Shown here: positions 1-45,814 of the stretch, in pieces
Position numbering within the stretch: the stretch's first letter is position 1
Layout of the letters: every line of letters starts with the position of its first letter
From: Acetobacteraceae bacterium
GTDB lineage: Bacteria; Pseudomonadota; Alphaproteobacteria; Acetobacterales; Acetobacteraceae
NCBI GenBank assembly: GCA_019750465.1
Contig: JAIEOP010000117.1
Location: 1 to 45,814, forward strand
Length of the DNA stretch: 45,814 nt
Direction: 5' to 3'
Program-made: the position numbers and the translations under genes
Notes under the pieces: generated by a model
What the model saw: only the letters and a program-made list of their open reading frames with translations
Databases searched by the model: none
What the model was told of the DNA's origin: nothing

Positions 1-162
1 AGCCTTCACACCAAACGAGTGCAGCAACTACATCACCGCCGCAGGATACGGACCAACTTGATCGGATTTTGCTCTAGCCGCTCACTCGCTCCGCCGCCTC
101 ACCCCAGGGAAATGGCCAAAGTCGAGGTAAGGTGCAACGATGAAGCGCCAAAGGAGGCCAAC

Positions 163-900
163 ATGCCCATCGGTCGTCTGCTCCGCGACGCCTTGAACAA
201 GGGTCTGCACGAGCGGGGCTACTCGCTGCGATGGCGCCCGCCACAGATCACCGGCCGCGAGATCTCGGTGACATTCGAGCTGCTGGCCTCGCACCTGATG
301 CTGACGGTGCCCCAGCCCTACTGCGTCGGGGTAGGTGCCAACGACGGTGTGACACACGATCCGCTCTACCCCTTCATCCGCGATCATGGCTGGCATGGCG
401 CAATGATCGAGCCGATGCCGGATGCGTTCGATGCCCTGCGCCGGAACTACGCCGGCCTCCCCCGTGTTGAGCTCGTCCAGGCCGCCATAGGTGTCGACGA
501 CGGCACGGCCACGCTCTATGCCGCGGAGGTCACGGACGCGCAGTCGCTCCGCATGTCGCTGCATGCGTCGTTCAGCCGCGATGTGCTCCTGCGCGCCCGG
601 CAGTGGTATCCGGACATCGCGGACCGGATCGTGCCGCACGAGGTCCCGGTCCTTCGGCTGGACACGCTGCTGGCCAAGCTTGGACGCCAGCAAGTGGACG
701 TGCTGAAGATCGACACCGAGGGCCACGACCTGGAAATCTTGCGAACCATCGACCTGGCTGCGGTCCAGCCCCGCCTCGTACTGGCTGAGCACGCGCATCT
801 GCCGCGCGCGTCGAAAGTCGAGATGGCCGGGCGCCTCCTCGCCGCGGGGTTTCGGGTCACGATGACCGATCTCGACATGCTGGGATACAGGTCCCAATAA
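163..900 (+). CDS. FkbM family SAM-dependent methyltransferase
   Basis: The protein (245 residues) has the layout of FkbM-type methyltransferases. A 'VGVGANDGV' glycine-rich SAM loop follows a helical N-terminus, an acidic 'IEPMPDAF' comes at the end of the next strand, and the C-terminal half carries 'LDTLL...VDVLKIDTEGHDLEIL', the typical FkbM signature. This family O-methylates sugars or polyketides; the substrate cannot be read here. The frame is open further upstream, but I chose the ATG at 163 because an excellent ribosome binding site (AAGGAGG, 151-157) sits five bases before it and the upstream residues look non-coding. The gene stands alone beside a transposase remnant, which suggests an accessory acquisition. 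Family assignment is secure; role is unknown. Confidence 0.85.
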   Translation: MPIGRLLRDALNKGLHERGYSLRWRPPQITGREISVTFELLASHLMLTVPQPYCVGVGANDGVTHDPLYPFIRDHGWHGAMIEPMPDAFDALRRNYAGLPRVELVQAAIGVDDGTATLYAAEVTDAQSLRMSLHASFSRDVLLRARQWYPDIADRIVPHEVPVLRLDTLLAKLGRQQVDVLKIDTEGHDLEILRTIDLAAVQPRLVLAEHAHLPRASKVEMAGRLLAAGFRVTMTDLDMLGYRSQ

Positions 901-959
901 GACGCGGTCCACAACCACCTACGGTTGAGCCGGTCCGATCGGCGCTCCTGCGCGGCTGC

Positions 960-1283
960 CCATGTCTGGGGCGCCACAGACAGGGGCTGTCGGCGACGCG
1001 CATCGGCGAGCCGATGCGGCGCGACCGGCGGCGGCTGGTCAGCGCCTTCGCCATGCCCCTGCTGACCCTGCTCGGCGCCGTCGGCGAGAGCCTGGGCATG
1101 GACCGGCTGCTCAAGTCCAACACCGCCAGGACCCGCAGCCATTCGCTGTTCCGCCAGGGCTGCATGCTCTACGATCTCATCCCGACCATGCCCGAGCACA
1201 GGCTCGCCCCCCTCACCGCCGCGTTCGCCAACGCCGTCTCGCACGCCAGCGAATTCAGCAGCTTGCTTGCTCAGCCGGAATGA
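960..1283 (+). pseudogene. IS4-family transposase, C-terminal remnant
   Basis: In the frame ending at the TGA at 1281-1283, the translation shows 'GLSATRIGEPMRRDR', then a hydrophobic 'LLTLLGAVGESLGMDRLLK', then 'RTRSHSLFRQGCMLYDLIPTMPE'. This is the recognisable C-terminal tail of IS4-family transposases. The N-terminal and DDE catalytic parts, including the Y-(2)-R-(3)-E-(6)-K region, are absent: the similarity fades around 960-985 and no matching frame precedes it. The piece cannot be an active transposase. The left boundary is approximate, and I found no clear terminal inverted repeats. It marks past insertion beside the methyltransferase gene. Confidence 0.72.
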
Positions 1284-1351
1284 GGGGATCGTTGAGGGCT
1301 GCCATAGGTCTTGCCACCAACGAGCAGGTCGCGAAGCAAGTGTCCAGCGCG

Positions 1352-1558
1352 ATGGTCATGCTCGCCGGCCATCAGGAGAATGTCGGGCCAAGACCGATAA
1401 CCATGCTTCCAGCACTCCCCTCTGACCCCGCCGCCACCGACCCAACCCAGTTGGCAAGACAGATCGTGGAGCACAGCAAGAATAGCACATATCAGACCTT
1501 TCAGCGGCTCGTGGAGGCTGATCAAAAGCGGCTGAAACGCCTCGTCGATCGCGCCTAG
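1352..1558 (+). CDS. Doubtful small hypothetical protein
   Basis: A short frame (68 residues from the ATG at 1352) begins hydrophobic and ends in a polar, charged helix-like stretch ('IVEHSKNSTYQTFQRLVEADQKRLKRLVDRA' region). Its composition is less GC-rich and more protein-like than most chance frames in this DNA, but I see no good ribosome binding site and recognise no family. It lies directly behind the transposase remnant, so it may be part of the same decayed insertion. Another in-frame ATG is at 1403. Treat as uncertain. Confidence 0.25.
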   Translation: MVMLAGHQENVGPRPITMLPALPSDPAATDPTQLARQIVEHSKNSTYQTFQRLVEADQKRLKRLVDRA

Positions 1559-1579
1559 GAAGTCAGGCGGAAGCGCAAA

Positions 1580-3010
1580 TCAGGGTAGCGCCGGCGCGCG
1601 CCGGTGCCAGTCCGTCACGCGCTGGTAGGCATCGGCCAAGCGCAGCACGGTGCCCTCCGCGAAGGGCCGCCCGGCGAGCTGCAATCCGATCGGCAGGCCC
1701 CGATCGTCGAAGCCGCAGGGGACGCTGATGGTCGGCAGGCCCAGGTAATTGAACGGCCGCGTGTTCGCCGAGACCGCCATGAAGCGGTCCCAGTTGGCGG
1801 GGTCGGCGTCGATGTCGGTCTCCGCCAGGGTCGGCACGCGCGTCTTCAGGGTCGGCGTCGCCACCAGGTCGGCCCCGCCCATCACCTCGGCGACGAAGCG
1901 GCGCAGCAGGGGTCCGCGGCGGGACAATGCCTCCACATAGGTGTGGCCAGGCATGGCATAGCCGCCATAGAGCCGCGCGCTGAGATGGATGGCGTAGTCC
2001 CCTGCCCGGCCGCGCATCCAGTTGCCGTGGATGGTCGCACCCTCCACGCGGCTGATCACCGCGGTATAGGCGTTCACCGCGCGCATGATCTCCGGCGCAT
2101 TGGCGCGGGTGACGATCGCGCCCTGCGCCGCGAGCGCCTTCATCGAGTCCTCGAAGGCGGTTGCGACCGGCGCGTCGGCGCCGTCGAGGAAGCCCGTCTC
2201 CAGCACCACCACGCGCAGCCCCTTCGCGTCGCCCGTCAACGCCGCCTCGTAGTCCGGCACCGGCTCGCGCGCGCTGGTCGGATCCTTCGGGTCATGCCCC
2301 GCGACAACGCGCAGGAACCGCGCCGCGTCGCGCGCCGTGCGCACCAGCGGCCCGACATTGTCGGCGCTGAACGACAGCGGCATCACGCCGGCGCGGGAGA
2401 CGCGGGTCTGCGTCGCCTTCAGCCCGGTGACGCCGCAGATCGTCGCCGGCAGGCGGATGGACCCGCCGGTGTCGGAGCCCAGCGCCGCCGTGAAGAAGCG
2501 GGCCGCGACGCCGGCGCCGGAGCCGGAGGAGGAGCCGCCCGTGCAGTAGGGCAGGTTCCACGGGTTGTGGCAGTCGCCGAAATGCGCGTTGTGGCCGGTG
2601 GGATTCTGCGCGAACTCCGCCATGTTCAGCGTGCCCATGTCGATGGCGCCGGCCGCGTCCAGCCGCTGCAGCACCGTCGCCGTCACCGGCGCCACGAAGT
2701 CGCGGCGGATCTTCGAACCACAGGTGCTCACCTTGCCGGCACGGTAGTACATGTCCTTGTGCATCATCGGCGCGCCGGCGAGCGGACCAGGCGTCTCGCC
2801 GGCGGCGCGTGCCCGGTCCTGCGAGGCCGCGGCCTCCAGCGCCGCCTCCCGGTCGAGGCGGATCACGGCGTTGACCGTTCGGTCATGCGCGTCGATGCGG
2901 GCCAGGCTGGCACGCACCAGCGCCTCGGCCGAGGCCTCGCCGCGGGCGAAGGCGTCGGCGGCCTCGGTCATGGAGAGGGCGGTGAGATCGGCGCTGACCG
3001 GGGCGTTCAT
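1580..3010 (-). CDS. Amidase signature family protein
   Basis: This 476-residue enzyme hydrolyses a carboxamide, probably in the cytoplasm because no signal peptide is visible. The Ser-cisSer-Lys triad of the amidase signature family can be placed: Lys85 in 'MMHKDM', the cis-Ser at 160 in 'GGSSSGSGAG', and the nucleophile Ser184 in 'GSDTGGSIRLPA'. The 24-residue spacing of the two serines is as in GatA. Length is normal. Its start overlaps the stop of the preceding small gene by four bases (ATGA), so the two are translationally coupled, like AtzG-AtzE or GatC-GatA pairs. A role in tRNA amidation is unlikely because no gatB is nearby. I infer a catabolic amidase, perhaps for a compound imported or processed by the divergent genes at 3362-6621. 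The true substrate is unknown. Confidence 0.9.
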   Translation of the reverse strand: MNAPVSADLTALSMTEAADAFARGEASAEALVRASLARIDAHDRTVNAVIRLDREAALEAAASQDRARAAGETPGPLAGAPMMHKDMYYRAGKVSTCGSKIRRDFVAPVTATVLQRLDAAGAIDMGTLNMAEFAQNPTGHNAHFGDCHNPWNLPYCTGGSSSGSGAGVAARFFTAALGSDTGGSIRLPATICGVTGLKATQTRVSRAGVMPLSFSADNVGPLVRTARDAARFLRVVAGHDPKDPTSAREPVPDYEAALTGDAKGLRVVVLETGFLDGADAPVATAFEDSMKALAAQGAIVTRANAPEIMRAVNAYTAVISRVEGATIHGNWMRGRAGDYAIHLSARLYGGYAMPGHTYVEALSRRGPLLRRFVAEVMGGADLVATPTLKTRVPTLAETDIDADPANWDRFMAVSANTRPFNYLGLPTISVPCGFDDRGLPIGLQLAGRPFAEGTVLRLADAYQRVTDWHRRAPALP

Positions 3011-3213
3011 CGTGCGGGCTCCTTCAGGTCAGCCAGCGCCGCCTCGAAGCTGCTCGGCTCGTCCTCGAACACCATGCCGGCGCGCACCGCCTCCACCTCG
3101 GCGATGAGGCCGGCCATGTCGGCCAGGCCCTGCCGCGCCGCGGCATTGGGCACGGAGACGCCAGCCCAGCGCCGGATCGCCTCCATCGTCGGCACGACAA
3201 GATCGGGTTCCAT
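3007..3213 (-). CDS. Small GatC/AtzG-like partner of the amidase
   Basis: This 68-residue acidic, helical protein ends inside the amidase start codon (ATGA overlap). Its pattern is a short N-terminal helix, a 'GVSVPNAAARQGLADMAGLIAEVEAV' helix, then 'FEDEPSSFEAAL'. That resembles the small helical partner proteins (DUF4089/AtzG, GatC fold) that wrap around amidase-signature subunits. I chose the ATG at 3213 because AGGAA lies about five bases upstream and the longer frame beyond it is arginine- and proline-rich and looks non-coding. Function as an amidase stabiliser is inferred from position and length; sequence similarity to AtzG is only suggestive. Confidence 0.6.
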   Translation of the reverse strand: MEPDLVVPTMEAIRRWAGVSVPNAAARQGLADMAGLIAEVEAVRAGMVFEDEPSSFEAALADLKEPAR

Positions 3214-3361
3214 CGGTTCCTGCTCCGCGGTTGCGCAGACTCGTGGCATCCTCGCGCGATCCGGCGGGTTCGGACAGGGGCTTTGCAAGCGCGGAGCCCG
3301 CCTTGCCGGCCCGGGGGGGCGCATGGCAGCCTCCCGGCCAAGCAAGTACCGGGGAACGTCC

Positions 3362-4501
3362 ATGAAGGTGACAGGCATCACCTGCCACGTCCTGCAGGCC
3401 AAGGTGGACAGGCCTTTCACCTCCGCCCGCGGCTGGGTCTACGGCACCCGCTCCTCCTGCGTGGTCGAGATCGCCACCGACGAGGGCATCACCGGCTGGG
3501 GCGAATGCTACGGCCCCGCGGCGGTGAACAAGGCGCTGATCGAGACGCAGTACGCGCCCCGCGTCGTCGGCCGCGACCCCTTCGACGTGGAGGCGGTGTG
3601 GGAGGACCTCTACAACCGCATCAAGGACTACGGCGCGCAGGGCTTCTCCATCACCGCGCTGTCGGGCATCGACATCGCGCTATGGGACATCATGGGGCGG
3701 GCCGTCGGCAAGCCGATCCACAAGCTGATCGGCGGCGCCTATCGCACCGAGGTCCAGGCCTATGCCACCGGCCTCTACTTCATCGACATGAACCGCCTGG
3801 TCGAGGAGGCGGTGGAGGAGGCGCTGGCGTACAAGTCCCAGGGCTTCCGGGCCATCAAGATGAAGATCGGCCTCGGCGACCCGAAGCTGGACCACCGCCG
3901 CGTCGCCGCCGTGCGCGAGGCGATCGGGCCGGAGGTGGCGCTGGCGGTGGACGCCAACCATTGCTTCTCGGTGCCGCAGGCGATCCGGCTCGGCCGCATG
4001 CTGGAACCCCTCGACCTCATGTGGTTCGAGGAACCGATCAGCCCGGAGGACCACGACGGCTATGCCGAGGTGACGCGCGCCCTCGACATGGCGGTGGCCG
4101 GCGGCGAGAACGACTTCACCCGGTGGGGCTTCCGCGATATCATCGCGAAGAAGGCGATGGACATCGTCCAGCCCGATGTCTGCGCCGCCGGCGGCATCTC
4201 CGAGATGCGCAAGATCGCCACGCTGGCCTCCGCCTTCGGCGTGGAATGCGTCCCCCATGCCTGGGGCAGCGCCATCGGGCTGGCGGCGACGGTGCAGTTC
4301 CTCGCCGCCCTGCCGGACCAGCCCCCGGCGCTGCGCCCCATGTCGCCCATGCTGGAATTCGAGCAGACACCCAATCCACTGCGCGACATCCTGGCGACGG
4401 AGCCGATCGTGCAGCGCGGGGGCATCGTCGCCGTCCCCGCCGGCCCGGGCCTCGGCATCGAGATCGACCGCGAGGTCCTCAACCGCTTCAAGGTGGCCTG
4501 A
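3362..4501 (+). CDS. Mandelate racemase/muconate lactonizing enzyme family protein (KxK type)
   Basis: A 379-residue enolase-superfamily enzyme: an N-terminal capping domain (about 1-130), then a beta-barrel domain. Mandelate-racemase subgroup residues are in place: Lys166-x-Lys168, metal ligands Asp197, Glu223 and Glu249, and the Asp272-His299 dyad ('QPDVCAAGG', 'VPHAWG'). Such enzymes abstract the proton alpha to a carboxylate, usually as sugar-acid dehydratases or racemases, using Mg2+. The start at 3362 follows a purine-rich GGGGAA. Three bases separate its stop from the next gene, a second member of the same superfamily, so they form an operon. It diverges from the amidase pair across about 150 bases. 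The substrate, probably an acid sugar or hydroxy acid, is not determinable. Confidence 0.9.
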   Translation: MKVTGITCHVLQAKVDRPFTSARGWVYGTRSSCVVEIATDEGITGWGECYGPAAVNKALIETQYAPRVVGRDPFDVEAVWEDLYNRIKDYGAQGFSITALSGIDIALWDIMGRAVGKPIHKLIGGAYRTEVQAYATGLYFIDMNRLVEEAVEEALAYKSQGFRAIKMKIGLGDPKLDHRRVAAVREAIGPEVALAVDANHCFSVPQAIRLGRMLEPLDLMWFEEPISPEDHDGYAEVTRALDMAVAGGENDFTRWGFRDIIAKKAMDIVQPDVCAAGGISEMRKIATLASAFGVECVPHAWGSAIGLAATVQFLAALPDQPPALRPMSPMLEFEQTPNPLRDILATEPIVQRGGIVAVPAGPGLGIEIDREVLNRFKVA

Positions 4502-4504
4502 CCC

Positions 4505-5644
4505 ATGAAGATCGTCGAGATCAGGGCCTATCCCACCAGCTTCCCCGTCCCGCGCGACGGCGGCGTGCGCCTCGGCATCGGGCAGGCCGTGAAGCGCGAC
4601 GCCGTCATGGTGAAGGTGGTGACCGAGGACGGCATCACCGGCTGGGGCGAAAGCCATCACGGCCGCGCCCATACCGCCATCGCCAGGCTGATCGAGACCA
4701 CGCTGTCGCAGCTCATCCTCGGCATGGACGCCTTCGACACCACCGGCGTCTGGGCGAGGATCTACAAGTTCCAGCTCGGCAGCCACGGCATGGGCGCGGG
4801 CTGCGCCATGGCGATGTCGGGCATCGACATGGCGCTGTGGGACATCCGGGGGAAGGCCACGGGCTGGCCGCTGTATCGCCTGCTGGGGGGCACGCGGCGC
4901 CCAGTCCCCGCCTATGCCGGCGGCATCTCGCTCGGCTACCAGCCGCCGGCCAGCCTGATCGACGAGGCGCATCCCATGGTGGAGGCCGGCTACAGGGCGG
5001 TGAAGCTGCGCATCGGCGACACGGTGCGCGCCGACACGGAACGCATGGAAGCCGTGCGCAACGCCTTCGGCGACGGCCTCGCGATCCTGACCGATGCCAA
5101 TACCGGCTACACCATCAATGACGTGCGCCGCGTGATGCCGGCCATGGATCAGCTCGACATCGGCTGGCTGGAGGAACCATTCCCCGCCCACGATCACCGC
5201 AGCTACCGGGAGGCGCGCGGGCTCGGCCGCACGCCGCTCGCGGCCGGCGAGAACCACTTCACCCGCTTCGAATTCACCCGCGTTCTGGAGGACGACATCA
5301 TCCGCATCTGGCAGCCGGATCTGTCCAAGGCCGGCGGCGTGACGGAGGTGATGCGCATCGCCGCCATGGCCTCGGCCTTCAAGATCCCGGTGCACCCGCA
5401 TTCCTCCATGACTGGCGTGAACCAGGCGGCCTCGATCCACCTGCTCGCGGCCATCGAGAATGGCGGCACCTTCGAGGCGGATCTCTCGAAGGGCAACCTC
5501 TTCCGCGACGCCATGGGCAGCGAGCCCTGGCGAATCGACAAGGACGGCAACGTCCTGCCGCTGGACAAGCCGGGCATCGGCGTCGAGGTCGACGAGGATT
5601 TCCTGACGGCGCACCCGGCCATCGAAGGCCCGGGCTACGTGTGA
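4505..5644 (+). CDS. Mandelate racemase/muconate lactonizing enzyme family protein (KxR type)
   Basis: A second enolase-superfamily enzyme of the same length (379 residues). It carries Lys167-x-Arg169 in place of the usual KxK, metal ligands Asp197, Glu223 and Glu249 ('TDANTGY', 'WLEEPF', 'AAGENHF'), and an Asp272-His299 dyad ('QPDLSKAGG', 'VHPHSS'). Fold and metal-dependent alpha-proton abstraction follow from the family. The KxR change and the different loop residues mean it does not simply duplicate its neighbour's reaction. It is cotranscribed with the upstream paralogue and the downstream Bug-type binding protein, whose reading frame begins around its stop. I infer successive or parallel steps on related hydroxy acids. 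Confidence 0.9.
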   Translation: MKIVEIRAYPTSFPVPRDGGVRLGIGQAVKRDAVMVKVVTEDGITGWGESHHGRAHTAIARLIETTLSQLILGMDAFDTTGVWARIYKFQLGSHGMGAGCAMAMSGIDMALWDIRGKATGWPLYRLLGGTRRPVPAYAGGISLGYQPPASLIDEAHPMVEAGYRAVKLRIGDTVRADTERMEAVRNAFGDGLAILTDANTGYTINDVRRVMPAMDQLDIGWLEEPFPAHDHRSYREARGLGRTPLAAGENHFTRFEFTRVLEDDIIRIWQPDLSKAGGVTEVMRIAAMASAFKIPVHPHSSMTGVNQAASIHLLAAIENGGTFEADLSKGNLFRDAMGSEPWRIDKDGNVLPLDKPGIGVEVDEDFLTAHPAIEGPGYV

Positions 5645-5658
5645 CGGAGGCACGAACA

Positions 5659-6621
5659 GTGCGAAGGCTCCTCATCGCCGCGGCGCTTGCGCTGCTGGTT
5701 GCCATGCCTGCCCGCGCGCAGGATTTCCCCGCCAAGGACATCCGCTTCGTCTGCGGCTTCGCCCCCGGCGGCACCTGCGACCTGCTCTCCCGCTTCATGG
5801 CGGAGCACCTGGCGCCGATCCTCGGCCAGCGCGTGGTGGTGGAGAACCGCACCGGCGCCTCCGGCAACATCGCCGCCGACATGGTGGCGAAGTCGCCGCC
5901 CGACGGGCACACGGTGCTGCTGGCGACCATGGCGCTCTACACCGTGATGCCGCAGATGCCGGGCATGAACCTGCCCTTCGACGTGGATCGAGACCTCACG
6001 CCGATCAGCAACCTTGCCAACATCACCAACGTGCTCGTCGTCTCGCCGCAATCGCCGATCCGCGCCGTGCCGCAGCTCATCGAGATGGCGCGCGCCCGCC
6101 CCGGCGGCCTCACCTATGCCAGCGCCGGCAATGGCGGCAGCCAGCACCTGGCGGCCGAGATGTTCAAGCGCATGGCCGGCATCGACCTGCTGCACGTGCC
6201 CTATCGCGGCGGCGCGCCGGCAATCGTTGATATCACCGCGGGGCGTACGGACATGATGTTCGGCAACCTGCCGGAGTTCCTCGGCCAGATCCGCGGCGGC
6301 GGCCTGCGGGTCATCGCCTATGGGGCACCCGACCCCTCGCCTCTCTTCCCCGACCTGCCACCGATCTCAGCGACGGTGCCGGGCTTCGTGGTGCCCAACT
6401 GGTTCGGCGTGGCCGGCCCCGGCAACATGCCGCGACCCGTTCTGGACCGCTGGGTTGCCGCGGTGCGCCAGGTGAACGGGGATCCCGTCTTCCAGCAGCG
6501 CCTGCGCGAGAACGGCATGACCAGCCTCATCCAGGGTCCCGATGCCTTCGGCGCCGACATCGCGCGCGAGCGCGGGCGCTGGGGCGAGGTGATCCGCGGC
6601 GCCAACATCCGCGCCGACTGA
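5659..6621 (+). CDS. Bug-family tripartite tricarboxylate transporter substrate-binding protein
   Basis: A periplasmic solute-binding protein of 320 residues. A classical signal peptide (about 1-20, 'LLIAAALALLVAMPARA' then QDF) precedes the Bug fold. Typical Bug motifs are visible: 'APGGTCDLLSR', 'VVENRTGASGNIAADMVAKSPPDG', 'YASAGNGGSQHLAAEMF', 'VPYRGGAPAI'. Such proteins bind carboxylates, often hydroxy or aromatic acids, for TctAB permeases. No tctA/tctB lies in the window, so it must share a distant permease. I place the start at the GTG at 5659, eight bases after ACGGAGG; a GTG at 5641 overlapping the previous stop is possible but leaves an atypical N-terminus. Context suggests it delivers the substrate of the two upstream enzymes. 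Confidence 0.9.
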   Translation: MRRLLIAAALALLVAMPARAQDFPAKDIRFVCGFAPGGTCDLLSRFMAEHLAPILGQRVVVENRTGASGNIAADMVAKSPPDGHTVLLATMALYTVMPQMPGMNLPFDVDRDLTPISNLANITNVLVVSPQSPIRAVPQLIEMARARPGGLTYASAGNGGSQHLAAEMFKRMAGIDLLHVPYRGGAPAIVDITAGRTDMMFGNLPEFLGQIRGGGLRVIAYGAPDPSPLFPDLPPISATVPGFVVPNWFGVAGPGNMPRPVLDRWVAAVRQVNGDPVFQQRLRENGMTSLIQGPDAFGADIARERGRWGEVIRGANIRAD

Positions 6622-6624
6622 TCC

Positions 6625-8583
6625 TCACCCCCCGCCACGCCGGCCGCGCGCCTGCAGCGCCTCGCACTGGCTGTTCTCGCCGACGCCGAGTTGGATGGTC
6701 GGCAGCAGCGCCAGCGGCGGCAGCAGCGCCGCCAGGCCCGCCGCGGCGCCGGCCCGTGCGCCCAGCTCGCCGAGCTCCGGCGCCGCACTCGGGTTGACGA
6801 GCGTGCCGGTGATCGCGATGGGTGTGGGCAGCGCGCCGATGTTGAGCCGCTTCGACTGCGTGCGGATGCGCAGGTCCAGCCGTTCCGTCGCCAGCGCCAC
6901 GCGGCCGCCGCCGGTGACGATGGCGCTGTCGGTGTCCAGCAGCAGGCTGCGCGACTCCAGCACGCCGCGCCGCAGCGCGAAATCGCCGATCAGGCACTCC
7001 ACCCGCTCGCGCTCCGGCAGGCCGAGCAGGGAGAGCAGCGCCGTGCCGAAGCGCAGCCCCGAGAGATCCACCAGGAAGGCGCTCAGCGTGCCGCCGACCA
7101 TCACCACGGTCAGCGCGCCCTCCCCGCGGCCGAGGATCTCGCCGATGGAGCGGCCCGTGCCCTCGATGCGGCCGACCCCGCCCATCGTGCCGCTGCCGCG
7201 CGCGCCGGCGGCGTTGACCAGTCGAGCGAAGTCCACGCGCCGCAGCTCGATCTCGCCGCGGGCGTGCAGCGCATCGCCCTCGCCCCGGGGCGTGAGCGTC
7301 ACGCGCGCGGCAAGCTGCCCGCCGCCGATCGGGAAGACGAGGCGCTTCACGTCCACCACGCCATCGACGATGTCGAACTGCGTCACCAGGGAGTCGAAGG
7401 GCATGCGCCGGCCCTCGATGCGGTCCGCCGTGTAGTCCACATGAACGTCGGCGGCCTGCAGCTTCGGCAGGTTCAGCGGCTCGCGCGGCAGCAGGAAGGG
7501 ATCGGCGCGCTGCTGCGCCAGCGCGCGGCGCTGCTCCGGCGTCTGGCCCGGGTCGCCGGGCCGCCCCGGCTCGGCGCCGATGAAGCCCGCCAGGTCGCGC
7601 AGGTCGACGCGGCGCGAGCGCAGTTCCGCCGCGAAGACGGGCCGCGGAAGACCGATGGTGACGATCAGCCCGCCGGCCACGTCGGTGCGGCCAATCAGCC
7701 CCTCCGCCCCCATCAGCCGCACCCGCCCCGCGGCATAGTCGAGCTGGCCGGCAAGGCTAAAGGGTGGCGTGGCCGGGAAGGGAATGCCGGAGAGCGGCCG
7801 CAGCAATTCCATGTCGGGTCCGGCGACCTCCAGCCGCAGGTCGGCGCCGCGCAGCGCCAGCGGTTCGCGCAGCGTCCCCGCGAGGGTGAGGCGCGTCGGC
7901 CCGTTCGCCACCTCCAGCCGCAGCGGCCAGGGTTGCGTCGCGTCCTGCAGCGCCAGCACGGCGCCGCCGTCGAAGCGCGCCGTCACCGGCTGGCCCGCAT
8001 AGGTGCCGCTGGCTTCACCGGCCAGGCGCGGCGCCTCTCCAGGCGGGTCGATGGTGGCCAGGGTCACGCCGAAGTCGGCACCGAGGGTGGCGATGGCGAC
8101 ATGGCCGCGGCCCTCGCGGATCAGCAGCGTGCCGATCTTCGGCCCGGTCTCTGCTCCCGCCTCGCCCGCCGGCGGCGGGCCATGGAAAAGGTAGTTGGTG
8201 CGGCCATCCTCCAGGCCGCGCGCTTCCACCTCGGGCCGGTCCAGTTCGATCCGCGGCAGGATGAGCCCGCGGCCACGCAGCCAGTCCAGCGCCTCCACCA
8301 CGGCCACCACGCGCGGGATGCGCGCGAGCCACGGGGTTGCCTCGGCCGGGAAGCCCGGCGGATTGCCGATGACGACGTCCTCCGCCGTCGCGGTGATGCT
8401 GCGACCCAGCGAGAGCCGCAGCCGGCCGATGCTGACAGGCCGCTGCAAGGCGTCGCCCAGCGCCGACTCCACGAAGGGCTTCGCCAGCGGGCCGGCGAAG
8501 GCAATGATCGCCCCGCCGAGCGCCACCAGCCCAGCCACGCCGATGCCCGCCACCCACAATGCGCGACGACTGCGCCTAGCCAT
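6625..8583 (-). CDS. AsmA family protein
   Basis: A 652-residue envelope protein. An N-terminal membrane anchor (about 10-32, 'VAGIGVAGLVALGGAIIAF') is followed by 'VESALGDALQRPVSIGRL', the usual AsmA opening. A long beta-rich body ends in the AsmA C-terminal region ('SIGEILGRGEGALTVVMVGGTLSAFLVDLSGL', 'LAIGDFALRRGVL'-like segment with 'CLIGDFALRRG', then 'NIGALPTPIAITGTL'). AsmA-like proteins are thought to bridge the periplasm and help lipid transport or outer-membrane assembly. A GGGAGG motif sits just ahead of the ATG. The gene converges on the Bug-protein gene with three bases between stops, so it is a separate unit. Confidence 0.88.
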   Translation of the reverse strand: MARRSRRALWVAGIGVAGLVALGGAIIAFAGPLAKPFVESALGDALQRPVSIGRLRLSLGRSITATAEDVVIGNPPGFPAEATPWLARIPRVVAVVEALDWLRGRGLILPRIELDRPEVEARGLEDGRTNYLFHGPPPAGEAGAETGPKIGTLLIREGRGHVAIATLGADFGVTLATIDPPGEAPRLAGEASGTYAGQPVTARFDGGAVLALQDATQPWPLRLEVANGPTRLTLAGTLREPLALRGADLRLEVAGPDMELLRPLSGIPFPATPPFSLAGQLDYAAGRVRLMGAEGLIGRTDVAGGLIVTIGLPRPVFAAELRSRRVDLRDLAGFIGAEPGRPGDPGQTPEQRRALAQQRADPFLLPREPLNLPKLQAADVHVDYTADRIEGRRMPFDSLVTQFDIVDGVVDVKRLVFPIGGGQLAARVTLTPRGEGDALHARGEIELRRVDFARLVNAAGARGSGTMGGVGRIEGTGRSIGEILGRGEGALTVVMVGGTLSAFLVDLSGLRFGTALLSLLGLPERERVECLIGDFALRRGVLESRSLLLDTDSAIVTGGGRVALATERLDLRIRTQSKRLNIGALPTPIAITGTLVNPSAAPELGELGARAGAAAGLAALLPPLALLPTIQLGVGENSQCEALQARGRRGGG

Positions 8584-8666
8584 CCTGCCTCCCGTCGGAC
8601 GGGGCTGCCCGTTCGGGTAGAAGCGCCTTCCGTCCTCCCCGGTTCGCCGGGAGCCGTGCTTCGCCC

Positions 8667-9356
8667 CTATGCGATCTCGCGGATCAGCTTCGCGCGCAGG
8701 GCGCGGGCGATGTCGCGGCGGTCCTCGGCCGTGAGGACGAAGGCGCCGGGGCCGCCGATCACCTCGCGCCGGTAGGTCTCGGCCAGGGGTTCTCCGAAAC
8801 GGGTCACCTGTCCGGCCGCCGCGACGGCCAGGGCATTGATCGAGATTCCCGCCGCCACCGCGTCGTCGCGCGCCACGGCCGCCGGCCGGATGCCGCGCAG
8901 GTCGGGGCCGTCGCCGGAGAGGTCGATCACCCGCTCCCCGGCGCGGAAGGGCGCGGCCAGCAGCAGGCGCGCGGCATGGTCCAGCGCGTCGCCGATGGCG
9001 TTCCAGCCCTGCCGGCTGCGCGGCGCATCCCGCACCGACGTGGCCAGCGCGCGGGCGGAGGCGGCATCGGCCACGCGCATCCAGTCAACCACCGTCGCCG
9101 CGCCGCCGGGGCTGCCCCATTCCACCATGGCCACCGCGATGGCGCCGCGCGGCTTGCCGGCGATGGCGGCGAGCACGGCGGGGTGGGCGATCGCCTCGGC
9201 ATAGCCCTCGCGCTGCAGGCGGAACTCGTCCGGGTCGATGGAGCCGGAGGCATCGACGGCGAGCACCAGCAGCAGATCGACCTCCGGCACGGGCTGGGCC
9301 GGCGCGGCGGCCGGCGCAAGCGCGCCGCTCAGGGCGAGAAGGCTGCGGCGCCGCAT
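8667..9356 (-). CDS. DUF1194 (von Willebrand factor A-like) secreted protein
   Basis: A 229-residue protein with an N-terminal export signal ('RRRSLLALSGALAPAAAPAQ'). It has a von Willebrand A-type fold with a MIDAS metal site: 'LAVDASGSID' near the start, and 'VIDLSGDGPD' further on. The length and these motifs match DUF1194. Family members are periplasmic or secreted; their ligand and role are not established. I chose the ATG at 9356 over an upstream extension because it begins a good signal peptide and has GGAG about nine bases before it. It is divergent from the alpha/beta hydrolase at 9482, so the roughly 125 bases between them hold both promoters. Confidence 0.82.
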   Translation of the reverse strand: MRRRSLLALSGALAPAAAPAQPVPEVDLLLVLAVDASGSIDPDEFRLQREGYAEAIAHPAVLAAIAGKPRGAIAVAMVEWGSPGGAATVVDWMRVADAASARALATSVRDAPRSRQGWNAIGDALDHAARLLLAAPFRAGERVIDLSGDGPDLRGIRPAAVARDDAVAAGISINALAVAAAGQVTRFGEPLAETYRREVIGGPGAFVLTAEDRRDIARALRAKLIREIA

Positions 9357-9481
9357 GGGATCTCCGGCATCACACGTTGCATCGCCGGAGATGGCGGTGC
9401 GGCGCCGATCCGCCAAGGTTGGCAGCGCCAGGGGGCCGGCGCAGGATGGGCGCCGCACCGATGCTTCCGGGAGAGACCGCC

Positions 9482-10294
9482 ATGCCCAGCCTGCACGCCA
9501 ACGGAGCCGACATCGCCTATGCCGAGGCCGGCGCGGGCGGCCAGCCGCTGCTGCTGGTGCACGGCACGCTGGGCGACCAGCGCAGCTTCGCCGCGCAGAT
9601 GGCGCCGCTGGCGGAGGCCGGCTTGCACGTGATGGCGCTCAGCATGCGGCATTGCTGGCCCGGCAGCTGGCCGGCCGAGGGCGGCGATTTCCGCATCGAC
9701 ACGCATGTCGCCGATATCGCGGCTTTCATCACTGCGCTGGACAAGGGGAAGGTCGCGCTGCTGGGGCATTCGCGCGGCGGGCACATCGCCTTCCGCGTCG
9801 CGGAGCGGCACCCGGCGCTGCTGCGGGCACTGGTGCTGGCCGAGCCGGGCGGCGACCTCGATGACGACCTGCGTGGTGGTCCGGCGCCCGGGCAGCAGGC
9901 CAGCGCCTTCGCCCGCGCCGCCGATCTGGTGGCCGCCGGTGACGAGGAGGCCGCGCTGACGCTGATCGCCGAGCATACCGGCGGCCCCGGCGCCTGGGAG
10001 CGGCGGCCGGAGGAGCGCCGCGCGATCAGCCGCGCCAATGCCCGCACCATGCTCGGCCAACGCAACGAGGGGCGCCGCCCCTATTCGCGCGCCGCCGCCG
10101 AGGGCATCCGCACGCCGACGCTGTTCCTGTACGGCGCCAACACGCAGCCGAATTTCGTGGCGAACGTGACGGCGCTGTCGGGCGCGATCGCGGGATCGCA
10201 GGTGGTGATGATCCGGGACGCGACGCATGGGCTGCCCTATGAGAACCCGCGCGACTTCAACGCGGCCGTCGTCGATTTCCTTCGGAGCCATTAG
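9482..10294 (+). CDS. Alpha/beta hydrolase
   Basis: A 270-residue alpha/beta-hydrolase fold enzyme. Visible are the oxyanion segment 'LLLVHGTLGDQRSF', the nucleophile elbow 'GHSRGG' (Ser97) and the catalytic histidine in 'DATHGLPYENP' (His249). The usual acid after strand 7 is not where expected ('LYGANTQPN' has no Asp), so Glu121 after strand 6 ('VLAEPGG') may act instead. No signal peptide is present, so it should be cytosolic. The ATG at 9482 follows a GGGAGAG. The glutathione transferase begins three bases after its stop, suggesting one transcript and perhaps a shared detoxification or catabolic role. Substrate unknown. Confidence 0.88.
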   Translation: MPSLHANGADIAYAEAGAGGQPLLLVHGTLGDQRSFAAQMAPLAEAGLHVMALSMRHCWPGSWPAEGGDFRIDTHVADIAAFITALDKGKVALLGHSRGGHIAFRVAERHPALLRALVLAEPGGDLDDDLRGGPAPGQQASAFARAADLVAAGDEEAALTLIAEHTGGPGAWERRPEERRAISRANARTMLGQRNEGRRPYSRAAAEGIRTPTLFLYGANTQPNFVANVTALSGAIAGSQVVMIRDATHGLPYENPRDFNAAVVDFLRSH

Positions 10295-10296
10295 GC

Positions 10297-10941
10297 ATGC
10301 TGACCGTCCACCACCTCGGCCGCTCGCAATCCGAGCGCATCGTCTGGCTCTGCGAGGAGCTCGGCATCCCCTACGACCTGAAGCTCCACGAGCGCGACAA
10401 GGCGACGCTGCTCTCGCCGCCGGCGCTGAAGGCGCTGCACCCGCTCGGCGCGGCCCCGGTGATCGAGGATGGCGAGGTGCTGCTGGCGGAATCCGGCGCG
10501 GTCGTCGAGTACATCATCGCCCGGCACGGCGGCGGGCGGCTGGCGCTGAAGCCGGGCCACCCGGACTACCCGCACTACCTCTACTGGCTGCACTTCGCCA
10601 ACGGCACGCTGCAGCCGGCGATGGGGCGGATGATGATCCTCGCGCGGCTGGGCCTGCCGGCGGACAACCCGGTGCAGGCGGCGATGCGCGGGCGGCTGGA
10701 GCGGGCGCTCGGCCTGGTGGAGGCGCGGCTCGCCGGCGGCGCGACCTGGATGGCCGGCGCCGAGTTCACCGCCGCCGACATCATGATCGTCTTCACCCTG
10801 ACGACGATGCGCAGCTTCTTTCCCGTGGACCTCGCGCCCTGGCCGGCGATCCGCGCCTACCTCGCGCGCGTCGGCGCGCGGGAGGGCTACCAGCGGGCCA
10901 TGGCGAAGGGCGATCCGGGCATGCCGCTGCTGCTCAGCTAG
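10297..10941 (+). CDS. Glutathione S-transferase family protein
   Basis: A 214-residue cytosolic GST. The N-terminal thioredoxin-like domain starts 'LTVHHLGRSQSERIVWLCEELGIPYDL' and contains the cis-Pro and glutathione-binding 'GAAPVIEDGEVLLAESGAVVEYI' segment. The C-terminal helical domain contains 'WMAGAEFTAADIMIVF', the conserved N-capping/hydrophobic staple region. The Ser in 'GRSQSE' is the probable glutathione-activating residue. The gene is three bases behind the alpha/beta hydrolase. Its 3' end overlaps the convergent gamma-glutamyltransferase-family gene by eight bases. The physiological substrate is unknown. Confidence 0.9.
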   Translation: MLTVHHLGRSQSERIVWLCEELGIPYDLKLHERDKATLLSPPALKALHPLGAAPVIEDGEVLLAESGAVVEYIIARHGGGRLALKPGHPDYPHYLYWLHFANGTLQPAMGRMMILARLGLPADNPVQAAMRGRLERALGLVEARLAGGATWMAGAEFTAADIMIVFTLTTMRSFFPVDLAPWPAIRAYLARVGAREGYQRAMAKGDPGMPLLLS

Positions 10942-12634
10942 CGATCGCGTAGGCCGGCCGGCGCGGATCGGCGCCGGCCGCCAGCATGCCGCGGCGCGGC
11001 TCGGTCATCACCATCTCCACCGTGCCCGCCAGCCAGGTGCGCTCCGGCCAGTCCTTCACGTCGTGGCCCTGCGCCGCCAGGCGGTCGCGCGTGGCCTGCG
11101 GCACCCGTGCCTCCACCGCGAGGCGCCCCGGGAAGTAGTCGAAGGGCGCGAAGGAGGACGGGAAGGAGTAGGAGGCGACGCGCGGCGCCTCGATGGCCTC
11201 CTGCACCTCCATGCCGAAATGCAGCACGTTCAGCATCACCTGCAGCATGGCCTGGATCTGCACGTCGCCGCCCGGCGTGCCGAAGGGCATGACGCCGCCG
11301 TCCCTGGTCACCACCATGGCCGGGTTGGGCGTCAGCCGCGGCCGCTTGCCGGGGGCGACGCCGCAGGGGTGGCGCGGGTCGGGCCGGCTCTGGCTGCCGC
11401 GCGGCGAGGGGATGATGCCCAGGCCCGGCACCACGCCGGAGTTGAACGACCCGTCCGAGGGCGTGGCGCTGAACGCGTTGCCCCAGCGGTCAACCGCGCA
11501 GCAGTAGGAGGTATCCGCCTCCACCATCGGCAGCGCCCGGTCGGCCTCGCCGGGCAGGGCGGGCACGGAGCCAAGGATGGGTCCGGGCATGCCGGGATGC
11601 GCCCGCTCGCGGCTGATCCCGCGCAGGCGGGCATCCAGGTGCACGTCGGACAGCAGGCGTTCCAGCGGCACGTCGACGAAGGCCGGGTCGCCGAAATGGT
11701 ACTCGCGGTCCGCCATGGCCCCCTTCACGCACTCCGTGAGAAGGTGGAGGTATTCGGGGCTGTTGTGGGCCAGGCCGTCGAGGCCGGCCCGCTCCAGCAG
11801 CAGCAGCGCCTCGATCAGCGCGGGGCCCTGGCACCAGGGGCCGCAGGTGATGACCTCGTGGCCGCGCCACATCCGCCGCACCGCCGGCTCCAGCTTCGAA
11901 CGATAGCCGGCCAGATCCGCCATCGTCAGGTAACCGCCCTCGCGCGCCATGAAGGCGGCGATCTCGCGCGCGATGTCGCCGCGGTAGAAGGCAGCATGGG
12001 CGGCGGCGAGGCCGGCCAGCCGCCCCTTCCCCGCCGCCTTCGCCTCCTCGTCCACCATGTATTGCAGCGTGCGCGCCAGGTCGGCCTGGACGAATTTCTC
12101 GCCAACCTCCGGCCGCCGCCCGCCGGGCAGGAAGATCGGCGCGCTGCCGGGGTAGCGGGCGTAGTCCGCCTCGTGCTCGCGGATGTTGTTGGCGAGGATG
12201 CCATAGACGGCGAATCCGTCGCGGGCGTAGCGGATCGCGGCCCCGGCGACCTCGCCGAAGCTCATCGTGCCGTGCCGCTCCAGTGCGGTGATCCAGGCAT
12301 CGGGCGCGGCCGGCACCACGGTGCGCAGCACGCCGTTCGGGATCCGGCCGCCATGCTCGCGCATGAACAGGTCCGCCGGGATCGAGCGCGGCCAGTGGCC
12401 GAGGCCGGCGATGGTCTCCACCGTGCCGTCCGCCTTGCGGATCAGGATCGGCGCGACGCCGGCGACGTTCACGAAATCCGGCAGCGTGACCCCGAGCGCA
12501 ATGCCCATCGCGCAACCCGCATCGATGGCGTTGCCCCCGGCCTCCAGCACGGCGAAGCCCGCGGCGGCGGCCAGGTAGTGGCCGGCGGAGACGGCATGGC
12601 GCGTGCCGTAGAGGGTCGGGCGGGTGGCGTGCAT
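10934..12634 (-). CDS. Gamma-glutamyltransferase family Ntn-hydrolase
   Basis: A 566-residue protein of the GGT family, normally made as a precursor that self-cleaves before a threonine. The expected nucleophile is Thr375 in 'EADTSYCCAVDRWG', equivalent to the TTHxSVVD motif, and the 3' half keeps 'RPRLTPNPAMV' and 'GTPGGDVQIQAM'. Two things are unusual. No signal peptide is visible, whereas classical GGT is periplasmic. The substrate-binding D-x-R-E-x-A-P motif is replaced by 'GLGHWPRSIP' near residues 77-86. This points to a GGT-like amidohydrolase or acylase rather than glutathione hydrolase; that is inference. Start at 12634 has GGGAAG upstream and begins with the conserved 'GTRHAVSAGHYLAAAAG'. 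Confidence 0.85.
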   Translation of the reverse strand: MHATRPTLYGTRHAVSAGHYLAAAAGFAVLEAGGNAIDAGCAMGIALGVTLPDFVNVAGVAPILIRKADGTVETIAGLGHWPRSIPADLFMREHGGRIPNGVLRTVVPAAPDAWITALERHGTMSFGEVAGAAIRYARDGFAVYGILANNIREHEADYARYPGSAPIFLPGGRRPEVGEKFVQADLARTLQYMVDEEAKAAGKGRLAGLAAAHAAFYRGDIAREIAAFMAREGGYLTMADLAGYRSKLEPAVRRMWRGHEVITCGPWCQGPALIEALLLLERAGLDGLAHNSPEYLHLLTECVKGAMADREYHFGDPAFVDVPLERLLSDVHLDARLRGISRERAHPGMPGPILGSVPALPGEADRALPMVEADTSYCCAVDRWGNAFSATPSDGSFNSGVVPGLGIIPSPRGSQSRPDPRHPCGVAPGKRPRLTPNPAMVVTRDGGVMPFGTPGGDVQIQAMLQVMLNVLHFGMEVQEAIEAPRVASYSFPSSFAPFDYFPGRLAVEARVPQATRDRLAAQGHDVKDWPERTWLAGTVEMVMTEPRRGMLAAGADPRRPAYAIAS

Positions 12635-12739
12635 GCTCGGGTCTTCCCTGGACGCGGCCGGGCGGCCAGGCCAAGCGTCCTGCCGCGTCCCCTGCCCTGT
12701 CAACGCCCGCTGCCAACGCCGCGATCGGAGCCGCCTGCC

Positions 12740-13531
12740 ATGCCAGATGCGCCGCCCGTCCTCCTCTCCGTCGATGCCCGCGGCATCGCCACCGTCACGC
12801 TGAACCGCCCGCAGGTCGGCAATGCCTACAACGCCGCCCTGCTCACCGGGCTGGTGGAGGGGATGGAGCGGCTGCGCGCCGACCCCGCGGTGCGCGCGGT
12901 GGTGATCCGCGGCGCCGGCCGGCACTTCGCCGCGGGGGCCGACATCAACTGGCTGGCCGAGGTCGCGGAATACCCGCCGGAGCGCGCCTTTGAAGCCTCG
13001 CTGCTGACCACGCGCGCCATGGGGATGCTGAACGAGTTCCCCCGCCCGACCCTCGCGCTGGTACAGGGCGCGGCCTTCGGCGGCGGCTGCGGCATCGTCT
13101 GCTGCGTCGATGTCGCGCTGGCCGCGCCGGAGGCGATCTTCGGCCTGACCGAGGTGCGGGTCGGCGTGGCGCCGACGCCGATCTCGACGCACATGGTGCA
13201 TGCCATGGGCTTGCGGCAGGCGCGGCGGTACGCCGTGACGGGCGAGCGCTTCGACGCCGCCGAGGCCCTGCGCATCGGCCTGGTGCATGAGGTCGTGCCG
13301 GCCGACCGCATCGAGGCGCGGCTGGCCACCGTGCTGGAGGAGGTGCTGCTGGCCGCGCCCGGCGCCGCCGCCGTCACCAAGGCCAGCATGCTCGGCGCCA
13401 ATGGCCTGACGCTCGATCGGCGAGCGATGGAGTCGCTGGCGCAGGAGGGCTGGATGCAGCGCGCCTCGACGGAGGGCAGGGAGGGGCTGGCCGCCTTTCG
13501 CGCAAAGCGCCGGCCGGCCTGGTTCGGCTGA
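12740..13531 (+). CDS. Enoyl-CoA hydratase/isomerase family protein
   Basis: A 263-residue crotonase-fold protein. The CoA-binding/oxyanion motif 'HFAAGADINWL' and 'VQGAAFGGGCGIVCCVDVALA' are clear, and the second acidic residue is present in 'GLTEVRVGVAP'. The first catalytic glutamate of classical enoyl-CoA hydratase is replaced by glycine ('GGGCG' instead of GGGCE), as in several crotonase subgroups including methylglutaconyl-CoA hydratase-like proteins. Ordinary fatty-acid hydration is therefore not certain. The start ATG at 12740 follows CGGAG by nine bases. It is divergent from the GGT-family gene and does not look operonic with pstS, which has its own Pho box. Confidence 0.88.
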   Translation: MPDAPPVLLSVDARGIATVTLNRPQVGNAYNAALLTGLVEGMERLRADPAVRAVVIRGAGRHFAAGADINWLAEVAEYPPERAFEASLLTTRAMGMLNEFPRPTLALVQGAAFGGGCGIVCCVDVALAAPEAIFGLTEVRVGVAPTPISTHMVHAMGLRQARRYAVTGERFDAAEALRIGLVHEVVPADRIEARLATVLEEVLLAAPGAAAVTKASMLGANGLTLDRRAMESLAQEGWMQRASTEGREGLAAFRAKRRPAWFG

Positions 13532-13584
13532 CGCAGACAAGCAAGCCGCTGATCCGCCTGGATCCCGCCCGGCGGCGGGGGTGT

Positions 13585-13617
13585 TGTCATCGAACCTTCA
13601 TGAAACTGCAACACAGA
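13585..13617 (+). promoter_or_regulatory. Pho box (PhoB binding site) upstream of pstS
   Basis: Three half-sites recur exactly every 11 bases: TGTCAT at 13585, CTTCAT at 13596 and TGCAAC at 13607, separated by AT-leaning CGAAC and GAAAC. The 11-bp period and the TGTCAT...AAC pattern match the tandem PhoB recognition sequence. The third repeat is degenerate. It lies about 80-110 bases before the pstS start, and phoB is the last gene of the operon, so autoregulation under phosphate starvation is the likely consequence. Confidence 0.72.
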
Positions 13618-13697
13618 CGACGCTCTCTGCACCTAGACCCGGCGGGCCGACGGGGCTGATCGCCCGGCCGGCAGCCGAAAACGGACCGGAGAGACGC

Positions 13698-14726
13698 GTG
13701 AACCGACGCACCCTGCTGGCTGCCGGCGCAAGCCTGGCGGCGCTTCCGCTCATCCTGCCGCGCGGCGCGGCAGCCCAGGCCGCACAGATCACGGGCGCGG
13801 GCGCGACCTTCCCGAACCCGGTCTACCAGAAATGGGCCGAGGCGGCGCGCGCCGCCACCGGCATCCAGGTGAACTACCAGTCCGTCGGGTCGGGCGCGGG
13901 CATCAACCAGATCCGCAACCGCACCGTCGATTTCGGCGCCACCGACGCGCCGCTGAAGCCGGAGCAGCTGGCCGAGGCCAACCTGCTGCAGTTCCCGACC
14001 GTGATGGGCTCGCTGGTCGCCATCGTGAACATCCCCGGCATCGAGAACGAGCAGCTCCGGCTCACCGGCGAGCTGCTGGCCGACATCTACCTCGGCAAGA
14101 TCACCCGCTGGAACGATCCGCGCATCGTCGATCTGAACCGCGGGCTGACGCTGCCGAACCTGGCGATCGCCCCGGCCTACCGGGCCGACGGGTCCGGCAC
14201 CACCTTCGTCTGGGTCTCCTACCTCGCCGCCGTCTCGCCGGAGTGGAAGGAGAAGGTCGGCGTCGGCACCTCCGTGCGCTTTCCGGCCGGCACCGGCGCG
14301 CGCGGCAACGAGGGCGTGGCAGGCACGGTGCGCCAGGTGCGCGGCGCGATCGGCTATGTCGAGAACGCCTATGCCATTACCAACCGCCTGGTGACCACGC
14401 AGATCCGCAACAAGGCCGGCAACTTCGTCAAGCCAAGCCATGAGTCCTTCACAGCCGCCGCCGCCGCGGCCGACTGGTCGGTGCCGGGCTTCGCTGCCAA
14501 CATCGTCGACACGCCGGGCCCGGATGCATGGCCGATCGTCGCACCCACCTTCATCCTGCTGCCGACCAACCCGACGGACCCGGCGCGCAGCGCCAATGTG
14601 CGCCGTTTCTTCGACTGGGCCTTCGCCAATGGCGACGCGCTGGCGAAGGAGCTGGAGTACATCCCGCTGCCGCAGGCCACCAAGGATGCGGTGCGCGGCG
14701 CCTGGCGCAACCAGTTCGGCGCCTGA
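13698..14726 (+). CDS. pstS: Phosphate ABC transporter substrate-binding protein PstS
   Basis: A periplasmic phosphate-binding protein of 342 residues. The signal peptide ('NRRTLLAAGASLAALPLILPRGAAAQ', Tat-like double Arg) is followed by the PstS signature 'ITGAGATFPNPVYQKW', then 'YQSVGSGAGINQI', 'DFGATDAPL', 'YLGKITRWNDPRI' and 'RADGSGTTFVW', which form the phosphate site. I place the start at the GTG at 13698, preceded by GGAGAG five bases upstream; upstream in-frame codons have no protein character. It heads the pst-pho operon behind the Pho box. A hairpin after its stop (14736-14761) probably raises its expression relative to the permease genes. Confidence 0.95.
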   Translation: MNRRTLLAAGASLAALPLILPRGAAAQAAQITGAGATFPNPVYQKWAEAARAATGIQVNYQSVGSGAGINQIRNRTVDFGATDAPLKPEQLAEANLLQFPTVMGSLVAIVNIPGIENEQLRLTGELLADIYLGKITRWNDPRIVDLNRGLTLPNLAIAPAYRADGSGTTFVWVSYLAAVSPEWKEKVGVGTSVRFPAGTGARGNEGVAGTVRQVRGAIGYVENAYAITNRLVTTQIRNKAGNFVKPSHESFTAAAAAADWSVPGFAANIVDTPGPDAWPIVAPTFILLPTNPTDPARSANVRRFFDWAFANGDALAKELEYIPLPQATKDAVRGAWRNQFGA

Positions 14727-14735
14727 TCCGGACGG

Positions 14736-14761
14736 GGGAGCCTGGCAGGTCCAGGCTTCCC
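14736..14761 (+). terminator. pstS-pstC intergenic hairpin (attenuator or mRNA stabiliser)
   Basis: The 66-base gap between pstS and pstC contains an inverted repeat, GGGAGCCTGG (14736-14745) and CCAGGCTTCCC (14751-14761), with a five-base loop and one bulged base. There is no U-run. Hairpins here are common between a highly expressed binding-protein gene and its permease genes and can cause partial termination or protect the 3' end. The regulatory meaning is inferred. Confidence 0.5.
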
Positions 14762-14792
14762 TCACCGTCCCCCTCCCGGTCGTGAGCACATC

Positions 14793-15764
14793 GTGAGCCA
14801 AGCCGCAGCGATTTCCCCTTCCGGCATCGCGCGCCCCGCGCGACGCGGCGGCAGCATGGGCGACGTGATCTTCGAATGGGCCTGCAAGGGCGCCGGCCTG
14901 TTCGTGCTGGTGCTGCTCGGCGCCATCATCGTCGAGCTCTTCATCGCCGGCCTGCCGGCCTTCCGCGCCTTCGGCCTTGCCTTCATCACCTCGGCGGACT
15001 GGGACCCGGTGCAGGAGGTGTTCGGCGCCGGCGTCTCCATCTACGGCACGCTGGTCACCTCGATTCTGGCCATCCTGCTCGCCGTGCCGCTGGCCTTCGG
15101 GGTGGCCTTCTTCCTGACCGAGCTGGCGCCGCCATGGATGCGCCGACCCGTCGGCACGGCGGTGGAGCTGCTGGCGGCAGTGCCCTCCATCATCTACGGC
15201 ATGTGGGGCTTCTTCATCATCGCGCCGGCCTTCGGCACCTACATCCAGCCCACCATCATCGACACGGTCGGCGAGCTGCCGGTGATCGGCGCGCTGTTCC
15301 AGGGCCCGCCCTTCGGCACCGGGCTGTTCACGGCGGCCTTCATCCTGGCCATCATGATCCTGCCCTTCATCGCCGCCACCATGCGCGACGTGTTCGAGCA
15401 GGTGCCGCCGGTGTACAAGGAGAGCGCCTACGGCCTCGGCGCGACGACCTGGGAGGTGATGAAGGGCGTGGTGCTGCCCTATACCCGGATCTCGGTGGTC
15501 GGCGGCGTCATGCTGGGTCTCGGCCGGGCGCTGGGGGAGACGATGGCCGTCACCTTCGTCATCGGCAACGCAAACCGCATAAGCTCCTCGCTGTTCGGGC
15601 CTGGGAACACCATTGCCTCGCTCGTCGCACTGGAATTCGGCGAAAGCGAGATCGGCAGCCTGAAGCTCGCCTCGCTGCTGGCGCTGGGCTTCATCCTCTT
15701 CGTGCTGTCCTTCATCGTGCTGGCGATCTCGCGCTGGCTGCTCCGCTCCCGCCTGAAGGCCTGA
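14793..15764 (+). CDS. pstC: Phosphate ABC transporter permease PstC
   Basis: A 323-residue inner-membrane permease with about six hydrophobic segments. It has the PstC opening '[21 protein letters not shown]', and '[14 protein letters not shown]' with '[27 protein letters not shown]'. The coupling loop is '[22 protein letters not shown]' followed by '[17 protein letters not shown]', the EAA-type motif of phosphate permeases. It pairs with PstA to form the channel. The start is less certain: the GTG at 14793 lacks a strong ribosome binding site, and an in-frame ATG at 14856 is possible. It ends four bases before pstA. Confidence 0.94.
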
Positions 15765-15768
15765 CCCG

Positions 15769-16653
15769 ATGAGCGCGACAACCATCGCACCCGGTCCCGT
15801 GAAGGACGCCGCCGTCGCCCTCGCCCTGGGGCGCCGTCGCCGCCGCACCGACCGGATGGTGCGCGCGCTGTGCCTTGGCGCGACGCTGCTCGGCCTCGCC
15901 TTCCTGGCTTCCATCCTGCTGACGCTGACCTGGCGGGGCTTCGAGGCGATGTCGCTGCGCGTCTTCACCATGGTGACGGCGCCACCCGGCTCCGAGGGCG
16001 GGCTGCTGAACGCCATCGTCGGCAGCCTCATCCAGGCCCTGATGGGCACCGCCATCGGCACGCCGATCGGCATGCTGGTGGGCACCTACCTCGCGGAATA
16101 CGCCCGCGGGTCGAAGCTCGGCAACGCCGTGCGCTTCGTGTCCGACATCCTGCTCTCGGCACCGTCGATCCTGATCGGCCTCTTCGTCTACCAGCTGATG
16201 GTGCTGCCCTTCGGCGGCTTCTCCGGCTGGGCCGGCGTCGCGGCCCTGGCGATCATCGTCATCCCGATCGTGGTGCGCACGACGGAGGACATGCTCCAGC
16301 TCATCCCGAACACCCTGCGGGAGGCGGTGATCGGGCTCGGCGCGCCGAAGTGGCGCATGATCGTCCTGGTCTGCTGGCGCGCGGCGATGTCGGGCATCAT
16401 CACCGGCGTGCTGCTGGCCGTGGCGCGCGTGGCCGGGGAGACCGCGCCGCTGCTGTTCACCTCGCTCGGCAACAACGCCTGGTCCACCGACCTCTCGAAG
16501 CCGATGTCGAGCCTGCCGGTGACCATCTATTCCTTCGCGGGCTCGCCCTTCGAGGACTGGATCGCGCTGGCCTGGGCCGGGGCGCTGCTGATCACGCTCG
16601 GCGTGCTCGGCCTCAACATCCTGGCGCGCAGCCTGCTGCGCAGCCGCATCTGA
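15769..16653 (+). CDS. pstA: Phosphate ABC transporter permease PstA
   Basis: A 294-residue multi-spanning permease, the second half of the phosphate channel. Identified by '[45 protein letters not shown]', the coupling loop '[48 protein letters not shown]', and the C-terminal hydrophobic helix. The start at 15769 begins four bases after the pstC stop. The N-terminus is rich in arginine ('[11 protein letters not shown]'), consistent with a cytoplasmic end before the first membrane helix. Length is typical. Confidence 0.94.
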
Positions 16654-16673
16654 TCATCGGGGAAGACGGTCGC

Positions 16674-17513
16674 ATGAGCCAGACCAGCGAGGTCACGAAA
16701 CCGGCCGGGACGACGGGCTTCGGCGGGCTGCAGGCACGATCCGGCGCGGCGCTGAACACGGTGGTCCGGGTGGCGATCCGCAACCTGGACTTCTTCTATG
16801 GCGACAACAGGGCGCTGAAGGCGATCAACCTGGACCTGCCGGATCGCCAGGTCACCGGCATGATCGGCCCGTCCGGCTGCGGCAAGTCCACCCTGCTGCG
16901 CGTGCTGAACCGGATGTACAGCCTCTATCCCGGCCAGCGCGCGGAGGGCGAGGTGATGATGGACGGGCGCAACGTCATCGCGCCCGACATGGACCTGAAC
17001 GAGTTGCGCGCCAAGGTCGGCATGGTGTTCCAGAAGCCGACCCCCTTCCCCATGACGATCCGCGAGAACATCGCCTTCGGCGTGCGGCTGCACGAGCGGC
17101 TGCCGAAGAACCGGATGGACGAGCGCATCGAATGGGCGCTCACCCGCGCCGCCATCTGGGGCGAGGTGAAGGACCGGCTCGACACCTCGGCAATGGGCCT
17201 CTCGGGCGGCCAGCAGCAGCGGCTCTGCATCGCGCGCACCATCGCCGTCCGCCCCGAGGTGATCCTGTTCGACGAGCCCACCTCCGCGCTCGATCCCATC
17301 AGCACCCTGAAGATCGAGGAGCTGATCGACGAGCTGAAGCGCGACTTCACCATCGCCATCGTCACCCACAACATGCAGCAGGCCGCCCGCTGCGCGGATC
17401 AGGTCGCCTTCTTCTACCTGGGCGAGCTGGTGGAGGTGGCGCCCGCCGCGCAGCTCTTCACCGCGCCGCGCGAGAAGCGCACGCAGGAATACATCACCGG
17501 CCGGTTCGGTTGA
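16674..17513 (+). CDS. pstB: Phosphate ABC transporter ATP-binding protein PstB
   Basis: A 279-residue ATPase that powers PstCA. Walker A 'GPSGCGKST' (65-73), the ABC signature 'LSGGQQQR' (from 176) and Walker B '[13 protein letters not shown]' are intact. PstB-specific features are '[13 protein letters not shown]', '[20 protein letters not shown]' and the C-terminal 'EYITGRFG'. The first 35 or so residues before the ABC core are low-complexity and longer than in E. coli PstB. GGGGAAG precedes the ATG at 16674. It sits between pstA and phoU in the conserved order. Confidence 0.96.
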
Positions 17514-17536
17514 CCGCCAGCAAGGCGAGGGGATCC

Positions 17537-18250
17537 ATGCCCGAACATACCGTCCGCAGCTATGAGGAAGATCTGAGGCGCCTGCGCGACATGATCGTCC
17601 GCATGGGGGGCCTGGCTGAGCGCCAGGTCGCCGAAGCGAACGAATCGCTGATCGAGCGCGACAGCGACCTCGCCACCGAGGTGGTCCAGCGCGACGCCGC
17701 GATCGACGCGCTGGAGCGCGAGATCGAGAGCTTCGTGATCCGCCTGCTGGCGCTGCGCCAGCCGGTCGGCGCCGACCTGCGCCTGATCGTCGCGGCGCTG
17801 AAGATCAGCCACGACCTGGAGCGCATCGGCGACTACGCCCGCAATGCAGCGAAGCGCGCCATCGTGCTGGCACAGCAGCCCGTCCTCGGCAGCATGAACG
17901 GCTTCACCCGCATGGCCGCGCTGGTGCAGGCCAACCTCAAGGGCGCCATCGATGCCCTGGTGCATGAGGACGCCGAGAAGGCCGACGAGATCTGGGCCTC
18001 CGACGAGCCGATCGATGAGATCTACAACGGCATCTTCCGCGAGATGCTGACCTTCATGATGGAGGACCCGCGCAACATCACCGCGGCCACCCACCTGCTG
18101 TTCATCGCCAAGAACCTGGAACGCATCGGCGACCACGCCACCAACATCGCCGAGACGGTGCACTTCGCCGTGCGCGGCGACACGCTGGACGAGGAGCGGC
18201 CGAAATCCGACAGCTCCGCCTTCGCCGTCGTGCGCCCCCCCTCGGCCTGA
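17537..18250 (+). CDS. phoU: Phosphate signalling protein PhoU
   Basis: A 237-residue all-helical protein made of two PhoU repeats. Each carries the metal-binding pattern: 'ALKISHDLERIGDYARNAAKRA' in the first and 'IAKNLERIGDHATNIAETV' in the second. PhoU links Pst transporter activity to the PhoR-PhoB pathway and restrains the response when phosphate is sufficient. GAGGGG precedes the ATG at 17537. Position between pstB and phoB is conserved in alphaproteobacteria. Confidence 0.95.
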   Translation: MPEHTVRSYEEDLRRLRDMIVRMGGLAERQVAEANESLIERDSDLATEVVQRDAAIDALEREIESFVIRLLALRQPVGADLRLIVAALKISHDLERIGDYARNAAKRAIVLAQQPVLGSMNGFTRMAALVQANLKGAIDALVHEDAEKADEIWASDEPIDEIYNGIFREMLTFMMEDPRNITAATHLLFIAKNLERIGDHATNIAETVHFAVRGDTLDEERPKSDSSAFAVVRPPSA

Positions 18251-18265
18251 CGAGGCGCCAGGACC

Positions 18266-18985
18266 ATGGCCGATGTCGCATCGCCCGCTGCGGCGCGCCC
18301 TACCATCCTGGTGGTGGAGGACGAAGCCCCGCTGCTGACCCTGCTGCGCTACAACCTGGAGAAGCAGGGCTTCCAGGTCGAGGAGGCGACCGACGGGCAG
18401 GAGGCACTGCTGCGCGTCGCCGAGGCCCGCCCGGACCTGATTCTGCTGGACTGGATGCTGCCGGCCATGTCCGGCATCGAGGTCTGCCGCCAGATCCGCC
18501 GCCGTCCCGCGACGCGCGACCTGCCGATCATCATGGTGACCGCGCGCTCCGAGGACCAGGACGCGGTGCGCGCCCTCGACCTCGGCGCCGATGACTACAT
18601 CACCAAGCCCTTCGCGATGGAGGGGCTGATGGCACGCGTGCGCGCGCTGCTGCGCCGGTCCGGGACCGTCGCCAGCAGGGGCGTGCTCGCCTGGCGCGAC
18701 CTGGCCATGGACCAGGACGCGCACCGGGTGACCCGCGGCGGCCGCGCGCTGCACCTTGGTCCCACCGAGTACCGGCTGATGGAGTTCCTGCTCCAGCACC
18801 CGGGCCGCGTCTTCTCGCGCGAGCAGCTGCTGGATGCCGTCTGGGGCCGCGACATCCATGTGGAGCCGCGCACCGTCGACGTGCATATCCGCCGGCTGCG
18901 CAAGGCGATCAACGGCGAGGGCGAGGTGGACGTGATCCGCACGGTGCGCTCCGCCGGCTATGCGCTGGACGTGGAGAGCCCCTGA
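18266..18985 (+). CDS. phoB: Phosphate regulon response regulator PhoB
   Basis: A 239-residue OmpR-family response regulator. The receiver domain (about 10-130) has 'VVEDE', the phosphorylated Asp62 in 'LILLDWMLP', and the switch Lys in 'YITKPF'. The C-terminal winged-helix domain contains 'LGPTEYRLMEFLLQHPGRVFSREQLLDAVWG' and 'VDVHIRRLRKAI...IRTVRSAGY', which match PhoB. It should bind the Pho box at 13585. The partner kinase gene phoR, often next to this operon, is not in the window. It ends three bases before the convergent enoyl-CoA hydratase gene. Confidence 0.95.
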   Translation: MADVASPAAARPTILVVEDEAPLLTLLRYNLEKQGFQVEEATDGQEALLRVAEARPDLILLDWMLPAMSGIEVCRQIRRRPATRDLPIIMVTARSEDQDAVRALDLGADDYITKPFAMEGLMARVRALLRRSGTVASRGVLAWRDLAMDQDAHRVTRGGRALHLGPTEYRLMEFLLQHPGRVFSREQLLDAVWGRDIHVEPRTVDVHIRRLRKAINGEGEVDVIRTVRSAGYALDVESP

Positions 18986-18988
18986 CGC

Positions 18989-19789
18989 TCAGCGCCGCCG
19001 ATCGAGGAAGCCGCGCATCATCCGGGAGGGCTCGTCCGTCGCCCAGGCACGGGCAAAGGCGGCGATCCCGGCCTCGATGGCCTGCCCGGTCGGCAGGTCC
19101 TCCCACTGCCGGATCAGCGCCTTCTGGTTGCGGATCGCCCGCGGTCCGGCGGCGCAGAGATGCGCCAGCGCCTCCTCCACCGCCGCATCCAGCGCCGCCG
19201 GCGGGACCACGCGCTCGACCAGCCCCCAGCGCTCGGCCTCGGCGGCGTCGATGGTTTCCGCCAGCAGCAGCAGCCGCCGGGTGCGGCCCCAGCCGATGAG
19301 GCCGGGCAGCAGCGCCGCCTCGACCACGGAGGGGATGCCGACCCGCACCTCCGGCATGCCGAATTTCGCGGTATCCGCCGCGATCCGCATGTCACAGGCG
19401 GCCGCGACCTCCAGTCCCGCGCCGAGCGTCCAGCCGTTGATCCGCCCGACCACCGGGACCGGGCAATCCCGCACCGCAGCGCAGCAGCCATGGACGAGGC
19501 GGATGAAGGCCTCCGCAGCCGCGCCGTCGGCAATCGCCGCCATTGCGCCGATGTCGGCACCGCCGATGAAGGCCCTGACGCCGGCACCGGTCAGCACCAC
19601 GGCGCGCAGGTCCTCGAGCGTGCCAAGCTCCGCCATGGCCGCGGCAAAGCGTTGCATCAGCCCTGGGTTGAGCGTGTTCAGCTTCGCCTCGTGGGCGATG
19701 GTCACGCGGGCGACGCGGCCGCCCTCCGCGCGCTCCTCGAACGCCACGCGCACCTCGCCCCGCACGGCCGGGCCCCTTGTCTCGCTCAC
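18989..19789 (-). CDS. Enoyl-CoA hydratase/isomerase family protein
   Basis: A crotonase-fold protein of about 266 residues. Here both catalytic acids of classical hydratases are present: 'GWTLGAGLEVAAACDMRIA' (GxGxE) and 'GMPEVRVGIPSVVEAALLP'. The oxyanion motif is 'AFIGGADIGAM'. The start is instructive: an ATG at 19795 directly abuts GGCGGAGG with no spacing, whereas the GTG at 19789 is six bases after GGAGG, so I favour the GTG. The gene is divergent from ridA, with about 120 bases between them. The acyl-CoA substrate is unknown; it differs from the hydratase at 12740, which lacks the first glutamate. Confidence 0.87.
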   Translation of the reverse strand: MSETRGPAVRGEVRVAFEERAEGGRVARVTIAHEAKLNTLNPGLMQRFAAAMAELGTLEDLRAVVLTGAGVRAFIGGADIGAMAAIADGAAAEAFIRLVHGCCAAVRDCPVPVVGRINGWTLGAGLEVAAACDMRIAADTAKFGMPEVRVGIPSVVEAALLPGLIGWGRTRRLLLLAETIDAAEAERWGLVERVVPPAALDAAVEEALAHLCAAGPRAIRNQKALIRQWEDLPTGQAIEAGIAAFARAWATDEPSRMMRGFLDRRR

Positions 19790-19912
19790 GCGCATCCTCC
19801 GCCGTAACCGCGCGGATGCTGCCAGCGCACGCCACGGCCGGGAAGGCGCGCGCCCCTCGACAGGCCGGGCCGCAGCGTGCCGAATCCCGGACCCGCAACA
19901 GGAGATGTCGCC

Positions 19913-20311
19913 ATGGCCGCCCTGACTCCGCTCCAGCCGCCCACCTGGCCGCAGGCCAGGGGCTATGCGCACGGCGTCGCCGGCACCGGCCGCATGGTGC
20001 TGGTCAGCGGCCAGGTCGGCAGCGATGTGCACGACCGCTTCGCGCCCGACTTCGCGTCCCAGGTGCAGCAGGCCCTGCGCAACGTCCTGGCGGTCCTGGC
20101 CGAGGCCGGGGGCGATGCCTCGCACATCGCGCGGCTCACCTGGTACGTGCTCGACATGGAGGAATACCGGGCGAGCCTTGGCGATCTCGGCCTCGCCTAC
20201 CGCGCCGTCATGGGCCGGCACTTCCCGGCCATGACCCTGGTGCAGGTCGGCGGCCTGGTGGAGCCCGAGGCGCGCGTCGAGATCGAGGCGACGGCGATCC
20301 TGCCGGCCTGA
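19913..20311 (+). CDS. RidA family protein
   Basis: A 132-residue member of the YjgF/YER057c/UK114 (RidA) family. The family deaminates reactive enamine/imine intermediates released by PLP enzymes; some subgroups have other roles. Visible are 'VSGQVGSD', 'ALRNVLAVLAEAGGDASHIARLTWYV', 'FPAMTLVQVGGLVEPEARVEIEATAIL'. The last contains the arginine that binds the carboxylate in active deaminases. AGGAGA lies eight bases before the ATG at 19913. Immediately downstream lies the hairpin array. Confidence 0.9.
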   Translation: MAALTPLQPPTWPQARGYAHGVAGTGRMVLVSGQVGSDVHDRFAPDFASQVQQALRNVLAVLAEAGGDASHIARLTWYVLDMEEYRASLGDLGLAYRAVMGRHFPAMTLVQVGGLVEPEARVEIEATAILPA

Positions 20312-20333
20312 CCGCCGCCGCCCCCGGAGCCAT

Positions 20334-20363
20334 ATCCGATCTGGTGGAAGCACCTGATCGGAT
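20334..20363. repeat. Inverted repeat 1 of the array
   Basis: Arms ATCCGATCTGGTG (20334-20346) and CACCTGATCGGAT (20351-20363) pair at 12 of 13 positions, with a single T-T mismatch, around a GAAG tetraloop. It lies 23 bases after the ridA stop and could fold in its 3' untranslated region. Confidence 0.65.
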
Positions 20364-20402
20364 TTCCCGCTTCAGAAACCATGATAGCCGGAGCGGCTTA
20401 TC

Positions 20403-20442
20403 TCCGTCCTGCTGGAACGCATGCGTGCTCCAGCAGGACGGA
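20403..20442. repeat. Inverted repeat 2 of the array
   Basis: Arms of 14 bases (20403-20416, TCCGTCCTGCTGGA, and its exact complement at 20429-20442) pair perfectly. The 12-base loop holds ACGCATGCGT, itself a perfect palindrome. This is the strongest hairpin in the gap. Confidence 0.7.
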
Positions 20443-20451
20443 TTCTGCTCT

Positions 20452-20516
20452 GAGCAGGCTTGCGTGACCTGGTCCACACTTCGTGTGGCCCAAGTCCCTG
20501 TAATGCAAGCCTGCTC
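20452..20516. repeat. Inverted repeat 3 with nested hairpin
   Basis: Outer arms GAGCAGGCTTGC (20452-20463) and its exact complement (20505-20516) enclose a 41-base interior containing a second hairpin, CCACAC-TTC-GTGTGG (20474-20488), extended by GG/CC across a bulged T. CTGCTC at 20445-20450 can also pair with GAGCAG at 20452-20457, giving an alternative fold. Confidence 0.65.
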
Positions 20517-20532
20517 TGGTTCCTGTTCGAGC

Positions 20533-20552
20533 GCAAACCTCCAGAGGTTTGC
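20533..20552. repeat. Inverted repeat 4, abutting a stop codon
   Basis: GCAAACCT (20533-20540) and AGGTTTGC (20545-20552) pair perfectly around CCAG. The repeat touches the stop codon of the minus-strand gene at 20553, so it may serve as its terminator or 3' stabiliser. Confidence 0.6.
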
Positions 20553-20807
20553 TTAGCCGGGCGCGTCGAAGGCGGGGGTATCGCCCTCGTCCGGCATCGC
20601 CGGGCCACTCGCGGGCATGGACATGGCGGCATCCTCGTCCCGCCACGCGCTCCGTCGGCGCATCGCCTGGCGCGCCATGCAGGTCCCGCCGACCAGCGCC
20701 GCGCCCACCCCGAGCCCAGCCAGGAAAGGTCCGGCGGCGAGCAGCGCCATGCCGCCCATGGCGGCGGCGGCGCCGCCCATCACTTTCGTCCCACAGCGCA
20801 GCAGCAT
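20553..20807 (-). CDS. Small membrane protein of unknown function
   Basis: An 84-residue protein. After a short basic start it has a glycine/alanine-rich hydrophobic region (about 10-45) that could form one long or two short membrane helices ('GGMALLAAGPFLAGLGVGAALVGG'). A cytoplasmic-looking 'RQAMRRRSAWRDED' and an acidic, proline-rich tail follow. AGGAG precedes the ATG at 20807 by about ten bases. I recognise no family. It is a separate unit bounded by the hairpin array on its 3' side and by the binding-protein gene, 93 bases away, on its 5' side. Confidence 0.5.
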   Translation of the reverse strand: MLLRCGTKVMGGAAAAMGGMALLAAGPFLAGLGVGAALVGGTCMARQAMRRRSAWRDEDAAMSMPASGPAMPDEGDTPAFDAPG

Positions 20808-20900
20808 CGGTCGGTCACTCCTGGAAGGCTGCCCTGCATAGTGGGGCGGCGAGGCGGCGGGGCAAGGCGCCCGCCGCCCAGCCCTGCCATACGTTACGCC

Positions 20901-22151
20901 TCAGCTGCGGATCAGCGTGCAGCCGCCCTCCGCCAGGGGGCGGAAAGCCTGCTCGGCGGCCGTGGTCTGCAGCAGCTTGTAGTAGTCCCAGGGGCCGCCG
21001 CTTTCCTCGGGCTTCTTCACTTCGAAGAGATAGGCCGGATGCAGCTTGCGCCCGTCCGCGCGGATGCTGCCGGGGCCGAAGGCGTCGTCGTCGCACGGCA
21101 GGGCCTTCATCCGCGCCACCGCCTCGGCGCCGCTCGCCTTGGCCGCGGCCGGACCCATCTCCTGCACCGCCTTGAGGTAGTGCAGCGTCGCTCCATAGAC
21201 GCCGGCATGGGTGCTGGCGATGCCGGGGTTCGGGCCGATCTGCCCGCGCAGCCGCCGCGTGAAGGCGCGGGTGCGCTCGTTCAGGTCCCAGTAGAAGCTC
21301 TCCGTCACGATCAGCCCCTGCGCCGTGCGCAGGCTCAGCGAATGCACCTCGGTGATGAAGAGCAGCAGCGAGGCGAGCCGGATCCCGCGACGGTTCAGGC
21401 CGAACTCCGCCGCCTGCTTCACGCAATTGATGGTGTCCGCCCCGGCATTGGCCAGGCCGATCACCTTCGGGTTGGTGGCCTGCGCGCCGAGCAGGAAGGA
21501 GGAGAAATCCGTGGTGCCCGGGAAGGGCGTGCGCACGCTGCCCAGCACCCGGCCGCCGGCGGCGCGGACGAAGGCGGTGGTGTCGCGCTCCAGCGCATGG
21601 CCGAAAGCGTAGTCGGCGGTGATGAAGTACCAGCTGTCGCCGCCGGCGCGGACGGTGGCGCCGCCCACCGAGTTCGCCAGCATCCAGGTGTCGTAGGTCC
21701 AGTGCACGGTGTTCGGCGTGCAGTTCCGCCCCGTGAGGTCGGAGGTCGCCGCCGAGGCGTTCATGTGGATCTTGTTCTTCTCGCGGCAGATGTCGTTCAC
21801 CGCCAGCGCGACGGAGGAGGTGGAGACATCGGCCAGGCAATCGACGCCGTCCCGGTCGAACCAGGTCCGGGCGACGTTCACGCCGACATCGGGCTTGTTC
21901 TGCTGGTCGCCGAACAGCACCTCCACGTTGAACCCGCGCGGGCCGAAATCCTGGATCGCCTGGCGCGCCGCGGCGATCGAGGTCTGGCCGGTGACGTCGC
22001 GGTACATGCCGGACATGTCCACCAGCACGCCGACCTTGATGGTCTGCGCGGCCTGCGCCCGGGCGCTGCGCCAGGGCAGGCCACCGATCCCGGCGCCGAT
22101 GGTGGCGGTGGCGGCGGCGCCGGTCAGCAGGCCGCGGCGGTTGAGTGTCAT
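20901..22151 (-). CDS. ABC transporter substrate-binding protein (Leu/Ile/Val-binding type)
   Basis: A 416-residue periplasmic binding protein. A Tat-like signal ('NRRGLLTGAAATATIGAGIGGLPWRSARAQ') is followed by the type I fold: 'IKVGVLVDMSGMYRDVTGQTSIAAARQAIQDFG', 'DRDGVDCLADVSTSSVALAVNDI', 'WTYDTWMLANSVGGATV' and 'YFITADYAFGHALERD'. This subgroup is usually annotated as branched-chain amino acid binding but often binds amides, aromatic acids or other organics. No permease or ATPase genes accompany it, so it is an orphan component. GGGAG lies nine bases before the ATG. It is divergent from the SRAP gene. Confidence 0.9.
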   Translation of the reverse strand: MTLNRRGLLTGAAATATIGAGIGGLPWRSARAQAAQTIKVGVLVDMSGMYRDVTGQTSIAAARQAIQDFGPRGFNVEVLFGDQQNKPDVGVNVARTWFDRDGVDCLADVSTSSVALAVNDICREKNKIHMNASAATSDLTGRNCTPNTVHWTYDTWMLANSVGGATVRAGGDSWYFITADYAFGHALERDTTAFVRAAGGRVLGSVRTPFPGTTDFSSFLLGAQATNPKVIGLANAGADTINCVKQAAEFGLNRRGIRLASLLLFITEVHSLSLRTAQGLIVTESFYWDLNERTRAFTRRLRGQIGPNPGIASTHAGVYGATLHYLKAVQEMGPAAAKASGAEAVARMKALPCDDDAFGPGSIRADGRKLHPAYLFEVKKPEESGGPWDYYKLLQTTAAEQAFRPLAEGGCTLIRS

Positions 22152-22396
22152 GGACGGTCGTCTCCCTTGGTGGCGCGCCCCGGCGGCTTGCGCAGCCCCC
22201 TGGCCCGTGCGGTTGCCACGATAGATCGGCCGCGCATCGGCTGGCGAGGGGGCATGAAGGCGCCGCCAGCCATCGCCGGCGCATCGGCACCGCGCGGCAG
22301 CGCGCCAGGGTGGCGCGCGGTCCCGATGGCAATCCAGACCCGCCTCGCGCGACCGCGGGGTGCGCGGGCGGGACGGCAGGGGCTACCATCCCCATC

Positions 22397-23125
22397 ATGT
22401 GCGGACGCTATTTCCAGCAGCGCGGCCCGGCTGACGTCGCGCGCTACTTCGAGACCGCGAGCCCGGTGCCGAACCTCGTCGCCTCCTGGAACCGGGCGCC
22501 GACCCGGGATGCGTTGGTGGTGCGCCGGCATCCGGAAACCGGCGCGCGCCACCTCGATGCGCTGCGCTGGGGACTGGTCCCGCGCTGGGCCAAGGATCCC
22601 GCCATCGGCAGCCGGATGATCAATGCCCGCGGCGAGTCGCTGGCCGAGAAGCCGGCCTTCCGCGACGCCTACGCGAAACGCCGCTGCATCGTCACCGCCG
22701 ACGGCTTCTACGAATGGCGCGCCGACGGCAAGGCGAAGCAGGCCTATGCCGTGGCCATGCGGGACGGCGCCCCGATGCCGCTGGCCGGGCTGTGGGAAGG
22801 GTGGCGCGCGCCGGACGGCTCCATCCTGCGCAGCTGCACCATCGTCACCACCGCCGCGAACCCGCGCCTTGCCGCCATCCACGACCGCATGCCGGTGATC
22901 CTGCCGCGCGACGCCTGGCCGCTCTGGCTCGGCGAGGAACCCGCCGCTTCGCCCGATGAACTGGCCGCGGTGCTACGTCCCTACCCGCAGGAGGGGCTGG
23001 CGGTGTGGCCGGTGGACAACCGGGTCGGCCGCGTCACCGAGAACGACCGCGGCCTGCTGGCGCGCGACCCGCTGGCGGCGCCGCCCCCGGAGCTGGACGA
23101 TCCGCCGCCCGCCCTGCCGGACTGA
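22397..23125 (+). CDS. SOS response-associated peptidase (SRAP, YedK/HMCES family)
   Basis: A 242-residue SRAP-domain protein. These enzymes sense abasic sites in single-stranded DNA and form a protective covalent thiazolidine crosslink through the N-terminal cysteine. Key residues are present: Cys2 exposed after Met removal ('MCGRYF'), Asn32 ('SWNRAP'), Asn76 ('MINARGES'), Glu106 ('GFYEW') and His162 ('IHDRMP'). The ATG at 22397 is fixed by the need for Cys2. I see no alphaproteobacterial SOS box (GTTC-N7-GTTC) in the 245 bases upstream. It converges on fliP with one base between stops. Confidence 0.93.
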   Translation: MCGRYFQQRGPADVARYFETASPVPNLVASWNRAPTRDALVVRRHPETGARHLDALRWGLVPRWAKDPAIGSRMINARGESLAEKPAFRDAYAKRRCIVTADGFYEWRADGKAKQAYAVAMRDGAPMPLAGLWEGWRAPDGSILRSCTIVTTAANPRLAAIHDRMPVILPRDAWPLWLGEEPAASPDELAAVLRPYPQEGLAVWPVDNRVGRVTENDRGLLARDPLAAPPPELDDPPPALPD

Positions 23126-23126
23126 C

Positions 23127-23858
23127 CTACCCGGTCCCGGCGAAGCCCTGCACCAGGGCGCCGGAGACCAGGCGCCAGCCATCGACCAGCACGAAGAAGA
23201 TCAGCTTGAACGGCAGCGCCACCACGTTCGGCGGCAGCATCATCATGCCGAGCGACATCAGCAGGCTGGCAATCACCAGGTCGATCACCAGGAAGGGCAG
23301 GAAGATCAGGAAGCCGATCTCGAAGGCGCGCTTCAGCTCGCCGACCAGGAAGGCCGGCAGCAGCGCGCGCCAGGGCGCCTGCTCGGCCGCGGTGACCGCT
23401 GGGGCGCCCGCGATGTCGAGGAACAGCGCGAGATCCTGCTCGCGCACCTGCGCCGCCATGAACGTGCGGAACGGCTCGGCCGCGGCGGCCAGCCCATCCA
23501 GCTCGCCGATGCGGCCCTCGGCCAGCGGCAGCAGCCCGGCGCGCCAGCTTTCCTCCAGCACCGGCTGCATGACGAAGAGGCTGAGGAACAGCGCCAGGCC
23601 GATGATCACCGGATTCGGCGGCACGCCCTGCGCGCCGATCGCGGTACGCAGCAGGGCGAGCACGATGACGATGCGCGCGAAGGCGGTGGCCATCACCAGC
23701 AGCGAGGGGGCGAGCGCAAGCAGCCCGATCAGCGCCGTAAGCTGCACCAGCCGCGACGTGGCCCCGGCCCCGCCGGCGGCACCGAGATCGATGTTGACGC
23801 TCTGCGCCACGGCCGCGCCCGGCAGCAGCAGCAGGGCCAGGAAGACCGCTGGCCTCAT
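23127..23858 (-). CDS. fliP: Flagellar type III export gate protein FliP
   Basis: A 243-residue inner-membrane protein that forms the core of the flagellar export gate with FliQ and FliR. A cleavable signal peptide (about 1-18) is followed by 'LTALIGLLALAPSLLVMATAFARIVIVLALLRTAIGAQGVPPNPVIIGLALFL' and the C-terminal 'PFLVIDLVIASLLMSLGMMMLPPNVVALPFKLIFFVLVDGW', which are FliP hallmarks. The ATG at 23858 overlaps the fliO stop (ATGA), so the two are coupled. Upstream ATG at 23885 lies inside fliO and is not favoured. Confidence 0.96.
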   Translation of the reverse strand: MRPAVFLALLLLPGAAVAQSVNIDLGAAGGAGATSRLVQLTALIGLLALAPSLLVMATAFARIVIVLALLRTAIGAQGVPPNPVIIGLALFLSLFVMQPVLEESWRAGLLPLAEGRIGELDGLAAAAEPFRTFMAAQVREQDLALFLDIAGAPAVTAAEQAPWRALLPAFLVGELKRAFEIGFLIFLPFLVIDLVIASLLMSLGMMMLPPNVVALPFKLIFFVLVDGWRLVSGALVQGFAGTG

Positions 23859-24130
23859 GCCGACGGCTCCCGCGGCGGCAGCCATCCGATCGTCAGATCC
23901 TGCGCACCGCCGGTGAGCACCAGCAGGTCACGCCCGTCGCAGCTGAGGAGCAGCACGCGCCGGCGCGGATCGATCGCCAGCGATTCCTCCAGCCGCAGGC
24001 GCCGGCCCGGGCGCGGCGCGCCGGCGGCAAGCGGCGAGCCGCGCAGCACCCGTGCGCCGCCCCAGATGAGCAGCAGCACGGCGCCCAGGGCCGCCGCCGC
24101 CTGAATCCATCCCTGCCAATCGAGGGTCAC
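23855..24130 (-). CDS. fliO: Flagellar biosynthesis protein FliO
   Basis: A 91-residue protein with one N-terminal membrane helix ('WIQAAAALGAVLLLIWGGARVL') and a short cytoplasmic domain, 'LRLEESLAIDPRRRVLLLSCDGRDLLVLTGGAQDLTIGWL'. The latter matches the FliO pattern of basic/hydrophobic strands. FliO helps FliP assemble. It starts with GTG at 24130, preceded by TGGAG, and overlaps fliP by four bases. Confidence 0.85.
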   Translation of the reverse strand: MTLDWQGWIQAAAALGAVLLLIWGGARVLRGSPLAAGAPRPGRRLRLEESLAIDPRRRVLLLSCDGRDLLVLTGGAQDLTIGWLPPREPSA

Positions 24131-24174
24131 CGGTGCTGCGCTCCATTCTGGGGCGGAAGGATGTGGGGTGCGAT

Positions 24175-24423
24175 TCAGTCCGCGATGGGCTCCAGCGCCA
24201 CGGCGGCCCGATCGAGGTCGCGCACGAGCGCTTCCAGCGCCGGGCGCAGGGCGACGGCCTCGGTGACCGGAAGCACCCCGACGGCGGCGCAGAGCCGCGC
24301 CGCCTCGCGGTCCAGCCCCGCGAAATCAACGACACGGCCCGACTGAATCAGGGCGGCGGCGAGCTGCAGGGTGCCCTGCATGGATTCGATGGCGGCCTGC
24401 ACGGCCTGTGCATGGGAGAACAT
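24175..24423 (-). CDS. Unknown small protein at head of the fliO-fliP unit
   Basis: An 82-residue, mostly helical protein starting 'MFSHAQAVQAAIESMQGTLQLAAALIQSGR', with acidic and alanine/leucine-rich helices after it. No signal peptide or membrane segment. It ends 44 bases before fliO on the same strand and its start is 87 bases from the divergent flgB, so it probably opens the fliO-fliP transcript. Size and helix pattern recall flagellar chaperones of the FliT/FlgN kind, but I see no diagnostic motif. No convincing ribosome binding site precedes the ATG. Function unknown. Confidence 0.55.
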   Translation of the reverse strand: MFSHAQAVQAAIESMQGTLQLAAALIQSGRVVDFAGLDREAARLCAAVGVLPVTEAVALRPALEALVRDLDRAAVALEPIAD

Positions 24424-24509
24424 GCGGCAAGAATGACCGGGTCTGGTTAAGCGCGCCTTGCCATCGCCGTTCACGGCTTCTTCGCGCATTTGCCGCATGG
24501 TCCGTCGCC

Positions 24510-24896
24510 ATGGACCCGATCCGCGGCACCCATATCGATCTCGCCGAGCGCCGCATCGCCTGGCTGGAGGCGCGGCAGCGCGTGCTCGCCCAGAACATCG
24601 CCAATGCCGATACGCCCGGCTACCAGCCGCGCGACCTGCGGCCCTTCGCCGCGCTGCTGGCCGGACGCGGCGGCATCGCCGTGGCGCGCAGCGATCCCCG
24701 CCACCTCGCCCCGCCGGGCCAGGATCCGCGGACGCGGCCGGAGCGCGGTGCCGCGGAGCGTACGCGCAACGGCAATGCGGTCGCCCTCGACGAACAGGCA
24801 CTGCGGGTTGCCGATACCGATACCGCGCATGCCCTTGCCACCGGCCTGCACCGGCGCTGGCTCGGCATGTTCCGCACGGCCCTCGGCCGGCCCTGA
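24510..24896 (+). CDS. flgB: Flagellar basal-body rod protein FlgB
   Basis: A 128-residue proximal rod subunit. The family signature 'RVLAQNIANADTPGYQPRDL' near residues 24-43 is intact, and the C-terminal helix that pairs with it in rod assembly is present. No signal peptide, since rod proteins are exported by the flagellar apparatus. The start at 24510 is assigned from the fold; the ribosome binding site is weak. It begins the flgB-flgC-fliE run and diverges from the fliO-fliP unit. Confidence 0.92.
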   Translation: MDPIRGTHIDLAERRIAWLEARQRVLAQNIANADTPGYQPRDLRPFAALLAGRGGIAVARSDPRHLAPPGQDPRTRPERGAAERTRNGNAVALDEQALRVADTDTAHALATGLHRRWLGMFRTALGRP

Positions 24897-24925
24897 CGAC
24901 GAACCACCACCGGAGAGCCCGACCC

Positions 24926-25333
24926 ATGGACCTCGATCGTGCGCTGCGCATCTCCTCGGCCGGCATGCAGTCGCAATCGGCGCGGCTGCGCGTGGTGGCC
25001 GAGAACCTGGCCAACCGCGACAGCACGGGGGAAGCGCCAGGCGCCGATCCCTACCGCCGCAAGACCGTCACCTTCGGGCGGCGGATGGACCGTGCCGCCG
25101 GCGCGGAGCTGGTGCAGGTCAGGCGGGTTGGCACCGATGCCGCCGCCTTCCCGCAGCGCCACGATCCCGCCCACCCGGCGGCCGATGAGCGCGGCTACGT
25201 CAAGACCCCGAACGTGAACAGCCTCATCGAGATGATGGACATGCGCGAGGCGCAGCGCAGCTACAACGCCAACCTCGCCGTGCTGGAGACGACGCGCGGC
25301 ATGCTGACCCGCACCATCGAGGCGCTGCGCTGA
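24926..25333 (+). CDS. flgC: Flagellar basal-body rod protein FlgC
   Basis: A 135-residue proximal rod subunit. The N-terminal rod motif is 'GMQSQSARLRVVAENLANRDSTG', with the usual second half 'GYVKTPNVNSLIEMMDMREAQRSYNANLAVLETTRGMLTRTIEAL', the conserved C-terminal FlgC helix. CGGAGAG lies about nine bases before the ATG at 24926. Its stop overlaps the fliE start by one base. Confidence 0.95.
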   Translation: MDLDRALRISSAGMQSQSARLRVVAENLANRDSTGEAPGADPYRRKTVTFGRRMDRAAGAELVQVRRVGTDAAAFPQRHDPAHPAADERGYVKTPNVNSLIEMMDMREAQRSYNANLAVLETTRGMLTRTIEALR

Positions 25334-25641
25334 TGGCTGCCGGCCCGGGTGCGGTTGGCGCCGCCCAGGCCGCGGCGCTCTACCGCTCGGCCGGCACGCC
25401 GGCGCCGGAAGCGCAGGATGCGGCCGGCGGCTTCGGCGCCACCATGCACCGGGCCATGCAGGACGCGGTGGAGCTCGGCCGCAGCGCCGACGCCACCGCG
25501 ACCCAGGCGCTGAGCGGACAGGGCAGCGTGACCGACGTGGTGATGGCGGTCGCCCGGGCCGAGCTGGCGCTGCAGACCGCCGTTGCGGTGCGCGACCGCG
25601 TGGTCGCCGCGTACCAGGATGTCATGCGCATGCCGATCTAG
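25333..25641 (+). CDS. fliE: Flagellar hook-basal body complex protein FliE
   Basis: A 102-residue adaptor joining the MS ring to the rod. Identified by the C-terminal 'GQGSVTDVVMAVARAELALQTAVAVRDRVVAAYQDVMRMPI', typical of FliE, and by position after flgC (one-base overlap, TGATG). The N-terminal 40 residues are low-complexity Ala/Gly-rich, as is common in GC-rich alphaproteobacteria. Confidence 0.93.
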   Translation: MAAGPGAVGAAQAAALYRSAGTPAPEAQDAAGGFGATMHRAMQDAVELGRSADATATQALSGQGSVTDVVMAVARAELALQTAVAVRDRVVAAYQDVMRMPI

Positions 25642-25774
25642 GAGCGGATCGCGGAAGGGCGTGAACGCCCGGACGCGTGGACCCGCTGTGTCAACAAGGG
25701 CCCCGGCGATGCAGCGTTCAGGATCGAACGCGAACCGTGTAGCCGCGCCGGCCCGGCCGTCCAGGAGGGACGCG

Positions 25775-26050
25775 ATGCATGAAGACCCGATCGGCTTCGC
25801 CGCACGCGGCGCGCTCTGGCTCATGCTCGAGGTCGCCGGGCCTCCGCTGCTGGCGATGCTCGCCATCGGCCTTGTCGTCTCCGTCATCCAGGCGGTCACG
25901 CAGATCCAGGAAGTCTCGCTGGCCTTCCTGCCGAAGCTCGCGGTGCTGGCCGTCATCCTCATGCTGCTCGGTGGCGGCATGACCAGGGCCCTCACCCGCT
26001 ACGGCGAGGCGGTGTTCGACGGGGCGCTCGCGGTCGGCGGCATGCCATGA
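25775..26050 (+). CDS. fliQ: Flagellar export gate protein FliQ
   Basis: A 91-residue protein with two membrane helices, 'LLAMLAIGLVVSVIQAVTQIQEVSLAFLPKLAVLAVILMLLGG'. The 'Q-A-x-T-Q-I-Q-E' linker is diagnostic of FliQ. An excellent AGGAGGGA site lies a few bases before the ATG at 25775. The 133 bases between fliE and fliQ contain only a small GGCG/CGCC hairpin and no promoter I can defend. fliR starts inside its stop codon. Confidence 0.95.
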   Translation: MHEDPIGFAARGALWLMLEVAGPPLLAMLAIGLVVSVIQAVTQIQEVSLAFLPKLAVLAVILMLLGGGMTRALTRYGEAVFDGALAVGGMP

Positions 26051-26811
26051 CGCCGGAGGCGCTGGGACCGCTGGCCTTTCATGCGGTGCTGGTGCTGGCG
26101 CGCATCGGCGGCGCCGTGATGCTGTTGCCTGGCCTGGGCGAGGCAGAGGTTCCGGCGACGATCCGCCTCGGCCTCGTGCTCGCCCTGGTGGCGCTGCTGC
26201 TGCCCGGCCAGGCCGCGCAGCTGCCACCGATCCCGGAGGCACCGGCCGAGCTGCTGCGCCTGGTGGCGCTGGAGACCGCGACGGGGCTCTGGATCGGCCT
26301 GCTGGCGCGGCTGATCGCGCTGGCGCTGGCGCAGGCGGGGCAGGTGATCGGGCTGATGATCGGGCTCGCCAGCCCCTTGCAGGGCGACCTGCTGTTCGGC
26401 GCGCAGGGCGTGGCGCTGTCGCGGCTGCTGGCGCTGCTGGCGGCCGTGCTCGTGCTGGCCAGCGGCCTCTATGCGTTGCCGCTGCGCGCGCTGGCGGAAA
26501 GCTATGCGGTGCTGCCGGTGGGGGCACCGCTCGCCGCGGGCCCCGTCGCCGAGACGGTGGTGGTCGCCGCGGGGGAGAGCCTCGGCCTTGCCCTGCGCCT
26601 GGCGGGTCCCTTCGTGCTGCTCGCCGTGCTGGGCAACCTGGCGCTGGCGCTGATCGCCCGCGTGGCGCCGCAGGTGCAGGTCCTCATCATCGCCGTCCCG
26701 GCGCAGATCCTCGCCGGGATCCTGCTGCTGACGCTGCTGCTGCCGGCGCTGCTCGCGGCTTGGCAGGAAGCGGCGCGCGCCGGCCTTGGCAGCCTGCCCG
26801 GGCTGCGCTGA
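26047..26811 (+). CDS. fliR: Flagellar export gate protein FliR
   Basis: A 254-residue membrane protein with about six hydrophobic segments. FliR features include the early 'LARIGGAVMLLPGLGEAEVPATIRLGLVLALVALL', 'LAQAGQVIGLMIGLA' and the C-terminal 'APQVQVLIIAVPAQILAGILLLTLLLPALL'. It completes the FliPQR gate. The start overlaps the fliQ stop by four bases (ATGA), and it ends six bases before flhB. Confidence 0.95.
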   Translation: MTPEALGPLAFHAVLVLARIGGAVMLLPGLGEAEVPATIRLGLVLALVALLLPGQAAQLPPIPEAPAELLRLVALETATGLWIGLLARLIALALAQAGQVIGLMIGLASPLQGDLLFGAQGVALSRLLALLAAVLVLASGLYALPLRALAESYAVLPVGAPLAAGPVAETVVVAAGESLGLALRLAGPFVLLAVLGNLALALIARVAPQVQVLIIAVPAQILAGILLLTLLLPALLAAWQEAARAGLGSLPGLR

Positions 26812-26817
26812 TCCGCC

Positions 26818-27882
26818 ATGGCGGAGACCGAGGGCCAGGACGCCCAGGACCGGACAGAAGCCCCGACGCCGCGGCGCCTGGAAAAGGCGCGCGAACAGGG
26901 CCAGGTGCTGCTGTCGCGCGAGGTGGTGGGCTTCGCCACGTTGTGCGCCGCCACGCTGACCTGCTTCATCGCCCTGCCGGTCCTCGGGACCGACATGCTG
27001 CTGGCGATGCGTGGCCTGCTGGCCGCGCCGGCCGGCGGCGATATCCTGGCGCTGTCCCTGCCCCTGCTGCGTGCCGCCGGGCTCGCCGTGCTGCCAGTGC
27101 TGGCGGCAACGGCGATCGCTGCCGTGCTGGCGACGCTCGGTCAGACCGGTTGGCCGGCGAAGGGCCTGACGGCGGAATTCGCGCGGCTGAATCCCTGGAC
27201 CGGGCTCAAGCGCCTGGTTGGCGCGGAGGCGCTGATCGAACTGTCGCGGACGCTGCTCAAACTCGGTGCCGTGGGGTTGGCGGTATGGCTGGCGGTCGAT
27301 CCCGCGGCGCTCGGCGCGGCGCTGATGCTCGCTCCCGGCGGCCTGCTGGGGCTCGCCGCCGGGGCGAGCCGGGAGCTGGTGGTTGCCAGCCTTTCGGCGT
27401 TCGCCGGCGTCGCCGTCCTCGACATGGTTTGGACACGATGGCGATTGCTGCGGCAGTTGCGCATGTCGCGCGAGGATCTGCGGGAGGAGATGCGCGAGAG
27501 CGAGGGCGACCCGATGCTGAAGGCACGGCGGCGGCGCATCGCCGAGGGACGCGCGCGCCGGCGCATGCTGGCCGAGGTCCCGAAGGCAGCAGTGGTCATC
27601 ACCAATCCGACCCATTACGCTGTCGCTCTGACCTACCGCCAGGGCGACACGTCGGCGCCGCGCCTGGTGGCCAAGGGAGTGGATTCCATGGCGGCACGGA
27701 TCAGGGCGGCGGCGGAGGCGCATGGCGTGCCGATCGTCTCCAACCCACCGCTGGCACGCGCTCTCTGGCGCATGGAGCCCGACACCGAAATCCCCTCGGA
27801 GCACTGGCAGGCGGTGGCGGAAATCCTGGCCTATGTCTGGCGCCTGCAGAGTCGCGCCGCGGGAGGCCCCGCCGGTGGCTGA
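26818..27882 (+). CDS. flhB: Flagellar export switch protein FlhB
   Basis: A 354-residue protein. The N-terminus 'DRTEAPTPRRLEKAREQGQVLLSREV' is the standard FlhB opening. Four membrane helices follow, then the cytoplasmic domain with the self-cleaving 'NPTH' at residues 263-266. FlhB switches export from rod/hook to filament substrates after cleavage between the Asn and Pro. Typical length. The next gene, a hybrid kinase, starts with a GTG inside its last codons. Confidence 0.96.
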   Translation: MAETEGQDAQDRTEAPTPRRLEKAREQGQVLLSREVVGFATLCAATLTCFIALPVLGTDMLLAMRGLLAAPAGGDILALSLPLLRAAGLAVLPVLAATAIAAVLATLGQTGWPAKGLTAEFARLNPWTGLKRLVGAEALIELSRTLLKLGAVGLAVWLAVDPAALGAALMLAPGGLLGLAAGASRELVVASLSAFAGVAVLDMVWTRWRLLRQLRMSREDLREEMRESEGDPMLKARRRRIAEGRARRRMLAEVPKAAVVITNPTHYAVALTYRQGDTSAPRLVAKGVDSMAARIRAAAEAHGVPIVSNPPLARALWRMEPDTEIPSEHWQAVAEILAYVWRLQSRAAGGPAGG

Positions 27883-29488
27883 GCGCCGCCTCGTCGGGCT
27901 GCTGCGCCGCCCGGGCCGCGCCGCCGGCGGGGGTACGCCGCCCCTAGCTGCGGCCTTCCGTGCCGTCTTCGAGGCGTCACCCGAAGGCCATGCCTTGCTG
28001 GATGCGGAGGGGCGGATCCTGCTCGGCAATTCGGCCCTGGCGCGCATGGCGGGCGCGGCGGTGCCGGTCACCCCCGGCGCACCGGTCGAGCGGCTGGTGG
28101 CACCGCCGGCCCGTGCGGCGCTGCTCGCCCATCTCGCCGCAGCCCGCGCCGGCGAAGCGCCGCCGCTGCACGCGGCGCCGGCCGATCCGGCGGCGGTGGC
28201 CGATGCGGAATGGGCGCTGCAGGCGCGCCCTGTCCTGGCCGGCGGCCCCGGCGCTGCCCCGCCACTGCTGCTGCTGGCCGTCACCGACCGCACGGAGCAG
28301 CACCGGGCAGCGCAACGGCTGGCCGCCTCGGCGCGGCTGGAGACAGTGGGGCGACTGGCCGGGGGCATCGCGCATGATTTCAACAATCTGCTCACCGCCG
28401 TCCTGGGCGCCGCGGCCGCAGCCCGGGATGCGGGCCTGAACGACGCGGCCGCCGCCGAGCTTGCGCAGATCGAGGACGCGGCGCGGCGCGGCGCCGGGCT
28501 GGTGCGGCAGGTGCTCGCCTTCGCCCGGCAGCAGCCGATGCGGCCGCGGGTGATCGATCTGCGCCAGGCGGTCGAGGATTCGGCGGCGCTGCTGCGCCGG
28601 CTGATGGGGCGGCGCATCGCGCTGGAGCTGGCGATGGAAGCCGATGCCGCGCCGGTGCATGTCGATCCGGCACAGCTCGACCAGGTGCTGATGAACCTGG
28701 CGGCGAACGCGAAGGAGGCGATGCCGGAGGGCGGCCGCCTGCGCGTCACGGTGGGCCGGGCCGTGGTGCTTCGGCGCGAGGGGGAAGGACCGGAGGCGCT
28801 GCCGCCCGGCCGCTACGCGGTGCTGGAGGTTGCCGACACCGGCTTCGGCATCCCGCCCGACGTGCTGCCACGACTGTTCGAGCCGTTCTTCACCACGCGC
28901 CCCGACCGCGGCGGCACCGGCCTCGGCCTCGCCACGGTGCAGGGTATCGTGGCGCAGTGCGGTGGGCAGATCGCCGTGGCCAGCACACCAGGGGAAGGCA
29001 CCGTCTTCCGCATCCACCTGCCGCGGGTCGACGCCCTGCCCGAGGCAGTGCCTGCGGCCGCGGTCGCCCCGGTGACAGCGGCGCCCATGATGCCTTCGCG
29101 CGGCACCGGCGCGCTGCTGCTGGTGGAGGACGAGGCGCCGCTGCGGCGGCTCTCCGCGCGGGTGCTGGAGCGCGCCGGCTACCAGGTCCGCGTCGCCGAG
29201 AGCGCGGAGGCGGCGCTGGAGCTGTTGGAGGAAACGGCCGAGCCGCCGGTGGCACTGGTCAGCGACGTCGCCATGCCCGGTATCGACGGCTTGGCCCTGG
29301 CGCGGCAGTTGCGCGCGCGCTGGCCTGGGCTGCCGGTGCTGCTGCTCTCCGGCTACGCCGAGGCGGTGCTGGGGGAGGATCTGGCCGGTGCGGGCATGGG
29401 CTTCCTCGCCAAGCCTTTCGACCCGGCTGAGCTGGTCGCACAGCTTGCCTCGCTGTTCGATGGTGGCACCGCTTCGGCCGGCCGTTAA
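27875..29488 (+). CDS. cckA: CckA-like hybrid histidine kinase
   Basis: A 537-residue hybrid kinase. A PAS-like domain occupies about 28-140. The phosphoacceptor His167 is in 'GGIAHDFNNLLTAVLG', a box shared with CckA. The ATPase domain follows ('NLAANAKEAM', 'DTGFGIPP', 'FFTTRPDRGGTGLGLA'), then a receiver domain from about 410 with Asp464 ('SDVAMPGIDGL') and Lys in 'LAKPFDP'. CckA feeds ChpT and CtrA to control cell cycle and motility, and cckA lies close to flhB in other alphaproteobacteria. No transmembrane helices are evident before the PAS domain, unlike Caulobacter CckA. The start is a GTG overlapping flhB, eight bases after GGGAGG. The cckA name is an inference from domain order and location. 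Confidence 0.75.
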   Translation: MAERRLVGLLRRPGRAAGGGTPPLAAAFRAVFEASPEGHALLDAEGRILLGNSALARMAGAAVPVTPGAPVERLVAPPARAALLAHLAAARAGEAPPLHAAPADPAAVADAEWALQARPVLAGGPGAAPPLLLLAVTDRTEQHRAAQRLAASARLETVGRLAGGIAHDFNNLLTAVLGAAAAARDAGLNDAAAAELAQIEDAARRGAGLVRQVLAFARQQPMRPRVIDLRQAVEDSAALLRRLMGRRIALELAMEADAAPVHVDPAQLDQVLMNLAANAKEAMPEGGRLRVTVGRAVVLRREGEGPEALPPGRYAVLEVADTGFGIPPDVLPRLFEPFFTTRPDRGGTGLGLATVQGIVAQCGGQIAVASTPGEGTVFRIHLPRVDALPEAVPAAAVAPVTAAPMMPSRGTGALLLVEDEAPLRRLSARVLERAGYQVRVAESAEAALELLEETAEPPVALVSDVAMPGIDGLALARQLRARWPGLPVLLLSGYAEAVLGEDLAGAGMGFLAKPFDPAELVAQLASLFDGGTASAGR

Positions 29489-29773
29489 GGCGGCTACGGT
29501 GTTTACTAAATGTTCTTGTCTTTCCCGCCGCCTTGCACCATACAGCAGCGTGTTGCCGGCGGGGAACCAGGATGATTCGAAATTGCATCCTTTTCCGGGT
29601 CGGGCACAAGATGCTAGCGTCATGCAAGAGAAGCCGTGATGCGACTCGCGCAGCGGTTGCCGGCAGGCGGGTGACGGTTGTGGGAACTCGCGGCGGCGGC
29701 AGAGGCTAGGCAGGCATTGGCCGAATCGGGATCGGCCGGACGCAACGGGGCCATAGGGCAAAGGTCATCCAGG

Positions 29774-30820
<1,047 letters not shown>

Positions 30821-30826
30821 CACAAC

Positions 30827-30853
30827 CGGGGCGGCGGCGGACGCGCCGCCCCG
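30827..30853 (+). terminator. Likely recA terminator hairpin
   Basis: CGGGGCGGC (30827-30835) and GCCGCCCCG (30845-30853) pair perfectly over nine bases with a nine-base loop, six bases after the recA stop. It is followed by a mixed pyrimidine stretch rather than a U-run. It lies between two convergent genes and could work in both directions. Confidence 0.55.
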
Positions 30854-30866
30854 TCGTCCCGTCCAA

Positions 30867-31400
30867 TCAGGCCGCGCCGCTGCGCCGGCCGGACTGGTCG
30901 TTCGCGGCGGTGGTGCCGAGGGCGGCCGGGTTCACCTCGGACTCGGCGACCTGCGTCAGCAGCTCGTCGGTGTCCTTCTCCTCCTTCAGGGTCTGCGCCA
31001 TCAGGTCGGCGCACTTCGTCTCGCCCATCGCCTTCAGCATCGCGGTCAGCGTGCCGTAGGCCGCGATCTCGTAGTGCTCCACCTTCTGGGCCGCGCCAAT
31101 CAGCGCGGCGTCGAGCACCGGCCCCTCGTCGAGGTCATCGACGAGCTGCTCGCCCTCCTCGACCAACCCCTCCATCGCCTCGCAGCTCTCGCCCTCGGGC
31201 TCGATGCCGAGCTGGCTGCAGACCTCTTCCAGCCGCTCCACCTGGCGCTGAGTCATCTGCAGGTGCTCCTGGAAGGCACGCTTGAGAGTCTGGCTGGTGG
31301 CCGCCTCCTCCATCTTCGGCAAGGCATCGAGGATCTGGGTCTCGGCGCTGTAGGTGTCCTGCAGGGCGGTGGTCAGCAGGTCCTTGATCGTGGTGGCCAT
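30867..31400 (-). CDS. DUF892 (YciE/YciF-type) ferritin-like protein
   Basis: A 177-residue four-helix-bundle protein. The DUF892 signature opens the protein: '[31 protein letters not shown]'. Conserved Glu/His ligand positions appear in '[16 protein letters not shown]' and '[22 protein letters not shown]'. The family is ferritin-like and often induced by stress, though its chemistry is not settled. CGGAGAA lies about nine bases before the ATG at 31400. It converges on recA and diverges from alaS across 263 bases. A 25-residue polar tail follows the domain. Confidence 0.9.
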
Positions 31401-31663
31401 GCGGCGTTCTCCGGAAGGGCTGGGGGCACTGCACGGGTCCGGGCTGCGGCCCCCGCGCCGGGGAGGAACGAGGCAGCCCCGGGGCCGGTTGCCCGCCGCG
31501 TCGGCAACGTCACGCGGCGTCCACCCTCCCCTCCCTTCCCCTCGACGCTGCCGGTCCCGCGCGCTACCAGATCCTGCGAAAATCCCAGCCCGCCGGGACA
31601 TTCCGCGCGGTCGGAGCAGGGTGCGCCGCGTGGGCGCAAACCAAGGGCGCAGAGCAGCCGGCG

Positions 31664-34324
31664 ATGAGCAGCAGCAACGACATCCGCGCGACCTTCCTCG
31701 GCTACTTCGCGCGCAACGGCCATGCGGTGGTGGAAAGCTCGCCGCTGGTGCCGCGCAACGACCCCACGCTGATGTTCGCCAACAGCGGCATGGTGCAGTT
31801 CAAGAACGTCTTCACCGGCCAGGAGCGGCGCCCCTACGTCCGCGCCACCACCGCGCAGAAATGCGTCCGCGCCGGCGGCAAGCACAACGACCTGGACAAT
31901 GTCGGCTACACCGCGCGCCACCACACCTTCTTCGAGATGCTGGGGAATTTCTCCTTCGGAGACTACTTCAAGGAACAGGCCATCGCCTACGCGTGGGAGC
32001 TGCTGACCCGGGACTTCGCCCTGCCGAAGGACCGCCTGCTGGTCACCGTGTTCTCCGAGGACGAGGAGGCGCCGGCTCACTGGAAGAAGGTCGCCGGGCT
32101 GCACGACAGCCGCATCATCCGCATCCCGACCTCCGACAATTTCTGGCGCATGGGCGATACCGGCCCCTGTGGCCCGTGCTCCGAGATCTTCTTCGACCAT
32201 GGGGAGCATATCCCCGGCGGCCCGCCCGGCAGCCCGGACGGGGACGGCGACCGCTTCATCGAGATCTGGAACCTGGTGTTCATGCAGTTCGAGGAGGGGC
32301 CGCCGGGCACGCGGGTGCCGCTGCCGCGCCCCTCGATCGACACGGGGATGGGGCTCGAGCGCTTCGCCGCCATCCTGCAGGGAAAGCACGACAACTACGA
32401 CATCGACACCTTCCGCGCGCTGATCCTCGCCTCGGCGGAGATCACGGGGCAGGAGCCCGACGGCGCCTTCCGCGCCAGCCACCGCGTCGTCGCCGACCAC
32501 CTGCGGGCCGGCACCTTCCTGATCGCCGACGGCGTACTGCCCTCGAACGAGGGCCGTGGCTACGTGCTGCGCCGCATCCTGCGCCGCGCCATGCGCCACG
32601 CCCACATGATGGGTTCGCGCGAGCCGCTGCTGCACCGCCTGGTGCCGGTGCTGGTGCGCCAGATGGGCACCGCCTACCCGGAGATCGTGCGCGCCGAGCC
32701 GCTGGTCGTCGAAACCCTGAAGCTGGAGGAGACCAGGTTCCGCACCCTGCTGGAGCGCGGCCTCGGCCTGCTCGCGGAGGAGACGGCACGGCTCGGCAGC
32801 GGCCAGACCCTGCCCGGCGAGGTGGCGTTCCGCCTGTACGACACCTATGGCTTCCCGCTGGACCTGACGCAGGACGCGCTGCGCGCCGAGGGCCGCCCCG
32901 TGGACGTCGCCGGCTTCGAGGCCGCCATGGCCGAGCAGAAGCGCCGCGCCCGCGCCGCCTGGGCGGGCTCCGGCGAGGCGGCCACCGACGCGGTCTGGTT
33001 CGACATCAAGGAGCGGGTCGGGGCCAGCGAGTTCCTCGGCTACACCACCGAGACCGCGGAGGGCGAGATCCTCGCCATCGTGCAGGGCGGCCGGCCCGTG
33101 GACAGCGCCCCGGTCGGCGCCGAGGTCGCCGTGGTGCTGAACCAGACGCCCTTCTACGGCGAGAGCGGCGGCCAGGTCGGCGACACCGGCCTGATCTCCG
33201 CCGGCGAGGCCTGCCGCATCGTGGTGCGCGACACCCAGAGGAAGCTCGGCGACCTCATCGTGCATCTCGGCACCGTCGCGCATGGCGAGGCGCGGGTCGG
33301 GCTGCCGGTGCAGGCGGAGGTGGATCACGCCCGGCGCACCGACATCCGCGCCCACCACAGCGCCACCCACCTGCTGCACGAGGCGCTGCGTCGGCGCCTG
33401 GGCCCGCATGTGTCGCAGAAGGGGTCCCTGAACGCGCCGGACCGGCTGCGCTTCGATGTCTCCCAGCCGACGCCGATGAGCAGCGAGGACCTGGCCTGGG
33501 TCGAGACGGAGGTGAACGCCCGGATCCGCGAGAACGCCGAGGTGGTGACGCGGCTGATGACGCCCGAGCAGGCGGTGGCCGCGGGGGCGATGGCCCTGTT
33601 CGGCGAGAAGTACGGCGAGGAGGTGCGCGTCGTCGGCATGGGTCAGGACCCCGCGGCCGAGGACAAGCACGGGGTCTATTCGCTGGAGCTGTGCGGCGGC
33701 ACGCATGTGCGCCGCACCGGCGACATCGGGCTGTTCAAGATCGTCTCCGAGGGCGCCGTCGCCGCCGGCGTCCGCCGCATCGAGGCGGTCACCGGCACAG
33801 CGGCGCTGCGGCTCATCGAGGAGGCCGAGACACGGCTGGCCGAGGCTGCCGCGGCGTTGCGCGTCTCGCCCGCCGAGGTGCCGTCGCGCGTCGCCGCGCT
33901 GCTGGAGGAACGCCGGCGGCTGGAGCGCGACCTGGGCGAGCTGCGCCGGAAGCTCGCCACCGGCGGCGCCGCGGCGGAGGTGGAGACGGTGGCAGGCCTG
34001 CGCCTGGCGCTGCGCGACCTTGGCGAAATGCCGGCGCGCGACCTGAAGGGCCTGGCCGAAGCAATCCTGAAGGGCGGAACGGCCGACATCGTCGCGCTGG
34101 TCAGCAGCGCCGAGGGCAAGGCCAGCATCGTCGTCGCGCTCGGCGAGGGTGCGAAGGGCAAGGCGGACGCCGTCTCCCTGGTACGGGCGGCGAGTGCCGC
34201 AGTCGGCGGCAAGGGCGGCGGCGGGCGGCCGGACATGGCCCAGGCCGGCGGGCCGGACGGGACCCGGGCCGCGGAGGCGCTGGCCGCGGTGCGCGAGACC
34301 GTGGCCAATGGCGTGCCGGCCTGA
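31664..34324 (+). CDS. alaS: Alanine--tRNA ligase
   Basis: An 886-residue class II synthetase. The N-terminus '[46 protein letters not shown]' is invariant in AlaRS. The editing domain zinc motifs are present: His565-x3-His569 ('HHSATH') and Cys677-x3-His681 ('CGGTH'). The C-terminal oligomerisation domain has the usual 'DMAQAGGPD' glycine-rich ending. It charges tRNA-Ala and removes mischarged Ser/Gly. The stop overlaps the next start by one base (TGATG). Confidence 0.98.
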
Positions 34325-34941
34325 TGCGTGCCGCCACGGCGCTGTTCCTCGGATTCGGGCTGCTGGCCGCCCCCGCCGCGGCGCAGGAGGTGGCGCTGAC
34401 CGCCACGCGGTCCGGCACCGCGGCGCCGTTGCAGCTCTGGGCGAGCTATGGCGATGGCGGGTGGTCCGTGCGCGTCGCCGATGATCGTGGCCGGGAACGG
34501 CAGCGCTTCATGGTGCGCAGCGAGGTGGCGGACCCGCCGCCCTGGCTCGCGGATGCCGATGGCGACGGCGCCGCCGACCTCTGGGTGCCGGCGATGACCG
34601 GGACCGCCAACACCACCTACGCGGTCTGGACGATGCAGCCGCGCGACGGGCGTTTCCGCGCCGCGGGCGAGGTCTCCGGCCTGATCTTCGCGCGCGACCC
34701 GGGTGGCTGGCTGGTGGCGCAGGGGCGCAATGGCTGCTGCGCGGTAAGCCTGGTTTTCCACGCGGTTTCGCGCGGGGACGGCACGCTGCGCGAGGCTTTC
34801 GCCATCGAGCGTGTCCTGGCGCCGGACGGCACGGCGCGCAGCTGCACGCCACGCGGCCGCGTGCCGCAGGACGTGCTCCGTCCCTGGTGCGCCTCGCGCT
34901 CCGCCGAGGCGCTGCCGCCGGGCGTGGTGGCGCTGCGCTGA
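34324..34941 (+). CDS. Secreted protein of unknown function coupled to alaS
   Basis: A 205-residue protein with a clear signal peptide ('ATALFLGFGLLAAPAAAQ', cleavage near residue 21). The mature part looks beta-rich, with 'ADADGDGAADLWVPAMTGTANTTYAVW', an FG-GAP/VCBS-like DxDGDGxxD segment that could bind calcium. Four later cysteines, two adjacent ('GCCAVS'), may form disulfides. Its start overlaps the alaS stop, so it is translated from the alaS message. I recognise no family and see no functional link to alanylation. Confidence 0.7.
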   Translation: MRAATALFLGFGLLAAPAAAQEVALTATRSGTAAPLQLWASYGDGGWSVRVADDRGRERQRFMVRSEVADPPPWLADADGDGAADLWVPAMTGTANTTYAVWTMQPRDGRFRAAGEVSGLIFARDPGGWLVAQGRNGCCAVSLVFHAVSRGDGTLREAFAIERVLAPDGTARSCTPRGRVPQDVLRPWCASRSAEALPPGVVALR

Positions 34942-34950
34942 ACCTGCCGG

Positions 34951-35631
34951 CTACGGCTGCTGCAGCGCGTCGCGCACCACGGAGCGGAACTCGCGGCGGT
35001 ACAGTTCGCGCAGCACCAGCAGGCTCGCCGCGATCAGCGCCAGCGGGTGCAGCACCCAGGCGAGCGCGGCCAGGCCGAAATAGTAGGCGCGCAGGCCGCT
35101 GTTGAAATGCCGCGCCGCGCGGTTGGCCACCTTCGCCGCCACCTCGGCGCGGGCGAAGCCGGCGGGATCCGTGGTGCTCGCCGTGATGCCGCCCATCACG
35201 ATCGAGCAGTAGTTGAACTGCCTGAGCGCCCAGGTCAGCTCGAAGAAGGCGCGCACGAAGATCACCAGCAGCAGCGCGATCTTGATCTCCCACAGCGTCG
35301 GGTCGGGCGGCGTGGCGAAGGGCAGCGCGCCGAACACCCGTGCGCCGAGCTCCGGGCTCGCCATCATCGCCACCAGGCCGGCCAGGATGAAGATGGCGGT
35401 GTTGGCGAGGAAGGAAGTGCTGTTCATCAGGTTGCCGATGATCTGCGTGTCCATGATGCGGTTGTCCCGCGTCACCATGGTGCGCATCCATTGCCGCCGG
35501 TGCTCGTCCATCGCGGCGATGACGCTGCGGCGGTGCAGGCCGGGCAGGCGATCCACGGCGAACGAGTAGCCGACCCAGCTCACCGCGAAGATGGCGAAGG
35601 CCAGCCAATCGAGTGGCGAGAGTAGCTGCAT
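34951..35631 (-). CDS. DUF599 membrane protein
   Basis: A 226-residue membrane protein with about four hydrophobic segments: 6-24, 72-90, 113-135 and 187-208. The region between the first two contains 'RRQWMRTMVTRDNRIMDTQIIGNLMNSTSFLANTAIFILAGL', the core DUF599 signature. The family is widespread in proteobacteria and has no assigned function. It follows the FAD oxidoreductase on the same strand by 31 bases, possibly one transcript with icd. It is convergent with the alaS unit. Confidence 0.85.
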   Translation of the reverse strand: MQLLSPLDWLAFAIFAVSWVGYSFAVDRLPGLHRRSVIAAMDEHRRQWMRTMVTRDNRIMDTQIIGNLMNSTSFLANTAIFILAGLVAMMASPELGARVFGALPFATPPDPTLWEIKIALLLVIFVRAFFELTWALRQFNYCSIVMGGITASTTDPAGFARAEVAAKVANRAARHFNSGLRAYYFGLAALAWVLHPLALIAASLLVLRELYRREFRSVVRDALQQP

Positions 35632-35662
35632 GCGGCACCTGAGTCCGTCCGCCGGGCGCGCA

Positions 35663-36769
35663 TCAGACCCGCAGCGGGTCGTAGGGCGCCAGGCTGATCG
35701 GGGGCGTCTCGCCGAGCGCCAGCTGCGCCGCGATGCGGCCCGCGAAGGGGCTGGCGGTCAGGCCGCTCGGACCCAGGCCATTGGCGATGACCAGCCCGGG
35801 CAGGCGCGGCACCGTGCCGAGCAGCGGCCGGCCGTCCGGCGGCATGGGGCGGAAGCCTATGCGCGTTTCGATGATGGTGGCATGCGCGAGGCCGGGCGCG
35901 ATGGCCAGGCCGGCCTCCAGCACCTCCGCCAGGCCGCCCGCGGTGGCGCGGTAATCGAAGCCTGCGCCGGACTCGCGCGTCGCGCCGACCACGACGCGAC
36001 CCTCTTCGAAGGTCAGCAGGTAGTGCGAGGTCATCGGGTAGAGCACCGGCCAGTGGGCGGTGTCCCGGCCCTCCAGGCGCAGGTGCAGGATCTGCCCGCG
36101 TTGCGGCTGCACGGCCATGCGGATGCCGAGCGGCGCAAGAACCTCCGGCGCCCAGGCGCCGCCGGCGAGGATGACGGCATCGGCGCCGATCCTCTCCCCC
36201 TCGAGCACCACGCCGCGGACGCGCCCGCCCTCGACCAGCAGCGTGGCGAGGCCGTTGCGCAGCACGCCGCCGCGCCGTGCGATGGCGCGGTGCAGCGCAG
36301 CCGAAAGGCGACGCCCATCCACCCGCGCGCCGTCCTCCACATGCAGCGCGGCGCGATCGCCGGCGAGCGGCGGCCAGAGCGCCTTCGCCTCGCGCGGCGT
36401 GAGGCGCGTCACGGCGCCGGCGATGGAGGCCTCGTTGGCGCGGCCGCGCACCAGCGGCTCCAGCGCATCCAGCACCGCCGGGTCGGCGGGCGCGCAGAGC
36501 GTGCCGACGCGGGCGTAGCCAAGGTCATGCTCGCCATCCTCGGCAAGCGATGCGACAAGGGCGGGATAGGCCAACGCACCGCCGAGCAGGATGCGGTACA
36601 GCGACTCGCCCTCGTAGCGCGTCGTCCAGGGCGAGACGATGCCGGCGCCGGCGGAGGTCGCGCGGCCCTCATGCGCACGGTCGAGGAGCACGACCTCCGC
36701 ACCCGCGCGCACCAGGTGGTAGGCGGCGCAGGCGCCGAGGACGCCGCCGCCGAGGACCGCGACCCGCAT
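35663..36769 (-). CDS. FAD-dependent amine/D-amino-acid oxidoreductase
   Basis: A 368-residue DAO-family flavoenzyme. The Rossmann motif at the N-terminus is 'VAVLGGGVLGACAAYHLVRAGAEVVLLDR' (GxGxxG plus acidic end), and the FAD-binding C-terminus is 'ANGLGPSGLTASPFAGRIAAQL'. Intermediate motifs such as 'VEDGARVDGRRLSAALHRAI' and 'GFRPMPPDGRPLLG' fit glycine oxidase or D-amino-acid dehydrogenase relatives. It oxidises an amine to an imine; substrate unassigned. The start at 36769 is set by the Rossmann fold. It begins 23 bases after the icd stop, so it may be cotranscribed with icd. Confidence 0.88.
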   Translation of the reverse strand: MRVAVLGGGVLGACAAYHLVRAGAEVVLLDRAHEGRATSAGAGIVSPWTTRYEGESLYRILLGGALAYPALVASLAEDGEHDLGYARVGTLCAPADPAVLDALEPLVRGRANEASIAGAVTRLTPREAKALWPPLAGDRAALHVEDGARVDGRRLSAALHRAIARRGGVLRNGLATLLVEGGRVRGVVLEGERIGADAVILAGGAWAPEVLAPLGIRMAVQPQRGQILHLRLEGRDTAHWPVLYPMTSHYLLTFEEGRVVVGATRESGAGFDYRATAGGLAEVLEAGLAIAPGLAHATIIETRIGFRPMPPDGRPLLGTVPRLPGLVIANGLGPSGLTASPFAGRIAAQLALGETPPISLAPYDPLRV

Positions 36770-36792
36770 CGGTGCCCGAGCCCGCTGTCGGT

Positions 36793-38007
36793 TCAGCCCA
36801 TCTTCCTCTTCAGGTTCTCGTCCAGCCTGGCCAGGAAGGCCTGGGTGTTCAGCCAGGGCTGGTCCTTGCCGATGAGGATGGCGAGATCCTTGGTCATGTG
36901 GCCGCTCTCGACGGTCTCGATGCACACCGCCTCCAGCGCCTCGGCGAAGGCGACCACGTCCGGTGTGTTGTCGAAGCGGCCGCGATAGGCGAGGCCGCGC
37001 GTCCAGGCGAAGATGGAGGCGATCGGGTTGGTGCTGGTCTCGCGGCCCTTCTGGTGCTCGCGGTAGTGGCGCGTCACCGTGCCGTGCGCGGCCTCGGACT
37101 CGACGGTGTTCCCGTCCGGCGAGAGCAGCACGGAGGTCATCAGGCCGAGCGAGCCGAAGCCCTGCGCCACGATGTCGGACTGCACGTCGCCGTCGTAGTT
37201 CTTGCAGGCCCAGATGTAGCCGCCCTCCCACTTCAAGGCGGAGGCGACCATGTCGTCGATCAGCCGGTCCTCGTAGGTCAGGCCGCGCTTCTCGTACTCG
37301 GCCTTGAACTCCGCGTCGTAGATCGCGCGGAAGATGTCCTTGAAGTTGCCGTCATAGGCCTTGAGGATGGTGTTCTTGTGGCTGAAATAGACCGCGTAGT
37401 TGCGCTGCAGGCCGTAGTTGAAGCTGGCGCGGGCGAAGCCCTCGATCGAGCTGTTCAGGTTGTGCATCATCATGGCCACGCCGCCGGCCCTGAAGGCGAA
37501 GTCGCCGATCTCCTGCGGCGCGCCGCCCTCGGGCGTATAGGTCATGGTCACCTTGCCGGCGCCCGGCACCTTCATCTCGACGGCGCGGTAGATGTCGCCA
37601 TAGGCATGGCGGCCGACCACGATCGGCTTCGACCAGTGCGGCACCAGGCGGGGCACGTTCCGGCAGATGATCGGCTCGCGGAAGATCGTGCCATCGAGGA
37701 TGTTGCGGATCGTGCCGTTCGGGCTGCGCCACATCTTCTTCAGGCCGAACTCTGTGACGCGCGCCTCGTCCGGGGTGATGGTCGCGCACTTCACGCCGAC
37801 GCCGTACTGCTTGGTGGCGTTGGCGGCGTCTATGGTGACCTGGTCGTCGGTCTGGTCGCGGTACTCGATGCCGAGGTCGTAGTACTTCAGGTCTATGTCG
37901 AGATAGGGCAGGATCAGCCGATCCTTGATGAACCCCCAGATGATGCGGGTCATCTCGTCGCCATCCATCTCGACGACGGGGGTCTTCACCTTGATCTTCG
38001 CGGCCAT
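36793..38007 (-). CDS. icd: NADP-dependent isocitrate dehydrogenase
   Basis: A 404-residue TCA-cycle enzyme converting isocitrate to 2-oxoglutarate with NADP. The eukaryotic/alphaproteobacterial IDH type is recognised from '[17 protein letters not shown]', '[39 protein letters not shown]', '[11 protein letters not shown]'-like '[21 protein letters not shown]', and '[17 protein letters not shown]' in the cofactor region. Length is as expected. The ATG at 38007 begins '[11 protein letters not shown]'. The 181 bases upstream separate it from two small unknown genes on the same strand and presumably hold its promoter. Confidence 0.97.
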
Positions 38008-38188
38008 GGCTGTCCTCGGCGAGGGTCGGGGGCGGTGGTCGGGCCGGCGGGCGCCGATGCGGGTCCGCGGCCGGGTCCGGTCTGCGGCCGTGCTATCGCA
38101 CCGGGGCGGAAAGGCGGCAAGGGCGGGTGCTGCGCAGCCGGGTCGCGGCTAAGATGTGGGGTGGTGCGGACGCTGAAGCCAGAAGCAT

Positions 38189-38539
38189 TCAGTGCGGAAC
38201 GGCGAAGCGTACCAGGGCGAAGGCGAAGGTTGCCAGGATCAGGCCGGCACCGCCGGTGAGCAAAGTCAAGGCGGTGGGCAACTGGGCGACTCGGCCCTTC
38301 ATGTCCGACACGTCCACCTCGACCTTGCGCAGCCGTTCGTCGAAGCGGTCGAACTTCGCCTCGAACTGGTCGAGCTTCTTTTCGATGCGCCCGAGGATGC
38401 CCTTGACCGCGCGCATGTCGGCTTCCAAGGCGGCGACGCGCTGCTCCGGCATGCCTCCATCATCGCCGCCGCCACCACCGCCGGCAAGCTTTGCTTTCCT
38501 GCGAAGCTCGTCGAGGCAGACAAGGTTGTCACCGCTCAT
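38189..38539 (-). CDS. Small coiled-coil protein with C-terminal membrane anchor
   Basis: A 116-residue protein. A short N-terminal part with a glycine run (about 20-29) precedes a long coiled-coil region ('RVAALEADMRAVKGILGRIEKKLDQFEAKFDRFDERLRKVEVDVSDMKGRVAQL'). One C-terminal membrane helix follows ('ALTLLTGGAGLILATFAFALV'). The layout recalls XhlA-like holin-accessory proteins and the similar orphan proteins common in alphaproteobacterial genomes and phages. It overlaps the preceding small gene by 11 bases. Function is unknown. Confidence 0.6.
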   Translation of the reverse strand: MSGDNLVCLDELRRKAKLAGGGGGGDDGGMPEQRVAALEADMRAVKGILGRIEKKLDQFEAKFDRFDERLRKVEVDVSDMKGRVAQLPTALTLLTGGAGLILATFAFALVRFAVPH

Positions 38540-38801
38540 GCGGGGGCTTCTCTCCCAGGGCACGCAGCACATGCACGACCGCATTGATGCTGGCGTCGGC
38601 GGTCTTCTTCGCCTGGGCAAGAGCGGCGTCCAGCTCGGCGGCTGCCTCGTTTGTCCTTTCCAACGGAGCCATCGTACCGAGCTTGAGCGCCTCAACGGAC
38701 TTGATCACGCTTTGCACGGCATTGGTCAGCGCACCAACGGAACAGGCGACCTCAATGAGGGCGTCGCGGGTAGCCATGCCGCCTTCGGAGGAGTTATCCA
38801 T
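38529..38801 (-). CDS. Small helical protein of unknown function coupled to asd
   Basis: A 90-residue mainly helical protein with no signal peptide or membrane segment ('LIEVACSVGALTNAVQSVIKSVEALKLG', then an alanine-rich amphipathic region). The ATG at 38801 shares its A with the asd stop codon and has GGGAGG seven bases upstream, so it is translated from the asd message. A GTG at 38804 and an internal ATG at 38777 are alternatives. It overlaps the downstream coiled-coil gene by 11 bases, so the two probably act together. I do not recognise a family. Confidence 0.55.
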   Translation of the reverse strand: MDNSSEGGMATRDALIEVACSVGALTNAVQSVIKSVEALKLGTMAPLERTNEAAAELDAALAQAKKTADASINAVVHVLRALGEKPPHER

Positions 38802-39835
38802 CACGACACCTCCCGCGCCTTGACCAGCCCCCGCTCCACCAGCGCCTCCGCGATCTGCACCGCATTCAGCGCCGCGCCCTTGCGCAGGTTGTCACTGACG
38901 CACCAGAAGGCCAGCCCATGCGCCACCGTCGGGTCGGCGCGCACGCGCGAGACGAACACCGCATCCTCCCCCGCCGCGTCGAGCTGCGTCACGTAGCCGC
39001 CATCCTCGCGCTTATCCACCAGCTGCACGCCCGGCGCGTCGCGCAGCGCTTCCCAGGCTTCCTCAACGGTGATCGGCCGCTCGAACTCCGCATGCACCGC
39101 CTCGGCATGGCCGATGAAGACCGGCACGCGCACGCAGGTCGCGAACACCTGGATGTCGGGGTCGAGGATCTTCCGCGTCTCCACCGCCATCTTCCACTCC
39201 TCCTTCGTCGCGCCGTCGTCGAGGAAGCGGTCGATGTGCGGGATGCAGTTGAAGGCGATCGCCTTGGGGAACTGCTCCGGCACCGCCGGATCGTTCACGA
39301 AGACGGCCCGGGTCTGGTTGAACAGCTCGTCCATCGCCTCCTTTCCCGCGCCGGAGACGGACTGGTAGGTGCTGACCACCACGCGCCTGACGCGCGCGAT
39401 GTCGTGCAGCGGCTTCAGCGCAACAACCATCTGGATGGTGGAGCAGTTCGGGTTGGCGATGATGTTGCGCCGGCCGAAACCCTTCAGCGCCCCCGGGTTC
39501 ACCTCCGGCACGACCAGCGGCACGTCCGGCTCCATGCGGAACTGGCTGGTGTTGTCGATCACGACGCAGCCCGCCGCCGCCGCCCGCGGCGCATGCACCG
39601 CCGAGACCGCAGCACCGGGCGAGAACATCCCGATCTCCGTGTCCTTGAAGTCGAAGCCCTCCAGGGAGCGCACCTTCAGCACCGACTTCTCGCCGAAGGA
39701 GACCTCCATCCCTGCCGAGCGGCCGGAGGCCAGCGCCACCACCTCGCGCACCGGGAAGTCCCGCTCGGCGAGGGTCTTCAGCATCTCGCGCCCCACCGCC
39801 CCGGTGGCGCCGACGACCGCGACCCTGTAGCCCAT
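38801..39835 (-). CDS. asd: Aspartate-semialdehyde dehydrogenase
   Basis: A 344-residue enzyme reducing aspartyl phosphate to the semialdehyde for Lys, Met, Thr and diaminopimelate synthesis. The N-terminal Rossmann motif 'VAVVGATGAVGREMLKTL', the catalytic Cys131 in 'NPNCSTIQM', and the acid/base His243 in 'RVPVFIGHAEAV' are intact. Start at 39835 is conserved. Two small unknown genes are coupled downstream. The 202 bases between it and flgH hold a short CAAGC/GCTTG inverted repeat around 39912-39938 and nothing else I can support. Confidence 0.97.
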   Translation of the reverse strand: MGYRVAVVGATGAVGREMLKTLAERDFPVREVVALASGRSAGMEVSFGEKSVLKVRSLEGFDFKDTEIGMFSPGAAVSAVHAPRAAAAGCVVIDNTSQFRMEPDVPLVVPEVNPGALKGFGRRNIIANPNCSTIQMVVALKPLHDIARVRRVVVSTYQSVSGAGKEAMDELFNQTRAVFVNDPAVPEQFPKAIAFNCIPHIDRFLDDGATKEEWKMAVETRKILDPDIQVFATCVRVPVFIGHAEAVHAEFERPITVEEAWEALRDAPGVQLVDKREDGGYVTQLDAAGEDAVFVSRVRADPTVAHGLAFWCVSDNLRKGAALNAVQIAEALVERGLVKAREVS

Positions 39836-40037
39836 GGCTGCTGCTCCTGCCCTCGAGGCCCGCCCTGGGCGAGCCGGAGGCGGGGTCTAGGCCGCGCCCC
39901 GTGCGTGTTCAAGCAAGCGCCGCGGCGCCGGCCCCGCTTGGCCGCCGCAACGTCCGGGCCATGGGCTGCGCAGTCGCGCCATTGCACATGCGGGCATCAC
40001 GGGTGGCGTACCGGTTGCCGCCCCCGCGCGGCGATCC

Positions 40038-40766
40038 TCAGAACGGCAGCACGATATCCAGGATCTGCTGCCCCAGGCGCGGCTGCTGCAGGTCGGACAA
40101 GGTGCCGCGGCCGCCATAGGCGATGCGCGCCTCCGCCAGCCGGTCGTGGCGGATGGTGTTGTCGCTGGCGATGTCCTGCGGCCGGATCACGCCCTGCACC
40201 GCCAGCTCGCGCAGCTCCGCATTCACCCGCACCTCCTGCTTGCCGGCAACCACCAGGTTGCCGGTCGGCAGCACCTGCGTGACGGTGGCGGCCAGGCGCA
40301 GCGTCACCGTCTCGTTGCGGCGCAGCGTGCCATCGCCGTCCGAGGTCTGGTTGCCATTGGTCTGCACCAGGCTGCTGACGTTCGCCGGCGGCGGGAACCA
40401 GCGCGTCTGCAGCCCGAAGAACTGCGGGATGCCCATGGTGTCGGTGCCGTCGCGCGCGCGCTGGGTGCGGTTCTGCAGCTGCGCCTGGTCCTGGATGGAG
40501 ACCAGGATGGTGATCAGGTCGCCGACCTGCGCGGCACGCTGGTCGCGCAGGAAGGTGCGGCTGCCCGGCCGCCACAGGCTGTTGGCGAGCGGCGGCGGGT
40601 CGAGCGGCGCCGGCGTCGGCATGCTCACCGGCCGCCAGGCCGGGTCGCGCGTGGGATCGGTCACCGGCGACATGTCGGGCGCGCGGCCGACGCGGGAGAG
40701 ACGCTCGAAGGTGCTGCACCCGGGCAGGGCCAGCAGCGCGGCCAGCAGGGCTGGAGCAGGGCGCAT
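40038..40766 (-). CDS. flgH: Flagellar L-ring protein FlgH
   Basis: A 242-residue outer-membrane lipoprotein that forms the flagellar L ring. The signal peptide ends in the lipobox 'ALPGC' with Cys17 as the lipidated residue. The mature protein has 'RTFLRDQRAAQVGDLITILVSIQDQAQLQNRTQRARD' and the C-terminal 'GVIRPQDIASDNTIRHDRLAEARIAYGGRGTLSDLQQPRLGQQILDIVLPF', diagnostic of FlgH. It is last in the flgF-flgG-flgA-flgH unit, 12 bases after flgA. The P-ring gene flgI is not present. Confidence 0.96.
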   Translation of the reverse strand: MRPAPALLAALLALPGCSTFERLSRVGRAPDMSPVTDPTRDPAWRPVSMPTPAPLDPPPLANSLWRPGSRTFLRDQRAAQVGDLITILVSIQDQAQLQNRTQRARDGTDTMGIPQFFGLQTRWFPPPANVSSLVQTNGNQTSDGDGTLRRNETVTLRLAATVTQVLPTGNLVVAGKQEVRVNAELRELAVQGVIRPQDIASDNTIRHDRLAEARIAYGGRGTLSDLQQPRLGQQILDIVLPF

Positions 40767-40778
40767 GAGCGATCTCCG

Positions 40779-41729
40779 TTACCGACGTGCCGCGACCGCG
40801 ATCGGCGCCGTGCCGGCGCCCACGCGCACCCGCCCGGGCGCGACCACCACGCCCTCGACCACGGACTGGCTCATGAGGTTGACCACGCGCACCGTCGCCC
40901 CGCGCGGCGCCGCCTCCAGCGCGCGGCCCCCCGCGGTGAGCTGCATCCCCGGCGCGTCCAGCACGAGGGTCACCAGCGCGTTGCGCTCCACCAGCGCCGG
41001 CGGCGTGACGTCGGAAAGCTGGATGGGCTGTTCGGCGGTGATGGGCCGGCGCAGCTGCTTGCCGACGAGCTGCGCCGGCGTCTCGGCCAGCGCGCCCCGG
41101 GCCAGCTCGGCGCGCAACCGGATGGGGCGCACATCGGCCGGCCCGATGATCTCGCCGAGCGCGAGCCGGCGCACCGCGACCACCGCCGGCACCGTGGCGA
41201 CGGCGCGACCGGCGACGCGCTGCCGCGTCATCGGCATCCCCTCGGCCACGATCACAAGCGTGGCGGCGAAGCGCAGGGTCACGGCGTCGAAGCTGGCCCC
41301 CTCCGCCGCCACGGAAATGGCAGCGCCGGGCGGCACCATCGGCGGGATCAGCCCGCCCAGCTCCAGCGCCGCCTCGCCATCCAGGCCGAGCGGCACCAGC
41401 TCGGCGCGCAGCGCGGCTTCGATATCGGGGCGGGGCAGCGGCCGTCCTGGCCGTTCCACCACCGCCCGCTCGCGCACCGTCATCGGGCGCCAGGCGATGC
41501 CATGCGCGCGGGCAAGCGCGGCGAGCTGATCCACCTCCAGCACCGTGCGCCGTCCCGGCCCCGGTGCCGCGCCGACCGGGCGGGCCGCGCGGGCGGTATC
41601 GAGCCCCTCGAAGATCTCGCCGAGGCGCAGCACCGGCTCCTCGACGACGGCATGCGGGCGCAGCGTGACGAAATCCTGCGCCGCGGCGGGCGTGGCGAGC
41701 AGCAGCAGGGCGAGGAACGCGCGCCGCAT
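40779..41729 (-). CDS. flgA: Flagellar P-ring assembly chaperone FlgA
   Basis: A 316-residue periplasmic protein. Signal peptide 'AFLALLLLATPAAAQ' (about 3-18), then a longer-than-usual N-terminal region. The C-terminal SAF domain is 'VRRLALGEIIGPADVRPIRLR...LVGKQLRRPITAEQPIQLSDV', ending with 'VRVVNLMSQSVVEGVVVAPGRVRV'. FlgA escorts FlgI during P-ring assembly. One base separates its start from the flgG stop. Confidence 0.92.
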   Translation of the reverse strand: MRRAFLALLLLATPAAAQDFVTLRPHAVVEEPVLRLGEIFEGLDTARAARPVGAAPGPGRRTVLEVDQLAALARAHGIAWRPMTVRERAVVERPGRPLPRPDIEAALRAELVPLGLDGEAALELGGLIPPMVPPGAAISVAAEGASFDAVTLRFAATLVIVAEGMPMTRQRVAGRAVATVPAVVAVRRLALGEIIGPADVRPIRLRAELARGALAETPAQLVGKQLRRPITAEQPIQLSDVTPPALVERNALVTLVLDAPGMQLTAGGRALEAAPRGATVRVVNLMSQSVVEGVVVAPGRVRVGAGTAPIAVAARR

Positions 41730-41730
41730 C

Positions 41731-42516
41731 TCAGCGCATCCGCGACAGGGTGGAGAGCATCTCGTCGCTCGCGGTGATGACCTTGCTGTTCATCTCATAG
41801 GCGCGCTGCGCGGTGATCAGCCGCGTGATCTCCTGGACGACGTTGACATTGGAGGTCTCCACGAAGCCCTGCAGCACCTGGCCATGCCCGGGCTGGCCCG
41901 GGGCGGCAAGCTGCGCCTGGCCGGAGGCAGGCGTCGCCATCAGCATGTTGTCGCCGATCGCCTCCAGCCCGCCCTCGTTGGCGAAGATCGCGGTCTGGAT
42001 CTGGCCCACGTTCTGCGGCGCCACCTGGCCATCGAGCTTGGCGAGCACCTCCCCGGCGGCATTGATGGTGACGTCGCGCGCGGCAGCCGGGATGGTGATT
42101 CCGGGCATCACCATGAAGCCCTCCGCGGTGACGATCTGGCCCTCGGGCGAGAGGCCGAAGGTGCCGTCGCGCGTGTAGGCGGTCTCGCCGGAGGGCAGCT
42201 GCACCTGGAAGTAGCCGTTGCCGCGCACGGCGAGGTCGAAGCGGTTCTCGGTCTGCTGCAGGTTGCCCTGTTCCGAGATGCGGTACACGGCCGCGGTCTT
42301 CACGCCGAGGCCGACCTGCGCGCCGGCGGGCAGGATCGAGCCGTTGTCCGAGCTCTGGCTGCCGACACGGCGCAGGTTCTGGTAGATCAGGTCCTGGAAT
42401 TCGGCGCGCCGGCGCTTGTAGCCGGTGGTGCTCATGTTGGCGATGTTGTTGGAGATGACCTCGACATTGGTCTGCTGGGCCAGCATCCCCGTGCCGGCAA
42501 CCTGGAGCGAGCGCAT
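41731..42516 (-). CDS. flgG: Flagellar distal rod protein FlgG
   Basis: A 261-residue distal rod subunit. The N-terminal motif 'QTNVEVISNNIANMSTTGYKRRRAEFQDLIYQ' includes the FlgG-type insertion relative to other rod proteins. The C-terminus is 'GFVETSNVNVVQEITRLITAQRAYEMNSKVITASDEMLSTL'. Both helices that form the axial coiled-coil are present. GGGAAAGG lies ahead of the ATG at 42516. It is 23 bases downstream of flgF. Confidence 0.97.
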   Translation of the reverse strand: MRSLQVAGTGMLAQQTNVEVISNNIANMSTTGYKRRRAEFQDLIYQNLRRVGSQSSDNGSILPAGAQVGLGVKTAAVYRISEQGNLQQTENRFDLAVRGNGYFQVQLPSGETAYTRDGTFGLSPEGQIVTAEGFMVMPGITIPAAARDVTINAAGEVLAKLDGQVAPQNVGQIQTAIFANEGGLEAIGDNMLMATPASGQAQLAAPGQPGHGQVLQGFVETSNVNVVQEITRLITAQRAYEMNSKVITASDEMLSTLSRMR

Positions 42517-42539
42517 GGCGTGCCTTTCCCTGTCCGGTG

Positions 42540-43277
42540 TCAGCGGCGGCGCAGGATGCGGTCGACGGCGCCCTGCAGCCGCTCGCCCTCGCGCTCCGCG
42601 AATTGCGTGGCGAACTGGAACTCGCGCAGCTCCGCGGTCAGCCGCGTCATCTCGAGCACGGCGCTGACGTTGCTGCCCTCGACGGCGCCCTGGACCAGGT
42701 TGGGCCGCTCCACGGGCTCGGGCGGATCGTCGGCGGCGTAGAGCCGCCCACCCTGCGGCTTCAGCGCCTGCTCGTTCTCGAAGCGGACCACGCGCAGGCG
42801 CCCGACCACGCCGTTCTCGCTGCGCACGGTGCCATCGCCCTGGATCTCGATGCGGGTGTCGTTCGCCGCGAAGCCGATCGGCGTGCCGGCGGCGCCGAGC
42901 ACCGGGTAGCCTTCGGCATCGATCAGGCGGCGCTGTGCATCCAGCGCGAAGCGGCCGGCCCGGGTGAAGCGCTCGCCCTCCGGCGTCTCCACCGCGAAGT
43001 AGCCCTCGCCGCGGATGGCAACGTCGAGCGGATTGCCGGTGACGCCGATCGGCCCCGCCGCGGTGTCGCGCCAGGTGGCGCGATCGAGGGCATAGGCCAC
43101 CGGGCGGCCGCCCGAGGGGCCGCCGACATCCCGCTGCTGCTCCACCGCCGCGGCGAAGATCGGCCGCGCCGCGCGGAAGCCCGGCGTATCCGCATTGGCC
43201 ATGTTGTGCGCCAGCACCTCGGTCGCGCGGAGCTGCGCGCCGAGGCGGGAGAGGATGATGTATCCGGGCGTGTCCAT
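42540..43277 (-). CDS. flgF: Flagellar basal-body rod protein FlgF
   Basis: A 245-residue rod subunit. N-terminus 'LSRLGAQLRATEVLAHNMANADTPGFRAARPIF' and C-terminus 'GAVEGSNVSAVLEMTRLTAELREFQFATQFAEREGERL' are those of FlgF. It is first in the flgF-flgG-flgA-flgH unit, with a strong sigma-54 promoter sequence about 67 bases before its start (43344-43358, minus strand). Confidence 0.95.
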   Translation of the reverse strand: MDTPGYIILSRLGAQLRATEVLAHNMANADTPGFRAARPIFAAAVEQQRDVGGPSGGRPVAYALDRATWRDTAAGPIGVTGNPLDVAIRGEGYFAVETPEGERFTRAGRFALDAQRRLIDAEGYPVLGAAGTPIGFAANDTRIEIQGDGTVRSENGVVGRLRVVRFENEQALKPQGGRLYAADDPPEPVERPNLVQGAVEGSNVSAVLEMTRLTAELREFQFATQFAEREGERLQGAVDRILRRR

Positions 43278-43343
43278 CGGCGTCGGCTCCGGTCGGCGCC
43301 CGGGCGGGCGCGGGTTCGGCGAGGCAGTCTCGGTCGGCGATGG

Positions 43344-43358
43344 GCAAGCCGCGTGCCA
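43344..43358 (-). promoter_or_regulatory. Sigma-54 (RpoN) promoter for flgFGAH
   Basis: Read on the minus strand this is TGGCACG-CGGC-TTGC, an exact match to the -24/-12 consensus TGGCACG-N4-TTGC with correct spacing. It lies 67 bases before the flgF start. The element is nearly palindromic, so the plus strand also shows GG-N10-GC with a weaker match (GGGCAAG-CCGC-GTGC at 43342-43356) facing fliL. Sigma-54 control of basal-body genes with an FlbD/FlgR-type activator is known in other bacteria. Here it is inferred from sequence alone. Confidence 0.75.
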
Positions 43359-43509
43359 GCCGCGCCGGGCCGTTTCGCGCCGCTTCCAGACGCGGGAAGG
43401 GCTGCCGGACCTGCCGCCTAGGCAGGAACTGCCGGCGCGACCCTGCCGGGCAAGGCTTCGTTAAGGCGCACCCGGCATAACGGCGTGACCAGAACGGCCA
43501 GGATGGGCG

Positions 43510-44049
43510 ATGGCAACGGCAGCAGCACAGCAGGTGGCGGGATCGGACACCGAGACAGGCACGGCCGCGCCGAAGCGTGGGCGGAAGAAGCTCCTGGTCC
43601 TGATCGCGGTACCGCTGCTGCTTGCAGCGATCGGCGGCGGCCTCTGGGCTTCGGGGCTGCTGCGGGGAGTGCTCGGCGGCTCCCCTCCCCCGGCCGAGGC
43701 AACGGAGGGCCAGGCCGCCGCGCCGGCGCCCGCACCCCGTGCGCCGCCGGTGTTTCTCGACATGCCCGACATCATCGCCAACCTGAACATCGGCAACCGG
43801 CGGACCGCCTTCATCAAGCTGCGCAGCAAGCTCGAACTCGCGCGGGCCGAGGACCGGCAGGCGGTCGAGGCAGCGATGCCGCGGCTGCTCGACCTGTTCA
43901 CCACCTACCTGCGTGAAATACGTCCGGAGGAGCTGCGCGGCAGCGCCGGCACCTTCCGGCTGCGGGAGGAGCTGCTGAACCGTGCGAACATCGCCGTCGC
44001 CCCAGCGCGCGTGACAGACGTGCTCTTCCTGGAGATCCTCCAGCAATGA
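43510..44049 (+). CDS. fliL: Flagellar basal body-associated protein FliL
   Basis: A 179-residue single-span inner-membrane protein that supports stator function. After a basic start ('KRGRKK') a membrane helix (about 25-46) is followed by an Ala/Pro linker. The periplasmic FliL domain has 'FLDMPDIIANLNIGNRRTAFIKLRSKLELAR' and ends 'LREELLNRANIAVAPARVTDVLFLEILQQ'. AGGA lies about seven bases before the ATG at 43510. Its stop overlaps the fliM start (ATGA). It is divergent from flgF. Confidence 0.94.
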   Translation: MATAAAQQVAGSDTETGTAAPKRGRKKLLVLIAVPLLLAAIGGGLWASGLLRGVLGGSPPPAEATEGQAAAPAPAPRAPPVFLDMPDIIANLNIGNRRTAFIKLRSKLELARAEDRQAVEAAMPRLLDLFTTYLREIRPEELRGSAGTFRLREELLNRANIAVAPARVTDVLFLEILQQ

Positions 44050-45125
44050 GCGGCCAGTCGGAGGAGGACATGGCCGCCGCCTGGGCGGACGCCATGGACA
44101 AGGAAAACGACGCGACGCCAGGAGCCGATGCGGCGGCCGCCGCGAAGGACGCTGCACCGGACGCGACCCGGGTGCTGAACCAGGCCGAAATCGACAGCCT
44201 GCTCGGCTTCGGCGGCGGCGAGGCCGCGGAGGCGCAGCAGAGCGGCATCGAGCGCATCGTGAGTGCGGGTCTCATCTCCTATGAGCGCCTGCCGATGCTG
44301 GAGATCGTCTTCGACCGGCTGGTGCGCATCACCTCGACATCGCTGCGCAACTTCACCTCCGACAATGTCGAGGTCTCGATCGACGGCATCCTCTCGCTGC
44401 GCTTCGGCGACTACCTGAACTCCGTGCCGCTGCCGGCCATGCTGGCGGTGTTCAAGGTGGAGGAATGGGACAATTTCGGCTTGCTCGTGGTGGACAGCCC
44501 GCTGATCTACTCGGTGGTCGATGTCCTGCTCGGCGGGCGGCGCGGCACCGCCGCCATGCGCATCGAAGGCCGGCCCTACACCACCATCGAACGCACCCTG
44601 GTCGAGCGGCTGATCACCGTGCTGCTGGCCGATCTCTCCACCGCCTTCGCGCCGCTCTGCGATGTCAACTACCGGTTCGAGCGGCTGGAGGTGAATCCAC
44701 GCTTCGCCGCCATCTCGCGCCTTTCCAACGCCTGCGTCCTGGTCCGCCTGCGCATCGACATGGAGGATCGCGGCGGCCGCGTCGAGCTGCTGCTGCCCTA
44801 CGCTACCCTGGAGCCGGTGCGCGAGCTGCTGCTGCAGCAGTTCATGGGCGAGAAGTTCGGCCGGGACTCGATCTGGGAAACCCACCTCGCGGAGCAGCTC
44901 CGCCATACCGAGCTCTCGCTCGACGTGGTGCTGGACGAGCAGACCATGCCGCTGTCCACGGTGACGGCGCTGCGCAGGGGCGACTGCATCACCCTCGGCG
45001 CCGGGCCGGGTTCGCCGGTGCGGCTGCGCTGCGGCGATATTCCCCTGTTCGATGCCGAGCTGGGGCGCCGCGAGAACCGCCTGGCGGTGCGCATCCTGCG
45101 CGAGCTGACGGCGCAGCAGGGCTGA
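44046..45125 (+). CDS. fliM: Flagellar motor switch protein FliM
   Basis: A 359-residue C-ring protein. An acidic, alanine-rich N-terminus precedes 'LNQAEIDSLLGF', then the CheC-like middle domain ('YERLPMLEIVFDRLVRITSTSLRNFTSDNVEVSIDGI', 'YSVVDVLLGGRRG') and the C-terminal SpoA domain ('LSLDVVLDEQTMPLSTVTALRRGDCITLG'). The usual short CheY-binding peptide at the extreme N-terminus is not obvious. It follows fliL with a four-base overlap. Confidence 0.96.
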   Translation: MSGQSEEDMAAAWADAMDKENDATPGADAAAAAKDAAPDATRVLNQAEIDSLLGFGGGEAAEAQQSGIERIVSAGLISYERLPMLEIVFDRLVRITSTSLRNFTSDNVEVSIDGILSLRFGDYLNSVPLPAMLAVFKVEEWDNFGLLVVDSPLIYSVVDVLLGGRRGTAAMRIEGRPYTTIERTLVERLITVLLADLSTAFAPLCDVNYRFERLEVNPRFAAISRLSNACVLVRLRIDMEDRGGRVELLLPYATLEPVRELLLQQFMGEKFGRDSIWETHLAEQLRHTELSLDVVLDEQTMPLSTVTALRRGDCITLGAGPGSPVRLRCGDIPLFDAELGRRENRLAVRILRELTAQQG

Positions 45126-45137
45126 GGGAGGGTCGGC

Positions 45138-45587
45138 ATGAGCGCCCTGGAATGGGTTCTGCAGCTCGTGGTGGTGGCGCTGCTCGCGGCCGCGCTGCCT
45201 TTTGCGCTTCGGCTGGAGCGGGCGCTTTCGGCGCTGCGGCGCGATCGTGCGGCGCTGGATGGCTCGGCCGCCGGGCTGGCCGAGGCGACGCGCCTGGCCG
45301 AGGCCGCCTCGCTCCGGCTGCGCGCCTCCGCCGAGGGTGCGGGGCGGCAGGTGGCGGAGAAGCTCGCCGCCGCGGAGCCGCTGCGCGACGACCTGCAATA
45401 CCTGGTGGAGCGGGCCGAGGCGATTGCGGACCGGCTGGACGGTCTCGTGCGGGTCGCGCGCACGGCGTCGCCGCGAGCCGATGCGGCCGTGCCGGCCGCG
45501 GCGCCGGCGCCCGGTCGCAGCCGTGCCGAACGTGACCTGATGCGGGCGCTGCTGCACGGTGGGCAGACGCCGAACGGAGCCGCGTGA
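45138..45587 (+). CDS. DUF6468 flagellar-locus membrane protein
   Basis: A 149-residue protein with one N-terminal membrane helix ('WVLQLVVVALLAAALPFALRLERAL'). A helical, alanine/leucine-rich region with coiled-coil character follows, then a Pro/Ala tail ending 'RDLMRALLHGG'. Length, layout and position between fliM and motE match the DUF6468 proteins of alphaproteobacterial flagellar operons. The function is not established. GGGAGGGT precedes the ATG, and the next start overlaps its stop. Confidence 0.75.
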   Translation: MSALEWVLQLVVVALLAAALPFALRLERALSALRRDRAALDGSAAGLAEATRLAEAASLRLRASAEGAGRQVAEKLAAAEPLRDDLQYLVERAEAIADRLDGLVRVARTASPRADAAVPAAAPAPGRSRAERDLMRALLHGGQTPNGAA

Positions 45588-45814
45588 TGCGCCCGCCACG
45601 CCTGCGCCTCCTGCCGTCGCTGATCTGTGGCATGGCGCTCCTGCTGGCGGTGAAGCTCGGCGTGGGTAGCCTGGCCTTGCTGGAGCAGGCATCCACCGGG
45701 CGGGTGACCCTGGTCGCCGTGGCGCAGGCTGAAGCCAACGCCCGGCCGGCCCAACCCGCCCCGCCGCCGGCCACGCCGACCCGCCCCGCGGCGGCGCCGC
45801 GGCCCGACGCTGCC
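45587..45814 (+). CDS. MotE-like flagellar motor chaperone, N-terminal part
   Basis: The first 76 codons of a gene that continues beyond the window. A basic start, a membrane helix ('LLPSLICGMALLLAVKLGVGSLALL') and a long Ala/Pro linker are seen. This is how MotE (MgtE-N-domain) proteins begin, and motE commonly follows fliL-fliM-DUF6468 in this group. MotE stabilises the periplasmic stator protein MotC in rhizobia. The diagnostic C-terminal domain is outside the window, so the call rests on position and layout. Confidence 0.55.
   Translation, partial: MRPPRLRLLPSLICGMALLLAVKLGVGSLALLEQASTGRVTLVAVAQAEANARPAQPAPPPATPTRPAAAPRPDAA

Follow-up and report, generated by a model that had tools for sequence, protein, structure and literature searches.

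Does a single sigma-54 site control both of the flagellar operons that diverge from the gap between flgF and fliL, or does each operon have a promoter of its own? The question arose from contig JAIEOP010000117.1 of an Acetobacteraceae bacterium (assembly GCA_019750465.1), positions 1 to 45,814, hereafter the window. Here flgF (minus strand) and fliL (plus strand), each matching its own Pfam family, are divergent, as we take them to be in Caulobacter also. On the minus strand, flgF (42540..43277, ATG at 43277; Pfam rod and FlgE/F/G domains) is followed by flgG (41731..42537; Pfam FlgE/F/G domains, named by gene order), flgA (40779..41729; Pfam ChapFlgA) and flgH (40038..40766; Pfam FlgH, and above the cut-off of the NCBIfam FlgH model). 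On the plus strand, fliL (43510..44049; Pfam FliL) is followed by fliM (44046..45125; Pfam FliM). A DUF6468 protein, a flagellar-neighbourhood protein, is encoded directly after fliM (45138-45587, plus strand).

The sigma-54 site upstream of flgF

An exact sigma-54 consensus, TGGCACG-N4-TTGC (TGGCACGCGGCTTGC), in which ten bases separate the GG and GC cores, was confirmed on the minus strand at 43344-43358, two bases away from the start at 43342 given in the initial annotation. The site had also been placed 67 bases before flgF; it does lie upstream of that gene, with a counted spacer to the ATG at 43277 of 66 nt. It was the sole match without mismatch in the window. When up to two mismatches were allowed, 14 matches were found in the window compared with 23 expected by chance, and therefore only the exact site is notable.

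Conservation was assessed in related loci. When 150 genomes of the window's family were searched for FlgF, 122 gave a match, of which the best 30 loci were used, and a FliM search of named contigs contributed the best 80 of 586. The best titles of the latter search were Belnapia, Siccirubricoccus, Paeniroseomonas and other Acetobacteraceae, with some broader or apparently mislabelled, and we infer from these record titles that the FliM-derived loci belong to the Acetobacteraceae. Two of the 110 loci (L119 and L129) had no flgF and were left out, and 11 of the 108 remaining flgF upstream regions were removed as duplicates, giving 97 distinct regions with the window included. Two further sets of 30 loci each were drawn from the 47 and 51 genomes, respectively, that gave a match. 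A site scoring at least 10/11, with both cores and on the flgF strand, was found in 86 of the 97 distinct regions (68 exact), compared with 65 of 9700 Markov-shuffled regions, the 97 being related sequences whose counts are not independent trials. The distance of the site to flgF had a median of 46 nt (range 12-113), and 11 of the 97 regions had no site at this threshold. The assignment of a sigma-54 promoter to flgF was thereby supported. Exact matches can be idle, as two of the eleven in the genome (L006 and L009) have no convincing gene behind them, and the match at flgF might likewise be a chance sequence without function. However, given this degree of conservation over the shuffled regions, the phased palindrome that accompanies the site and the recurrence of the same design at flgI (see below), such an explanation is barely conceivable.

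A C followed by a purine was observed 12-13 nt past the TTGC in 61 of the 86 regions, compared with between 5 and 23 of 86 at each of 24 further offsets. From this conserved signature, flgF transcription is predicted to start at the G at 43331, directly after the C at 43332 (minus strand), with a predicted leader of 54 nt. Judged by its conservation, 43344-43358 is a genuine, strongly conserved sigma-54 promoter, probably of class III, ahead of genes for the flagellar rod and rings.

As the initial annotation had called for, the whole genome was scanned for the consensus and for an FlbD-type activator gene. The 6.04 Mb assembly (522 contigs) held 11 exact consensus matches and none of the reversed-pattern control, the genes behind them being flgF, flgI, an SLT-domain gene and three genes for PEP-CTERM-like proteins, with five places that have no flagellar link, L006 and L009 among them. 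RpoN is encoded, with one Sigma54_DBD match in the genome (E 1.3e-68), and the sigma-54 activator domain gave nine matches, four of them strong. Three of these four, namely NtrC, NtrX and a PEP-CTERM response regulator, exceeded their NCBIfam cut-offs. The remaining one was the FlbD-like protein sought, FlbD being its best NCBIfam model (643 bits, under the cut-off of 750). The three PEP-CTERM-like proteins lie behind exact sites at L001, L002 and L004 (contigs C267, C306 and C361); those at L002 and L004 scored above the PEP-CTERM model cut-off, and that at L001 was recognised by eye and by sub-cut-off matches only. Taken together with the PEP-CTERM response regulator, these genes suggest that sigma-54 probably controls a second regulon here, one of surface proteins sorted by exosortase.

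The fliL side of the gap and the flgB run

The near-palindromic form of the flgF site had led to the proposal that a weaker GG-N10-GC element on the plus strand faces fliL, with one site driving both flgF and fliL. Such a core does exist across the identical bases (GGGCAAGCCGCGTGC, 8/11). However, it requires only a C after the TTGC and is therefore not an independent feature. Directly after the TTGC, the 86 conserved sites have G 36 times, C 31 times, T 10 times and A 9 times, the mirror core being present in 31 of 86, and C makes up 38% of the downstream sequence. The mirror thus occurs at about the frequency given by base composition, and near-palindromy provides no evidence of shared use. 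Furthermore, a site of at least 10/11 on the fliL-facing strand was found in only 2 of the 97 regions, and a separate conserved element resembling a promoter lies ahead of fliL. A bidirectional sigma-54 site was consequently rejected on conservation and composition and is, in our estimation, very improbable; a sigma-54 site that is nearly palindromic is not to be taken for a bidirectional one.

The element ahead of fliL, GCAAGnCTTCnTTAA (= GCAAGGCTTCGTTAA; 43450..43464, plus strand), is, on the basis of its conservation in the 97 regions, a candidate for the element through which the fliL promoter is activated. At a score of at least 9/13 it was present in 86 of the 97, compared with 45 of 4850 shuffled regions and 5 of 97 on the opposite strand; at 11/13 or more, the counts were 71 of 97 and 0 of 4850, and the element was exact in 43 of 97. 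A candidate -10 of fliL, CATAAC (43476..43481, plus strand), lies 11 nt past the TTAA. The aligned -10 hexamers are sigma-70-like, 76% of them having A as the second base and 63% having T as the sixth, where the window has C. A CtrA box of the form TTAA-N7-TTAA was absent at fliL, 43450-43464 reading GCAA-N7-TTAA instead. The genome encodes a CtrA relative that is 62% identical to a Caulobacter CtrA query across 201 residues, the next best hit being at 36%. Degenerate CtrA boxes such as TTAT-N7-TCAA are described for Caulobacter in the available text of PMC4287350. As a guess, the fliL element is perhaps driven by CtrA, with the N7 spacing kept and GCAA replacing one TTAA.

With at most one mismatch, the element has two copies in the genome, at fliL and in C301. 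The second GCAAGnCTTCnTTAA copy (L143:2844-3341) stands before a 148-aa frame that is convergent with flbT and gave no Pfam or NCBIfam match. Phasing between the TTAA element and the sigma-54 site was weak (best period 12.2, R 0.5). From conservation of the element, the fliL-fliM genes appear to have a promoter separate from the sigma-54 site.

The absence of an equivalent site ahead of "the flgB or fliQ runs" had also been reported, with the suggestion that the flagellar clusters may be under different control. The two runs proved to be one, as the rod gene in the flgB position (ATG 24510), fliE, fliQ, fliR and flhB are on one strand, with fliP on the other. The absence of a site held ahead of flgB, where the best sigma-54 score in the 160 nt before ATG 24510 was 5/11. 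None of 27 flgB upstream regions reached 10/11, and one reached 9, which supports a different control of the flgB run. Stretches of TTAA or TTAC are common before flgB, without a settled consensus. In the window, a TTAA-N7-TTGC stretch before flgB (24447-24461) was considered as a conserved element of the fliL type and rejected, since no more than 2 of 30 fliP loci, one of them from this genome, carry an exact copy. An 82-aa frame (24175-24423, minus strand), located between flgB and fliP and divergent from flgB, gave no Pfam match; its ATG is about 24 nt from the TTAA-N7-TTGC stretch. According to the available text of PMC6180460, a single CtrA site serves both flgB and fliO in Caulobacter.

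The palindrome upstream of flgF and its candidate activator

When the stretches upstream of the 86 sites were searched de novo for dyads, a palindrome emerged, GGCA-N5-TGCC, which in the window (GGCAGGAACTGCC, 43421..43433) starts 75 nt before the TGG of the promoter. It was found within 170 nt upstream in 81 of the 86 regions, compared with 45 of 4300 shuffled regions. Distances between palindrome and promoter cluster near -34, -54 and -65, and no region has a distance between -36 and -50. For the phasing analysis, near relatives of identical spacing were collapsed at four levels, no tree being used. The resulting 50-80 regions gave an Rmax of 0.69-0.75 for periods of 10-11.5 bp, whereas the jittered control had a mean of about 0.2 and, at every one of the four levels, reached the observed value in 0 of 2000 trials. 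The 28 distinct positions taken by themselves showed weaker phasing, with R 0.42 for a period of 11 and R 0.29 for one of 10.5. The spacing of the palindrome, which varies naturally by single helical turns, constitutes a ready data set on activator placement. Conservation and helical phasing together suggest that the palindrome is a probable FlbD enhancer.

Only flgF and flgI, among the 11 exact genomic sites, have an exact palindrome within 170 nt, at -75 in both cases. In relatives, 25 of the 30 flgI regions used have the site and the same 25 have the palindrome, 2 of 25 placing it at -44 or -45; 4 of 600 shuffled flgI regions reached the site score. FliX is encoded divergent from flgI (Pfam FliX, E 9.6e-20). 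A pattern of palindrome, 18-79 nt and TGGC-N7-TTGC has three copies in the genome, at flgF, at flgI and in the gap beside flgE, with none in the control. In C301 (L143:8312-8437), two sigma-54 sites of 10/11 diverge from the palindrome, which is placed halfway between them (-55, -54); one site faces flgE and the other an open-ended frame that gave no Pfam match and is taken for fliK by position only. This arrangement would be a naturally occurring example of one enhancer serving two promoters.

The FlbD-like gene lies in the order fliN-flbD-flhA, followed by an SRP54-type GTPase gene, and its place after fliN and before flhA is presumably that of Caulobacter flbD. The co-occurrence of FlbD with the site was examined in 43 genomes, comprising all 11 without the site and 32 with it. 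A FlbD match of at least 450 bits was present in 9 of the 11 and in 27 of the 32, respectively; a joint loss of site and FlbD was rejected, there being no association, and these nine site-less genomes with a strong match indicate that the two are not tied. The five remaining site-bearing genomes had a partial FlbD match (G173, G176 and G177), a weaker one (G180) or one no better than the NtrC-like match (G183). Two strong FlbD matches each were found in G154, G157, G159 and G166 (the genomes of L114, L133, L136 and L086), which suggests two flagellar systems, and on this ground the site-less flgF region of G154, G157 and G159 may belong to a second system. The palindrome is retained in 4 of the 11 site-less flgF regions.

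Since FlbD presence does not follow site presence, and both NtrC and NtrX are encoded, it was also considered that the sigma-54 promoter is genuine and the palindrome serves a regulator other than FlbD, for example one of these two. However, the combination of palindrome and exact site is solely flagellar, the looser pattern adding only the gap beside flgE, and such a distribution suits FlbD better than a nitrogen regulator. A regulator other than FlbD is accordingly improbable, and FlbD is kept as the candidate activator in what follows.

Proposed control of the two operons and comparison with known systems

It is highly probable, in our view, that 43344-43358 drives flgF-flgG-flgA-flgH through RpoN and FlbD, and that fliL-fliM is an early operon with a sigma-70-type promoter of its own. 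In the proposed mechanism, 43344-43358 would serve as the -24/-12 promoter of the four genes, RpoN-RNA polymerase would be held there as a closed complex, and FlbD would act by binding at the palindrome with looping of the DNA. The promoter of fliL-fliM, on the opposite strand, would be activated through GCAAGnCTTCnTTAA, perhaps by CtrA. The start sites and timing of both operons are predicted ones, and predictions at the level of single bases are given for the flgF start site, the enhancer and the fliL promoter.

In Caulobacter, as described in the available text of PMC3930126 and PMC3096577, the early genes of the flagellum are driven by CtrA and the later ones are activated by FlbD, which acts as a repressor at the early fliF promoter. 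By this precedent, if the flgF and fliL operons are coupled, the palindrome between them, possibly shared, would be a better candidate than the sigma-54 site. A more tentative reading, possible but doubtful, makes the gap a two-way timing device, with an early fliL promoter dependent on GCAAGnCTTCnTTAA, a later sigma-54 promoter of flgF, and one phased FlbD palindrome turning flgF up and fliL down; GCAAGnCTTCnTTAA would then be a lineage-specific element resembling a CtrA box.

Among the literature matches listed, no title concerned a sigma-54/FlbD flagellar order in the Acetobacteraceae, to which the present reading would extend the Caulobacter-type order of flagellar assembly. In the available accounts, class III flagellar promoters of Caulobacter crescentus depend on RpoN, on FlbD at ftr elements and on FliX (PMC3096577, PMC3930126, PMC7064773), and require IHF (PMC3096577). 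Similarly, rod, ring and hook genes stand here behind sigma-54 promoters and FliX is present; the probable enhancer of the window has the form of a simple GGCA-N5-TGCC palindrome and is a candidate ftr counterpart. The Caulobacter RpoN motif at mapped start sites is given as GGCNC-N4-CTTGC in the available text of PMC4287350, and the flgF site contains GGCAC-N4-CTTGC, an exact fit.

A second comparison is offered by the fla2 system of Rhodobacter sphaeroides, for which the available text of PMC6180460 describes the divergent promoters fliL2-fliF2 and flgB2-fliI2, CtrA and TTAA-type sites. As in fla2, the flagellar promoters of the window are divergent, one faces fliL, and TTAA-type activator sites are present. 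Unlike fla2, where no RpoN is found according to that text, one promoter of the pair here is a sigma-54 promoter, and GCAA substitutes for one TTAA half in the fliL element.
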